From: a bacterium
Lineage (GTDB): Bacteria; Joyebacterota; Joyebacteria; Joyebacterales; Joyebacteraceae
Assembly (NCBI GenBank): GCA_025774935.1
Contig: JALGZK010000016.1
Location: 51,767 to 98,425, forward strand
Direction of reading: 5' to 3'
DNA length: 46,659 bases
How positions within the stretch are numbered: position 1 is the stretch's first letter; every line of letters begins with the position of its first letter. The notes under the pieces were generated by a model. It did no database searches and was not told the origin of the DNA. It saw only the letters and a program-made list of their open reading frames with translations. A program made the position numbers and the translations under genes. Of this stretch, positions 1 to 46,659 are shown piece by piece.

Positions 1-67
1 CGAGAAGAGCACGCACTCGCTGGCCAAGAGCTTCGTGGAGACCCTCAACAAGCTCGGCCTGGAGTAG
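1..67 (+). CDS. C-terminal end of an unidentified protein (partial)
   Basis: An open frame enters from the left edge and stops at TAG 65-67, giving about 21 residues that end in N-K-L-G-L-E. A strong terminator starts 10 bases after the stop, which supports a real gene end. Too little remains to name the protein. Confidence 0.6.
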   Translation, partial: EKSTHSLAKSFVETLNKLGLE

Positions 68-77
68 GACGATTCCG

Positions 78-112
78 GGGGGCCGGGACACTTCGTCCCG
101 GCCCCCTTTCTT
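78..112 (+). terminator. Rho-independent terminator of the partial gene
   Basis: A perfect 12-bp GC-rich stem (78-89 with 95-106) closes a 5-base loop and runs into a T-rich tract. It sits between the partial gene and the FG-GAP gene, so the latter probably has its own promoter. Confidence 0.9.
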
Positions 113-139
113 TTTGCCCTCCGCCTGAGTTCCGAATCC

Positions 140-1762
140 ATGAAGAAGCTCACGCTCACGATCACAGCGCTACTCGCCTTCGCCTTGCCTGCGAGCTCCC
201 AGCTCGACGTCCTCGCCACGTGGGACGGCGCGTTCGAGGGGGAGCAGTTCGGGATCGCCGTCGCCATGGGCGGCGACTGGAACGGCGACGGGTACGCGGA
301 CGCGGCGGTCGGCTCGAGCACGAGCGACGAAGGCGGAGCGAACGCCGGCAAGGTGTCGATCTTCCTGGGGCGCCCCGTCGCGCTGTCGACGCCCGACGCT
401 GAGGTCCTCGGGCCGGAGGGAAGCTTCTTCGGGGCGGCGGTCGCGTGGGCCGGCGACGTGGACGACGACGGATACGACGACCTCCTCGTCGGGGCCTACC
501 GCGACACGCAGGCCGGAGCGAACGCCGGGAAGGCGTTTCTCTTCCTGGGAGGGGAGCCGCCGGACACCGAGCCCGACCTCGTGCTCGTCGGTCCCGGTAC
601 AGGCGCCTACTTCGGACGAGCCGTCGCTGGGGCAGGAGACCTGAACGGGGACGGCTTCGCCGACCTCGCGGTCGGCGCCCCGCGCACCGCCAATGGGGAC
701 GTTCACATCTTCCTCGGAGGCGACCCGCCGGACGGCGATGCCGACCTCATCCTCACGGGCGAGGCCGCCGACGACCGGTTCGGCTCATCCGTCGCGGGAG
801 CGGGGAACGCCGACGGCGTTCCGGGTGACGACATCCTGGTTGGCGCGGCCCGCGCCGGGACCGGACGCGTCTGGCAGGGAGCGGCGTATCTCTTCTCCGG
901 AGGCGACGGGATGGACGCAGACCCCGACTGGATCGTCCGAGGCGAGGGTTCAGGCGATCAGCTCGGCACTTCCGTGGCGGCCGCCGGGGACGTGAACGGC
1001 GACGGCGATCCGGACATTCTCGTCGGCGCCCCGTACTGGAACTCGACGGGTGCGCTCGACGCGGGGAGCGCCTACCTCTACTTAGGCGGAGCGCTCCTCG
1101 ACACGACTCCCGACTTCTCGATCGAAGGGACGATCCAGGAGGAGAACGTGGGAAGGAGCGTGGCCGGCTGCGGCGACGTGACCGGGAGCGGGTACGGACA
1201 CATCCTCGCCGGGGCCCCTGGAGGCGGCGACTGGCTGTCGAGACCGGGCAGGGCGTTCCTCTCTCCCGGAGGCGATCCCCCGAACGCGGGCGACACCATC
1301 GAGCTCGTCGGTGAAGCCGACGGCGACCAGTTCGGACACTCCGTGTCCGGGGGCCCGGCCGCGCCATCGTTCGCGGGCGATCCACGTCCTGAAGTCGTCA
1401 TCGGGGCCTGGGCCCACGGCACGACGGGCCAGGCAGCGGCGTACGGACTCGCGGACGGCACGTCGGTCCCCATCGGCGGCAGCTCGTTCGCTCTCTCGCC
1501 GCCCGCCCCGAATCCGGCGACGCTCGGTTCCGTCTTCTCCTTCCAGCTCCCGGTCGCAAGCACGCACATCCGCCTCACGGTGCACGACGTCTCCGGGCGT
1601 CTCGTGAGGGTCCTTGCCAATGGTGTGGTCGGCGCGGGCCGCCACTCCCGCTCCTGGGATCTGACGGACAACGCGGGGAACGCGGTCGCATCCGGCGTCT
1701 ACTTCGCCCACCTGGAGATCGATGGCCTCACCCGGTCCCGCAAGCTCGTCGTCCTCCGCTAG
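140..1762 (+). CDS. Secreted FG-GAP repeat (integrin-alpha-like propeller) protein with FlgD-Ig-type sorting domain
   Basis: 540 residues. A signal peptide (M-K-K then a hydrophobic run to A-L-P-A-S-S) is followed by about seven FG-GAP units spaced roughly 60 residues. Their calcium-binding-like cores read G-D-x-N-G-D-G-x-x-D followed by V-G-A, seen near residues 45, 110, 170, 230, 290, 345 and, degenerate, 415. This predicts a seven-bladed beta-propeller outside the cell. From about residue 450 comes a FlgD-Ig / type-A-like C-terminal domain with D-V-S-G-R-L-V-R, a G-V-Y-F strand and a terminal R-K-L-V-V-L-R. In Bacteroidota-related phyla this domain is cut off during secretion or surface attachment. 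No enzyme motif is seen; ligand unknown. The next gene, a kinase, starts 79 bases downstream. Confidence 0.88.
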   Translation: MKKLTLTITALLAFALPASSQLDVLATWDGAFEGEQFGIAVAMGGDWNGDGYADAAVGSSTSDEGGANAGKVSIFLGRPVALSTPDAEVLGPEGSFFGAAVAWAGDVDDDGYDDLLVGAYRDTQAGANAGKAFLFLGGEPPDTEPDLVLVGPGTGAYFGRAVAGAGDLNGDGFADLAVGAPRTANGDVHIFLGGDPPDGDADLILTGEAADDRFGSSVAGAGNADGVPGDDILVGAARAGTGRVWQGAAYLFSGGDGMDADPDWIVRGEGSGDQLGTSVAAAGDVNGDGDPDILVGAPYWNSTGALDAGSAYLYLGGALLDTTPDFSIEGTIQEENVGRSVAGCGDVTGSGYGHILAGAPGGGDWLSRPGRAFLSPGGDPPNAGDTIELVGEADGDQFGHSVSGGPAAPSFAGDPRPEVVIGAWAHGTTGQAAAYGLADGTSVPIGGSSFALSPPAPNPATLGSVFSFQLPVASTHIRLTVHDVSGRLVRVLANGVVGAGRHSRSWDLTDNAGNAVASGVYFAHLEIDGLTRSRKLVVLR

Positions 1763-1776
1763 CATCAGGAATCCGC

Positions 1777-1805
1777 TGGCAAGCCACACGCCCCTCCCCT
1801 ACAAT
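1777..1805 (+). promoter_or_regulatory. Candidate sigma-70-like promoter of kinase gene 1842
   Basis: TGGCAA (1777-1782), 17-base spacer, TACAAT (1800-1805), 37 bases before the ATG. The same TGGCAAGCC string precedes the -10 box of the kinase at 24783, and TACAAT recurs before the kinases at 30319 and 33353. Confidence 0.55.
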
Positions 1806-1841
1806 CGAGGTGACACTCACGACTCCTGCACGGTGTTGCCC

Positions 1842-4049
1842 ATGATCGGCAAGACGATCTCCCACTACCGGATCACAGAGAAGCTCGGCGAGGGCGGCAT
1901 GGGCGTCGTCTACAAGGCCGAGGACACGAAGCTCGGCCGCACCGTCGCCCTCAAGTTCCTGCCGCCCGGCTCGACCGACGATCCCGACGCCCGGGAGCGC
2001 TTCACCCGCGAGGCGCAGGCGGCGGCCGCGCTCAATCACCCGAACATCTGCACGGTCTTCGAGATCGACGAGGTCGACGGGCGAACGTTCATCGCGATGG
2101 AGCACGTCGACGGCCCGACGCTCCGCGCCGAGATTCGGTCGGGTCCGATGTCGGTCGACAGGGCACTCGACATCGCCGTCGGGATCGCCGAGGCCCTCGA
2201 CGAAGCCCACGCGAGACAGATCGTCCACCGGGACGTCAAACCCGCGAACATCATACTGACCGCGCGCGGGCGCGCGAAGGTCATGGACTTCGGGCTCGCG
2301 AGGCTCGCGGGCTCGGCGCTCCTCACACGTACGGGGACGACAGTCGGCACGGCGGCGTACATGTCGCCGGAGCAGGCGCGGGGACTCGAGGTCGACCGTC
2401 GATCGGACCTCTGGTCGCTGGGCGTCGTCATCTACGAGATGGTCGCCGGGCGGCGTCCGTTCACTGGCGGCAACGAACTCTCGATCCTCCGAGCGATCAT
2501 GACGGACGAGCCGGACAGGCTCGACGTGCACAGAAACGACGCCCCGCCGGCCGTCGTGCGAATCGTCGCCAGGGCGCTCGCGAAGGACGCGTCGGCGCGC
2601 TACGCGAGCGCTTCCGAGCTGCTGCACGACCTCACCGCCGCGCAGGACGAACTCAGTTCGCGATCGAGGACACAGGCATCGGCGGCCGCTGAGCCCGACC
2701 GATCGATCGCGGTCCTCCCGTTTGCCGACATGAGCCCCGACGGCGACCAGGAGTACTTCTGCGACGGCATGGCCGAGGAGATCATCAACGCGCTCACCCA
2801 GCTCGAAGGACTCCGCGTCGTCGCCCGAACGTCCGCCTTCGCATTCAAGGGGAGGAACGAGGACATCCGCGAGATCGGGAGGAAGCTGTCGGTCGGGAAC
2901 CTCCTCGAGGGGAGTGTGCGGAAGGCCGGCGACCGGCTCAGGATCACCGCCCAGCTCATCAACGTGGGCGACGGTTGTCACCTCTGGTCAGAGCGTTACG
3001 ACCGCGAACTCGCCGATGTCTTCGCGATCCAGGACGAGATCACCCTCGCGATCGTCGAGAAGCTCAGAATGAAACTCCTCGGGGACGTCCGCGAGAGGCT
3101 CATCGGGCGACAGACCGAGAGTCTCGAGGCCTACTGGTCGTACCTGCGGGGCCGGCAGCTCTGGACCAAGAGAACCAGTGAGAGCATGGAAGAGGCCATG
3201 GCGTGCTTCGAAAAGGCCATCGCGCTCGACCCGGGCTATGCTCTTGCCTACGATGCGCTCGCTCAGTGCATCGCGGCCTCCGCTCACTACCGCCGTATCC
3301 ACCCGGCCGAGATTCACATGGAGGCGAAGGCCGCGGCCCTCAAGGCACTCGAGCTCGACGAAACGCTCGCCGGACCGCACGCAACGCTTGGCGGGCTTCT
3401 GTGCGAAGGCGAATGGGACTGGGATGGCGCCGAGCGGGGGTTCAAGCGCGCGCTCGAGCTCGACCCGGGACACGCCACCACCCGCCAGTGGTACGCCGAG
3501 CTCCTGCTGCTCCTCGGTCGAACTGATGACGCCATGCGCGAGGCGAAGTTGGCGGTCGAGCTGGATCCGCTGTCGCCCATCATGAACGCTCGCGTGGGAC
3601 TCGTCCTCTACTGCGAACGCAAGTACGAAGACGCGGAGCGTCAGCTCAGAACCGCGATCGCGCTCGACCCGGAGTACCTTCAAACCTACATGTTCCTTGC
3701 CGACGCTCTCGCCAGTCAGTCGCGCCTCGAGGAAGCGGTCGAGGCGGCCCGGAACACCGGGCTCCCCGGGGTGATGGCGTACTTCAAGGGACTCGCAGGC
3801 GACACGGATGCGGCCAGGACGCGCTACGAGGAACTCCTGGAGGAGATGAAGGAGACCTACGTCTGGCCTACGCTCCTCGCGGACCTGTGTCGGGTGACGG
3901 GCGACATGGACACGGCCTTCGAGTGGCTCGAGAAGGCCGCCGATGAGCGCGACGTAAGGCTCCCATACAAGATCCACGGCCCCTGGGGCGACGCCTACCG
4001 GGACGATCCGCGGTTCGCGGAGATCGCCAAGAGAATGGGTCTCGCCTAG
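1842..4049 (+). CDS. Soluble Hanks-type Ser/Thr protein kinase with TolB_N-like and TPR domains
   Basis: 735 residues. The start M-I-G-K-T-I-S-H-Y-R was chosen because four paralogues in the window begin the same way; an in-frame upstream extension would overlap the previous gene. The kinase domain (about 10-270) has G-E-G-G-M-G, catalytic Lys38, H-R-D 129-131 and D-F-G 149-151, so it looks active. About 285-400 is a domain (A-V-L-P-F-x-D-M-S, then R-T-S-x-F, L-E-G-S-V-R-K-A, W-S-E-R) related to the FlgO/TolB N-terminal fold often attached to such kinases and to adenylate cyclases. The rest is TPR repeats. Unlike the kinases at 24783 and 33353, no transmembrane segment separates kinase and sensor parts, so it is probably cytosolic. 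Substrate and signal are unknown. Confidence 0.9.
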   Translation: MIGKTISHYRITEKLGEGGMGVVYKAEDTKLGRTVALKFLPPGSTDDPDARERFTREAQAAAALNHPNICTVFEIDEVDGRTFIAMEHVDGPTLRAEIRSGPMSVDRALDIAVGIAEALDEAHARQIVHRDVKPANIILTARGRAKVMDFGLARLAGSALLTRTGTTVGTAAYMSPEQARGLEVDRRSDLWSLGVVIYEMVAGRRPFTGGNELSILRAIMTDEPDRLDVHRNDAPPAVVRIVARALAKDASARYASASELLHDLTAAQDELSSRSRTQASAAAEPDRSIAVLPFADMSPDGDQEYFCDGMAEEIINALTQLEGLRVVARTSAFAFKGRNEDIREIGRKLSVGNLLEGSVRKAGDRLRITAQLINVGDGCHLWSERYDRELADVFAIQDEITLAIVEKLRMKLLGDVRERLIGRQTESLEAYWSYLRGRQLWTKRTSESMEEAMACFEKAIALDPGYALAYDALAQCIAASAHYRRIHPAEIHMEAKAAALKALELDETLAGPHATLGGLLCEGEWDWDGAERGFKRALELDPGHATTRQWYAELLLLLGRTDDAMREAKLAVELDPLSPIMNARVGLVLYCERKYEDAERQLRTAIALDPEYLQTYMFLADALASQSRLEEAVEAARNTGLPGVMAYFKGLAGDTDAARTRYEELLEEMKETYVWPTLLADLCRVTGDMDTAFEWLEKAADERDVRLPYKIHGPWGDAYRDDPRFAEIAKRMGLA

Positions 4050-4090
4050 TCGGGACTCCCGCCACCGGGTAGCCGAGTGACCCAGACACT

Positions 4091-4126
4091 GAAACGCCCT
4101 CCGCACGAATGCGGAGGGCGCGTTTC
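4091..4126. terminator. Bidirectional hairpin terminator between convergent genes
   Basis: A 9-bp stem (4096-4104 with 4111-4119) is extended across a 2-base bulge by GAAAC/GTTTC. It lies between the kinase and the convergent beta-helix gene and has T-runs on both strands. Confidence 0.75.
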
Positions 4127-4151
4127 GTCTGAACTCATCGGAGCGGCACGT

Positions 4152-5324
4152 CTACGGCCGGTACATCGCTTTGATCCCGCCCCACGTCCTGTGCTCGACC
4201 GGCGACGGACCGCTGCAGGTCTCGCCGTTCGCACCCAGGAGCTCGCTCCAGGCGTTGTTGTCGGGCAGACAGGGCGACGACGCATAGAGCCGGAGGTCGC
4301 CGCTCCACATGTCGCAGAAGAGCGGGTCCACGAAGATGTTGTCGGTGTTGTCCCCGCAGAGCGAGTCGCCGCCCGCGTTCCCGTAGATGCAGCTCCTGGT
4401 GATCGAGAGAGAGGCCGCGGGGTCGCAGTAGACCGTCTCACCCGCGAGCTGATATGAGATGACGGAGTTCACCACGTCGAAGTCGGACCCGGCCTCGCAG
4501 TTGAGTGCCGTGCCCTGCGTCGCCGCGTTCAGAGCGAAGGTGCAGTTCGCGATCGTCGCGGTGACGTTCGCCCCGCTGAAGCCCCCGCAGACCGTCCCGG
4601 AGTTCCCACGGAACACGACGTCCGTCAGCGAGTAGGCCGCGTCGAAGGCCGCGAACCCTCCCACGGTCTCGTAAGCGAGGTTCGACTCGAAGACGACGTT
4701 GTTCAGCGTCGCCGGCGCTCCCTCGCACCGCATCCCGGCGCTCAGTGAGGCGGTATTCTGCACGAACCTCACGTCGTCGAGCGAGAGCGTGCTCCCGCCA
4801 CTCGCCATGATCCCCCCGCCTCGGAGTGCGGTGTTCGCTTCGAACGTCACGTTCTCGACGACGAGATCCGAGCCCTCTGCGCAGTTGATTCCACCTCCGC
4901 CGCTGCTCGCCACGTTGCCGTCGAAGGTGCAGTTCCGGACCGTGACACCAGACGCCGCCTCACACCTGATGCCGCCCCCCCGCTGCGTGCCACCGTTCGT
5001 GATCCTGAATCCCTCGACGACAGAGGCGACGGTCTCGCCGCTGTGGAAGTAGAACCCGCGACCGACGTTCTGGCAGTCGATCGTCGTCGCCGCCGGCCCG
5101 GCCTCAGAGACGAGCGCGAGGTTCACACCCCCGAAATCGATGTCGTGGTTGCCCGGCCCGGAGTAGGTGCCCGGCTCCACAAGCACGGTGTCGCCCTCGC
5201 TCGCGCTGCTGACCGCGAGCTGGATCGTGCCGAAGTCGCTCGGTACGCGGATGACTCCTGCGCCCGCCGCGCTGGCAACGATGATGAGGAAGGCGGCCAC
5301 CGTCAGTCCTGTCAGTCTCCTCAT
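4152..5324 (-). CDS. Secreted right-handed parallel beta-helix protein with T-W-G-x-I-K tail
   Basis: 390 residues. The start M-R-R-L-T-G-L was chosen for its signal peptide and a GGAG ribosome site about 10 bases upstream. The mature part has pectate-lyase-fold/polymorphic-outer-membrane-type repeats: I-x-V-P-x-D-F-x-T-I-Q-x-A at the start, then many units like G-G-G-I-x-C and N-C-T-F. A cysteine-rich module near the end (G-D-S-L-C-G, D-N-I-F-V-D-P-L-F-C, S-S-P-C-L-P) is shared with the protein at 27282-29987. Instead of the FlgD-Ig domain of that relative, this protein stops with R-T-W-G-G-I-K-A-M-Y-R-P, a tail shared with the protein at 37686-38222. No catalytic residues are recognised; role probably surface binding or adhesion. 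Confidence 0.85.
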   Translation of the reverse strand: MRRLTGLTVAAFLIIVASAAGAGVIRVPSDFGTIQLAVSSASEGDTVLVEPGTYSGPGNHDIDFGGVNLALVSEAGPAATTIDCQNVGRGFYFHSGETVASVVEGFRITNGGTQRGGGIRCEAASGVTVRNCTFDGNVASSGGGGINCAEGSDLVVENVTFEANTALRGGGIMASGGSTLSLDDVRFVQNTASLSAGMRCEGAPATLNNVVFESNLAYETVGGFAAFDAAYSLTDVVFRGNSGTVCGGFSGANVTATIANCTFALNAATQGTALNCEAGSDFDVVNSVISYQLAGETVYCDPAASLSITRSCIYGNAGGDSLCGDNTDNIFVDPLFCDMWSGDLRLYASSPCLPDNNAWSELLGANGETCSGPSPVEHRTWGGIKAMYRP

Positions 5325-5424
5325 TCCTGTCTCCACCCGGTTCTTGCCCACGGTGCACCTCCACCCCCGGCCGCTGGCATAGCTCTCCTGCTCGCGGACG
5401 GATCCGCACTTGACATCTTCCGCT

Positions 5425-5453
5425 ATGATACCATTTTTGGGGACCCGATTCAA
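5425..5453 (-). promoter_or_regulatory. Candidate promoter of the beta-helix gene
   Basis: On the minus strand TTGAAT (5453-5448), 17-base spacer, TATCAT (5430-5425), about 100 bases before the chosen start. The spacer contains an A-run in an otherwise GC-rich region. Confidence 0.55.
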
Positions 5454-5532
5454 GTCCGCGTCCGGGCGTGCCACCCCCGACCGGGACTCTTCGGGGGCTC
5501 AGAACGCCCTGTGCCCCTGGAGCACGCGCCGG

Positions 5533-5563
5533 TACAATGGGGCACTCCGGGCGCCGCCCGGAG
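5533..5563 (+). promoter_or_regulatory. Possible -10 box and 5'-UTR hairpin before pta
   Basis: TACAAT at 5533-5538 is followed directly by a perfect 8-bp hairpin with a 3-base loop (5545-5552 with 5556-5563), which would lie at the transcript 5' end. The -35 match is poor (CTGTGC), so this is tentative. Confidence 0.35.
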
Positions 5564-5607
5564 ACGACCGACCCGCCTGCTGCCGCCCCATCCGGAGGCG
5601 TCGACCC

Positions 5608-6612
5608 GTGAGAGACGTGCTTGGGGAGATCAGGGCGAGGGCGAGACGAGCCCCGATGACCGTCGTCCTGCCCGAAGGGCACGACGCGCGGGTGCTCCGC
5701 GCCGCAGCCAGATCCCAGGAGGATGGCCTCGCCCGCATCATCCTACTCGGCGAGTCCCGCTCGATCATCTCGCGCGCAGCCTCCTCCGGTCTCGACATCA
5801 CAGGCGTCGAGATCGTGAATCCGGAGACGTCCGACCTCCTGCCTTACATGGGACGCCTCTACTGCAAGCTCCGCGAGCAGGACTGCATCACGGAAGAGGA
5901 CGGCGTCAGGCTCGTCCGCGACCCGGTCCTCTTCGGGGTCTTCCTGGTCAGTCTCGGTCTCGCCGACGGGTGCGTGGCCGGGGCGGACACCGCGACCGTC
6001 AAGGTACTGCGGGCCGCACTCAACACGATCGGCGTCTCGCCGGGCGTGAGCACGGTGTCCGGGGCCTTCCTCATGGTCGTCCCCGAGGAGCGTAGTGCAG
6101 CGGAGCACGCGCTCTTCTTCGCCGACTGCGCCGTGATGCCGCGCCCGGGCCCGTCGCAGCTGGCGAGCGTCGCGATGGTGACGGCCTCCACCCGTCGAAC
6201 GCTCGTCGGAGACGAGCCCGTCGTCGCGATGCTGTCGTTCTCGACGAAGGGGAGCGCGGCCGTGAAGGAGACCCGCCGGGTCGTCAAGGCGACCAACCGC
6301 GTGCGCGAGGAGGCTCCGGACCTGCGCGTCGACGGCGAGCTCCAAGTCGACGCCGCGCTCGTCCCCTCCATCGCGGAGAGGAAGGTGGGCGCGAGCGAGG
6401 CGGCGGGGCAAGCAAACGTCCTGATCTTCCCCGATCTCGACGCGGGCAACATATGCTACAAGCTCGTCGAGCGGTTGTGCGGAGCGCGCGCGGTCGGGCC
6501 GATCCTCCAGGGCCTCGCGAAGCCCGTGAACGACCTGTCGCGCGGAGCGAGCGTCGACGACATCGTGGACCTCGTCGCGGTCACGGTTGTGCAGGCGCAG
6601 AGCCTGGAGTGA
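5608..6612 (+). CDS. pta: Phosphate acetyltransferase / phosphotransacylase (PTA_PTB family)
   Basis: 334 residues from a GTG start with GGAGG ten bases upstream. It interconverts acetyl-CoA plus phosphate with acetyl phosphate plus CoA in the cytosol. Family features include T-V-V-L-P-E-G near the N-terminus, a V-S-G-A-F-L-M-V-like segment, M-L-S-F-S-T-K-G-S-A, the substrate-site region V-D-G-E-L-Q-V-D-A-A, A-N-V-L-I-F-P-D-L-D-A-G-N and G-P-I-L-Q-G-L-x-K-P. The length matches a minimal catalytic Pta without the DRTGG/BioD-like N-terminal regions of long enterobacterial forms. No acetate kinase gene lies beside it, and phosphate butyryltransferase activity cannot be excluded. A good terminator follows, so it is probably monocistronic. 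Confidence 0.9.
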   Translation: MRDVLGEIRARARRAPMTVVLPEGHDARVLRAAARSQEDGLARIILLGESRSIISRAASSGLDITGVEIVNPETSDLLPYMGRLYCKLREQDCITEEDGVRLVRDPVLFGVFLVSLGLADGCVAGADTATVKVLRAALNTIGVSPGVSTVSGAFLMVVPEERSAAEHALFFADCAVMPRPGPSQLASVAMVTASTRRTLVGDEPVVAMLSFSTKGSAAVKETRRVVKATNRVREEAPDLRVDGELQVDAALVPSIAERKVGASEAAGQANVLIFPDLDAGNICYKLVERLCGARAVGPILQGLAKPVNDLSRGASVDDIVDLVAVTVVQAQSLE

Positions 6613-6686
6613 GCCGCGCGATTCGCGCGGGCCGCCGCGCCGAGGCGAGAACGCGCTCCACGAATGTGCCGGGACACACGAAAGGC

Positions 6687-6717
6687 GGGCAGGACCCGTT
6701 CGGGCCCTGCCCTTTTT
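6687..6717 (+). terminator. Rho-independent terminator after pta
   Basis: A 7-bp stem (6687-6693 with 6706-6712), one mismatch, a further 3-bp stem with a GTTC loop, then five T residues. It separates pta from the convergent flavoprotein gene. Confidence 0.85.
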
Positions 6718-6736
6718 CTCTGCATCCGAACCGCTG

Positions 6737-7303
6737 CTAAGCCCCTACGACGGCTGCCTTCATCTGTGTGACCGCGTCGTCCGCGGCCTCACCCAGCTGG
6801 TCGGGCGTCGTGCAGCCAGGGACGACGTAGTTCCCGGCGTGGCGCAGGAACCCGTACTTCACGAAGCGGTCGAAGCTCTCCTGGATGAGGTCGGCGTTCC
6901 CCTCGACGGGACCGCCGCACGTCACGAGAAGCGCGACGGGTTTGTCATTGATGAGTGACGTGTAGTCCTCCGACCCGTACCCCTTCACGAAGCACAGATG
7001 CCGGTCGAAGAGTGCCTTGATCTGAGCCGGGAACGTCCACATGTAGAGCGGCGTCGCGTAGACGACCGCGTCCGCGTCGAGGATGCTCGAGATCACGCCC
7101 TGCGCGTCGTCCATCTGAACGCACCCGGGCTCGGTGGTGTTCTGCGTACACGCGTAGCACGCGAGGCACCCGCCGATGTTGAGCCCCTGAAGATCGACCC
7201 GCTCGACCTCGTGGCCGTCGTCCAGCGACTTCTCGAACCTCTCGAGCACGGCTGCCGTGTTGCCGTTCGCCCTCGGGCTTCCCTGAATCGTCAGTACCTT
7301 CAC
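6737..7303 (-). CDS. NADPH-dependent FMN reductase / iron-sulfur flavoprotein-like
   Basis: 188 residues from GTG 7303, chosen because AAAGGAG lies 6 bases upstream; an earlier GTG (7324) overlaps the previous stop but has its ribosome site too close. The flavodoxin-like fold is shown by the FMN phosphate loop G-S-P-R-A-N-G-N-T (residues 8-16) and A-x-P-L-Y-M-W further in. Cysteines 46, 49, 52 and 61 (C-x2-C-x2-C-x8-C) resemble the compact motif that holds a 4Fe-4S cluster in iron-sulfur flavoproteins, which transfer electrons between ferredoxin and an oxidant. The gene follows the esterase gene closely (17 bases) and may share its transcript; no functional link is evident. Confidence 0.8.
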   Translation of the reverse strand: MKVLTIQGSPRANGNTAAVLERFEKSLDDGHEVERVDLQGLNIGGCLACYACTQNTTEPGCVQMDDAQGVISSILDADAVVYATPLYMWTFPAQIKALFDRHLCFVKGYGSEDYTSLINDKPVALLVTCGGPVEGNADLIQESFDRFVKYGFLRHAGNYVVPGCTTPDQLGEAADDAVTQMKAAVVGA

Positions 7304-7320
7304 CAGCGTCTCCTTTCGCG

Positions 7321-8619
7321 TCACTCCTCGGTCGTGTCTCTCGAGTCCAACCGTTCCGACGGGAAGAGGAACCTGAGCGCGTCCGGGAACCGCGCGGCCC
7401 AGAACGTCTCATGATGCCTCGCTCCTTCGTCCTCGACTACCATGAGGTCCTCGCCGCGATCGAACCCCTGCGCGACCAACAGGTCGGCGAGCGCGCGAAG
7501 CTCGCCAACGCTGTCGTCCACGCCGTCCGCGTCGCCATCGCTCGGCTGACCCCACTCGCGCGTCCCCATGTCCATGTAGAGCTTCGCGTCCGGCCTGGGC
7601 CGTGACTCCACGTAGCGGAGCAGGTGGTGTTCGTCCCACGGGATGTACGGCGAGAGCGCCGCACCCAGACCGAACGCCTCCGGGTACGCGTAGACCGCGT
7701 AGACCGTGATAAGCCCGCCCAGCGACGACCCCGAGATGCCGGTGTTCGCCGGTCCCGTGAGCGTCCGGAAGCTCCCGTTCACGAACGGCACGAGCACTTC
7801 GATGAACTCCCGGAGGTGCGCATCACCTCCGCCCCCGTCTCCCCCGCGGTCCTTCGCGTCGATCCACGGCGTGTACTCGTAGCTCCGCGCCATCTCCCCG
7901 TTCGCGACGGCCACGACGACGATCGGCCTGATCTCGCCTGCCGCGATGAGCCTCTCGCAGGTCTCGTCGACCTCCCACTCCCCCGCGTAGCTCGACGCGC
8001 GGTCGAAGACGTTCTGTCCGTCGAGCATGTAGAGGACCGGGTAGCGGACGTCAGGACTCGACTCGTAGCCCGGCGGGAGGTAGATCCACACGCGCCGGCC
8101 GTTCAGAAAGCCGGGAACCTCGAGCTTCCTCACGTCCCCGGTGATGGTGCTGTTCATGGGGTCGTTCGCCCAGTTCGCGACCGCGAGTTCGACGACGGCC
8201 GTCTCGGTGACCGTGAGTCTGCGGTTCGAGATCTCCTCGATGTTCGGCCCCTTCTCGACCGTCCCCCATTCCCCCATCGTGAACTTGAACTCGATGGTGC
8301 GGCCCGGCTCGAACGGGATCGTGATCTCGTACGTCCCGTCCCCGGCCGCGTACAGTCGGTGGGCGGAGCTGCCGGGGTTCCAGCTCTGGAAGTCCCCGGC
8401 GATGTAGACGTCGGCCTCCGCCGGGGTGGTCTCCGGTACGGTCACGCGGAACGTGACGTGGGCCATCTCAGCATCCCCATCGTCGGCTTGCCGGTCCCCG
8501 GCAGGCTCGCCAAGGGACCTGGTGCTCCCGGACGCGAGCACAGCGAGAACCGTGAGCTGCACGAGCAGCGCCCTCGCTGCACGTCGCCGGGCCCCGTCGA
8601 ACGGACGGCCGAAGGCCAA
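7321..8619 (-). CDS. Secreted CBM20-like/esterase (enterochelin-esterase fold, CE1-like)
   Basis: 432 residues if it starts at TTG 8619, which has a GGAGG-rich site just upstream; GTG 8670 in the same frame lacks one. A signal peptide (A-L-L-V-Q-L-T-V-L-A-V-L-A) leads to a starch-binding-like beta-sandwich (V-Y-I-A-G-D-F-Q-S-W-N-P-G, then V-E-K-G-P-N and N-R-R). The alpha/beta-hydrolase domain follows: V-P-G-F-L-N-G-R-R-V-W-I-Y-L-P-P-G-Y, L-Y-M-L-D-G-Q-N-V-F-D, nucleophile in G-S-S-L-G-G (Ser about 299), and a probable catalytic His in R-H-H-E-T-F-W. Likely an extracellular carbohydrate esterase. It is a clear paralogue of the gene at 19440-20975 but ends at the catalytic domain (F-L-F-P-S-E), with no sorting domain. 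Confidence 0.85.
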   Translation of the reverse strand: MAFGRPFDGARRRAARALLVQLTVLAVLASGSTRSLGEPAGDRQADDGDAEMAHVTFRVTVPETTPAEADVYIAGDFQSWNPGSSAHRLYAAGDGTYEITIPFEPGRTIEFKFTMGEWGTVEKGPNIEEISNRRLTVTETAVVELAVANWANDPMNSTITGDVRKLEVPGFLNGRRVWIYLPPGYESSPDVRYPVLYMLDGQNVFDRASSYAGEWEVDETCERLIAAGEIRPIVVVAVANGEMARSYEYTPWIDAKDRGGDGGGGDAHLREFIEVLVPFVNGSFRTLTGPANTGISGSSLGGLITVYAVYAYPEAFGLGAALSPYIPWDEHHLLRYVESRPRPDAKLYMDMGTREWGQPSDGDADGVDDSVGELRALADLLVAQGFDRGEDLMVVEDEGARHHETFWAARFPDALRFLFPSERLDSRDTTEE

Positions 8620-8701
8620 AGTCCTCCCTCCCGGTGTGTGCTCTCTGTCTGATGTCTGTCGGTTCCGCACGCACCAAGTCTACACGTCGATGTTCACGGC
8701 C

Positions 8702-8902
8702 TCAAGGACCGCCGGCTGCCTTCAACTTCTTGCGCACCATGAAGAACGTGAGCACGGCGAGCCCCCAGCAGATCACCGTGCTGATCGGGGCGAACGTGCA
8801 GTGAGCGTAGTATCTCGCCATGCACGGCTTGCTCGCGGCGACCGGGACAAGCGTCCAGATCCCGAGCGCAACCCACAGGAAGACGCCCCAGTACAGCTTC
8901 AT
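8702..8902 (-). CDS. Small two-helix membrane protein of unknown function
   Basis: 66 residues with two hydrophobic segments (about 5-24 and 40-56) separated by a short loop with two cysteines, and a basic C-terminus R-K-K-L-K. ATG 8902 has GGCAGGA just upstream. It lies between the TMEM175-like gene and the esterase gene on the same strand. Family not recognised; probably a small inner-membrane protein of the efflux transcript or its own unit. Confidence 0.6.
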   Translation of the reverse strand: MKLYWGVFLWVALGIWTLVPVAASKPCMARYYAHCTFAPISTVICWGLAVLTFFMVRKKLKAAGGP

Positions 8903-8961
8903 TCCTGCCCCCCTTCGCTGCCTCGTACCGGCCGGTTAGCCATCCGCGCCCTGCGGGCGGA

Positions 8962-9609
8962 TTAGTCCGACGATCCGTCGGCAGCACGGGCCGACGAAGC
9001 CGACATCCCCTCTCTGCCGCGCCAGATCGCTATCACGTAGAAGACGGCCAGCGCGCCGTAGATCGCGAACGAGATCGACGGGTCGACGAACGATAGGATC
9101 ACCCCTACGGCGAGTGTGACCGTGACTACACCCGCTGCTCTTCTCTCGCTCCTCACGTACTCGAGGCGCAGCTCGCGGCTGCAGAGAGTAGGTGTCCGAG
9201 CCGCATGGTAGAACATGGCCCGGCTCACGACGAGAGGAAGCAGCATGTTGAGGCCGTAGACGACACCCGTCACGGGCTCTCCCCAGTGACGCGCAGCCAG
9301 CGACGCGGAGAACGGAACGAGTGCAACGAGCATGAGGTAGAGGAGATTGAGCCAGATGAGCGGGCCGTCCACTCGCCTGATCTTGTCGAAGAGATCGTGG
9401 TGAACGAGCCACCAGAAGCTCAGGAACAGGAAGCTCATGATGTAGCTCGCGTAGTTGGGCCACATCCCGAGCAGAGTGCGAGAGAGCCCACCCCGTTCGG
9501 AGTGCTGCAGCACCTCGGGGACCCTGAGCTCGAGCACGAGCAGCGTCATCACGATGGCAAACACACCGTCGGCAAGAGCCTCGAAGCGCCTGGTCGGGGA
9601 CCTCTCCAT
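8962..9609 (-). CDS. TMEM175-like potassium channel family membrane protein
   Basis: 215 residues from ATG 9609 with GGAGG nine bases upstream, 29 bases after the RND pump stop. The hallmark first helix reads R-F-E-A-L-A-D-G-V-F-A-I-V-M-T-L-L-V-L-E-L. The family usually has F-S-D at the selectivity-filter start, here replaced by L-A-D. Further segments (N-Y-A-S-Y, F-W-W-L-V-H-H-D-L-F) and about six predicted helices also match. Known members are leak K+ channels. Position at the end of the ArsR-TolC-RND unit suggests co-transcription, but the link may be fortuitous. Confidence 0.8.
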   Translation of the reverse strand: MERSPTRRFEALADGVFAIVMTLLVLELRVPEVLQHSERGGLSRTLLGMWPNYASYIMSFLFLSFWWLVHHDLFDKIRRVDGPLIWLNLLYLMLVALVPFSASLAARHWGEPVTGVVYGLNMLLPLVVSRAMFYHAARTPTLCSRELRLEYVRSERRAAGVVTVTLAVGVILSFVDPSISFAIYGALAVFYVIAIWRGREGMSASSARAADGSSD

Positions 9610-9638
9610 CAGTCTCTTCCTCCACGCAGCCGGGGTGT

Positions 9639-12600
9639 CTACCTCCGCGGCTCCAATCTTCTGCAGATTCGGTGGCACAGGCTCGTGACGTCGTCGGCGA
9701 TCGTATAGAGACACGGGACCAGGACGAGGGTCAGCGGCGTCGCGAACACGAGGCCGTACCCGAGCGCGAGCGCCATCGGCGCCATCCAGGGATCGGTCCC
9801 ACCCAGCCCGTACGCGATAGGCAGAAGCCCGGCCACCGTCGTCAGGGTCGTCATGATGATCGGGCGGAGACGGTCCGACGTTCCCTCGGCGACGATGTCG
9901 ACGGTCGGCGCGTCCGGCCTCTCACGTCTCAGGTCGTTCAGGTGGCTCACGAGCACCAGCGAGTCGTTCACGACGACGCCGCTGAGTCCGATGATCCCAA
10001 GCACCGCCATGAACCCGAGGGTCTGACCGTGGAGCGCGAACGCTGCAATGACGCCGCTGATCCCGAAGGGGATCGCGACGAGAACGAAGAGCGGCTGGGT
10101 CAGAGAGTTGAAGAGGATGATGAGGAGGAAGTAGATCGCCACCACGGCGAGCACGAGCGTCATGAAGAGCGCGGTCATCGACTCGGCGGTCTCCTGAGCC
10201 TCGCCGCCGACGACGATCTCCATGCCCTGCCAGCGGTCGGGATCGTGGCCGAACCGTTCGACGACCGCGTCGGTAGCGACCAGGGGCGTCAGGTCGGAGC
10301 CTTCGGCGATGTCGGCGTCGACCGTGATGGCGCGCGTCCCGTTGTAGTGGCGGAAGTCGGAAGGGCCCGGCCCGACCGTCAGTCTCGCGAAGTCGCCCAG
10401 GGGGATCAGCCGCCCCTGCCTGTTCGGCACCCTGATCTGGCGGAGGTAGCCGACGTCCCGGTGCCGGGCCTCCTGGAGGAGCACCCTAAAGTCGACATCC
10501 TCGTCTCCGTAGCGGACGCTCGTGACGACCTCACCGTCGTACGCGATCCTGATTGTCCTCGCGATCTCGGAGACGCTCAGTCCCAGCCTGGCGACCCGGT
10601 CGTAGTCGATCTTGACCTCGACCTGCTCTTTGCCAGGCTTGTCGTCACGCTCGATGTCCTGGACGCCCTCCATCTTGCCGAGGTACGCCTGCACCGAGTC
10701 GGCGAGGGTCGCCCTGAGGTCGTCGTCGGTCCCGACGACGCGGATCGTGATCGGTCGTCCCACGGGCGGACCGCCGGTCTCGATGAGGAAGACGGTTCTG
10801 CCCTCGTCATCGAACTCCTCCGACTTCTCCCGGAGCTCCTCGACGATCTGCTCCGCCGACCGTTCCCTGGTCGCGAACGGCGTGAGATCGACGGCGATCG
10901 CGGCGTAGTGCTCGCTGACAGCGTCGAGGAAAGGATTCCACCCAACCCGCGTCTTGAAGGACGCGAGCTCCTCGTCCGGCAGGGCTGCCACGATCTCCTC
11001 GATCTTCGCGGTCCGGTCGGACGACGCCTCGAGGGACGTGCCGGTCGGGTACTCGGTGAAGATGTAGAAGGAGTCCGCCATGCCGCCGGGCATGAGCACG
11101 AAGTCCATGAAGTTCATCGCGTACCAGACCGCGACGAGAAGAACGGCGGCAAACACCGGGACCAGGAGGTACCGGATCCTCAGGAGCCCGCGTGCGAAAC
11201 GCGCATACCTCTCGCGCATCCGGTTGAACCAGCGGATGCGTGCGCTCGGCCTCTTCTTCCACTTGTGGAGGCCGCCGGTGATGTGCGCCGGCAGCGCGAC
11301 GATCGCCTCGCCGAGAGAGACGAGGAGCGCGAGCGTGACTACGACGGGGATCACGAGCACGAACTCGCCCATCAACCCGGGCATGAAGAACATCGGTGCA
11401 AACGCCAGAAACGTGGTCAGCATCGTGGCGACTACCGGGGCGAAGACCTCACGAATCCCCTCGACGGCGGCCTCGATCGGAGCGAGCCCCCTCTCGCGAT
11501 GACGGAAGATGTTCTCGGCAATGATGATCGCGTCGTCGACGATGATCCCGATCATCAGGAGCATCGCCGACATCCCCACGCTGTCGAGGTGGAAACCGAG
11601 GAGAGGCAGCAGGAAGACTGTGCCGAGAAGCGCGACCGGGATCCCGAGGGCCACCCAGAACGCTGTGCGGAGGTTCAGGAAGAACGCGAGGACGGCCAGG
11701 ACGAGAACGAGGCCGATGAGGAGGTTCGAGCGGACGACCTCGAACCTGTTCCGCACGGATCTCGACATGTCGGTCGCGAAGATGATCTCCACGCCCTCGG
11801 GAAGGCGCTCGCTCTCGAGGGCGGCAAGTTCCTTGATCTCGTCGACGGTGCGAATGATGTCCGCGGCTTCGGTCTTTATCACGTTGAACGAGATCGCGGT
11901 CTTCCCGTTCATCCGCGAGAGGATCTTCTCTTCCTCGAAGTCGTCCCTCACGATCGCGAGGTCCTTGATCTTGATGAGCGGACCGTCGAACGTGGAGCGG
12001 ACGATGACGTCACCGACCTCCTGCGGGCTTCTGAACTGCGCCAGCGTCACGACGTTCTTCTCGCTCGTGTACGACTCGAAGGAGCCGGCCGTCGCGCGGA
12101 TGTTCCTCCATTGAATGGCGGCGATGACCTCGCCGAGCGGAATCTGGTAGTTGGCGATCGCGCGGGGCGAGACCTCGACCTTGACCTCTCGGGCGCGGTA
12201 TCCGAACTTCTCGACCCGCGACACGCCGGAGAGACCGAGAAGCCTGTCCTCGAACGACTTCGCCAGCTCGCGGAGCTCGCGGTACGGAAGGTCGCCGGAG
12301 ATCCCGACCTCGACGATCGGGAGCATGCTCGTCTTCCACTGCTCGACCAGCGGCTCCTCGGTCACCTCCTCCGGGAAGTCCGTCACACGAGAGACGGCCT
12401 CCCTGACGTCGTCGATGATCTCATCCCTGTCTCCCCCGTCCGGGTCGACCGAGACCACGATGACCGAGACGTTCTCCATGGAGAAGGACGTCGTCTTCTT
12501 GAGGCCGCTCACACCCTCGAGTTCGTCCTCGATCTTGTTCGTGACGTTGAGCTCGACGTCCTCGGGCGAGGCGCCGGGGTACACCGTCGTGACGATGACC

Positions 12601-12734
12601 TCGCCGAGTTCGACCTTCGGGTAGATGTCCCGCTTGATATATGAGAGCGTGCTGACCCCGAGGATGAGGATCATGAGCGTGGTCAGGCTCGCGAGGATGT
12701 GGCGCTCGGCGAAGAAACGGAAGAAGGGTCGCAT
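9639..12734 (-). CDS. RND-family efflux transporter (AcrB/MexB-like inner-membrane pump)
   Basis: 1031 residues, the normal length for an HAE-1-type RND permease. The N-terminus has a first helix then D-I-Y-P-K-V and T-V-Y-P-G-A-S-P-E-D-V-E. There are two sets of transmembrane segments around two large periplasmic loops. The proton-relay helix 4 carries I-V-D-D-A-I-I-I-A-E-N, keeping the essential aspartate pair. The second half repeats the pattern (G-I-I-G-L-S-G-V-V-V-N-D). AGGAGG lies 7 bases before the ATG and 11 bases separate it from the TolC-like gene, so the two are co-translated. It probably exports drugs, metals or lipophilic compounds. No periplasmic adaptor (HlyD-like) gene is next to it, which is unusual for this family. 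Confidence 0.93.
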   Translation of the reverse strand: MRPFFRFFAERHILASLTTLMILILGVSTLSYIKRDIYPKVELGEVIVTTVYPGASPEDVELNVTNKIEDELEGVSGLKKTTSFSMENVSVIVVSVDPDGGDRDEIIDDVREAVSRVTDFPEEVTEEPLVEQWKTSMLPIVEVGISGDLPYRELRELAKSFEDRLLGLSGVSRVEKFGYRAREVKVEVSPRAIANYQIPLGEVIAAIQWRNIRATAGSFESYTSEKNVVTLAQFRSPQEVGDVIVRSTFDGPLIKIKDLAIVRDDFEEEKILSRMNGKTAISFNVIKTEAADIIRTVDEIKELAALESERLPEGVEIIFATDMSRSVRNRFEVVRSNLLIGLVLVLAVLAFFLNLRTAFWVALGIPVALLGTVFLLPLLGFHLDSVGMSAMLLMIGIIVDDAIIIAENIFRHRERGLAPIEAAVEGIREVFAPVVATMLTTFLAFAPMFFMPGLMGEFVLVIPVVVTLALLVSLGEAIVALPAHITGGLHKWKKRPSARIRWFNRMRERYARFARGLLRIRYLLVPVFAAVLLVAVWYAMNFMDFVLMPGGMADSFYIFTEYPTGTSLEASSDRTAKIEEIVAALPDEELASFKTRVGWNPFLDAVSEHYAAIAVDLTPFATRERSAEQIVEELREKSEEFDDEGRTVFLIETGGPPVGRPITIRVVGTDDDLRATLADSVQAYLGKMEGVQDIERDDKPGKEQVEVKIDYDRVARLGLSVSEIARTIRIAYDGEVVTSVRYGDEDVDFRVLLQEARHRDVGYLRQIRVPNRQGRLIPLGDFARLTVGPGPSDFRHYNGTRAITVDADIAEGSDLTPLVATDAVVERFGHDPDRWQGMEIVVGGEAQETAESMTALFMTLVLAVVAIYFLLIILFNSLTQPLFVLVAIPFGISGVIAAFALHGQTLGFMAVLGIIGLSGVVVNDSLVLVSHLNDLRRERPDAPTVDIVAEGTSDRLRPIIMTTLTTVAGLLPIAYGLGGTDPWMAPMALALGYGLVFATPLTLVLVPCLYTIADDVTSLCHRICRRLEPRR

Positions 12735-12745
12735 CTCAGATCCTC

Positions 12746-14176
12746 CTACTCGGCGCGTTCGTGGAGCTGGTCGGCGAGGGAACGGTATTCGACGAGGAGC
12801 TTGTGGTAGGCGAGCGCGTTCGCGGCGTACGTAAGATGCGCGAGCTGCTCGTTGTCACGGCTCTGGATCACGAACGTGAGCTCGCCCCGGCCCTGGTTGT
12901 AGAGCTTGTGCTCCTCCTCGGTGCGGAGCTTCGCGGACTCGATCTGCTCGACGTTCAGCGCCAGCACCTGCTCGAACTCGCGGAGCTGGGTGTGGACGTT
13001 TGCGAGGGCCGACGCCAGCGTGAGGGACACCTCATCGATCACGAGCTCCAGCTGCTCGATCTCGAGATCGGTCCTCGCGATCTGTGAGTTCGCCGTCCTG
13101 TTCTCGACGGGGAACCCGAACTCGAGCCCGAGCGCTCCCCCCGGCCGGTCCGGAGTGAGCGTGTCGAAGAACGGATCGGCGGCACCCTTCGCGTTCAGCT
13201 CAGCGACGAGCGTAAGGTCCGGTTTCGCCGTCTCCTCATACCCCAGGCGAGCGTGCTGGAGCTGCTCGACCCGAACGCGCGGGGCGCTCAGGAGTCGGGA
13301 GTGGGCCTTGAGATGCTCGACCGAGTCCTCGAGCGACGGCAGCGGCTCGAGCACGTACAGGTCGAAGGCCGGCTCGACGTGGAAGAGCGTGTCTGCCTGC
13401 GCGAGAACCGCGAGCTCCGCCTGGACGGCTGCCCAGTCCACCCCGACAAGCTCGAGGGTCTGCTCCCAGAACCTGACGGCGTCCTCCGCGCGGATCACGT
13501 CGGCCTGATCTACGAGGTACGCCTCCCTCTTGCGGTTCGTCCTCTCGAGCTCCTGCTCGCTCAGACTCAGGCGTTCGAGCGTGATGTCACGCTGCTCGGT
13601 GAGGAAGACCCAGTCGAGGAAGCGCGATGCCGCGGCGGCGAGGAAGTCCTCCTCCGTCTCAACGGCCTCGATCTCCGAATAGTCGATGTCGTACTGCTTG
13701 AGGTCGTACGCGAGACGATCCAGGTAGCCGCCCTTGTTCTTCATGAGCGGGTGGGAGTAGACGACTCCGAGCTGGGTCTCGTAGTAGGAGTCGGGGATGC
13801 CGAAGGCCGGGTCTACCGTGAGGTCACCGCGGTAGAAGCTCAAAGAGCCCGAGAGCCTGCCTCCCGTCGACCAGAAGGTCCGCTGGACGTCGCCGCTGAG
13901 CGAGATCCCGGTGGTCTTCTCCGGACCTAGACCGGCGAAGGCCGCCTCCGAGTGCGTGATGCCGAACGCCGAGCGAACGAGCCAGTCCTCGGCGCCGAGG
14001 TAGCTGTTCCTGTCCTCGGACTCGATGTCCGCGGTCATGCGATGAGAGACGAACACCGGGTGGGTGGCCTTGAGCTCCTCCAGGAACTGGTCCCGCGTCA
14101 CGGTCTGAGCCGTGACACCGGATGCCAGCGCGGTCGCCACAAGAGCCACGAGGGAAACGGTCGCAGCGTACATCAT
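12746..14176 (-). CDS. TolC-like outer-membrane efflux protein
   Basis: 476 residues. Tandem ATGs (14176 and 14173) follow GGGGAGGA; either may be used. A signal peptide (M-M-Y-A-A-T-V-S-L-V-A-L-V-A-T-A-L-A-S) ends near A-Q. The rest is rich in long alternating helices with coiled-coil character, e.g. L-S-L-S-E-Q-E-L-E-R-T-N and a second T-D-L-E-I-E-Q-L-E region. A beta-strand-like P-G-G-A-L-G-L-E-F-G-F-P-V-E-N-R segment is typical of the OEP family, where N-R recurs near the second half. It would form the outer-membrane duct for the RND pump downstream. The 49-base gap to the ArsR gene fits one operon. Confidence 0.87.
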   Translation of the reverse strand: MMYAATVSLVALVATALASGVTAQTVTRDQFLEELKATHPVFVSHRMTADIESEDRNSYLGAEDWLVRSAFGITHSEAAFAGLGPEKTTGISLSGDVQRTFWSTGGRLSGSLSFYRGDLTVDPAFGIPDSYYETQLGVVYSHPLMKNKGGYLDRLAYDLKQYDIDYSEIEAVETEEDFLAAAASRFLDWVFLTEQRDITLERLSLSEQELERTNRKREAYLVDQADVIRAEDAVRFWEQTLELVGVDWAAVQAELAVLAQADTLFHVEPAFDLYVLEPLPSLEDSVEHLKAHSRLLSAPRVRVEQLQHARLGYEETAKPDLTLVAELNAKGAADPFFDTLTPDRPGGALGLEFGFPVENRTANSQIARTDLEIEQLELVIDEVSLTLASALANVHTQLREFEQVLALNVEQIESAKLRTEEEHKLYNQGRGELTFVIQSRDNEQLAHLTYAANALAYHKLLVEYRSLADQLHERAE

Positions 14177-14225
14177 CCGGTCCTCCCCTTCTTGCGTCTT
14201 CAGGAATCGCAGACTGGAACCGCGG

Positions 14226-14561
14226 TCATCGATCCGCCTCGCCGGCACAGCTGCCGAGGAACTCGGCAAGCTCGCGGAGAGCTTCGGGCTCGACCCAGCA
14301 CCTCACCCGACGGCCATCTCTCGTCACCCGGACGAGTCCGGCGGAGCGGAGCTCTTTCAGGTGGTGGGAGACCGTCGACGGCGCGATGCCCATCTCCTCG
14401 GCCAGGACGCCTCCGCAGTCGCACTCACAGGGCTCCTCACCGGTGCCGCCGGGAACGGCACAGTCGGCGACGTACAGGAAGAGCTCGAGACGGCGCGGGT
14501 TCGCGAGCGCGGCCAGCATCCGGGCGACGCGCTCGAGGTCGGCTGTTCGATGTTTCGACAT
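14226..14561 (-). CDS. ArsR/SmtB-family winged-helix repressor with cysteine cluster
   Basis: 111 residues. The winged-helix core has L-A-N-P-R-R-L-E-L-F near residue 19, a recognition helix P-S-T-V-S-H-H-L-K-E-L (61-71) and a wing R-V-T-R-D-G-R-R-V. Cysteines at 34, 45, 47, 49, 88 and 105, including C-E-C-D-C, sit just before the recognition helix where ArsR-type sensors bind arsenite, antimonite, cadmium or lead. It heads the TolC/RND genes, so it probably represses them and itself. The actual ligand is not predictable from sequence. Confidence 0.87.
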   Translation of the reverse strand: MSKHRTADLERVARMLAALANPRRLELFLYVADCAVPGGTGEEPCECDCGGVLAEEMGIAPSTVSHHLKELRSAGLVRVTRDGRRVRCWVEPEALRELAEFLGSCAGEADR

Positions 14562-14569
14562 GAATCGAA
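14546..14569 (-). promoter_or_regulatory. Candidate operator overlapping the ArsR-type start codon
   Basis: Inverted repeat TTCGAT (14546-14551) and ATCGAA (14564-14569) with an inner ATGT-TTCG-ACAT palindrome. It spans the start codon at 14559-14561. Position and symmetry fit autorepression by the dimeric ArsR-type protein. Confidence 0.4.
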
Positions 14570-14666
14570 TGGTCGCAGGAAGGCCCGCAGAGGGTCAAGC
14601 GGAAATCGTGCAGGGCAGGGCCGCTCGCCCGAGCGTGTCGGCTGCCTGAGCCCCCATCAGGACGCG

Positions 14667-14703
14667 GACGGAGGACGGACCCCGAAGGGTCCACGCTCCA
14701 TCC
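14667..14703 (-). terminator. Hairpin upstream of the efflux operon
   Basis: GGACCC/GGGTCC around a CGAA loop (14677-14692), extended by a near-perfect outer stem across a 3x3 internal loop. No clear T-tract. It may be a second terminator of the aspartic protease gene or a leader structure. Confidence 0.4.
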
Positions 14704-14723
14704 GCACATGTCACTCGAGAACG

Positions 14724-14758
14724 CCCCGTGCCGGACCGCCGATGTCGGCACGGCGGGG
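14724..14758 (-). terminator. Hairpin terminator of the aspartic protease gene
   Basis: An 8-bp CCGTGCCG/CGGCACGG stem extended by CCCC/GGGG across one bulged base, starting six bases past the stop codon. The T-tract is weak, so efficiency is uncertain. Confidence 0.6.
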
Positions 14759-14764
14759 CCCCGA

Positions 14765-16153
14765 CTACCTCGTGAAGATCATCCTCATCCGATCGAAGTC
14801 GAGCGTCCAAGCGTACTGACGAAGGAAGTTGTGCGAGATGAGCCCGTCCTCGATGAACCCGAGCATGCGGTAGGCCTGCGGCGGCATCGCTCCGTATGAC
14901 CCTGTGAGATCCGACTGCTGCAGTCTCCCCAGGCCGAGGCTCTCGATCGGAAACGACCCGACCTCAAAGCCCCGTCCCCCACCGCCGACGGCCTCCTCGT
15001 CGAACGCGACCTCGGGGATGGGGATGCCGACGTACTCGAGGGTAGGCCGGGGTGCTGAGAACGCCGCCTCGCCGGCCAATCCGGAGTCTACGTGGAAGAC
15101 GAGCCCGTCATATCCGTTCAGGCTCCCCTTCGCCAGGAGGAAGTGCGTACTGTGCAGGTAGAAGGGGACCTCGTCCTCGACGCTCGCGCTCACATCGGCG
15201 TCGAAAGCCTCCGAGGCTCCGTCTGAGCGTTCCCGGAGGACCAAGCGGTCGTTCGGGTAGTCGAGTGTCGAGAGGAACTGCTTGAGGACGCCCGTTCCGA
15301 CGATGGCGTCGAAGCTGTGCTCGCCGATAGCAATGCCGCTCACGGGAAGCACGGCGATGGGAACGGAGTGGAGCGTGACGCCGCCGAGTCTGAGCGAACT
15401 CGCCTTCGCGAGCCCCACCTCGGCCTCCATCCCCCCCGCGAACATGCCCGTCATCGACGAGATAATCTCAATGCCGAGGGAGGAAGCGATCCCGGGATCG
15501 AGGATGAACGTGTCGCCGCCCGTGTCGATGAGAGCGTTGATCCCGCGCCCCTCGATCTCGACCGGGATGATCGGAAGAGGATCGGTCGTGAGGAACGCGA
15601 CCTCGGTGCTCCGCTCTGTGGTCCAGTCCACACGGTACGGTTCCTCACTCTCGAAGGCTAGCATCAGATCCAGGTGGGGCAATTGGGCCGCCTGGCGCTG
15701 CTCCTCCGACAGGTCGTGACAGCGGTCGTACCGGTTCGTCTGGTAGTACGTGAAGACGAGTCCCACGATGGCGCGTCTGTTCTCCGGATCGCGCGCGAGG
15801 GCGGCCCCGAAGAGGTGCTCCGCCTCCTTGTAGTCGGCGAGGAGGTACGCGGCCCGCGCCCCGAGCATTATGGCGTCTATCGAAGGTCCGGGACGGCCGA
15901 GGAGCGGTTGAACGACGACCCTCACTTGCTCGAACTCCCCTGCCTCGTACAGGAGCTGAGCGAACTCCAGCCGCGCGTCGTCAGAACCCTCTTCCGCCAC
16001 GCCTCTCGCGTCCGCGAGTCTCTCCAGCAGCTGCCCGCGATGCTCGATCTCCTCACCCGCAGGCGCCGGGACCTCGGCCATGCAGACTGCTGGCAGCACC
16101 GCGCCCAGGACGATCATCACGCCCGCGAGTCCTGCCAGGGCTTCCCAGATCAT
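14765..16153 (-). CDS. Secreted TPR plus retropepsin-like aspartic protease, two-lobed
   Basis: 462 residues; AGGAGG lies seven bases before the ATG. A signal peptide (1-26, ending A-V-C-M-A) precedes TPR-like helices (about 60-165). The protease part follows. Lobe 1 has the catalytic A-L-I-D-T-G-G (Asp210) and, later, I-V-G-T-G-V-L. Lobe 2 has V-F-H-V-D-S-G (Asp356). Two D-T/S-G sites in one chain would allow an active site without dimerisation, unlike single-lobe retropepsins. Probably acts in the periplasm or outside the cell on unknown proteins. Divergent from a winged-helix regulator at 16300 across a shared AT-rich control region. Confidence 0.8.
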   Translation of the reverse strand: MIWEALAGLAGVMIVLGAVLPAVCMAEVPAPAGEEIEHRGQLLERLADARGVAEEGSDDARLEFAQLLYEAGEFEQVRVVVQPLLGRPGPSIDAIMLGARAAYLLADYKEAEHLFGAALARDPENRRAIVGLVFTYYQTNRYDRCHDLSEEQRQAAQLPHLDLMLAFESEEPYRVDWTTERSTEVAFLTTDPLPIIPVEIEGRGINALIDTGGDTFILDPGIASSLGIEIISSMTGMFAGGMEAEVGLAKASSLRLGGVTLHSVPIAVLPVSGIAIGEHSFDAIVGTGVLKQFLSTLDYPNDRLVLRERSDGASEAFDADVSASVEDEVPFYLHSTHFLLAKGSLNGYDGLVFHVDSGLAGEAAFSAPRPTLEYVGIPIPEVAFDEEAVGGGGRGFEVGSFPIESLGLGRLQQSDLTGSYGAMPPQAYRMLGFIEDGLISHNFLRQYAWTLDFDRMRMIFTR

Positions 16154-16224
16154 CTCACTCCTCCTTCCGGGGGCGCGCTCCCGCGTCCCTGTTTGCCACC
16201 GCGAGCGTCATCGTTCATTCCCCG

Positions 16225-16253
16225 TTGCATTGGTGAGACAACACTATTAGAAT
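16225..16253 (+). promoter_or_regulatory. Promoter in the AT-rich divergent region before the regulator gene
   Basis: TTGCAT (16225-16230), 17-base spacer, TAGAAT (16248-16253), 47 bases before ATG 16300. Just downstream, TTGG-N7-CCAA (around 16255-16269) is a possible operator. On the minus strand TTGGAT-N17-TAGTGT could drive the protease gene from the same 146-base region. Confidence 0.6.
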
Positions 16254-16299
16254 ATTGGTTGAAATCCAAATAGAAAAGCAATAGGAGGGAAGCATACCC

Positions 16300-16887
16300 A
16301 TGTCGGCCCGAAGGAAGCGCACTCTCAAGGTCCGGGACCCGAAGCAGGTCAAAGCGCTCCGTACGCCACTCAGGCAGGAAGTCGTCGAAGCCGTGACCCG
16401 GCTCGGCGCCTGTTCAGTCAAAGAACTCGGCGACGCGGTCGGACGCGCCCCGGCCTCGCTCTACTACCACGTCCACGAACTCGAAGCGGCAGGCCTCATC
16501 ATGGAGGCCGGTCGGCGCCGGGTGGGCAAACGGTTGGAGAGCGTCTACGAACCTGTGGCTCAGAGGATCGTCATCGATCGAGCGGAGAGATCGGAGGAGT
16601 TCCTGTCCGCCCTCCTCGACCTGCATCGCTCGTCGCTCCGTACCGCCGAGAGGGAGCTCGTCCGGGCGCTCGACCCTGGGCGAATGGCGGGAGTACCAAA
16701 AGCCAGAGCGCCCGCGATGCTCGTGAGGCTGTCCGCCCGCCTCCGGCCAGGGGCAGCTGCGGAAGCGGGGCGCATGATGCGCGAGCTCGCGGAGTTCATG
16801 GAGCGGAACGACGATCCCGACACACCCGCCACGCACGCTCTCACGGCCGTCCTCGTCCGCCTCGTGCCGCCACGAGAGAGTCCCTAG
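16300..16887 (+). CDS. Winged-helix (ArsR-like/HTH_20) transcriptional regulator
   Basis: 195 residues; AGGAGGG is about ten bases upstream of the ATG. The DNA-binding part is at 20-75: L-R-T-P-L-R-Q-E-V-V-E-A-V, then V-K-E-L-G-D-A-V-G-R-A-P-A-S-L-Y-Y-H-V-H-E-L-E-A-A-G-L-I as the helix-turn-helix. The remainder is helical and Arg/Glu rich, probably for dimerisation. No metal-type cysteine cluster. It may control itself and the divergent aspartic protease; the effector is unknown. Confidence 0.8.
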   Translation: MSARRKRTLKVRDPKQVKALRTPLRQEVVEAVTRLGACSVKELGDAVGRAPASLYYHVHELEAAGLIMEAGRRRVGKRLESVYEPVAQRIVIDRAERSEEFLSALLDLHRSSLRTAERELVRALDPGRMAGVPKARAPAMLVRLSARLRPGAAAEAGRMMRELAEFMERNDDPDTPATHALTAVLVRLVPPRESP

Positions 16888-17040
16888 GCTCCGGGCCTCT
16901 CTCCTCCCCTGCGAAAGACTGCCATGAATGACTCCCGGCACCCGAGCGTCCATCATGGAGGGCCCCATCTTGACGTGTTACAATGAGATGGTGCCTCATC
17001 GACAATCCCGGTGTTCCTCTGTTGAAGGTGAAGATCGGCC

Positions 17041-19284
17041 ATGAACGGCAGCATCGTGAGAAGACTGACACTGGTATTGCTCGTCGCGGCGCTCGTCGGC
17101 GCCGCGGACGCCCGTGCGGTCGAGATCACCTTCCAGGTCCGCATGTCCTACCAGGTCGTGCTCGGCAACTTCGACCCGAGCGAGGACTTCGTGGACCTCG
17201 CCGGCACGTTCAACGGCTGGGGCTCCGACCCGCTCACGCCCCTGGCCGATGCCGACGGCGACACCATCTACGAGGTCGCGGTCGATGGCTTCGCGCCTTT
17301 CGAGTACATCGAGTACAAGTTCCGTCTGAACGGCCTGTGGGACGGCACGGAGGAGTTCCCGGGGCCCGGCAACAACCGCACGTACACGGTGCCCGACCAC
17401 GACGACACGATACTCGTCTGGTACAACGACCTGGAGCCGGGCGGCGGTGCCGGCGAGGTGCACTGGTGGAACGACCGAGTCTTCTACGAGATCTTCGTGC
17501 GGAGCTTCTATGACAGCGACGGTGACGGGATTGGCGATCTGCAGGGTCTCACCCAGAAGCTCGACTACCTGAACGACGGCGATCCCTCCACCGACGACGA
17601 CCTCGGGATCACGGGGATCTGGCTCATGCCCATCAACCCCTCACCGAGCTACCACGGTTACGACGCCACCGACTACCTCGCAATCGACCCCGACTACGGA
17701 ACGATGGCCGACTTCGAGGCGTTCCTCGCCGCGGCCCACGACCGTGGCATCAAGATCATCATCGACTACGTCATGAACCACTGCTCCAATCAGCACCCGT
17801 GGTTCACGGCCTCGGGCGACAACAGCCCGATCTACCGCGACTGGTTCCGCTGGTCGGCGAGTGATCCGGGACAGACGGGCCCCTGGGGACAGCAGGTGTG
17901 GCACTGGCACCCGTCGGGCTGGTACTACGGCCTGTTCTGGGGCGGCATGCCGGACCTCAACTACGAGACCCAGGCCGTGCAGGACGAGATGTTCGACACG
18001 GCGACGTACTGGCTCGACACAGTCGGCGTCGACGGGTTCCGTCTAGACGCCGTCCTCTACATCATCGAGGAGGGCGACCAGCTCCAGAACACGGCCTCGA
18101 CGTTCCAGTTCTGGCAGGACTACAACGCGCACGTGAAGGCGGTGAAGCCCGACGTGCTCTCGGTCGGCGAAGCGTGGACCTCCACCAGCATCGTACTCCA
18201 GTACGTGACCGACGACCGGCTGGACATCTGCTTCGAGTTCGAATTGGCCGGCTCGACCCTCGGCGCGGCCAGCTGGGCGTACGCCGCCGACGTGAGCAGC
18301 AAGGCCGCCCAGGTCTACGACCTCTACCCGTTCCTCCAATTCGCCACGTTCCTCACCAACCACGACCAGAACCGGGCGTTCAGCGTGCTTGGAGAGGACG
18401 AGGGCAGGGCAAGGACGGCCGCGGGCATCTACCTGACCCTGCCGGGCGTACCGTTCGTCTACTACGGCGAGGAGATCGGTATGATCGGCACCGGGGATCA
18501 CCTGAACATCCGCACGCCGATGCAGTGGACTTCCGATCAGCATGCGGGGTTCACGACCGGCACGCCGTGGCAGCCGGTCAGCTGGAACTACCCGCAGTAC
18601 AACGTTGCCGTGGAGGACACCGACCCGGGGTCGCTACTCAACTGGTACCGGCGGCTCATCACCGTGCGGAACGGGTCGCAGGCCCTCAGGCGCGGAACCC
18701 ACCAGCCGCTGACGAGCTCCGCGCTCGAGGTTCTGGCCTTCGTCCGGCGCGACGAGCAGCAGACCGTCCTCCCGATGATCAACTGCGCGTCGTACGCCTT
18801 GGGGAGCTTCACGCTCACCGGTTCTGCGGCGAGTCTCGAACCGGGCGAGCACGCGCTCGTCAACCTGATGGATCCGAACGACACCCTCAACGTCACGGTC
18901 ACCCCTTCGTATGAGATCGTGGGACTGAGTCTCGAGGGGCACGAGGTAGCGGTCTACGAGTTCGCCGACTCGAGCGGCGTGGACACGGGAGACGACGTGC
19001 CGGAGACCGGCCTGAGGCTCGAGCCAGGCTTCCCCAATCCGTTCGGTCCCTCGACGACCATCAGCTACTCGCTGCCCGCCGAGTCACACGTGCGCCTCGG
19101 CGTCTACAACGTCGCCGGCCGTGAGGTGTCGGTCATCCGCGACGGCGTGCAGGAGGCGGGCCCGCACGATGACAGCTGGGACGGGAGCGACGGCAACGGG
19201 GTCGCGATGAGCGCGGGCGTGTACTTCATTCGCCTGGAAGCCGGCGGCGCAACGAAGACCTCAAAGGTGATGCTCGTGAGGTAG
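17041..19284 (+). CDS. Secreted GH13 alpha-amylase with N-terminal carbohydrate-binding-like domain and FlgD-Ig sorting domain
   Basis: 747 residues. A signal peptide (to A-D-A-R-A) precedes a starch-binding/E-set sandwich (about 28-130, with D-L-A-G-T-F-N-G-W-G). The GH13 barrel has region I I-I-D-Y-V-M-N-H, region II G-F-R-L-D-A-V with nucleophile Asp336, region III V-G-E-A-W with acid/base Glu377, and region IV T-N-H-D-Q-N with Asp442. It should hydrolyse alpha-1,4-glucans outside the cell. The end carries P-G-F-P-N-P-F-G-P-S-T-T-I, N-V-A-G-R-E-V-S-V-I and finishes S-K-V-M-L-V-R, the same sorting-type domain as at 140, 19440 and 27282. TACAAT occurs at 16979-16984 but with no good -35 box. 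The convergent neighbour is also a starch-binding-domain enzyme. Confidence 0.93.
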   Translation: MNGSIVRRLTLVLLVAALVGAADARAVEITFQVRMSYQVVLGNFDPSEDFVDLAGTFNGWGSDPLTPLADADGDTIYEVAVDGFAPFEYIEYKFRLNGLWDGTEEFPGPGNNRTYTVPDHDDTILVWYNDLEPGGGAGEVHWWNDRVFYEIFVRSFYDSDGDGIGDLQGLTQKLDYLNDGDPSTDDDLGITGIWLMPINPSPSYHGYDATDYLAIDPDYGTMADFEAFLAAAHDRGIKIIIDYVMNHCSNQHPWFTASGDNSPIYRDWFRWSASDPGQTGPWGQQVWHWHPSGWYYGLFWGGMPDLNYETQAVQDEMFDTATYWLDTVGVDGFRLDAVLYIIEEGDQLQNTASTFQFWQDYNAHVKAVKPDVLSVGEAWTSTSIVLQYVTDDRLDICFEFELAGSTLGAASWAYAADVSSKAAQVYDLYPFLQFATFLTNHDQNRAFSVLGEDEGRARTAAGIYLTLPGVPFVYYGEEIGMIGTGDHLNIRTPMQWTSDQHAGFTTGTPWQPVSWNYPQYNVAVEDTDPGSLLNWYRRLITVRNGSQALRRGTHQPLTSSALEVLAFVRRDEQQTVLPMINCASYALGSFTLTGSAASLEPGEHALVNLMDPNDTLNVTVTPSYEIVGLSLEGHEVAVYEFADSSGVDTGDDVPETGLRLEPGFPNPFGPSTTISYSLPAESHVRLGVYNVAGREVSVIRDGVQEAGPHDDSWDGSDGNGVAMSAGVYFIRLEAGGATKTSKVMLVR

Positions 19285-19328
19285 ACGCATCCAAGAACAG
19301 TGGGGCAATTGCACAGATCCAGAGAGAA

Positions 19329-19357
19329 GACCCCGGGCACGACGCCCGGGGTCCTTT
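19329..19357 (+). terminator. Rho-independent terminator after the amylase gene
   Basis: Perfect 10-bp stem (19329-19338 with 19344-19353), 5-base loop, short T-tract, then TTGGCT ending at 19367. A second hairpin, GGAGCGC/GCGCTCC near 19414-19431, serves the convergent esterase gene. Confidence 0.85.
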
Positions 19358-19439
19358 GTTGTTGGCTCTCTCGAACGCCGACCGAGACGGACAGCCGCGC
19401 GCCCTGTATGTCGGGAGCGCCTCAGCGCTCCGGTTCGCC

Positions 19440-20975
19440 TCAGCGCACGAGGACCATCCGCCAGGTCGCCTTCCGCGGACCTGCGTGGATGGCTGCCATG
19501 TACACTCCGGAGGGCAGCTCGCGCCCTGCGTCATCCCGGCCGTTCCAGACCACCTCGTGGAATCCCGCCGGCAGACGGTCGTCCAGGAGCCCGCGCACCT
19601 GCCTGCCGGCCACGTCGTAGATCGTCAGACGGACGTCCGCCGGGTCCGGGAGGTCGAACGCGAGCGTCGTTCGAGGATTGAACGGATTGGGCACGCTCGG
19701 GCGCACCGTCAGGGATGAGTGGGCCACGCTCTCGGGGACGCCGGACGCCGGCATCGGAGGGAAGAGGAACTGCAGCGTCACCGGAAAGCGCTGTGCCCAG
19801 TACCACTCGTTGTGCTGGCCGCCCTCGTCCTCGACCACCATCAGGTCCACGTCGAGGACGAACCCCTGCCCGACCATGATGTCGCGCATCGCCCGCAGGT
19901 CGTCGATGTTGTCGTCGATGCCGTTGCCGTCCAGATCCACCATGTACCCGGCCTCGATGGTCCCCATGTCCATGTAGACCTTCGCCGACGGCTTCGGGAA
20001 TCCTCCCGCGTAATCGAGGAGCTCGTGATCGCTCCACCAGAGAGACGGGGACAGGGCACCGATGAGACCGAACACGTCGGAGTGGGCGTAGACGGCATAC
20101 AGGGGCATGAGTCCGCCGAGCGACGAGCCGGCCAGCCCGGTGTTGTGCGGACCCGTGAGCGTTCGGTAGTTGACGTTGACCCAGGGCATCAGGACGTTGA
20201 TGAACGCCTGGAGATGCTCCTCTCCCCCGCCTCCGGCCTGGTAGGTCGGGTCGTACCACGGCGTGTACTCGTGGATCCGGCCCAGGCCGCCGTTGTCCAC
20301 GGCGACAACGATGATGGGTCCCATCAGACCGGCCGGGATGAGTTCCTCGCACGTCTCGTCGACCTCCCACTCCCCCGCGAAGCTCGTGGCCTGGTCGAAC
20401 ACGTTCTGACCGTCGAACATGTAGAGCACGGGGTAGCTGACGTCCGTGCTCACGTGGTAGTCCGGAGGAAGATAGACCCACACGCGGCGCCCGTTCAGGA
20501 ACCCCGGGACCGTGTGCGTCGTCACGTCGCCGGTAATGGTGCTGTTGCCCTGAATGTCCGCCCAGTTGTACACCGTCACCTCGAGCGTCTCGGCGCCGGT
20601 GACGGTGTGGGTCCGGTTGGGGATCTCCTCCCCGTTCGGGCCCTTCTCGACGGTGCTCCAGCTGCCGCGGGTGAACTTGAACTCGATCGAGTTTCCGACG
20701 GTCAGCTCCAGCGTGATCTCGTAGATCAGACCCCCGAGGTCCGTGAGCTGATACGCCGGATCGCCCGGGTTCCAGCCCTGGAAGTCCCCCGCGATGAAGA
20801 CGGGATCGCCCGGAGGGGTGGTCCCGGGCGCGGTGACCCGGAAGGTAACGAGCGCGGTGTCCCGCCCGCTGCCGGGGTCCTCGAGTGCCGGTCGAGCCGC
20901 TGTGGTCGTGGGTAGAACGGAGACGAGAAGCGCCACTAGAAGGACGCAGGCAAGACGCCTCATGCTCGGGTGCAT
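19440..20975 (-). CDS. Secreted CBM20-like/esterase with FlgD-Ig sorting domain
   Basis: 511 residues from ATG 20975 (AGAGGA five bases upstream). A signal peptide is followed by a starch-binding-like domain (V-F-I-A-G-D-F-Q-G-W-N-P-G, V-E-K-G-P-N-G-E-E-I-P-N-R). The esterase domain has V-P-G-F-L-N-G-R-R-V-W-V-Y-L-P-P-D-Y, L-Y-M-F-D-G-Q-N-V-F-D, nucleophile G-S-S-L-G-G (Ser about 285), and a probable His in G-G-Q-H-N-E-W-Y-W. It then carries R-P-S-V-P-N-P-F-N-P-R-T-T-L, D-V-A-G-R-Q-V-R and a final M-V-L-V-R. Same family as 7321-8619; both resemble CE1 esterases with starch-binding-like domains. A much longer frame runs upstream but would cross the divergent promoter region and the phosphoesterase gene on the other strand. 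Confidence 0.88.
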   Translation of the reverse strand: MHPSMRRLACVLLVALLVSVLPTTTAARPALEDPGSGRDTALVTFRVTAPGTTPPGDPVFIAGDFQGWNPGDPAYQLTDLGGLIYEITLELTVGNSIEFKFTRGSWSTVEKGPNGEEIPNRTHTVTGAETLEVTVYNWADIQGNSTITGDVTTHTVPGFLNGRRVWVYLPPDYHVSTDVSYPVLYMFDGQNVFDQATSFAGEWEVDETCEELIPAGLMGPIIVVAVDNGGLGRIHEYTPWYDPTYQAGGGGEEHLQAFINVLMPWVNVNYRTLTGPHNTGLAGSSLGGLMPLYAVYAHSDVFGLIGALSPSLWWSDHELLDYAGGFPKPSAKVYMDMGTIEAGYMVDLDGNGIDDNIDDLRAMRDIMVGQGFVLDVDLMVVEDEGGQHNEWYWAQRFPVTLQFLFPPMPASGVPESVAHSSLTVRPSVPNPFNPRTTLAFDLPDPADVRLTIYDVAGRQVRGLLDDRLPAGFHEVVWNGRDDAGRELPSGVYMAAIHAGPRKATWRMVLVR

Positions 20976-21003
20976 GTGTGTCCTCTCTGGTTGGATGAGA
21001 CGA

Positions 21004-21039
21004 CGACCTCTGTCTACTGCCATTATACCGCAGAGGTCG
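21004..21039 (-). promoter_or_regulatory. TATAAT box enclosed by a 9-bp inverted repeat, esterase promoter/operator
   Basis: CGACCTCTG (21004-21012) and CAGAGGTCG (21031-21039) are perfect inverted arms 18 bases apart. A consensus TATAAT on the minus strand lies between them (21027-21022), about 47 bases before the esterase ATG. The arrangement fits an operator over the -10 region. Confidence 0.55.
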
Positions 21040-21081
21040 CGTCGACTCCAGCGCCACGCTGGGAAGGAGCCGTCAGGCGGT

Positions 21082-21111
21082 TTGACGGCGCGCGGCCGGC
21101 GGCCGTAGAAT
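21082..21111 (+). promoter_or_regulatory. Promoter of the phosphoesterase operon
   Basis: TTGACG (21082-21087), 18-base spacer, TAGAAT (21106-21111), near consensus. The start codon follows about 120 bases later, leaving a long leader with no obvious ribosome site other than weak purines. Confidence 0.65.
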
Positions 21112-21230
21112 CGGGTGTGTGTCCTTCGAGCAAGACCATGAGAAGCGAACGGACTCGCAGCGTCGAGTGACGGCCCGCGGTCCGTCGGGTCACGGCGCTG
21201 GACGCCGCGACGAACCGGGATCAGCTCAGC

Positions 21231-22289
21231 ATGAGCTCTCGTTCCTCCAGTCTTCGGCTGCTGTTCCTCGCCGACACCCACCTCGGGTTCGACCAGCCGG
21301 TTCGTCCGAGGGTCGAGCGGCGCCGTCGCGGCCCGGACTTCCTCGCGAACTTCCGGCGAGCCCTGGCTGACGCCGTCGATCAGCAGATGGATCTCGTGCT
21401 CCACGGTGGCGACCTCTTCTTCCGATCGAAGGTCCCCGCCGCCATCGTGGACCAGATCTATGAAGAGCTCCTCGCGTTCGCCGAACACGGCATCCCGCTC
21501 GTGATCGTCCCCGGGAACCACGAACGTTCCCGCCTTCCGACGTCGCTCTTCCTCCAGCATCCGAACATCCACGTCTTCGGCGGGCCCGAGACACTCCGGT
21601 TCGATCTCGGTGGCGCCCGTGTGGCCCTGTCGGGGTTCCCTTCGGTGCGGGGGAACATCCGCGCCGACTTCGGGCAGCTCGTCGCCGCGACAGGGTGGGA
21701 AGACAGCCCCGCGGACGTCCGACTCCTCTGTCTGCATCAGACGATCGAGGGCGCGACCGTCGGGCCTGCCGGCTACACGTTCCGGAACGGCCACGACGTG
21801 ATCCGGCAGAGGGACCTGCCCCGGGCGTTCCACGCGGTGCTCGCTGGCCACATCCACAGGCACCAGGTCCTGGAGGTCGGGCAGGAAAGGGAGTGTCCTC
21901 TCCCCGTCATCTATCCCGGTTCGACCGAGAGAACATCGTTCACGGAGGCCGACGAGACGAAGGGGTACTGCGAACTCGCCTTCGGGGAGACCTCGGAGGG
22001 AGGCTGGGCGCTCGAGCGAACCGAGTTCGTACCTCTCCCCGCCCGCCCCATGGTCACGGTCGACTTGCCGGCGGAGCTCACGCCGGCGGGGGTCGGCGGG
22101 TTCCTGGACGTCGTAGCTCGGGAGGTTCCACCCGACGCCATCCTCCGATTCATATGTTCCGAGGCGGTATCTCCGGAGACGCGCCGGGCGTTCGGCTCCG
22201 CGCGCCTGGCCGACCGCCTCCCGCCGGAGATGAACTTCCAGTTCGGTACGGGGTTCTTCGGCGATCGTCGCGCGAGGACCGGGACATGA
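21231..22289 (+). CDS. Mre11/SbcD-like calcineurin-fold metallophosphoesterase (DNA repair exonuclease family)
   Basis: 352 residues. All metal-site motifs are visible in order: F-L-A-D-T-H-L-G (Asp15, His17), H-G-G-D-L-F-F, P-G-N-H-E, L-C-L-H-Q and A-G-H-I-H-R-H. After the catalytic domain, a short C-terminal part (P-R-P-M-V-T-V-D onward) resembles the capping region of SbcD/YhaO-type proteins. No SbcC/Rad50 ATPase gene is nearby, unlike classical sbcDC. The stop overlaps the next ATG (A-T-G-A), so expression is coupled to the GIY-YIG nuclease gene. A nuclease role is therefore likely; a cyclic-nucleotide phosphodiesterase would be the alternative. Confidence 0.85.
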   Translation: MSSRSSSLRLLFLADTHLGFDQPVRPRVERRRRGPDFLANFRRALADAVDQQMDLVLHGGDLFFRSKVPAAIVDQIYEELLAFAEHGIPLVIVPGNHERSRLPTSLFLQHPNIHVFGGPETLRFDLGGARVALSGFPSVRGNIRADFGQLVAATGWEDSPADVRLLCLHQTIEGATVGPAGYTFRNGHDVIRQRDLPRAFHAVLAGHIHRHQVLEVGQERECPLPVIYPGSTERTSFTEADETKGYCELAFGETSEGGWALERTEFVPLPARPMVTVDLPAELTPAGVGGFLDVVAREVPPDAILRFICSEAVSPETRRAFGSARLADRLPPEMNFQFGTGFFGDRRARTGT

Positions 22290-23365
22290 GAGACGACCGC
22301 AAACGGCTGGCCGCGGAAGTCCGGGGCACCGTCCCTCCCGCCCCGGGCGTATACGCCTTCCTCGACGGCGGCGGACGTCTCCTGTACGTCGGCAAGTCGC
22401 TGAACCTGCGGAAACGCATGGGGAGCTACTTCGGACGGAATCCCCTCACCGCGGAGCCGGGCTTCGGCCAGCTCGTGGCTAGCATCCGGAGCTTCGCCTG
22501 GTGGCAGACCAGGTCCGAGCTCCTGGCGCTCCTCATGGAAGACGTCCTGATCAAGGAACACCTCCCGCCATCGAACACGCGCCAGAGGGAGATGCCGGAG
22601 AACCGGTATCTGGAACTGACGGACGATGCCTTCCCCGCGTGCCTCATCGTCGAGCACGTCCCCGACTTCGGAGAGAGAGACGTGTTCGGCCCCATGAAGG
22701 ACAAGTACTTCGCGGGCTCGCTGCGGGAGGTCCTCGGGCAGGCTCTCGGGATCCGCACGTGCCGCTCGTCGGAGCCGAACAGGCGGTGCCTCGAGTACGA
22801 CCTCGGCCGGTGCGCGGGACCGTGTCGGGACGCGGTCGGGGCCGGCGAGTACGCGGAGCTGGTCGCGCGGGCGCGGGACTTCCTGCGGGGAGACGTGGAG
22901 GAAGTCGTGGACCGGCTCGTCCGGGCGAGGGATCGCGCGGCGGAGACCAGGCGGTTCGAGGACGCAGCCCGACTGCGCGACGCCATCGACACGTGCCGGC
23001 GTTACGGAATACACGAGAGGTTCGCGCGGAGATTCCTCTCAGAGGATTGTGAGATCGTCTGCGACCGGGACGGCATCGAATACCGTTTCGAGAGAGGAGC
23101 CCTGGTCTCGCCTCGCACTGTGATCGTGGCTCGCGGACAGAGCGAGGGGCACGAGACGGCAGACGGGGACGGCTTCCGCCCCGAGGAGGCGGGTCGGGAG
23201 GCTGTGGCCGCCCTGCACCAGCTGCCGTCCGCGGATCGCCGAATCCTCACCGACAGGGCCAGAATCGTCTGCAACTGGGCTCACCGTCAGGGTGTCCAAT
23301 GCCGCGCAAGGCCGAGTGGGTCCGAGGCGCCCAGCACGACCACCCTGACAGGAGGAAGAAGATGA
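22286..23365 (+). CDS. UvrC N-terminal-type GIY-YIG nuclease with Fe-S and UVR motifs (Cho-like)
   Basis: 359 residues, starting in an ATGA overlap with the phosphoesterase. The GIY-YIG domain (about 15-100) has P-G-V-Y-A-F-L-D, L-L-Y-V-G-K-S, an Arg at 42 in L-R-K-R and the metal-binding Glu in L-L-M-E-D-V-L-I-K. Cysteines 159, 168, 176 and 180 (C-x8-C-x7-C-x3-C, ending G-R-C-A-G-P-C) match the 4Fe-4S site of UvrC. A UVR-like helix pair (R-F-E-D-A-A-R-L-R-D-A) follows. The RNase-H-like 5' incision domain and the helix-hairpin-helix of full UvrC are absent. It should make only the 3'-type incision, as Cho does. Its stop overlaps the next gene's ATG. Confidence 0.87.
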   Translation: MRDDRKRLAAEVRGTVPPAPGVYAFLDGGGRLLYVGKSLNLRKRMGSYFGRNPLTAEPGFGQLVASIRSFAWWQTRSELLALLMEDVLIKEHLPPSNTRQREMPENRYLELTDDAFPACLIVEHVPDFGERDVFGPMKDKYFAGSLREVLGQALGIRTCRSSEPNRRCLEYDLGRCAGPCRDAVGAGEYAELVARARDFLRGDVEEVVDRLVRARDRAAETRRFEDAARLRDAIDTCRRYGIHERFARRFLSEDCEIVCDRDGIEYRFERGALVSPRTVIVARGQSEGHETADGDGFRPEEAGREAVAALHQLPSADRRILTDRARIVCNWAHRQGVQCRARPSGSEAPSTTTLTGGRR

Positions 23366-24456
23366 GTTCCCTATTCACACATCGGAAGCGAGGCCTTTGG
23401 CTGGCCGCGGTCATCGTCGCGGTCTCCCTTGCGGTCGCGTCGCTTCCCGGCTGCACGACGACGACGGGACCGAGCCCGCCCGGCAACGAGTTCGAATACG
23501 TCACGCCTGAGGAGGTGGGGTGGGATTCGGAGCTCCTTCAGGACGCTGTCGACTACGCCGAGGGCATCGGCTACACGGCCATGATGATGCTGCACGACGG
23601 CAAGGTGTTCCTCGAGTGGGGCGACGTGGAGGTCAACTACCAAGCCCACTCAATCCGCAAGCCGTTCCTGAACGCGCTCATCGGCCTCGCGGTCGAGGAG
23701 GGCGAGATCGACCCCGACGACACGCTGGGCGACCTAGGCATCGACGACATCCCTCCGAGTCTGACCGCGGAGGAGCTGACGGCCACGGTCAGGATGCTCG
23801 TCATGAGCCGCTCTGGCGTCTATCACGAGGCCGCCGGCGAGACGCAGGACATGATCGACAAACGCCCCGAGCGCGGGAGCCACGAGCCGGGCACGTTCTT
23901 CTACTACAACAACTTCGACTTCAACTCGCTCGGGACCATCTACCGGCAGGAGACCGGCGAAGACATCTTCGATGCCTTCCAGCGTAGGATCGCGGGGCCC
24001 ATCGGCATGGAGGACTTCGACGCCGCGCAGTGCTGGTACAGCTACGAACCCGAGAAGTCCGAGCACCCGGTCTACAAGTTCAGGATGAGCGCGAGGGACA
24101 TGGCCCGGTTCGGGGCGCTCTACCAGCAGAACGGGCGGTGGCGCGGAGAGCAGCTGGTCCCGGCGGACTGGGTCGAGGAGAGCACGACTGCCCACTCGGT
24201 CGCGGACAGCGCTTCCGGAACCGGATACGGGTACATGTGGGGCGTCTTCCCGGAGGGCTCGCTCGTCGAGGAGCTCATCGGGCACACGGGTTTCTACCAC
24301 ACCGGAATCGGCGTGCACTCGCTCGTGGTGATCCCGGGACTCGAGCTGGTCGTCGTGCAGAGGATGGACACCGACGACCCCGGGTGGTCAGACCCGGGCG
24401 ACGAGGCTTCGTTTCAGCTCATTCAGATGCTGTTCGCGGCCTACACCGGGAGCTAG
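23362..24456 (+). CDS. Beta-lactamase/penicillin-binding-fold serine hydrolase, lipoprotein
   Basis: 364 residues; AGGAGG lies six bases before the ATG, which overlaps the upstream stop. A lipobox L-P-G-C after a hydrophobic helix predicts membrane anchoring outside the cytoplasm. Class-C-like active-site motifs are present: S-I-R-K (Ser97, Lys100), Y-N-N (Tyr182) and H-T-G (308-310). Such proteins act as DD-peptidases, esterases or amidases; true beta-lactamase activity cannot be assumed. Its coupling to two DNA nuclease genes is odd and may simply be operon packing. A strong terminator follows. Confidence 0.88.
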   Translation: MSSLFTHRKRGLWLAAVIVAVSLAVASLPGCTTTTGPSPPGNEFEYVTPEEVGWDSELLQDAVDYAEGIGYTAMMMLHDGKVFLEWGDVEVNYQAHSIRKPFLNALIGLAVEEGEIDPDDTLGDLGIDDIPPSLTAEELTATVRMLVMSRSGVYHEAAGETQDMIDKRPERGSHEPGTFFYYNNFDFNSLGTIYRQETGEDIFDAFQRRIAGPIGMEDFDAAQCWYSYEPEKSEHPVYKFRMSARDMARFGALYQQNGRWRGEQLVPADWVEESTTAHSVADSASGTGYGYMWGVFPEGSLVEELIGHTGFYHTGIGVHSLVVIPGLELVVVQRMDTDDPGWSDPGDEASFQLIQMLFAAYTGS

Positions 24457-24506
24457 CGCGGCGGGCATCCAGCAGACGCCGTTCTGAGCGACGGCCGCAT
24501 CCGACG

Positions 24507-24536
24507 CGGGGCCGGGCAGCATCGCCGGCCCCGTTT
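24507..24536 (+). terminator. Terminator of the phosphoesterase-GIY-YIG-hydrolase operon
   Basis: A 9-bp GC stem (24507-24515 with 24525-24533) then TTTC. TGGCT follows at 24540, and TGTTTCGAGCTC near 24560 resembles the repeat at 36465. The remaining 24457-24782 region shows nothing else besides the next promoter. Confidence 0.75.
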
Positions 24537-24685
24537 CAATGGCTCTTCACACGGGCTTGTTTCGAGCTCCTGATGGGATGTCGGCACAGGCTGAATGAGG
24601 GGACCACGGAGGTCCGTTCGGGGCCGGATACCAACCTCAATCCTCTCCTTCCCATGTGTCGCGCCCCACACATCCGCAAAAGCGA

Positions 24686-24714
24686 TGGCAAGCCGCCGGG
24701 CGATTCGCTAAGAT
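24686..24714 (+). promoter_or_regulatory. Candidate promoter of kinase gene 24783
   Basis: TGGCAA (24686-24691), 17-base spacer, TAAGAT (24709-24714). TGGCAAGCC is identical to the -35 area of the kinase gene at 1842. Confidence 0.5.
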
Positions 24715-24782
24715 GAACCTCGGGTGGCATATGTACCTGTCTGCCCAGTAAGTCACGGGCTGAGTCCTTCCCGGGGGTGTCC

Positions 24783-27179
<2,397 letters not shown>

Positions 27180-27223
27180 CCCGGAGGCGGTTCCGTCAGT
27201 CCTGTCGATTGCGCCAGATGCGC

Positions 27224-27249
27224 GGCCCCGCCTCAGAAGAGGCGGGGCC
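27224..27249. terminator. Bidirectional hairpin between convergent genes
   Basis: Perfect 11-bp stem (27224-27234 with 27239-27249), AGAA loop. It serves the kinase and the convergent peptidase gene. TGGCT follows at 27257. Confidence 0.8.
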
Positions 27250-27281
27250 GGTCCGTTGGCTAACTCGAGGCCGGGCTGCGG

Positions 27282-29987
27282 CTATCTCACCAGCACGATC
27301 TTCGTGGCAGCGCGCTCGCCCGCGACCTCGGCCACACAGAAGTAGACGCCGGCGGCGACCTGTCGCCCCCGTCCGTCTCGCCCGTCCCACACGAACCTGT
27401 GATCGCCGGCTGGCAGCGGCCCGTCCGTGACGCGCCTGATCAGTCGGCCGGCGACATCGTAGACGGCCAGGCTCGCCCTGCCATCGACGGGAACGGTCAG
27501 CGTGAGGATCGAGCGATCTCTCGTCGGGTTCGGTTGCGCGGGATGAAGTGCGAAGAGAGCGTCAGGAGTCCCGTCAATGCCCGTGGCGACACCGCACCCT
27601 CCGGCACCCAGCGCTCCGATCATCTCACCCCACGGGTTCCCGGACGGCAGGCAGGGCGAGTCGTCGTGCAGCGAGACCACGCCCTCCTCCAGCTCGCAGA
27701 AGAGAGGGTCGATGAAGATGTTGTCGTAGTACGAGCCACAGAGGCTGTCGCCCTGCGAGTTCCCGAAGACGCAGCTGCGCGTGATCTCCGGATCGGCCAC
27801 GCCCTGACAGTTGACGGCGAGTCCGGTCGGACTTGCGGCCACGATCGAGTTGGTGATGATCGGCGATGCGTCCGCGGCCGTGATCTGATGGCCCGGGTTG
27901 GAGGCGAACGTGCAGTTCGTCACTGCCGGTGCGGCGCCCGACTTGCAGTAGAGACCGGAGCCCGTGATCGACGTGTTCCCCACTGCGACGATGCCTTCGA
28001 GCATGGGCGAAGCCCCGTCCTCGCAGTAGATGCCGGCACCGAAGAACGATGCGTTGCAGTCGCGCACGACGCAGTTCCTGATCGTCGGTGAGGAGGCGGC
28101 ACTGCATACGATGCCGCCGCCGAAGAAGGTCTCGGCCGCGCCGTTCACGAAGGTAAATCCGTCCACCACGCAGGAGGGACCCTCGCCGTCGTCGAAGACG
28201 AGCGCCGGACCAGCTCCGCCGCAGTCGATGACGGTCTCGGAGCATCCTTCAGGGGCAATCAGGAGGACGGCCTTGCCGCCGAAGTCCAGGGCGTGGTTCA
28301 GAGGCCCGACATACGTTCCTCCGTTGACGAGGACGGTGTCGCCTACTGATGCAGCGTCGAGGCCCTCCTGGATGGAGGCGAAGTGCCCCTCCCCTCCCGC
28401 GTCCACGACGACCGTCGTGACGGGATGCGGCATCTCGACGACGAGCGTACCCTCCGTGCTGCCGCCGACCCAGTCCTGGTAGCTCGGGTAGGACGGGGAG
28501 CTGCCGCCTAAGAGACCTTCGGCGAATGCCCGGACGGTCACGGGCAGGATCCCGGTCACGGCCGTGACCTGCCAAGAGACCAACTCGGGCCCGCTCCCGG
28601 CCATCCAAGGCTCCGGCAGGGGCTTGACGACCTGCTCACCACCTGCGAGCTCGAGCCCCCACGGGAGATCTAGCGTGACGCCGGGAGTGGACACCTCCCC
28701 CATCCCCTCGAAGGGATGTGGACCCGGATACGAGACCGTCGCGGACACGGTGAACGTCTCGCCCGCCGCCACGGTGTCGGGCATCGAGAGGCTCACCTCC
28801 CAGGGGAAGGCGACACCGGCCCAGCGGTCCTGGGTGAACGGCCACCAAGGCGTTATGGGATCGTTCCACATGTCGTCAACGAAGAAGGCCTGATTGAGGT
28901 GGATGTCCGGTCCCATCGTCGGCCAGGGGTCGTGAATGATGAACACGTCCGTGTTGTCGTCGTACCCCTTGAGGAGCTTGTAGTGCCCGGACTGGTGCGT
29001 CTCGTCGAACCACGCGTAGATGAGAAGCGGATGGCCGGAGTAGATGAGCGACTTCAGGTCTTCGTAGCGATCAGGGTAGTGCTCTGGTTCAGACCAGCTG
29101 TTCTCGAACGCGGGGTAGCCGTAGTCGCGCTCGTTGTAGCCGTGCAACAGGGTGTCCTGAACCGCCGTGCTCGTCCGGCTGAAGTGCATGGCCCGCACGT
29201 AGTTCGTGCCAGGGTAACCGTTGTCACCGCCGTTGTCTGACGCGTGTGCGATGTCATCCTTGGGCACGTGCGGCCCGAAGTAGTCGAGTATCATCTCGGT
29301 CGACGTGACGGCGCACGTGGGCCCTATCTGGAAGTAGTGCGTGACGTCCAGGTCCCAGGAGGGCGGAAGGTCGCGCGGAGCACCGCGCGAGGTCGAGCCA
29401 CCCGTCGCGGACGCGACACGTCTCGCGGACGACGACGGTTCGCCTTCGATCTCGAGTCCCGTGACGTCGCCCAACTCGTAGATCGGCAGGAACTGGTCAC
29501 CGATACCCGCCGGACCTTCGCCGGGGATGTACCAGCAGAGCGTCCTGTCTCGCTGGACCGCGCATACCGCGGGTGCGACGCCTTCGGACTCCAGCAAGCG
29601 CGCCGCGAGATCGAGTGCGTCATTCTCCGTGACTGCCCTGGGTCCCACGTGGGCGGGTATCGCTCCGTAGGACTGCCATCTCTCGTCGTCGCCGCGCGTG
29701 ACGGCCAGTGTCACGAACGACCGCGTCCCGTCCCGTTCGAGCTCAACGTAGTAATAGAGGGGCTCGAGATCCGGGTAGCTGTGCACCAGAATCGGCTCGC
29801 CGATGGTAACGACATCTCCAACCCACACAGGGAACGCGCCGGGGGCATCCGGATGTCTCAGCGTGTAGGAGCCGACGTCTCGAGCGAGCTCGAGTGCGGC
29901 GTCGAGCGCGGGTGATTCCGAGGCCTGAAGAGCGGTGGCCACAAGGACAGCGGCCAGCGCGAGGATGAGTACAGCGGAACGTCGCAT
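27282..29987 (-). CDS. Secreted C39-like cysteine peptidase fused to beta-helix and FlgD-Ig sorting domain
   Basis: 901 residues from ATG 29987, with GGGAGGA six bases upstream. Order: signal peptide; an N-terminal region (about 20-215) of unknown fold; a papain-like C39_2 domain (about 220-380) with probable nucleophile in Q-I-G-P-T-C-A-V-T-S and His in S-G-H-Y-K-L-L-K-G-Y-D-D; a middle region with Ig-like strands (F-T-V-S-A-T-V-S-Y); then a right-handed beta-helix with the cysteine-rich ending G-D-S-L-C-G, D-N-I-F-I-D-P-L-F-C, S-P-C-L-P shared with 4152-5324; finally a FlgD-Ig domain ending T-K-I-V-L-V-R. Predicted surface or secreted peptidase with a binding stalk. Confidence 0.85.
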   Translation of the reverse strand: MRRSAVLILALAAVLVATALQASESPALDAALELARDVGSYTLRHPDAPGAFPVWVGDVVTIGEPILVHSYPDLEPLYYYVELERDGTRSFVTLAVTRGDDERWQSYGAIPAHVGPRAVTENDALDLAARLLESEGVAPAVCAVQRDRTLCWYIPGEGPAGIGDQFLPIYELGDVTGLEIEGEPSSSARRVASATGGSTSRGAPRDLPPSWDLDVTHYFQIGPTCAVTSTEMILDYFGPHVPKDDIAHASDNGGDNGYPGTNYVRAMHFSRTSTAVQDTLLHGYNERDYGYPAFENSWSEPEHYPDRYEDLKSLIYSGHPLLIYAWFDETHQSGHYKLLKGYDDNTDVFIIHDPWPTMGPDIHLNQAFFVDDMWNDPITPWWPFTQDRWAGVAFPWEVSLSMPDTVAAGETFTVSATVSYPGPHPFEGMGEVSTPGVTLDLPWGLELAGGEQVVKPLPEPWMAGSGPELVSWQVTAVTGILPVTVRAFAEGLLGGSSPSYPSYQDWVGGSTEGTLVVEMPHPVTTVVVDAGGEGHFASIQEGLDAASVGDTVLVNGGTYVGPLNHALDFGGKAVLLIAPEGCSETVIDCGGAGPALVFDDGEGPSCVVDGFTFVNGAAETFFGGGIVCSAASSPTIRNCVVRDCNASFFGAGIYCEDGASPMLEGIVAVGNTSITGSGLYCKSGAAPAVTNCTFASNPGHQITAADASPIITNSIVAASPTGLAVNCQGVADPEITRSCVFGNSQGDSLCGSYYDNIFIDPLFCELEEGVVSLHDDSPCLPSGNPWGEMIGALGAGGCGVATGIDGTPDALFALHPAQPNPTRDRSILTLTVPVDGRASLAVYDVAGRLIRRVTDGPLPAGDHRFVWDGRDGRGRQVAAGVYFCVAEVAGERAATKIVLVR

Positions 29988-30019
29988 GATGGGTCCTCCC
30001 GTCGTCGCCCGCACTGGCG

Positions 30020-30052
30020 ACTGGTGAAGACGCATAAGGGGGCTTCACCAGT
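30020..30052 (-). promoter_or_regulatory. 10-bp inverted repeat in the peptidase gene leader
   Basis: ACTGGTGAAG (30020-30029) and CTTCACCAGT (30043-30052) are perfect inverted arms around a 13-base spacer, 33-65 bases before ATG 29987. It lies in the leader, so it could be an operator or an RNA hairpin. No T-tract follows. Confidence 0.45.
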
Positions 30053-30237
30053 TGGGACACGGGAAGCGCAGGCTCCGTTTATCATAAGATGTTGCCGCAA
30101 AGGCGGTTATGTGGTGCGCCGGTCGAAGGCACGGAAGGCGGTTCCGCCGGGGCCTTCCCGACGGCCGGTCCAGGATCCGGCTCCCGACCGCTCCCCTTCT
30201 GATCTCAGGGAGCCCCGCCGGATGCCCGTGGAATCCC

Positions 30238-30267
30238 TTGGGCGAGATCCTGTCGCAGCGCTACAAT
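30238..30267 (+). promoter_or_regulatory. Candidate promoter of kinase gene 30319
   Basis: TTGGGC (30238-30243), 18-base spacer, TACAAT (30262-30267), 51 bases before the ATG. CCGGAGG lies six bases before the ATG. The rest of 29988-30318 holds only the inverted repeat described at 30020. Confidence 0.55.
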
Positions 30268-30318
30268 GGGGATGATTGACAGTCAGAAGGCGGCCTCACC
30301 TCCCCTCCGGAGGCCCCG

Positions 30319-32559
30319 ATGATCGGCACGACCATCTCCCACTACAGGATCCTCGAGAAGCTCGGCGAGGGCGGCATGGGCGTCGTGTACAGGGCCGAGG
30401 ACACGAAGCTCCGCCGTCCGGTCGCTCTCAAGTTCGTCTCGCCGCGCGTTCTCGGATCCGGGGAAGAACAGGTCCGCTTCCTCCGGGAGGCGCAGGCCGC
30501 CGCGGCCCTGAACCATCCTAGCATCTGCACGGTCCACGAGATCGATGAGGCGGACGGCCTGACGTTCATCGCCATGGAGTACGTCGAGGGGCAGACGCTC
30601 CGCGCCAGGATCGACTCCGGTCCGCTGTCGATGGACGAATCGGCTCGACTGGCCTCTCGCATCGCCGAGGGTCTCGCGGCGGCACACTCGAAGGGCATCA
30701 TCCATCGCGATATCAAGCCGTCGAACATCCTTCTGACGCCGACCGGGCAGGTCAGGATCACTGACTTCGGCCTCGCCCGGTTGAGCGGCACTACGGAGAT
30801 CACCCGGCGGGGGACGATGACGGGCACGCTTGCCTACATGTCCCCTGAGCAGATCCGCGGAGCGGAGATCGATCACCGCGCCGATATCTGGTCGCTGGGT
30901 GTGGTTCTCTACGAGATGCTGACGGGACGACGACCGTTTCGTGGGGAGCGCGACGGCGCCGTGCTCTACTCGATCCTGAACGAGGACGCGGCACGCCCTT
31001 CCGATACTCGCCCGGACGTTGTCGCTCTTCTCGAGCGCGTCGTGTTCAGGATGCTCTCCAAGGACCCGTCATCTCGCCATGCCGACGCCGAAGAGGTGAT
31101 CGACGATCTTGCAGGAATCGCGAGTGGCGAAGAGACCATCGCGCCCGTGGCGCCGACGGGTGGACGCGAGTCCAGGCCGTCGGTTGCGGTCCTGCCCTTC
31201 GCGGACATGAGCCCAGACAGGGACCAGGAGTACTTCTGCGACGGGATGGCAGAGGAGCTCATCAACGCGCTCACGCATGTCGACCGGCTCCGTGTGAGCT
31301 CACGCACCTCGTCGTTTCAGTTCAAGGGCGGCGGACAGGACATCCGTGATATCGGCCGCAAGCTCGGCGTTCGCTCGGTTCTGGAGGGGAGCGTACGGAA
31401 GGCCGGGGCCCGACTCCGAATCACCGCTCAGCTTGTGAGCTGCGCTGACGGATGCCACATCTGGTCCGAGAGATTCGACCGAGACATGGAGGACGTGTTC
31501 GCCATCCAGGATGAGATATCGCTCGCCATTGTCGACGCGCTCCGGCCGGAGCTTCTCGGCGAGGAACGAGCCAAGCTGGTACGGCACCCTACCGCAGACC
31601 CCGAGGCCTACAACCTCTACCTTCAGGGCCGCTGGTTCTGGAAGAAGAGGACGCACGATGGTCTCATGAAGGCGATCGAGTACTTCGAGAGGGCGATCTC
31701 CGTCGCGCCCGACTTCGCACTCGCCTACACGGGCATCGCGGACTCGTACAACGACCTCCTGGACTACAGCTCCTCCCCTCCGGACGACGCCTTCGAGCGG
31801 GCGAGGAGCGCGGCGCTCCGCGCTCTCGAGATCGACGACACGCTGCCGGAGGCCCACGCGTCCCTTGGGCTCCTCAAGTCCGAGCACGAGTGGGACTGGG
31901 ATGGAGCGGAGAGGGAGTTCAGGCGGGCGATCGGGCTCAATCCCCGCTACGCTTCAGCACATCAGTGGTACGCGCACCTTCTCCTGAACACGGTCGGCCC
32001 GGAGGAGGCGCTGGAGGAGTACCGTCGGGCACTGGAACTGGAGCCGCACTCGCTGTCGATCAACAGGAACTACGGATACATGCTCCTTGCAGCCGGGCGG
32101 GATGACGAAGCCATCGCAGTGCTCAGGCGGACACTGGAGATGGAGCCGGACTTCATCTACACCCACCTCATCCTGGCGATGGTGCATGCACTGAGGGGGA
32201 TGTTCGACGAGGCACTCGCCGAACTGCTCGAGGAGGAACGTGTTGTCGGCGGCTGGCATCCTCTCGTCGAGGGATGGAGGGGAATCGTCCAGGCGCTCTC
32301 GGGCAGCATCGGCCCCGCCGAGGACACCCTGCAGCGTCTCATCGAGGTCTCGAGCCGGGGGTACGTGCCCGCATCCCAGATCGCCCTTCTGTGCTTCGCG
32401 CTCGACAGACGGGACGAGGGCTTCGAGTGGCTGGAGAGGGCACGCACACGAGGCGACGCGCATCTCTTTCTCTCGCTCTGCATGTTCCGAAGGCGGGCTT
32501 TCGCCGGCGGTGACCTGCGCCTCGCCGAGTTCCTCGCGAAGCTGGGGCTGGAACCATGA
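30319..32559 (+). CDS. Soluble Ser/Thr kinase with TolB_N-like and TPR domains
   Basis: 746 residues. Begins M-I-G-T-T-I-S-H-Y-R with G-E-G-G-M-G, V-A-L-K-F, H-R-D-I-K-P-S-N and D-F-G-L-A-R. No transmembrane helix lies between the kinase and the A-V-L-P-F-A-D-M-S domain (about 284-400), as in the 1842 kinase. TPR repeats (about 427-746) include the tandem D-D-A-F-E-R-A-R and N-P-R-Y-A-S-A-H-Q-W-Y-A units shared with the other paralogues. The last codons abut a duplicated segment: the TGA is 32557-32559 and homology to 43752 onward begins at its last base. A long antisense frame in that copy reads into this gene but is not believed. Confidence 0.9.
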   Translation: MIGTTISHYRILEKLGEGGMGVVYRAEDTKLRRPVALKFVSPRVLGSGEEQVRFLREAQAAAALNHPSICTVHEIDEADGLTFIAMEYVEGQTLRARIDSGPLSMDESARLASRIAEGLAAAHSKGIIHRDIKPSNILLTPTGQVRITDFGLARLSGTTEITRRGTMTGTLAYMSPEQIRGAEIDHRADIWSLGVVLYEMLTGRRPFRGERDGAVLYSILNEDAARPSDTRPDVVALLERVVFRMLSKDPSSRHADAEEVIDDLAGIASGEETIAPVAPTGGRESRPSVAVLPFADMSPDRDQEYFCDGMAEELINALTHVDRLRVSSRTSSFQFKGGGQDIRDIGRKLGVRSVLEGSVRKAGARLRITAQLVSCADGCHIWSERFDRDMEDVFAIQDEISLAIVDALRPELLGEERAKLVRHPTADPEAYNLYLQGRWFWKKRTHDGLMKAIEYFERAISVAPDFALAYTGIADSYNDLLDYSSSPPDDAFERARSAALRALEIDDTLPEAHASLGLLKSEHEWDWDGAEREFRRAIGLNPRYASAHQWYAHLLLNTVGPEEALEEYRRALELEPHSLSINRNYGYMLLAAGRDDEAIAVLRRTLEMEPDFIYTHLILAMVHALRGMFDEALAELLEEERVVGGWHPLVEGWRGIVQALSGSIGPAEDTLQRLIEVSSRGYVPASQIALLCFALDRRDEGFEWLERARTRGDAHLFLSLCMFRRRAFAGGDLRLAEFLAKLGLEP

Positions 32560-32797
32560 TCTTGCCGATCACGAACCCGCCCTCCGGCTTTCGATGGTCT
32601 TATGCTACATGATAGTGAACTTCACAACTCCAGGCGGCCGCGTCAGATCGTCTCCTACTGACACCAACCTGGTCTGTAACTTAGATGCCTGCTTGGCCAA
32701 CGTGGTCGACGCGTTCATCTAGCCTGTAAAGATGTCGGGCGGCCGTCGCACTGACCTGCCCCCAGAAGTCGTGCCACCCCCAGACTCAGGGTGGCCA

Positions 32798-32926
32798 ACT
32801 ACGTGCAGGTGTCATTTACACGGCCTCGAGTGCCGGCGGGCGGTATCTCAGATGACTGAGGAGTCTCGCTGCATCCTACTCCTTGCGTCGCTCCTCGACC
32901 AGCGCCTTCTCCTCATCGGCAACTTG
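32798..32926 (-). pseudogene. Relic of an IS3-type transposase C-terminus (copy A)
   Basis: Minus-strand translation gives A-D-E-E-K-A-L-V-E-E-R-R-K-E, stop, D-A-A-R-L-L-S-H-L-R-Y-R-P-P-A-L-E-A. IS3-family OrfB proteins end with L-V-E-x-W-R-x-x-Y-N-x-x-R-P-H-S-S-L-G-Y-R-P-P-A-P-E-A. Several conserved residues and spacing remain, but the Tyr is a stop and R-P-H-S-S-L-G is decayed. Non-functional. Confidence 0.6.
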
Positions 32927-33030
32927 GGGCACTTACCGCTGCCCCGTCGAGGCTGATGGAGAGACACAGAGTGGACGGGTGATCCTCCCGAGGTAGGGCT
33001 GGCTTCCAGGCGAACGGCCTCCAAACGCTT

Positions 33031-33166
33031 GCGGGGCCTGACGTTGTCACCAGGCCCCGCTTCGTTGGCTCCCCGGGGTGGTGTCTCAGAGCGTGATTCT
33101 GTGGGATATGGTGGGGCTGGAGCGGGTCGCCGGTGGCAAGGGGCACACAGGAATGAGGCTGGCCCC
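33031..33166 (+). repeat. Hairpin-TGGCT repeat, copy A
   Basis: A perfect 10-bp hairpin (33031-33040 with 33051-33060) is followed by TGGCTCCCC at 33066 and then by about 95 bases shared with copies at 38439, 40618 and 44259 (consensus GTGTCTCAGAGCGTGATTCT near the start). Confidence 0.75.
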
Positions 33167-33271
33167 CGACGGCGACTTGCGTGGTTGATGCACTCCTCGG
33201 TGCTGCACACGGGCGTGCAGAAGCCCTAGTGCCTCCAATGAACATCCCTCCACCGACACGAAGTCGAGTCC

Positions 33272-33300
33272 TTTACGTCGGCGAGCACGTGCGCTACAAT
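33272..33300 (+). promoter_or_regulatory. Candidate promoter of kinase gene 33353
   Basis: TTTACG (33272-33277), 17-base spacer, TACAAT (33295-33300), 52 bases before the ATG. CCGGAG lies about seven bases upstream of the ATG. Confidence 0.55.
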
Positions 33301-33352
33301 CCTCTGAGTGGGACTCAGGCAGCCAGTGAACCCTGTTTCGCCGGAGCCGCCC

Positions 33353-36300
33353 ATGATCGGCAGAACCATCTCCCACTACAGAGTCCTCGAGAAGCTCGGC
33401 GAGGGCGGCATGGGTGTCGTCTACAGGGCCGAGGACACGAAGCTCAAGCGCACGGTCGCACTCAAGTTCCTGCCACCTGGCTCGACGAGCGACCCTGAAG
33501 CCAAGGAACGGTTCATGCGTGAGGCGCAGGCCGCCTCCGCGCTCGAGCACCCCAACATCTGCAATATCCATGAGATCAACGAGACGGAGGACGGCCAGCT
33601 GTTCATCTGCATGGCCTGCTATGATGGCGTATCGCTCAGGCAGAAGATCGCTCGGGGACCGCTCAAGCTGGACGAGGCTCTCGACATCGCTGCGCAAGTG
33701 GCCCTCGGTCTCACCAAGGCCCACGAGCATGGCATCGTCCACAGGGACATCAAGCCCGCGAACATCCTGATCACCGGGGACGGGCATGCCAAGATCGTCG
33801 ACTTCGGCCTCGCGAAGCTCGCTCACGAGCCACGGCTCACGAAGACCGGCTCCACGACCGGAACGGTAGCCTACATGTCGCCCGAGCAGACGAGGGGGGA
33901 AGACGTCGACCGAAGGACGGACGTCTGGGCGCTTGGCGTGGTGCTGTACGAGATGATCACAGGCAGGCGTCCGTTCAGAGGTGACCACGAGCAGGCAACG
34001 GTCTTCTCTATAGCGAACGAGGAGCCGGAGCCGGTTACCGCTCTCCGGACTGGCGTGCCCATGGAACTCGAGCGCGTCGTGCTGAAGGCGATGGCCAAGC
34101 GCCCGGGTGACCGCTACCAACACATCGACGACATGATGGTCGATCTGCGCGGGGTGACGAGGAAGCTCGAGGCACCGACCGTGGTGGCGCCAGCGGCATC
34201 GGACACGCAGCGACGCGCAGCCAATGGTGTAGTGAAGAGAAGGCGGAGTCTCGGAAGGAACGTCTGGATCCCTGTCGCCGTCGTTGTCCTAGTGGTGGTC
34301 GCGGCCCTCGTTCTCAGACCCATCCTCCTTGCCGACAGGGCAGTTGTGGAGCCGACGCCCATCATAATAGTCAGCTTCGAGAACCAGACCGGCGATCCGG
34401 CCTACGACTACTTGCGCAAGGCCATTCCGAACCTCCTGATCACCAACCTCGAGAGCTCCAGGTACCTTCGCGTGACGTCCTGGGAGCGTCTGCACGAGCT
34501 CATGAGACAGCTGGACAGGGAGGGCGTCGAGTTCATCGACAGGGAGCTTGGCTTTGAACTCTGTCGCCTCGAGGGCGTCGACTCGATAGTGCTGGGCAGC
34601 TTCACCAAGGCCGGCGAGACATTCGCCACCGACGTCAAGGTGCTCGACGTCGAAACGAAGAGCCTGCTCGGGAGCGCGAACTCCAAGGGCGAGGGCGTGG
34701 CGAGCATACTCCAGAGCCAGATCGATGAGCTCAGCAGACACATCTCCAAGGAAGTGGGAATCCCGGACCGGCTGGTTGAGTCAGACCGGCAAGTCGTATC
34801 GGATGTAACCACATCCTCCATGGAAGCCTACAACCTCTACCTACAGGGTCGGGCGTACTTCGAGAAGTACTACTGGGAAGAGGCCCTTGAGCCTCTGGAG
34901 GGTGCCGTCGAGATCGATCCGGGGTTCGCAGCAGCGCATCATCTTCTGGGGTACGTCTACAGGTTCATTGGCGACACAGCCTCGAAGACCAGGGCTTTCG
35001 AGGCCGCGAAGCGGCTGGCAGATGGAGCGTCCGAAAGAGAGAGGTTCCTCATAGGAGCTTCGTACGCCCTGTTGGTGGAGCGAGACTATGAGAAGGGGAT
35101 CAACATCCTCCAGGTCGCCAAGGAGAGATTCCCGACAGACATAGTAATCTACGACATGCTTGGAGGTGCCTACAGGGCGTCCGGAGATCCGTCCCAGGCG
35201 ATCGCGTCCTGGGGCAGGCTGCTGGAGTTCGCACCCAGGCATTGGCATACCTGGAACCGTATGGCCTACGCATACGCTGATATGGGTGAGCTTGACCAGG
35301 CATTGGAGTGTGTTCAGACGTACGCATCCGCGCAGCCAGACGACGCCAATCCCCTCGACACCATGGCTGAGATCCGATTCAAGATGGGCCATCTCGACGA
35401 TGCCGCCGCCGGTTACGAGCGGGCCATGGCTATCAAGCCCGGGTTCCCGTCGGCGATGTTCGGACTCGCCTACATCCACGCACTGAGGGAGGAATACTCC
35501 GAGGCAATGGAGTGGGTTCAGTTGTACACCGATCGCCCGAGTCCTCCGGGGGCAGAGGGAAGCAAGGTTGTGAGACTCGCAGCAGCGGCGTTCCTGTACG
35601 CGTGGCTTGGCGACAAGGAGAGCGCGCTGAGCGAACTTGACTTGGCCTTCGCAGCAGCCTCGAGTGCGGAAGCGGTGTTTTGGGAGGACGAGGTGGACCG
35701 GGCCAAGGCTTGGTTTCACGGTTCGTTTGGGGAGCCAGGCTTGGCCCATGCCCTGCTAGAGAGCTGGACAGCCGACCGTGATGAATCCGGCTATCCAGCG
35801 ACCGGCTCAGCTCGAGAGCCAGACCTCGCGTTCTACGAGATCTGGAGGGAGTACTACCTTGGCCGTATCGAGGTGCGAGACGGACGAGTAGCATCCGCGC
35901 GCTCAAGGCTGGCCGCCATGGAGTCCGAACTGGCCGGCGGCGCTCACTTCAAGAACTGGGTGCCGGTGCTTGTCGACGAGCTCAAAGCCGAGATTATGCT
36001 CGCGGAGGGTTCGCCGGACTTGGCAATCAGGGTATGCGAGGGCGCCCAGGTGCCCGAGGTACCTGACATGTGGTACAAGACGATGGCGGCATACAACTAC
36101 CTCTTCCCGAGAGACACGCTGGCCCGCGCGTACGCGCTGAACGGTGAGATCGACAGGGCAATCGCCGAGTACGAGCGCCTTCTGAGATTCGATCCGGAGA
36201 GCAGCGACCGCCGTCTCATCCACCCGAAGCTCCACTACAGGCTCGCGCAGCTGTTTGACGAAGACGGGCAGACGGACAGGGCGATCCGGGAGTACGAACG

Positions 36301-36388
36301 GTTCCTCGAGATATGGCGGAATGCCGATGAGAGCCAACCCGTGATAGTCGACGCCACGGCCAGACTGGCAGCGCTCAGGGCATTGTAG
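33353..36388 (+). CDS. Membrane Ser/Thr kinase with TolB_N-like domain and long TPR region
   Basis: 1011 residues starting M-I-G-R-T-I-S-H-Y-R. The kinase core is intact: G-E-G-G-M-G, V-A-L-K-F, H-R-D-I-K-P-A-N, D-F-G-L-A-K. A single transmembrane helix (about 301-325, W-I-P-V-A-V-V-V-L-V-V-V-A-A-L-V-L) precedes a domain related to TolB_N (I-I-V-S-F-E-N-Q-T-G-D, I-V-L-G-S-F-T-K-A-G) but diverged from that of the other paralogues. About 500 residues of TPR-like helices follow. The 3' half uses more A/T-ending codons than the neighbours by eye. Predicted to sense something outside the membrane and signal inside. Confidence 0.88.
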   Translation: MIGRTISHYRVLEKLGEGGMGVVYRAEDTKLKRTVALKFLPPGSTSDPEAKERFMREAQAASALEHPNICNIHEINETEDGQLFICMACYDGVSLRQKIARGPLKLDEALDIAAQVALGLTKAHEHGIVHRDIKPANILITGDGHAKIVDFGLAKLAHEPRLTKTGSTTGTVAYMSPEQTRGEDVDRRTDVWALGVVLYEMITGRRPFRGDHEQATVFSIANEEPEPVTALRTGVPMELERVVLKAMAKRPGDRYQHIDDMMVDLRGVTRKLEAPTVVAPAASDTQRRAANGVVKRRRSLGRNVWIPVAVVVLVVVAALVLRPILLADRAVVEPTPIIIVSFENQTGDPAYDYLRKAIPNLLITNLESSRYLRVTSWERLHELMRQLDREGVEFIDRELGFELCRLEGVDSIVLGSFTKAGETFATDVKVLDVETKSLLGSANSKGEGVASILQSQIDELSRHISKEVGIPDRLVESDRQVVSDVTTSSMEAYNLYLQGRAYFEKYYWEEALEPLEGAVEIDPGFAAAHHLLGYVYRFIGDTASKTRAFEAAKRLADGASERERFLIGASYALLVERDYEKGINILQVAKERFPTDIVIYDMLGGAYRASGDPSQAIASWGRLLEFAPRHWHTWNRMAYAYADMGELDQALECVQTYASAQPDDANPLDTMAEIRFKMGHLDDAAAGYERAMAIKPGFPSAMFGLAYIHALREEYSEAMEWVQLYTDRPSPPGAEGSKVVRLAAAAFLYAWLGDKESALSELDLAFAAASSAEAVFWEDEVDRAKAWFHGSFGEPGLAHALLESWTADRDESGYPATGSAREPDLAFYEIWREYYLGRIEVRDGRVASARSRLAAMESELAGGAHFKNWVPVLVDELKAEIMLAEGSPDLAIRVCEGAQVPEVPDMWYKTMAAYNYLFPRDTLARAYALNGEIDRAIAEYERLLRFDPESSDRRLIHPKLHYRLAQLFDEDGQTDRAIREYERFLEIWRNADESQPVIVDATARLAALRAL

Positions 36389-36425
36389 GGCGAACACGTC
36401 CCGAAAGACGCCTGCCGTGACGAGA

Positions 36426-36494
36426 AACGGCCTCTGTCGAATCGACAGAGGCCGTTCTGCTGGCTCCCCATAGCGGACGTGTTTCGAACTCACG
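36426..36494 (+). repeat. Hairpin-TGGCT repeat, variant E (terminator of kinase 33353)
   Basis: A perfect 14-bp hairpin with a 3-base loop (36426-36439 with 36443-36456) is followed by TGGCTCCCC at 36461. Positions 36465-36494 match 37556-37585 at 29 of 30 bases. This 30-base block contains TGTTTCGAACTC. The hairpin is placed to terminate the kinase transcript and perhaps also the convergent gene at 36627. Confidence 0.8.
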
Positions 36495-36626
36495 GGTGGA
36501 ATGGGAAGGACCCGAGCGTGATACCGGGAGTGGACTCGTCCTAGCGGTGCTCTCCGCCCTGTCTCCCATGGCGCGCGTAGCGGCCGGGTCCCGCTACCCG
36601 TTGGCCGATGCGGCCGTATCGTTTCG

Positions 36627-37301
36627 TCAGAAGCTGAACGCGTAGTCCAGCTTCACGGTGACAACGTTCTCCGCGTCGGAGTCCGACGGGAACGAGCCCC
36701 AGGTCTCCAGATAGAGATCTCCCACCAAGCCGACGATGAAACCGGCGCTGCTAAGCAGGTCCTCCCGCTCGTTGGTCTGGCGGACGTCGACGCGGACAGT
36801 GAAGCCGCGTCCCGCCAGGTCGAACGTCGTGTCCAGACCTGCAAAGACGCCTTCGTTGTGTTCCTGGAACGTGCCTCCCAGGTGAATGTTGAGGTACTGC
36901 AGGTTCTGCGACAGCACCGCGTAGTAGGCCGGTTCGCCGTTCCGCGACTCATCACCGAGATTGGCTGCGCCCAGGCCGAGCGCCCCGTCCTTCCAGAGCG
37001 GCAGGCGGAGCTTGACCTGAGCTGCCAGCACACCCTCGTCTGACGGGTCCGCGTTGACCTGTCCGTCCAGCCCGACCTCCACGCTTCCGAACAGTCCGTA
37101 CTTGAAGCCAGCCCAGAAGTCGGGACGAACGTCCTGTGCAGCGTTCACGAACGTCTGGAGAACCAGGGTCCGTTGCGGGGCGACGTCCGCCGTGGGGATG
37201 TTGTTGAGTCCTGTCGGGGTGGCCTGTGCAACCGAACCCGCCAGAGTGACGCACGTGAGGAGAACCGCTACACCGAGAAGATGCCGAGGTGCTGTTGCCA
37301 T
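36627..37301 (-). CDS. Probable outer-membrane beta-barrel protein
   Basis: 224 residues. A signal peptide (to A-Q-A) is followed by G-L-N-N-I-P-T-A-D-V, then alternating polar/hydrophobic strands (W-A-G-F-K-Y-G-L-F-G-S-V-E-V-G-L-D-G, V-K-L-R-L-P-L-W) and the C-terminal V-T-V-K-L-D-Y-A-F-S-F, whose last Phe fits an outer-membrane assembly signal. Function unknown. It is bracketed by the near-identical 30-base repeats at 36465-36494 and 37556-37585. Confidence 0.7.
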   Translation of the reverse strand: MATAPRHLLGVAVLLTCVTLAGSVAQATPTGLNNIPTADVAPQRTLVLQTFVNAAQDVRPDFWAGFKYGLFGSVEVGLDGQVNADPSDEGVLAAQVKLRLPLWKDGALGLGAANLGDESRNGEPAYYAVLSQNLQYLNIHLGGTFQEHNEGVFAGLDTTFDLAGRGFTVRVDVRQTNEREDLLSSAGFIVGLVGDLYLETWGSFPSDSDAENVVTVKLDYAFSF

Positions 37302-37555
37302 GAACCTGCCCCCTGTTTGAATGCGGCCTATCGATCATCCGGACCTTTGCCGTCTGCCGGCGGGCCGCGCCGCCGTCCGAGCGCGTCCGTGCGCCGGAAT
37401 GGGCGCCAGTCTACGTGCTCCGCGGAGGATCTGCAACGCATCATCCCGGCCGCGACCTCTCGTGGGTGGGACAGTTCGCGCGCCCGTTCCCGCGACGACT
37501 CGAGGAACGTTGGGAGCGCTCCTCGAGATTGTGCGACAGCTCCGGGGATGTCGGA

Positions 37556-37585
37556 TCCCCATAGTGGACGTGTTTCGAACTCACG
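37556..37585 (+). repeat. 30-base direct repeat, second copy
   Basis: Matches 36465-36494 with one C/T difference; here it has no perfect hairpin upstream, only GC-rich sequence. Otherwise the 384-base gap 37302-37685 shows no gene I can identify. Confidence 0.75.
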
Positions 37586-37685
37586 AGTTGCAGCACGAGC
37601 TGCGTCCGGTCGCATCCGTCAACCATGCACTCTGAATCAGGCCTGAGGTCCCCCGTCCAGCAAGAACGGCGCAGGCAGGCGCGCG

Positions 37686-38222
37686 CTACCGGTACGCTGA
37701 CTTGATTCTACCCCAGGTCGTGGACTGGACGGGCGATCCTTCGTACACGTGGAGCGCCACGCCCGTCACGCGCGGACCGGCGGGCATGCCCGGGATGTCC
37801 GTGAGGAGGAAGTAGCCTACGTCGTCCGGTGGATCGTGGAGGCCAGTGACAACGAGCGCTCCGTCACCAATGCAGTGGTAGTGGCTCTTCGCGTCCAAGT
37901 GGTTGGTCGTCGATGCCGCAGGGTCATCGATGTAGTGGAAGCCCTGGACGATGGAGCAGTCCAGGTCAGCCGTGTAGCCTGCGTAGCCTGCATTGAAGAA
38001 CATCCTCTCCGCCTCTGAGTCTATCGCCAACTCCCCAAGATCGTTGTCCTCGTGCAGCAGCTCAGGCTCCGACCCGTCGGGGTTGCACCGCCAGATCTGG
38101 GAGGCTGGTCCGCCTCCGATCTCGACAGCGAAGTACACCTTCACCGCGTCCCTAGATGTACCTGACGCGAGCAGACACAGCGCCATCACCAGAAGCACGA
38201 TCACCAGCGCAATCCTGCGCAT
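37686..38222 (-). CDS. Secreted propeller-fragment-like protein with T-W-G-x-I-K tail
   Basis: 178 residues; a GGAGGTGA ribosome site lies six bases before the ATG. The signal peptide is M-R-R-I-A-L-V-I-V-L-L-V-M-A-L-C-L-L-A. The body has YWTD/TolB-like phrases (V-Y-F-A-V-E-I, Q-I-W-R-C-N-P-D-G-S-E-P-E-L-L, G-E-L-A-I-D-S-E-A-E-R-M-F-F), but it is too short for a full propeller, so it may be a one- or two-blade remnant or a distinct small protein. It ends S-T-T-W-G-R-I-K-S-A-Y-R, matching the tail of 4152-5324. Function unknown. Confidence 0.75.
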   Translation of the reverse strand: MRRIALVIVLLVMALCLLASGTSRDAVKVYFAVEIGGGPASQIWRCNPDGSEPELLHEDNDLGELAIDSEAERMFFNAGYAGYTADLDCSIVQGFHYIDDPAASTTNHLDAKSHYHCIGDGALVVTGLHDPPDDVGYFLLTDIPGMPAGPRVTGVALHVYEGSPVQSTTWGRIKSAYR

Positions 38223-38327
38223 CTCGTCACCTCCTTCGCTCTGCGGTCCGCAGCACGGTCCGCCGCTTAGCTTCGAACCTGGAGCCGCGCTACTTCACCG
38301 GTACACACTTAAGTGGGGCCTCTCACA

Positions 38328-38357
38328 AGTATACTGGCTGGGAGTCGCGCCTTTCAA
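38328..38357 (-). promoter_or_regulatory. Promoter of the 37686-38222 gene
   Basis: On the minus strand TTGAAA (38357-38352), 18-base spacer, TATACT (38333-38328). This leaves a leader of about 100 bases. Confidence 0.6.
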
Positions 38358-38401
38358 CAGGGGAGTACCTCGCGTCTGAGGGGCCATTGGGGGACACATG
38401 G

Positions 38402-38560
38402 CAGGGGCCCGGTCTCGACAGACCGGGCCCCTGTGTGCTGGCTCCCCGGGTTGGTGTCTCAGAGCGTGATTCTCTGGGATATGGTGGGGCTGGAGCTGCT
38501 CGGTGGACACAACGGACACACGGGAATCCGGCTGCGTCCCGATACAGCTTCAAGAAGCTG
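38402..38560 (+). repeat. Hairpin-TGGCT repeat, copy B, in a divergent gap
   Basis: A perfect 13-bp hairpin (38402-38414 with 38421-38433), then TGGCTCCCC at 38439 and the shared ~100-base block. It lies in the 677-base gap between divergently transcribed genes (38223-38899), so it terminates no intact gene on either side. The gap also holds the tautomerase relic and two promoters. Confidence 0.75.
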
Positions 38561-38657
38561 ACGGCCACATTGCGTTCCTGCTCACTCCTGTGGTGTGACC
38601 GCCTATCCGATGAGGTCGGCGCCCAGTGCTCGTCTCAGATCAGTTAGAGGGGTCAGG

Positions 38658-38747
38658 TCACTCGTCAGTGGCGTCTTCAATCAGCTGCGCCCGCTCCTCG
38701 TCGGAGAAGGCTCCCTCGATGACCCTCACGATGCGGACCAGCCGCTC
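38658..38747 (-). pseudogene. Relic of a 4-oxalocrotonate tautomerase-like gene
   Basis: The minus-strand frame reads E-R-L-V-R-I-V-R-V-I-E-G-A-F-S-D-E-E-R-A-Q-L-I-E-D-A-T-D-E then stops. This resembles the first half of tautomerase subunits (P-x-V-x-V-x-V-I-E-G-V-F-S-x-E-Q-K-x-x-L-I-x-x-V-T-D-A). The catalytic Pro1 is missing and the C-terminal half is absent, so it is a fragment. Confidence 0.5.
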
Positions 38748-38832
38748 CGTGTGGGGCGGCGTTCCGTCATTCCTGGAGCCGTAGGACAGCCCTGCTCGGC
38801 CGGGTGAGCGCGCCCGCCTTGCTCGGCAGGTG

Positions 38833-38861
38833 TTGTCCTGGCTCCCCGCGCAGTGTAGTCT
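38833..38861 (+). promoter_or_regulatory. Possible promoter of the 38900 hydrolase gene
   Basis: TTGTCC (38833-38838), 17-base spacer, TAGTCT (38856-38861), 38 bases before the ATG. The spacer begins TGGCTCCCC, another copy of the repeat core, here without a hairpin. Confidence 0.4.
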
Positions 38862-38899
38862 TGGCACCCTCGCAAGGTCCCGAACTCAGGAAGGTCGAT

Positions 38900-40417
38900 A
38901 TGCTGCGCAAGAGCCCGAATCTGTTGTTGATCGGTGTGCTCGCCGGCGCCACGCTGCTCCTCGCCTGCGCCGCCCTCGCCCAGGCTCCGGATGAGCTCGG
39001 ATACACAGACGTCCCCGAGATGCCGAGCGGTCTCGAGGGCGAGCGCATCGAAATGATGTTCGATGCAATACGCACGGGCGACGAGGCGCTGGCGATGCGC
39101 TTCTACGACGAGGTCTTCTCTGACGGCGTCAAGGAGAGGTTCCCGCTCGAGGCGTACATGCAGTTCTTCCACGAGTTCGCCCGAACGAAGAGAGACATCG
39201 AGTTTCACAGCGTCCGTGAGTATGACCCGCCTCGCAAGGACTCAACGGTCATCGTATTCCGCGATCCCATCCTCGAGTCATGGGAGGCCTTCATATTCCG
39301 CTACGCCGAAGGCGAGAAGCCGGACGGGAAGCTCGCTGGCTTCGCCGTCAACGCGGCGCGGACGCCATCGGACGTCGAGCCTCCGGGGCCGCTGACGGAG
39401 GAGGAGGCGGTGGCCGAACTCGAGGTGTTCCTCGACAGGCTGTGTGATGCTGATCGTTTCTCAGGCACCGTGATGCTGGCCAGGGGCGACGAGATCCTTC
39501 TCACCGGAAACTGCGGCGAGGCGAGCAAGCGGTTCCTCGCGCCCGTCAACATGGAGACGAAGTTCAACCTTGGCTCGATGAACAAGATGTTCACGGCCGT
39601 CGCCTGCATGCAGCTGGTGGAGGAGGGCGTGCTCTCGCTCGACGAGCCGATCAGCAAATGGGTCGACGAGACGTGGCTGTCTGCGGAGATCACGGACGTC
39701 GTCACCCTGCACCATCTCCTGTCGCACACCTCTGGGCTCGGGGACTACTTCAACGACACCTTCGAGAAGGGCTCAAGGAGGCGCTGGCGCGAGGTCGACG
39801 ACTACAAGGAGCTGATCTGGACGGACACTCTGGCATTCCTGCCAGGCACTGACTGGTCTTACAGCAACGCCGGCATGTTCGTGGCGGGCGTGATAGTGGC
39901 GAACGCATCGGGGCAGGACTACTTCGACTACATCCGCGAGCACGTCTACGCGCCGGCCAGCATGGAGAACACCGACTGCTACGACATGGACTGCCCAGTG
40001 GAGAACCTGGCCATCGGATACTGGCCATCGGATGAGTGCTCGAGCGGTTGGAAGAACAACTACTACGAGCACGTGATTCGCGGAGGCCCCGCGGGGGGCG
40101 GGTTCTCGACGGCGCCTGACCTCTATCGGTTCGCGCGCGCCCTCCAGGAGGGGAAGCTCGTTTCAGAGGAGTCGCTCGAGCTTCTGTGGACCGACCACTT
40201 CGATCCGGAACGCGCGTTCGGCTACGGCTACGGGTTCGGTGTCCACCAGACGCCGGCGGGGAAGGTAGTCGGCCATGGCGGAGGGTTCACCGGCATCAAC
40301 GCGAACCTCGACATGTTCCTGGACACCGGCTACATCGCCGCCGTGATGACGAACTACGACAGTGCGGGTGAGCCGGTGAAGGAGAAGATCGAGGAGGTGC
40401 TTGGGAGAATCGAGTAG
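38900..40417 (+). CDS. Secreted beta-lactamase-fold serine hydrolase with N-terminal extension
   Basis: 505 residues from ATG 38900 (AGGAAGG upstream). A signal peptide (L-L-L-I-G-V-L-A-G-A-T-L-L-L-A-C-A-A-L-A-Q-A) leads to an NTF2-like/unknown domain (about 30-160). The class-C-like hydrolase (about 175-505) has S-M-N-K (Ser226, Lys229), Y-S-N (Tyr321, Asn323) and H-G-G (459-461). Typical sequence surrounds these: L-L-S-H-T-S-G-L-G-D-Y and G-G-P-A-G-G-G-F-S-T-A-P-D-L. Likely a periplasmic or secreted esterase or peptidase, related in fold but not closely to the lipoprotein at 23362. The role cannot be fixed from sequence. Confidence 0.88.
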   Translation: MLRKSPNLLLIGVLAGATLLLACAALAQAPDELGYTDVPEMPSGLEGERIEMMFDAIRTGDEALAMRFYDEVFSDGVKERFPLEAYMQFFHEFARTKRDIEFHSVREYDPPRKDSTVIVFRDPILESWEAFIFRYAEGEKPDGKLAGFAVNAARTPSDVEPPGPLTEEEAVAELEVFLDRLCDADRFSGTVMLARGDEILLTGNCGEASKRFLAPVNMETKFNLGSMNKMFTAVACMQLVEEGVLSLDEPISKWVDETWLSAEITDVVTLHHLLSHTSGLGDYFNDTFEKGSRRRWREVDDYKELIWTDTLAFLPGTDWSYSNAGMFVAGVIVANASGQDYFDYIREHVYAPASMENTDCYDMDCPVENLAIGYWPSDECSSGWKNNYYEHVIRGGPAGGGFSTAPDLYRFARALQEGKLVSEESLELLWTDHFDPERAFGYGYGFGVHQTPAGKVVGHGGGFTGINANLDMFLDTGYIAAVMTNYDSAGEPVKEKIEEVLGRIE

Positions 40418-40584
40418 GAGTCCAGAGACACTCCCGACCCGATTGCTCCCCGAGAACTAGCTCGGTAGCACTCTCAGCTGGGCGCAGTCTCTTCCCGCGG
40501 GGCCGACGAGACTAGAACTGCGGCCAAGGTTCCTGCCTTTCGGACACCAGACCGTTCGCCAGCCGGCGGTGCTCCAACTGCAGA

Positions 40585-40770
40585 CGGGGTCTGGCATCGC
40601 GCCAGACCCCGCTTCGATGGCTCCCCGGGGTGGTGTCTCAGAGCGTGATTCTGTGGGATGTGGTGAGGCTCGAGATGATCTCAGGGCACAAGGGCCACAC
40701 TGGAATCAGGCTCCTTCCCGACGCAGCGTATCGGGCTGACGGCCACACCGCGCTCAACTCGCCCCCTTGA
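40585..40770 (+). repeat. Hairpin-TGGCT repeat, copy C
   Basis: A perfect 11-bp hairpin (40585-40595 with 40601-40611), then TGGCTCCCC at 40618 and the shared block. The similarity to copy B runs on to GCTGACGGCCACA. It can terminate the hydrolase gene. In the 537-base gap 40418-40954, only this and the transposase relic at 40787 are recognised. Confidence 0.75.
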
Positions 40771-40786
40771 TCTGATCTCCCGTCGG

Positions 40787-40902
40787 GTGACGCTCAGGAA
40801 GAAGTGTCTGAGTGTCCACTGGTTCCAGACGCTCGAGGAAGCTCGACTCAAGATCGAACAGCGGAGAACTGCCGAGACCCACGTGAGTGGGAGTACGTCC
40901 AG
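40787..40902 (+). pseudogene. Relic of an IS3-type transposase C-terminus (different subgroup)
   Basis: Plus-strand frame: L-R-K-K-C-L-S-V-H-W-F-Q-T-L-E-E-A-R-L-K-I-E-Q-R-R-T-A. IS3-family OrfB proteins carry R-D-E-C-L-N-x-H-W-F-x-S-L-x-E-A-R-x-K-I-E-x-W-R-x-D-Y-N. The match is in order and spacing, then the R-P-H-S-S-L-G region is scrambled (E-T-H-V-S-G). No intact transposase and no clear inverted repeats are seen. Confidence 0.65.
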
Positions 40903-40954
40903 AACTACGAACGTGATCTCAGAAGACTGTGATGCGAGGCGCTGTTTCGGTTGG

Positions 40955-43765
40955 CTACTTCGATGCCGGCGCGATGCCGTTGAGCGTTTCGTCCCAGTTG
41001 TCGACGACGATGAGTTCGGTTATCGGCGGAGCTTCAACGGCTTCGGCAGCTTCACGCGCCTCTTTGTCCTCTTTGATCATGAGGAAGCGTTGCCCGTCGG
41101 GCGAAATCTCGTAGGGTCTATTCGCGGTAAACGTCAAGTACTCGCCGCCGAACAGCTCTTCGGAGTCTCCTACCGCAAAGTCAGGCTCCGTTTCTATCCT
41201 CACCGCCGTCATCTGCCCGGAGTAAGACCAGTAGTAAAGCTCCCGGCCATCCGGCGCCCAAACGGGATACTCTCCTCCCCGGGTCGAGATCAGCCACTTC
41301 CCGTCATCGATATTGGGGAAAGGCCGGATGTAGACATTGTGCCCACCGGGTGTCGTGATTTCATGGGTCTCGTAGGCGATCCAGCGTCCGTCTGGAGAGA
41401 TCGCCGGACGTAGTTCATCGTAACTCTCCGCCATGAGCGGGCGGGCGGTGGGTTCACCATCGAGCGAAAGCTCCCAGATGTCCGAGTTTCTGGCCGAAGA
41501 ACCCGGAGCCCTTACCAGGTGAAAGATCAGGGATTTGCCGTCTGCCGACCACGTGTGAGCCAGAAGAGGATTCCCGCTCACATGCAGGGTGTCAACGGGA
41601 CCGGTTCCATTCGCCGCCATCGACGACAGATGGAACGCACCACGGTCCCGCACGGAACCAAAAACTACCCGCTGGCCGTCGGGTGTCCACACCGGAGAAA
41701 TGGCGCCTCGCTGCTCGTAGGTGAGTCGCTGTTGGGTGACGGGTTCACGCGTCAGGTCGAGGATCCAAATGTCCGTCCGGTCAAAGGAGTCCAGCGGGTC
41801 ATCGAAACGGACGGCTACGTGTGTGCCGTCGGGTGACAGATCGACTCCAAGGTAAGGGCGTGGTGGCGCATGTATGGGTTCCTCGTTTCCCTCTCGGTCG
41901 ACCCAGACCAGTGTGCGCGCCATGGGAACTTCGGGCGGGTCTTCAGAGCCAGGAACGTAGACCAGAGTGCCGTCGGCCGACAAGCTCCAGAGTATCGGGA
42001 CATTGAACGGCGGCGGCCACGATTCCATGTTTGCTTCCGTTACGGGAATGGCGGGGCCCGTTATTTCGAGGGCGCCGGGGTTGAAGGGCGCAGCCATCAG
42101 CGCCTGTTCCTGCAGATAGATGAGGTGGCCGGTTGGGTGGTAGGTAGCACCTAGCGCCCCGTCCACCAAGAACTTCACGTCTCCGGTCTCCAGGGTGAAT
42201 GCGGCAATTCGGGCTTCATCCATGGAGAAACCGGCTATGGCCGTGAAGAGCACGCTCCTTCCGCCAGGCAGGAGACTAGGGGCTGCGACCCCTATAGATC
42301 CATGGGATTCCATGAAGGACTCATCCATGAGACTCTCGACGGGACCGCCGGCAGCGGAAATACGCTTCAACCCTTGTCTCATTCTCGATGAAAACACGAT
42401 GTGCCCATCGCTCCCCCAACTCGCACCCAGGTCGGCTGATATATCACACAGAGTGACGGGTGCGCCACCCTGGACGGACACCTTCTTCAGCTTGTCCTGG
42501 GTGAAGAATCCAATCCCCTGACTGTCGGGGGAGAAGAAGACTGAGACGGCGTCTTCGGTTCCGGCGATGGGCCGGGCGTCGTCGAGTTGGTCCAGCCGAC
42601 GCAGGAAGAGCTGCTGTTGATTTGGCCCCGTATCCGCGACATAGACGAGGAGCAGGCCGTCCGGCGAAAGGGCTATGCCCGTACCCAAGCCACGCGCGTC
42701 CATGGGCTGGAGCGGGGCGTCATCACTGAGGTTGATGGAGTAGCGGCGGATCGGTTCGGGCTGGGTGACTGGCGAGGGTTTGAGGTTCCAGACGACGAGG
42801 CTTGCCAACCCCACGCCGACGATAAGCGTCGCGATGACCGCGGCAGTAAGCCGTCCTCGGCTGATCTCGGGCTCATCCAGAGTCGAACCCAACGCCGGGA
42901 CGGCTCCCGAGGGATCCGAAGAGGTTTCACTGAGTTCAAATCGCGCCTCTCCGATATCGCGCAGCCGCCGTTGGGGGTCCTTCTGCAAACACCGCCAGAG
43001 GAGAATCCTGATGCGCGCGGGCGTCTCTTTAGGCAAGGCGTTCCAGTCGGGTTCTCGTTCAATGATCTGCACGATCAGATCCGTAGCCGTTTCGCCCGTG
43101 AATGGACGCATTCCTGTCAGCGCTTCGTAGAGACAGCAACCGAAGGCCCAGATGTCCGTGCGGCGATCGATGGTCTTGCCGCGCGCCTGCTCCGGGCTCA
43201 TGTAAGCTGCGGTTCCCAGGATGGTCCCGGCCTGGGTCATGGCTGAGGTGACGGTTGGGCTGTCTTCGAGATCCCGGGCGTCGGCGCTCTCAGGGGCGAA
43301 GGCCCGCGCGAGTCCGAAGTCCAGGATCTTCACCTTGCCGTCGGGTCCGATCATGATGTTCGCGGGCTTCAGATCCCGATGGACGATGTTCTTTTCGTGA
43401 GCCTCCTCGAGTCCCGCGGCAAGCTGCGACGCCAGCGAGAGGGCATCTTCCAAAGGGAGCGGCCCCTTCGCGAGTCGCACGGAGAGGTCCTCGCCTTCGG
43501 CCAACTCCATCACGAGGAAGCTCTGGTCGTCGGCCTGCTCCAGACCGAAGATCGAAGCCACGTTTGGATGGTGGAGAGAGGCCAGGGTGCGGGCTTCACG
43601 TTCGAAGCGAGCGACCCGCTCGTGGTCGTGGCTGAACTCGCTGGGGATGGTCTTGATGGCCACGGCGCGGCCAAGCCTGGTATCGAGGGCGCGATAGACT
43701 TCGCCCATGCCACCGGCGCCGATCTTCTCGAGAATCTCGTAGTGTGCGAGCATCTTGCCGATCAC
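40955..43765 (-). CDS. Membrane Ser/Thr kinase with TolB/PD40 beta-propeller
   Basis: 936 residues from a GTG start (43765) with CGGAGGG upstream. The kinase domain has G-A-G-G-M-G-E-V, V-A-I-K-T, H-R-D-L-K-P-A-N and D-F-G-L-A-R. A single helix (about 305-328, V-I-A-T-L-I-V-G-V-G-L-A-S-L-V-V-W) is followed by an extracytoplasmic propeller of PD40/WD-like blades (G-I-A-L-S-P-D-G-L-L-L-V-Y, F-S-P-D-S-Q-G-I-G-F-F, V-S-P-V-W-T-P-D-G-Q-R-V-V-F-type units). Its family type, with E-V-Y-R-A-L-D, differs from the M-I-G-x-T-I-S-H-Y-R group. The gene is flanked on both sides by transposase relics (40787 and 43991), and its codon use looks less GC-biased, suggesting acquisition by transfer. Confidence 0.9.
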   Translation of the reverse strand: MIGKMLAHYEILEKIGAGGMGEVYRALDTRLGRAVAIKTIPSEFSHDHERVARFEREARTLASLHHPNVASIFGLEQADDQSFLVMELAEGEDLSVRLAKGPLPLEDALSLASQLAAGLEEAHEKNIVHRDLKPANIMIGPDGKVKILDFGLARAFAPESADARDLEDSPTVTSAMTQAGTILGTAAYMSPEQARGKTIDRRTDIWAFGCCLYEALTGMRPFTGETATDLIVQIIEREPDWNALPKETPARIRILLWRCLQKDPQRRLRDIGEARFELSETSSDPSGAVPALGSTLDEPEISRGRLTAAVIATLIVGVGLASLVVWNLKPSPVTQPEPIRRYSINLSDDAPLQPMDARGLGTGIALSPDGLLLVYVADTGPNQQQLFLRRLDQLDDARPIAGTEDAVSVFFSPDSQGIGFFTQDKLKKVSVQGGAPVTLCDISADLGASWGSDGHIVFSSRMRQGLKRISAAGGPVESLMDESFMESHGSIGVAAPSLLPGGRSVLFTAIAGFSMDEARIAAFTLETGDVKFLVDGALGATYHPTGHLIYLQEQALMAAPFNPGALEITGPAIPVTEANMESWPPPFNVPILWSLSADGTLVYVPGSEDPPEVPMARTLVWVDREGNEEPIHAPPRPYLGVDLSPDGTHVAVRFDDPLDSFDRTDIWILDLTREPVTQQRLTYEQRGAISPVWTPDGQRVVFGSVRDRGAFHLSSMAANGTGPVDTLHVSGNPLLAHTWSADGKSLIFHLVRAPGSSARNSDIWELSLDGEPTARPLMAESYDELRPAISPDGRWIAYETHEITTPGGHNVYIRPFPNIDDGKWLISTRGGEYPVWAPDGRELYYWSYSGQMTAVRIETEPDFAVGDSEELFGGEYLTFTANRPYEISPDGQRFLMIKEDKEAREAAEAVEAPPITELIVVDNWDETLNGIAPASK

Positions 43766-43797
43766 GGACCCGCCCTCCGGCTTTCCATGGTCTTGGG

Positions 43798-43911
43798 CTA
43801 CATGATGGTGAGCTTCCTGACTCCATGCGGTCGCGTCAGGTCGTCTCCGATTGACACCAACGTGGACTGTAACTTAGATGCCTGATTGGCCAATGTGGTC
43901 GACGCGTTCAT
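43798..43911 (-). CDS. Possible 37-residue leader peptide upstream of kinase 40955
   Basis: ATG 43911 directly follows an in-frame TAG and the frame ends 32 bases before the kinase GTG. The peptide begins M-N-A-S-T-T-L-A and ends T-I-M. The copy at 32718-32605 keeps the same length, start and stop. Five of twelve differing codons are synonymous. No family recognised; it could equally be transposon debris. Confidence 0.25.
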   Translation of the reverse strand: MNASTTLANQASKLQSTLVSIGDDLTRPHGVRKLTIM

Positions 43912-43990
43912 CTAGCCTGTAGAGATGTCGGGCGGCCGTCTCAGTGACCTGCCCCCAGAAGTCGTGCCACCCCCAGATTCAGGGTGGCAA

Positions 43991-44119
43991 ACTACGTGCA
44001 GGTGTCATCTCCAGGGCCTCGAGCGCCGGCGGGCGGTATCTCAGATGACTGAGGAGTCTCGCTGCATCCTACTCCTTGCGTCGCTCCTCGACCAGCACCT
44101 TCTCCTCATCGGCAGCTTG
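43991..44119 (-). pseudogene. Relic of an IS3-type transposase C-terminus (copy B)
   Basis: Same frame as the relic at 32798: A-D-E-E-K-V-L-V-E-E-R-R-K-E, stop, D-A-A-R-L-L-S-H-L-R-Y-R-P-P-A-L-E-A-L-E-M-T-P. Both copies share the internal stop, so decay preceded the duplication. A G-G-G-C-A-G-G-T-C-A string about 75 bases further along resembles IS3-type ends but no paired terminus was found. Confidence 0.6.
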
Positions 44120-44223
44120 GGGCTCTTACCGCTGCCCCCTCGAGGCTGATGGAGAGACACAGAATGGACGGGTGATCCTCCCGAGGTAGGGCTGGCTTCC
44201 AGGCGAACGGCCTCCAAACGCTT

Positions 44224-44358
44224 GCGGGGCCTGACGTTGTCGCCAGGCCCCGCTTCGTTGGCTCCCCGGGTGGTGTCTCAGAGCGTGACTCCGTGGGTCA
44301 AGGTGAGATTGGAGATGGTCGCCGGTCCCAAGGGGCACCTGAAACTCGGGCTTCTCAG
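44224..44358 (+). repeat. Hairpin-TGGCT repeat, copy D
   Basis: A perfect 10-bp hairpin (44224-44233 with 44244-44253), then TGGCTCCCC at 44259 and a more diverged version of the shared block. It lies downstream of the minus-strand kinase-thioredoxin gene and could end its transcript. Confidence 0.75.
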
Positions 44359-44453
44359 CAGAGACCGCGTTCCCCTGTCTCGCTCCGTCGTCTAGCCCGA
44401 GGATCTCGTCGCGGAAGAGCGGGCGACCGGAAAGGTACGACTCAGGACTCCAC

Positions 44454-46646
44454 CTACCGTCCGCGGGCCAATCCCTCCAGGAACGGTCTGGAGATCTTGT
44501 AGGGATGCCCCTTCCACAAAACGTCCCCCTCATGCAACGCCACGGCAGCCGGCCATCCGCCGAGTCCCAGGTCCTTGAAGACCTCGCCGTCGTAGACGGC
44601 ACTAGGGAAACCAAGGTTGTTTCGCTCGACGAACGACTCGGCGTCGTCTTCGCCCGAGCCGTGGCTGAGCGATGTCATTCCGATCACCTGGAGAGGGGAA
44701 TCGTCCTTCCTAAGCAGACCATTGATCTCAGAGATGTACAGCTGAGAAAAGGGACACCAGCTTTCCCAGAAGAACAAGAGGGTTGGAGCCTCCGGCTGGA
44801 GTGCGTGACCCTCCATCAGCCAGTTCTTGATGCCCAGACGTTCCAGGGAGAGAGGGAGGGTCTCCTCGTAGAGAGAGCTGGCGTCGTCGAACCTGCCCAT
44901 GGAGACATACGCGCCTGCCAGATCTGTCAGAGCATCGGCCTCCTCGTCGGTTCCTGATCCCGAAACCCGGCAGGCCATCGCCACCAGCTCAAGCCGGTCC
45001 GACAGAGCCTCCTCGGATCTGCCCTGTAGCTGTCGAATCCAGGCCTGAAGGGAGAGCGCCGAACTTGTCTCCAGATCGTCGTCCCCAAACTGCGCCCTGA
45101 AATGCTCCAACGCCTCCGTGTTGAGCGCTTCGGCCTCGGACAGCTTGCCTCTGTCGGCCAGGACACGCGCCAGGTCGTGACGGGCTCCCATGATTCCGTC
45201 GATATCAGGCTCGTCGGATCTCTCTCGGATCTCCAGGGCCTCTCTGCGCATGGCCTCGGCCCGCTCAAGATCGAATCCGACGCCGAAGTGGGACGCGGTA
45301 TCTTCAATCAACGAGAGTGTTCGGGGATCGTCCTCGCCATACAGCTCACGCTGAAGGCGCAGGGCTTCGTTGAAGTGCTCTTCAGCCAGGGCGGCGAACT
45401 CCCTGGCCTCAGCCTCCCCTTTGAACATGGTCAGGAGATTGTACTTCTGGGCGAGACTGCTGCGGACTTCAGCTTCAACCTCGGGTTGATCGGCGAACCT
45501 CTCCTCTATGTTGTCCGCAAATGTCTCGAGCAGATGTGAGACCGGCACCGTATCTCCCCACATGTCTCCAATGGAATCCATAACATCCTGCAGGTAGTTC
45601 TGAGCTCCCTGCGCCTTGGCTTCCAGCTCGTATGCTTGGATCTGATAGTTGCGGCTCCGGAAGTAGAGCGCCGAGCTCACAATCGCGCCGGCCACCAGGA
45701 CCGCGACCACTGCCGAAGCTGCGGCCAGAAACCCCCTGTTTCGCCGGGCAAAGACGCGAAGCTGGTAGACTGAGCTTGCCGGGCGAGCGGTGATGGCGTC
45801 TCCTGCCAGGTATCGGCATACATCCTGACCCAGCTCCGCGGCCGACTGGTAGCGCCGGTCCCGGTCCTTCTCCAGGGCCTTGAGCACGATGGTCTCGAGG
45901 TCGCCTCGAAGCTTGGGGTTGACTTTGCTGGGGGGGTCCGGAGTCTGGTCACGGATCACCCGAGTCGCTTCAAAGACAGGGACCTGACGCAAGTCGTAGG
46001 GCAGACGCCCGCAGAGAAGCTCGTAGAGTACGATCCCCAAGGAATACACGTCGCTTCGGGTGTCGATATCGAGAGGGTCGGCCTCACACTGCTCCGGGCT
46101 CATGTATTGGACCGTGCCCACCAGCTGGCCAACATCGGTCTGGTGCTGCGTGAGCGCCATATCGGAGTCGGTGGCCCGCGCCACGCCGAAGTCGATGACT
46201 CGGGGACTGCCGCTGGAGCCTACCAGGATGTTCCCCGGCTTCAGGTCCCGGTGGACGATTCCCCTCTGGTGGCCGTGGTGAACCGCGTCACAGACCTGCG
46301 AGAAGAGCTTCAGGCGCTCGCGGATTCCGAGGTCTTTGTCCCGGGCGTATTGGATGATGTCCTTCGCGTTGGGGATGTACTCCATGGCGAAGAAGGGGAC
46401 GGAGCAACCCCCTTCACGATGTGTCCCGGCTTCGTAGATCTGGGCGATCCCGGGGTGCCGCAGACGCCCCAAGAGCTGCGCCTCGAACTCGAAGCGCCGC
46501 AGCTCCGCAGCGGTGTTGACCCCCGCCTTCATGACCTTGACCGCCACCGTGCGACGTGGGCTCTCCTGGACCGCCTTGAACACCGTACCCATGCCCCCGG
46601 TAGCGATGACGCCTTGGAGCGTGTAGTGGCCGATTCTCTGGGGCAT
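44454..46646 (-). CDS. Membrane Ser/Thr kinase fused to TPR and a C-terminal thioredoxin-like domain
   Basis: 730 residues; GGAGG lies 4-5 bases before the ATG. The kinase (about 8-280) has A-T-G-G-M-G-T-V-F-K, V-A-V-K-V-M-K, H-R-D-L-K-P-G-N and D-F-G-V-A-R. A transmembrane helix lies near 302-325 (A-S-A-V-V-A-V-L-V-A-G-A-I-V-S-S-A-L-Y-F). TPR-type helices run about 340-600. The last ~115 residues form a TlpA/thioredoxin-like domain: L-L-F-F-W-E-S-W-C-P-F-S-Q-L-Y with Cys631 and Ser634, G-F-P-S-A-V-Y-D, and the cis-Pro-like G-G-W-P-A-A-V-A-L. The C-x-x-S form lacks the resolving cysteine, so it is monothiol-like. Topology puts TPR and thioredoxin parts outside the cytoplasm. PknB-type kinases with TPR are common; this C-terminal fusion I do not recognise. 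Confidence 0.9.
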   Translation of the reverse strand: MPQRIGHYTLQGVIATGGMGTVFKAVQESPRRTVAVKVMKAGVNTAAELRRFEFEAQLLGRLRHPGIAQIYEAGTHREGGCSVPFFAMEYIPNAKDIIQYARDKDLGIRERLKLFSQVCDAVHHGHQRGIVHRDLKPGNILVGSSGSPRVIDFGVARATDSDMALTQHQTDVGQLVGTVQYMSPEQCEADPLDIDTRSDVYSLGIVLYELLCGRLPYDLRQVPVFEATRVIRDQTPDPPSKVNPKLRGDLETIVLKALEKDRDRRYQSAAELGQDVCRYLAGDAITARPASSVYQLRVFARRNRGFLAAASAVVAVLVAGAIVSSALYFRSRNYQIQAYELEAKAQGAQNYLQDVMDSIGDMWGDTVPVSHLLETFADNIEERFADQPEVEAEVRSSLAQKYNLLTMFKGEAEAREFAALAEEHFNEALRLQRELYGEDDPRTLSLIEDTASHFGVGFDLERAEAMRREALEIRERSDEPDIDGIMGARHDLARVLADRGKLSEAEALNTEALEHFRAQFGDDDLETSSALSLQAWIRQLQGRSEEALSDRLELVAMACRVSGSGTDEEADALTDLAGAYVSMGRFDDASSLYEETLPLSLERLGIKNWLMEGHALQPEAPTLLFFWESWCPFSQLYISEINGLLRKDDSPLQVIGMTSLSHGSGEDDAESFVERNNLGFPSAVYDGEVFKDLGLGGWPAAVALHEGDVLWKGHPYKISRPFLEGLARGR

Positions 46647-46659
46647 TCGGCCTCCGGAT

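Follow-up and report, generated by a model that had tools for sequence, protein, structure and literature searches.

Why do two secreted proteins with unrelated bodies end in the same few residues? The question arises in a window of 46,659 nucleotides (the whole stretch of DNA analysed), where the initial annotation had noticed a common C-terminal tail on the products of two genes, both of which do read as claimed, on the minus strand. The first product, P0001, is an exported right-handed beta-helix protein of 390 residues (4152..5324; sequence and AlphaFold2 model), with the signal peptide MRRLTGLTVAAFLIIVASAAGA (5259..5324; sequence and hydropathy heuristic) and the C-terminus ...SPVEHRTWGGIKAMYRP ahead of the stop, within which the tag is SPVEHRTWGGIKAMYR followed by P (4155..4208; sequence and AlphaFold2 model). 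The second, P0002, is a small exported protein of 178 residues (37686..38222; read from the sequence), with the signal peptide MRRIALVIVLLVMALCLLASG (38160..38222; sequence and the same kind of heuristic) and the tag SPVQSTTWGRIKSAYR, directly followed by the stop (37689..37736). The interval 4152-4215, originally given for the shared feature, spans only the tail of P0001 and not both proteins. A six-frame search of the whole window found no WGxxK beyond these two tails.

The AlphaFold2 model of P0001 has a confident beta-helix with the tail beyond the fold, modelled as a short helix (380-387) within a C-terminal segment, residue 365 onwards, whose pLDDT is below 50. A tail protein of another family (L110) gives a similar picture, with a confident body, a low-confidence linker and a short helix (175-182), again with pLDDT below 50. 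The models thus support a tail lying outside the protein fold; the helix itself is not established, because pLDDT is low there. Elsewhere in the window, 40955-43765 and 44454-46646 encode two large PknB-like Ser/Thr kinases with additional C-terminal regions, that of 40955-43765 being a TolB-like propeller.

A conserved C-terminus in the host genome

We searched the genome from which the window comes (3.24 Mb, 96% complete, 40 contigs) with the back-translated pattern WGx[IVLM]Kxx[YF]R, using the reversed pattern as a control, and obtained 80 matches against 0. Among 81 open reading frames (ORFs) carrying the motif, the final Arg is the exact end of the protein in 71, and one extra residue follows it in 5. 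The consensus, [ST]-P-V-E-x-[AST]-[TS]-W-G-x-I-K-[AGS]-[LM]-[YF]-R-COOH, is longer than the block first proposed. W, G, K and R are invariant in 76/76 C-terminal tails, with Lys at -4 and Arg at 0, residues that the search pattern already demanded; free scoring applies to the P-V-E block, T/S, I, A/G/S and L. The genome also has a WS variant of the tail. With a position-specific matrix, 83 of 5,145 C-termini score above 12 bits compared to 6 of 732,196 internal windows; the matrix was built from these same tails, so that the C-terminal count is not independent of it while the internal count is. In four of the six internal windows the match is the tail itself, followed by further residues ahead of the stop.

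Chance, or recent duplication of one DNA segment, as the origin of the two tails of the window has nothing in its favour beyond those two cases. The 80 matches against none in the control, the spread over many phyla described below and the tail DNA itself, in which 78 of 80 strings are distinct, refute this explanation, to which we give practically no credence. Gly, Tyr and Arg codons are mixed and synonymous variation is free, and it is therefore the protein that is conserved, with no DNA repeat.

The bodies of the tail proteins, with signal and tail removed, fall into 41 BLAST clusters, the largest of which (14 members) consists of beta-helices, which bears out the view that unrelated proteins share the tail. 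Export is equally well borne out: a signal-peptide-like segment is found at a start in 73 of 81 motif ORFs by the hydropathy heuristic, and a stricter heuristic identifies one in 52 of 56 tail proteins compared to 68 of 228 other genes on the same stretches, a comparison set that itself contains exported proteins. Hence the tail does not occur equally in cytosolic proteins, which was one of the two outcomes named beforehand as speaking against a sorting signal. Scans of 72 tail proteins with Pfam and NCBIfam placed no family on the tail, and assigned the bodies to beta-helix, InhA-like MAM, CBM20, cohesin, PKD, lamin-tail, plastocyanin and pectate lyase families, as well as to choice_anch_V, choice_anch_J and the MYXO-CTERM-associated MXAN_6652 family. 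The last three names denote families whose anchors differ between lineages, as predicted for bodies that carry an interchangeable sorting signal. The proposal that this conserved extreme C-terminus is a sorting signal is thus supported by unrelated exported bodies and by the concentration of high scores at C-termini, and we consider it very likely to be right. Literature searches on the motif, and on short sorting signals of the phyla concerned, returned no description, and the tail looks like an export tag without prior description.

Occurrence in other phyla

The other adverse outcome was restriction of the motif to the two genes of the window. The scan of the whole genome and of related phyla that the initial annotation had proposed places it far beyond them, with the 80 matches above, copies in 20/20 genomes of the phylum and further copies in many other phyla. 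Within the phylum of the window (20 genomes from one family and 8 genera), each genome has 16-70 copies, stop included, and the control has 0. A broader scan of 84,980 species genomes with the exact pattern, in which absence elsewhere is not proven, gave at least 114 stretches. Record titles among the matches listed include Eisenbacteria, Krumholzibacteriota, Latescibacterota, Poribacteria, Cloacimonadota, Zixibacteria, Coatesbacteria, Aegiribacteria (Fermentibacterota), WOR-3, Effluviviaceae and one MAG named Gemmatimonadota. There are real copies of the tail in Eisenbacteria, Krumholzibacteriota, Latescibacterota, Poribacteria, Coatesbacteria, Fermentibacterota, WOR-3 and Cloacimonadota, and probably also in Zixibacteria, where the match is a 22-residue ORF truncated at a contig end, its body lying outside the contig. 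Tails from outside the window's phylum retain the core [ST]WGx[IV]Kxx[YF]R but mostly lack PVE. Among the matches listed, 87 of 97 complete long ORFs begin with a signal-peptide-like segment. Four matches, in Syntrophaceae, Cellulosilyticum, Treponema and Arthrospira, were rejected since they do not correspond to credible genes. Viral contigs gave 13 motif matches, near a rough estimate of chance; in three contigs of the viral collection (L092, L097 and L098), ORFs combine a signal-peptide-like start with the tail, and a few of the viral matches look like real tail genes, perhaps on host DNA.

Copy number varies widely. Fifty genomes from the broad scan carry 1-64 copies each, with 0 in the control, and in the phylum of one of them (G051) at least one copy is found in 78 of 80 genomes, with a total of 2 for the control. 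In Cloacimonadota, 16 of 118 genomes have exactly one copy, and in 14 of these 16 it belongs to a single orthologous exported family of ~240 residues, whose bodies are roughly 31-74% identical and whose tail is kept. This family (L266-L280) is a possible core substrate in that phylum. We also looked for one core substrate conserved among the genomes that have one or two copies; in the phylum of G051 the bodies are diverse.

Type IX secretion and other C-terminal signals

The initial annotation had drawn an analogy to PEP-CTERM and type IX signals, and expected a membrane enzyme that co-occurs with the tail. The type IX secretion system (T9SS) fits and, judged by co-occurrence, is the best match for that enzyme, with SprA, PorV and PorU all present. 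SprA is found in 17 of 20 genomes of the window's phylum, in 13/13 good genomes, and in 0/14 control genomes. Outside the phylum, the Pfam model matches in 27 of 39 tail-bearing genomes, and a profile made from eight SprA orthologues adds five more (G032, G048, G053, G056 and G064); by both searches, 29 of 32 genomes outside the phylum with two or more tails have SprA. Neither the model nor the profile found a convincing SprA in the tail-bearing MAGs G022, G034 and G049, which probably reflects incomplete genomes. Two Cloacimonadota genomes (G031 and G050) were set aside as examples of a tail without SprA, an assembly gap being probably the likelier cause because about 110 of 118 genomes of that phylum have SprA. 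The PorV family is present in 20/20 phylum genomes with 9-19 copies each (15 in the host genome), and PorU scores above the NCBI cut-off in 15/20, adjoining PorV on one contig of the host genome (G000:C22). Given that SprA is nearly universal in these phyla, however, its co-occurrence with the tail is compatible with shared ancestry as well as with a causal link.

Gene neighbourhoods gave some further observations. SprA genes of several phyla (L228, L231, L234, L235, L237 and L238) adjoin lptF/lptG-like and rimP-nusA-infB-like genes (in L228 Pfam confirms NusA; the remaining assignments were made by eye). In the phylum genomes several PorV-family genes adjoin large FlgD-Ig proteins, and a PorV gene of the host (G000:C27:8901-9731) is divergent to the gene of a tail protein with a lipoprotein-like start (L077).

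A more specific link is the either/or use of the tail and of FlgD-Ig domains, which resemble the type A C-terminal domains (CTDs) of T9SS substrates. Within the window, P0001 carries the tail, whereas its beta-helix homologue at 27282..30035 (minus strand; homology and domain search) has no tail and ends in an FlgD-Ig domain (27285..27533, minus strand; end ...ATKIVLVR), for which TIGR04183 gives E=1.3e-4 and 21.8 bits (cut-off 23). Further FlgD-Ig domains close the proteins at 140-1762 (1508..1759, plus strand; ...RKLVVLR), 17041-19284 (19033..19281, plus strand; ...SKVMLVR) and 19440-21863 (19443..19691, minus strand; ...WRMVLVR). In the host genome as a whole, complete homologues of P0001 end in the WG tail (12), the WS variant (2) or FlgD-Ig (7); four further matches, being partial or out of frame, are not in this tally. 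The tail is absent from all 49 FlgD-Ig ORFs of the host genome. This alternation on homologous bodies, together with the large PorV expansion, leads us to favour T9SS.

The tail resembles the type A CTD (TIGR04183 / PF18962, FlgD_ig-like) in its place at the extreme C-terminus of otherwise unrelated Sec-exported proteins, in its basic end residue with an important Lys nearby, and in occurring in the same genomes and on the same beta-helix bodies. Nearly all FlgD-Ig domains of the host have [RK] as their very last residue, with Lys usually at -5 compared to -4 (with Arg at 0) in the tail, a likeness of position alone that does not imply homology. Type A CTDs depend on their last 13 residues and on the lysines of motif E, and for HBP35 the last 22 residues are enough for export of GFP (PMC10202324); a nearly invariant Lys close to the end of the CTD contacts PorV (PMC10994853). 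However, the type A CTD is a beta-sandwich of ~70-80 residues with motifs A-E, while the tail is linear, ~10-16 residues long and without such a domain; the type A models of Pfam and NCBIfam cover no tail, and AlphaFold2 gives a disordered linker and one short helix. We count against T9SS that a type A domain closes with a beta-strand, unlike the short helix predicted here. The shortest CTDs described, 40-51 residues in Prevotella intermedia, are likewise reduced T9SS signals that occur beside long CTDs in one genome, but they are three-stranded and keep motifs B, D and E, whereas the tail is far shorter and reads W-G-x-I-K-x-x-[YF]-R (PMC11969387). Distinct CTD types rely on dedicated shuttles, PorP/SprF in the case of type B (PMC12618676), and one outer-membrane shuttle per signal class would suit the 9-19 PorV paralogues, though the type B CTD is a domain of ~100 residues or more and the tail a linear ~10-16.

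Other known signals fit less well. PEP-CTERM, GlyGly-CTERM/rhombosortase and MYXO-CTERM are, like the tail, short C-terminal signatures on many exported proteins per genome, but there the signature is followed by a transmembrane helix and a basic end. The tail has no hydrophobic stretch, as after W-G just x-I-K-x-L-Y-R leads to the end, and the PEP-CTERM half of the proposed analogy fails because a transmembrane helix is lacking. Nor does the tail sequence have the LPXTG-like motif, transmembrane helix and basic end of sortase (LPXTG) substrates. What is known of T9SS substrates, a Sec signal peptide and a conserved C-terminal signal on unrelated cargo, is found in the tail proteins, in a phylum that encodes SprA, PorV and PorU.

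Candidate readers of the tail

The tail could instead have a receptor or protease of its own that has so far escaped recognition, with T9SS unconnected and merely shared by the same lineages. There would then be a separate sorting or secretion pathway in several candidate phyla, parallel to T9SS, with its own receptor and a ten-residue linear tag. The invariance of W, G, K and R, albeit demanded by the pattern, would suit a specific protein partner, as would a tail that in AlphaFold2 models is not a folded domain. No Bacteroidota title occurs among the matches listed from the broad scan although Bacteroidota, the model group for T9SS, have that system, and T9SS alone is therefore not sufficient. 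However, the neighbourhoods of tail genes in general yielded no candidate enzyme, and the alternation with FlgD-Ig on homologous bodies and the PorV expansion are against T9SS being unconnected. Such a receptor seems to us doubtful, and the parallel pathway that would come with it equally so. A non-enzymatic role is more improbable still: as an amphipathic C-terminal helix, the tail might bind the outer membrane, LPS or an S-layer and so retain periplasmic or surface proteins, which would agree with the predicted short helices (175-182 and 380-387) and with the aromatic and basic residues. Membrane-binding helices, though, keep their amphipathic character rather than identical residues, and the tail has four invariant residues and finishes exactly at the carboxylate.

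A third proposal, compatible with a T9SS reader and more specific, is that a second C25 (PorU-like) protease of the phylum processes the tail as a side branch of T9SS. This paralogue, with a propeptide and FlgD-Ig, is found in most of the 20 phylum genomes, and in four genera (G000, G006, G010 and G014) there are arrays of tail proteins a few kb away from it; at four loci (L322:2250-5996, L323, L325 and L327) a cytochrome c554-type protein is adjacent and arrays of tail paralogues are near. Yet it adjoins one family of tail proteins (paralogues of L056/L110) and not tail genes in general, and could itself be a cargo protease, which makes the proposal an unlikely one. Near tail genes in several places (L329, L330, L331 and L332) there are also C25-like peptidase genes with FlgD-Ig ends.

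We thus prefer to see the tail as a short linear C-terminal sorting signal for the outer membrane with T9SS as its likely reader, an explanation to which, taken whole, we assign a probability of about 0.62; that T9SS reads the tail, which we infer from co-occurrence and either/or use, is probable, less so than that the tail is a sorting signal. Tail proteins would cross the inner membrane by Sec and an N-terminal signal peptide, and be recognised in the periplasm or at the outer membrane through the ~10 residues at their very end, [ST]-W-G-x-I-K-x-[LM]-[YF]-R, a segment whose C-terminal carboxylate is free and which is held by a flexible linker. The reader would most likely be T9SS, with the SprA translocon and a PorV-family shuttle, and PorU might cut in the linker ahead of the tail. 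The tail would in this way do in 10-16 residues the job of a folded type A domain, and its proteins would reach the cell surface. Both the identity of the PorV-family shuttle that would read the tail and the cleavage of the tail are matters that we infer.

If correct, these results add to the known C-terminal sorting signals a class that escapes annotation pipelines, and the tail offers a means of listing the surface proteome in largely uncultured candidate phyla. Should T9SS be the reader, the minimal T9SS signal would be a linear peptide of 10-16 residues with no folded domain, which would bear directly on cargo recognition by PorV-family shuttles and make candidates for signal-specific shuttles of the 9-19 PorV paralogues in each genome.
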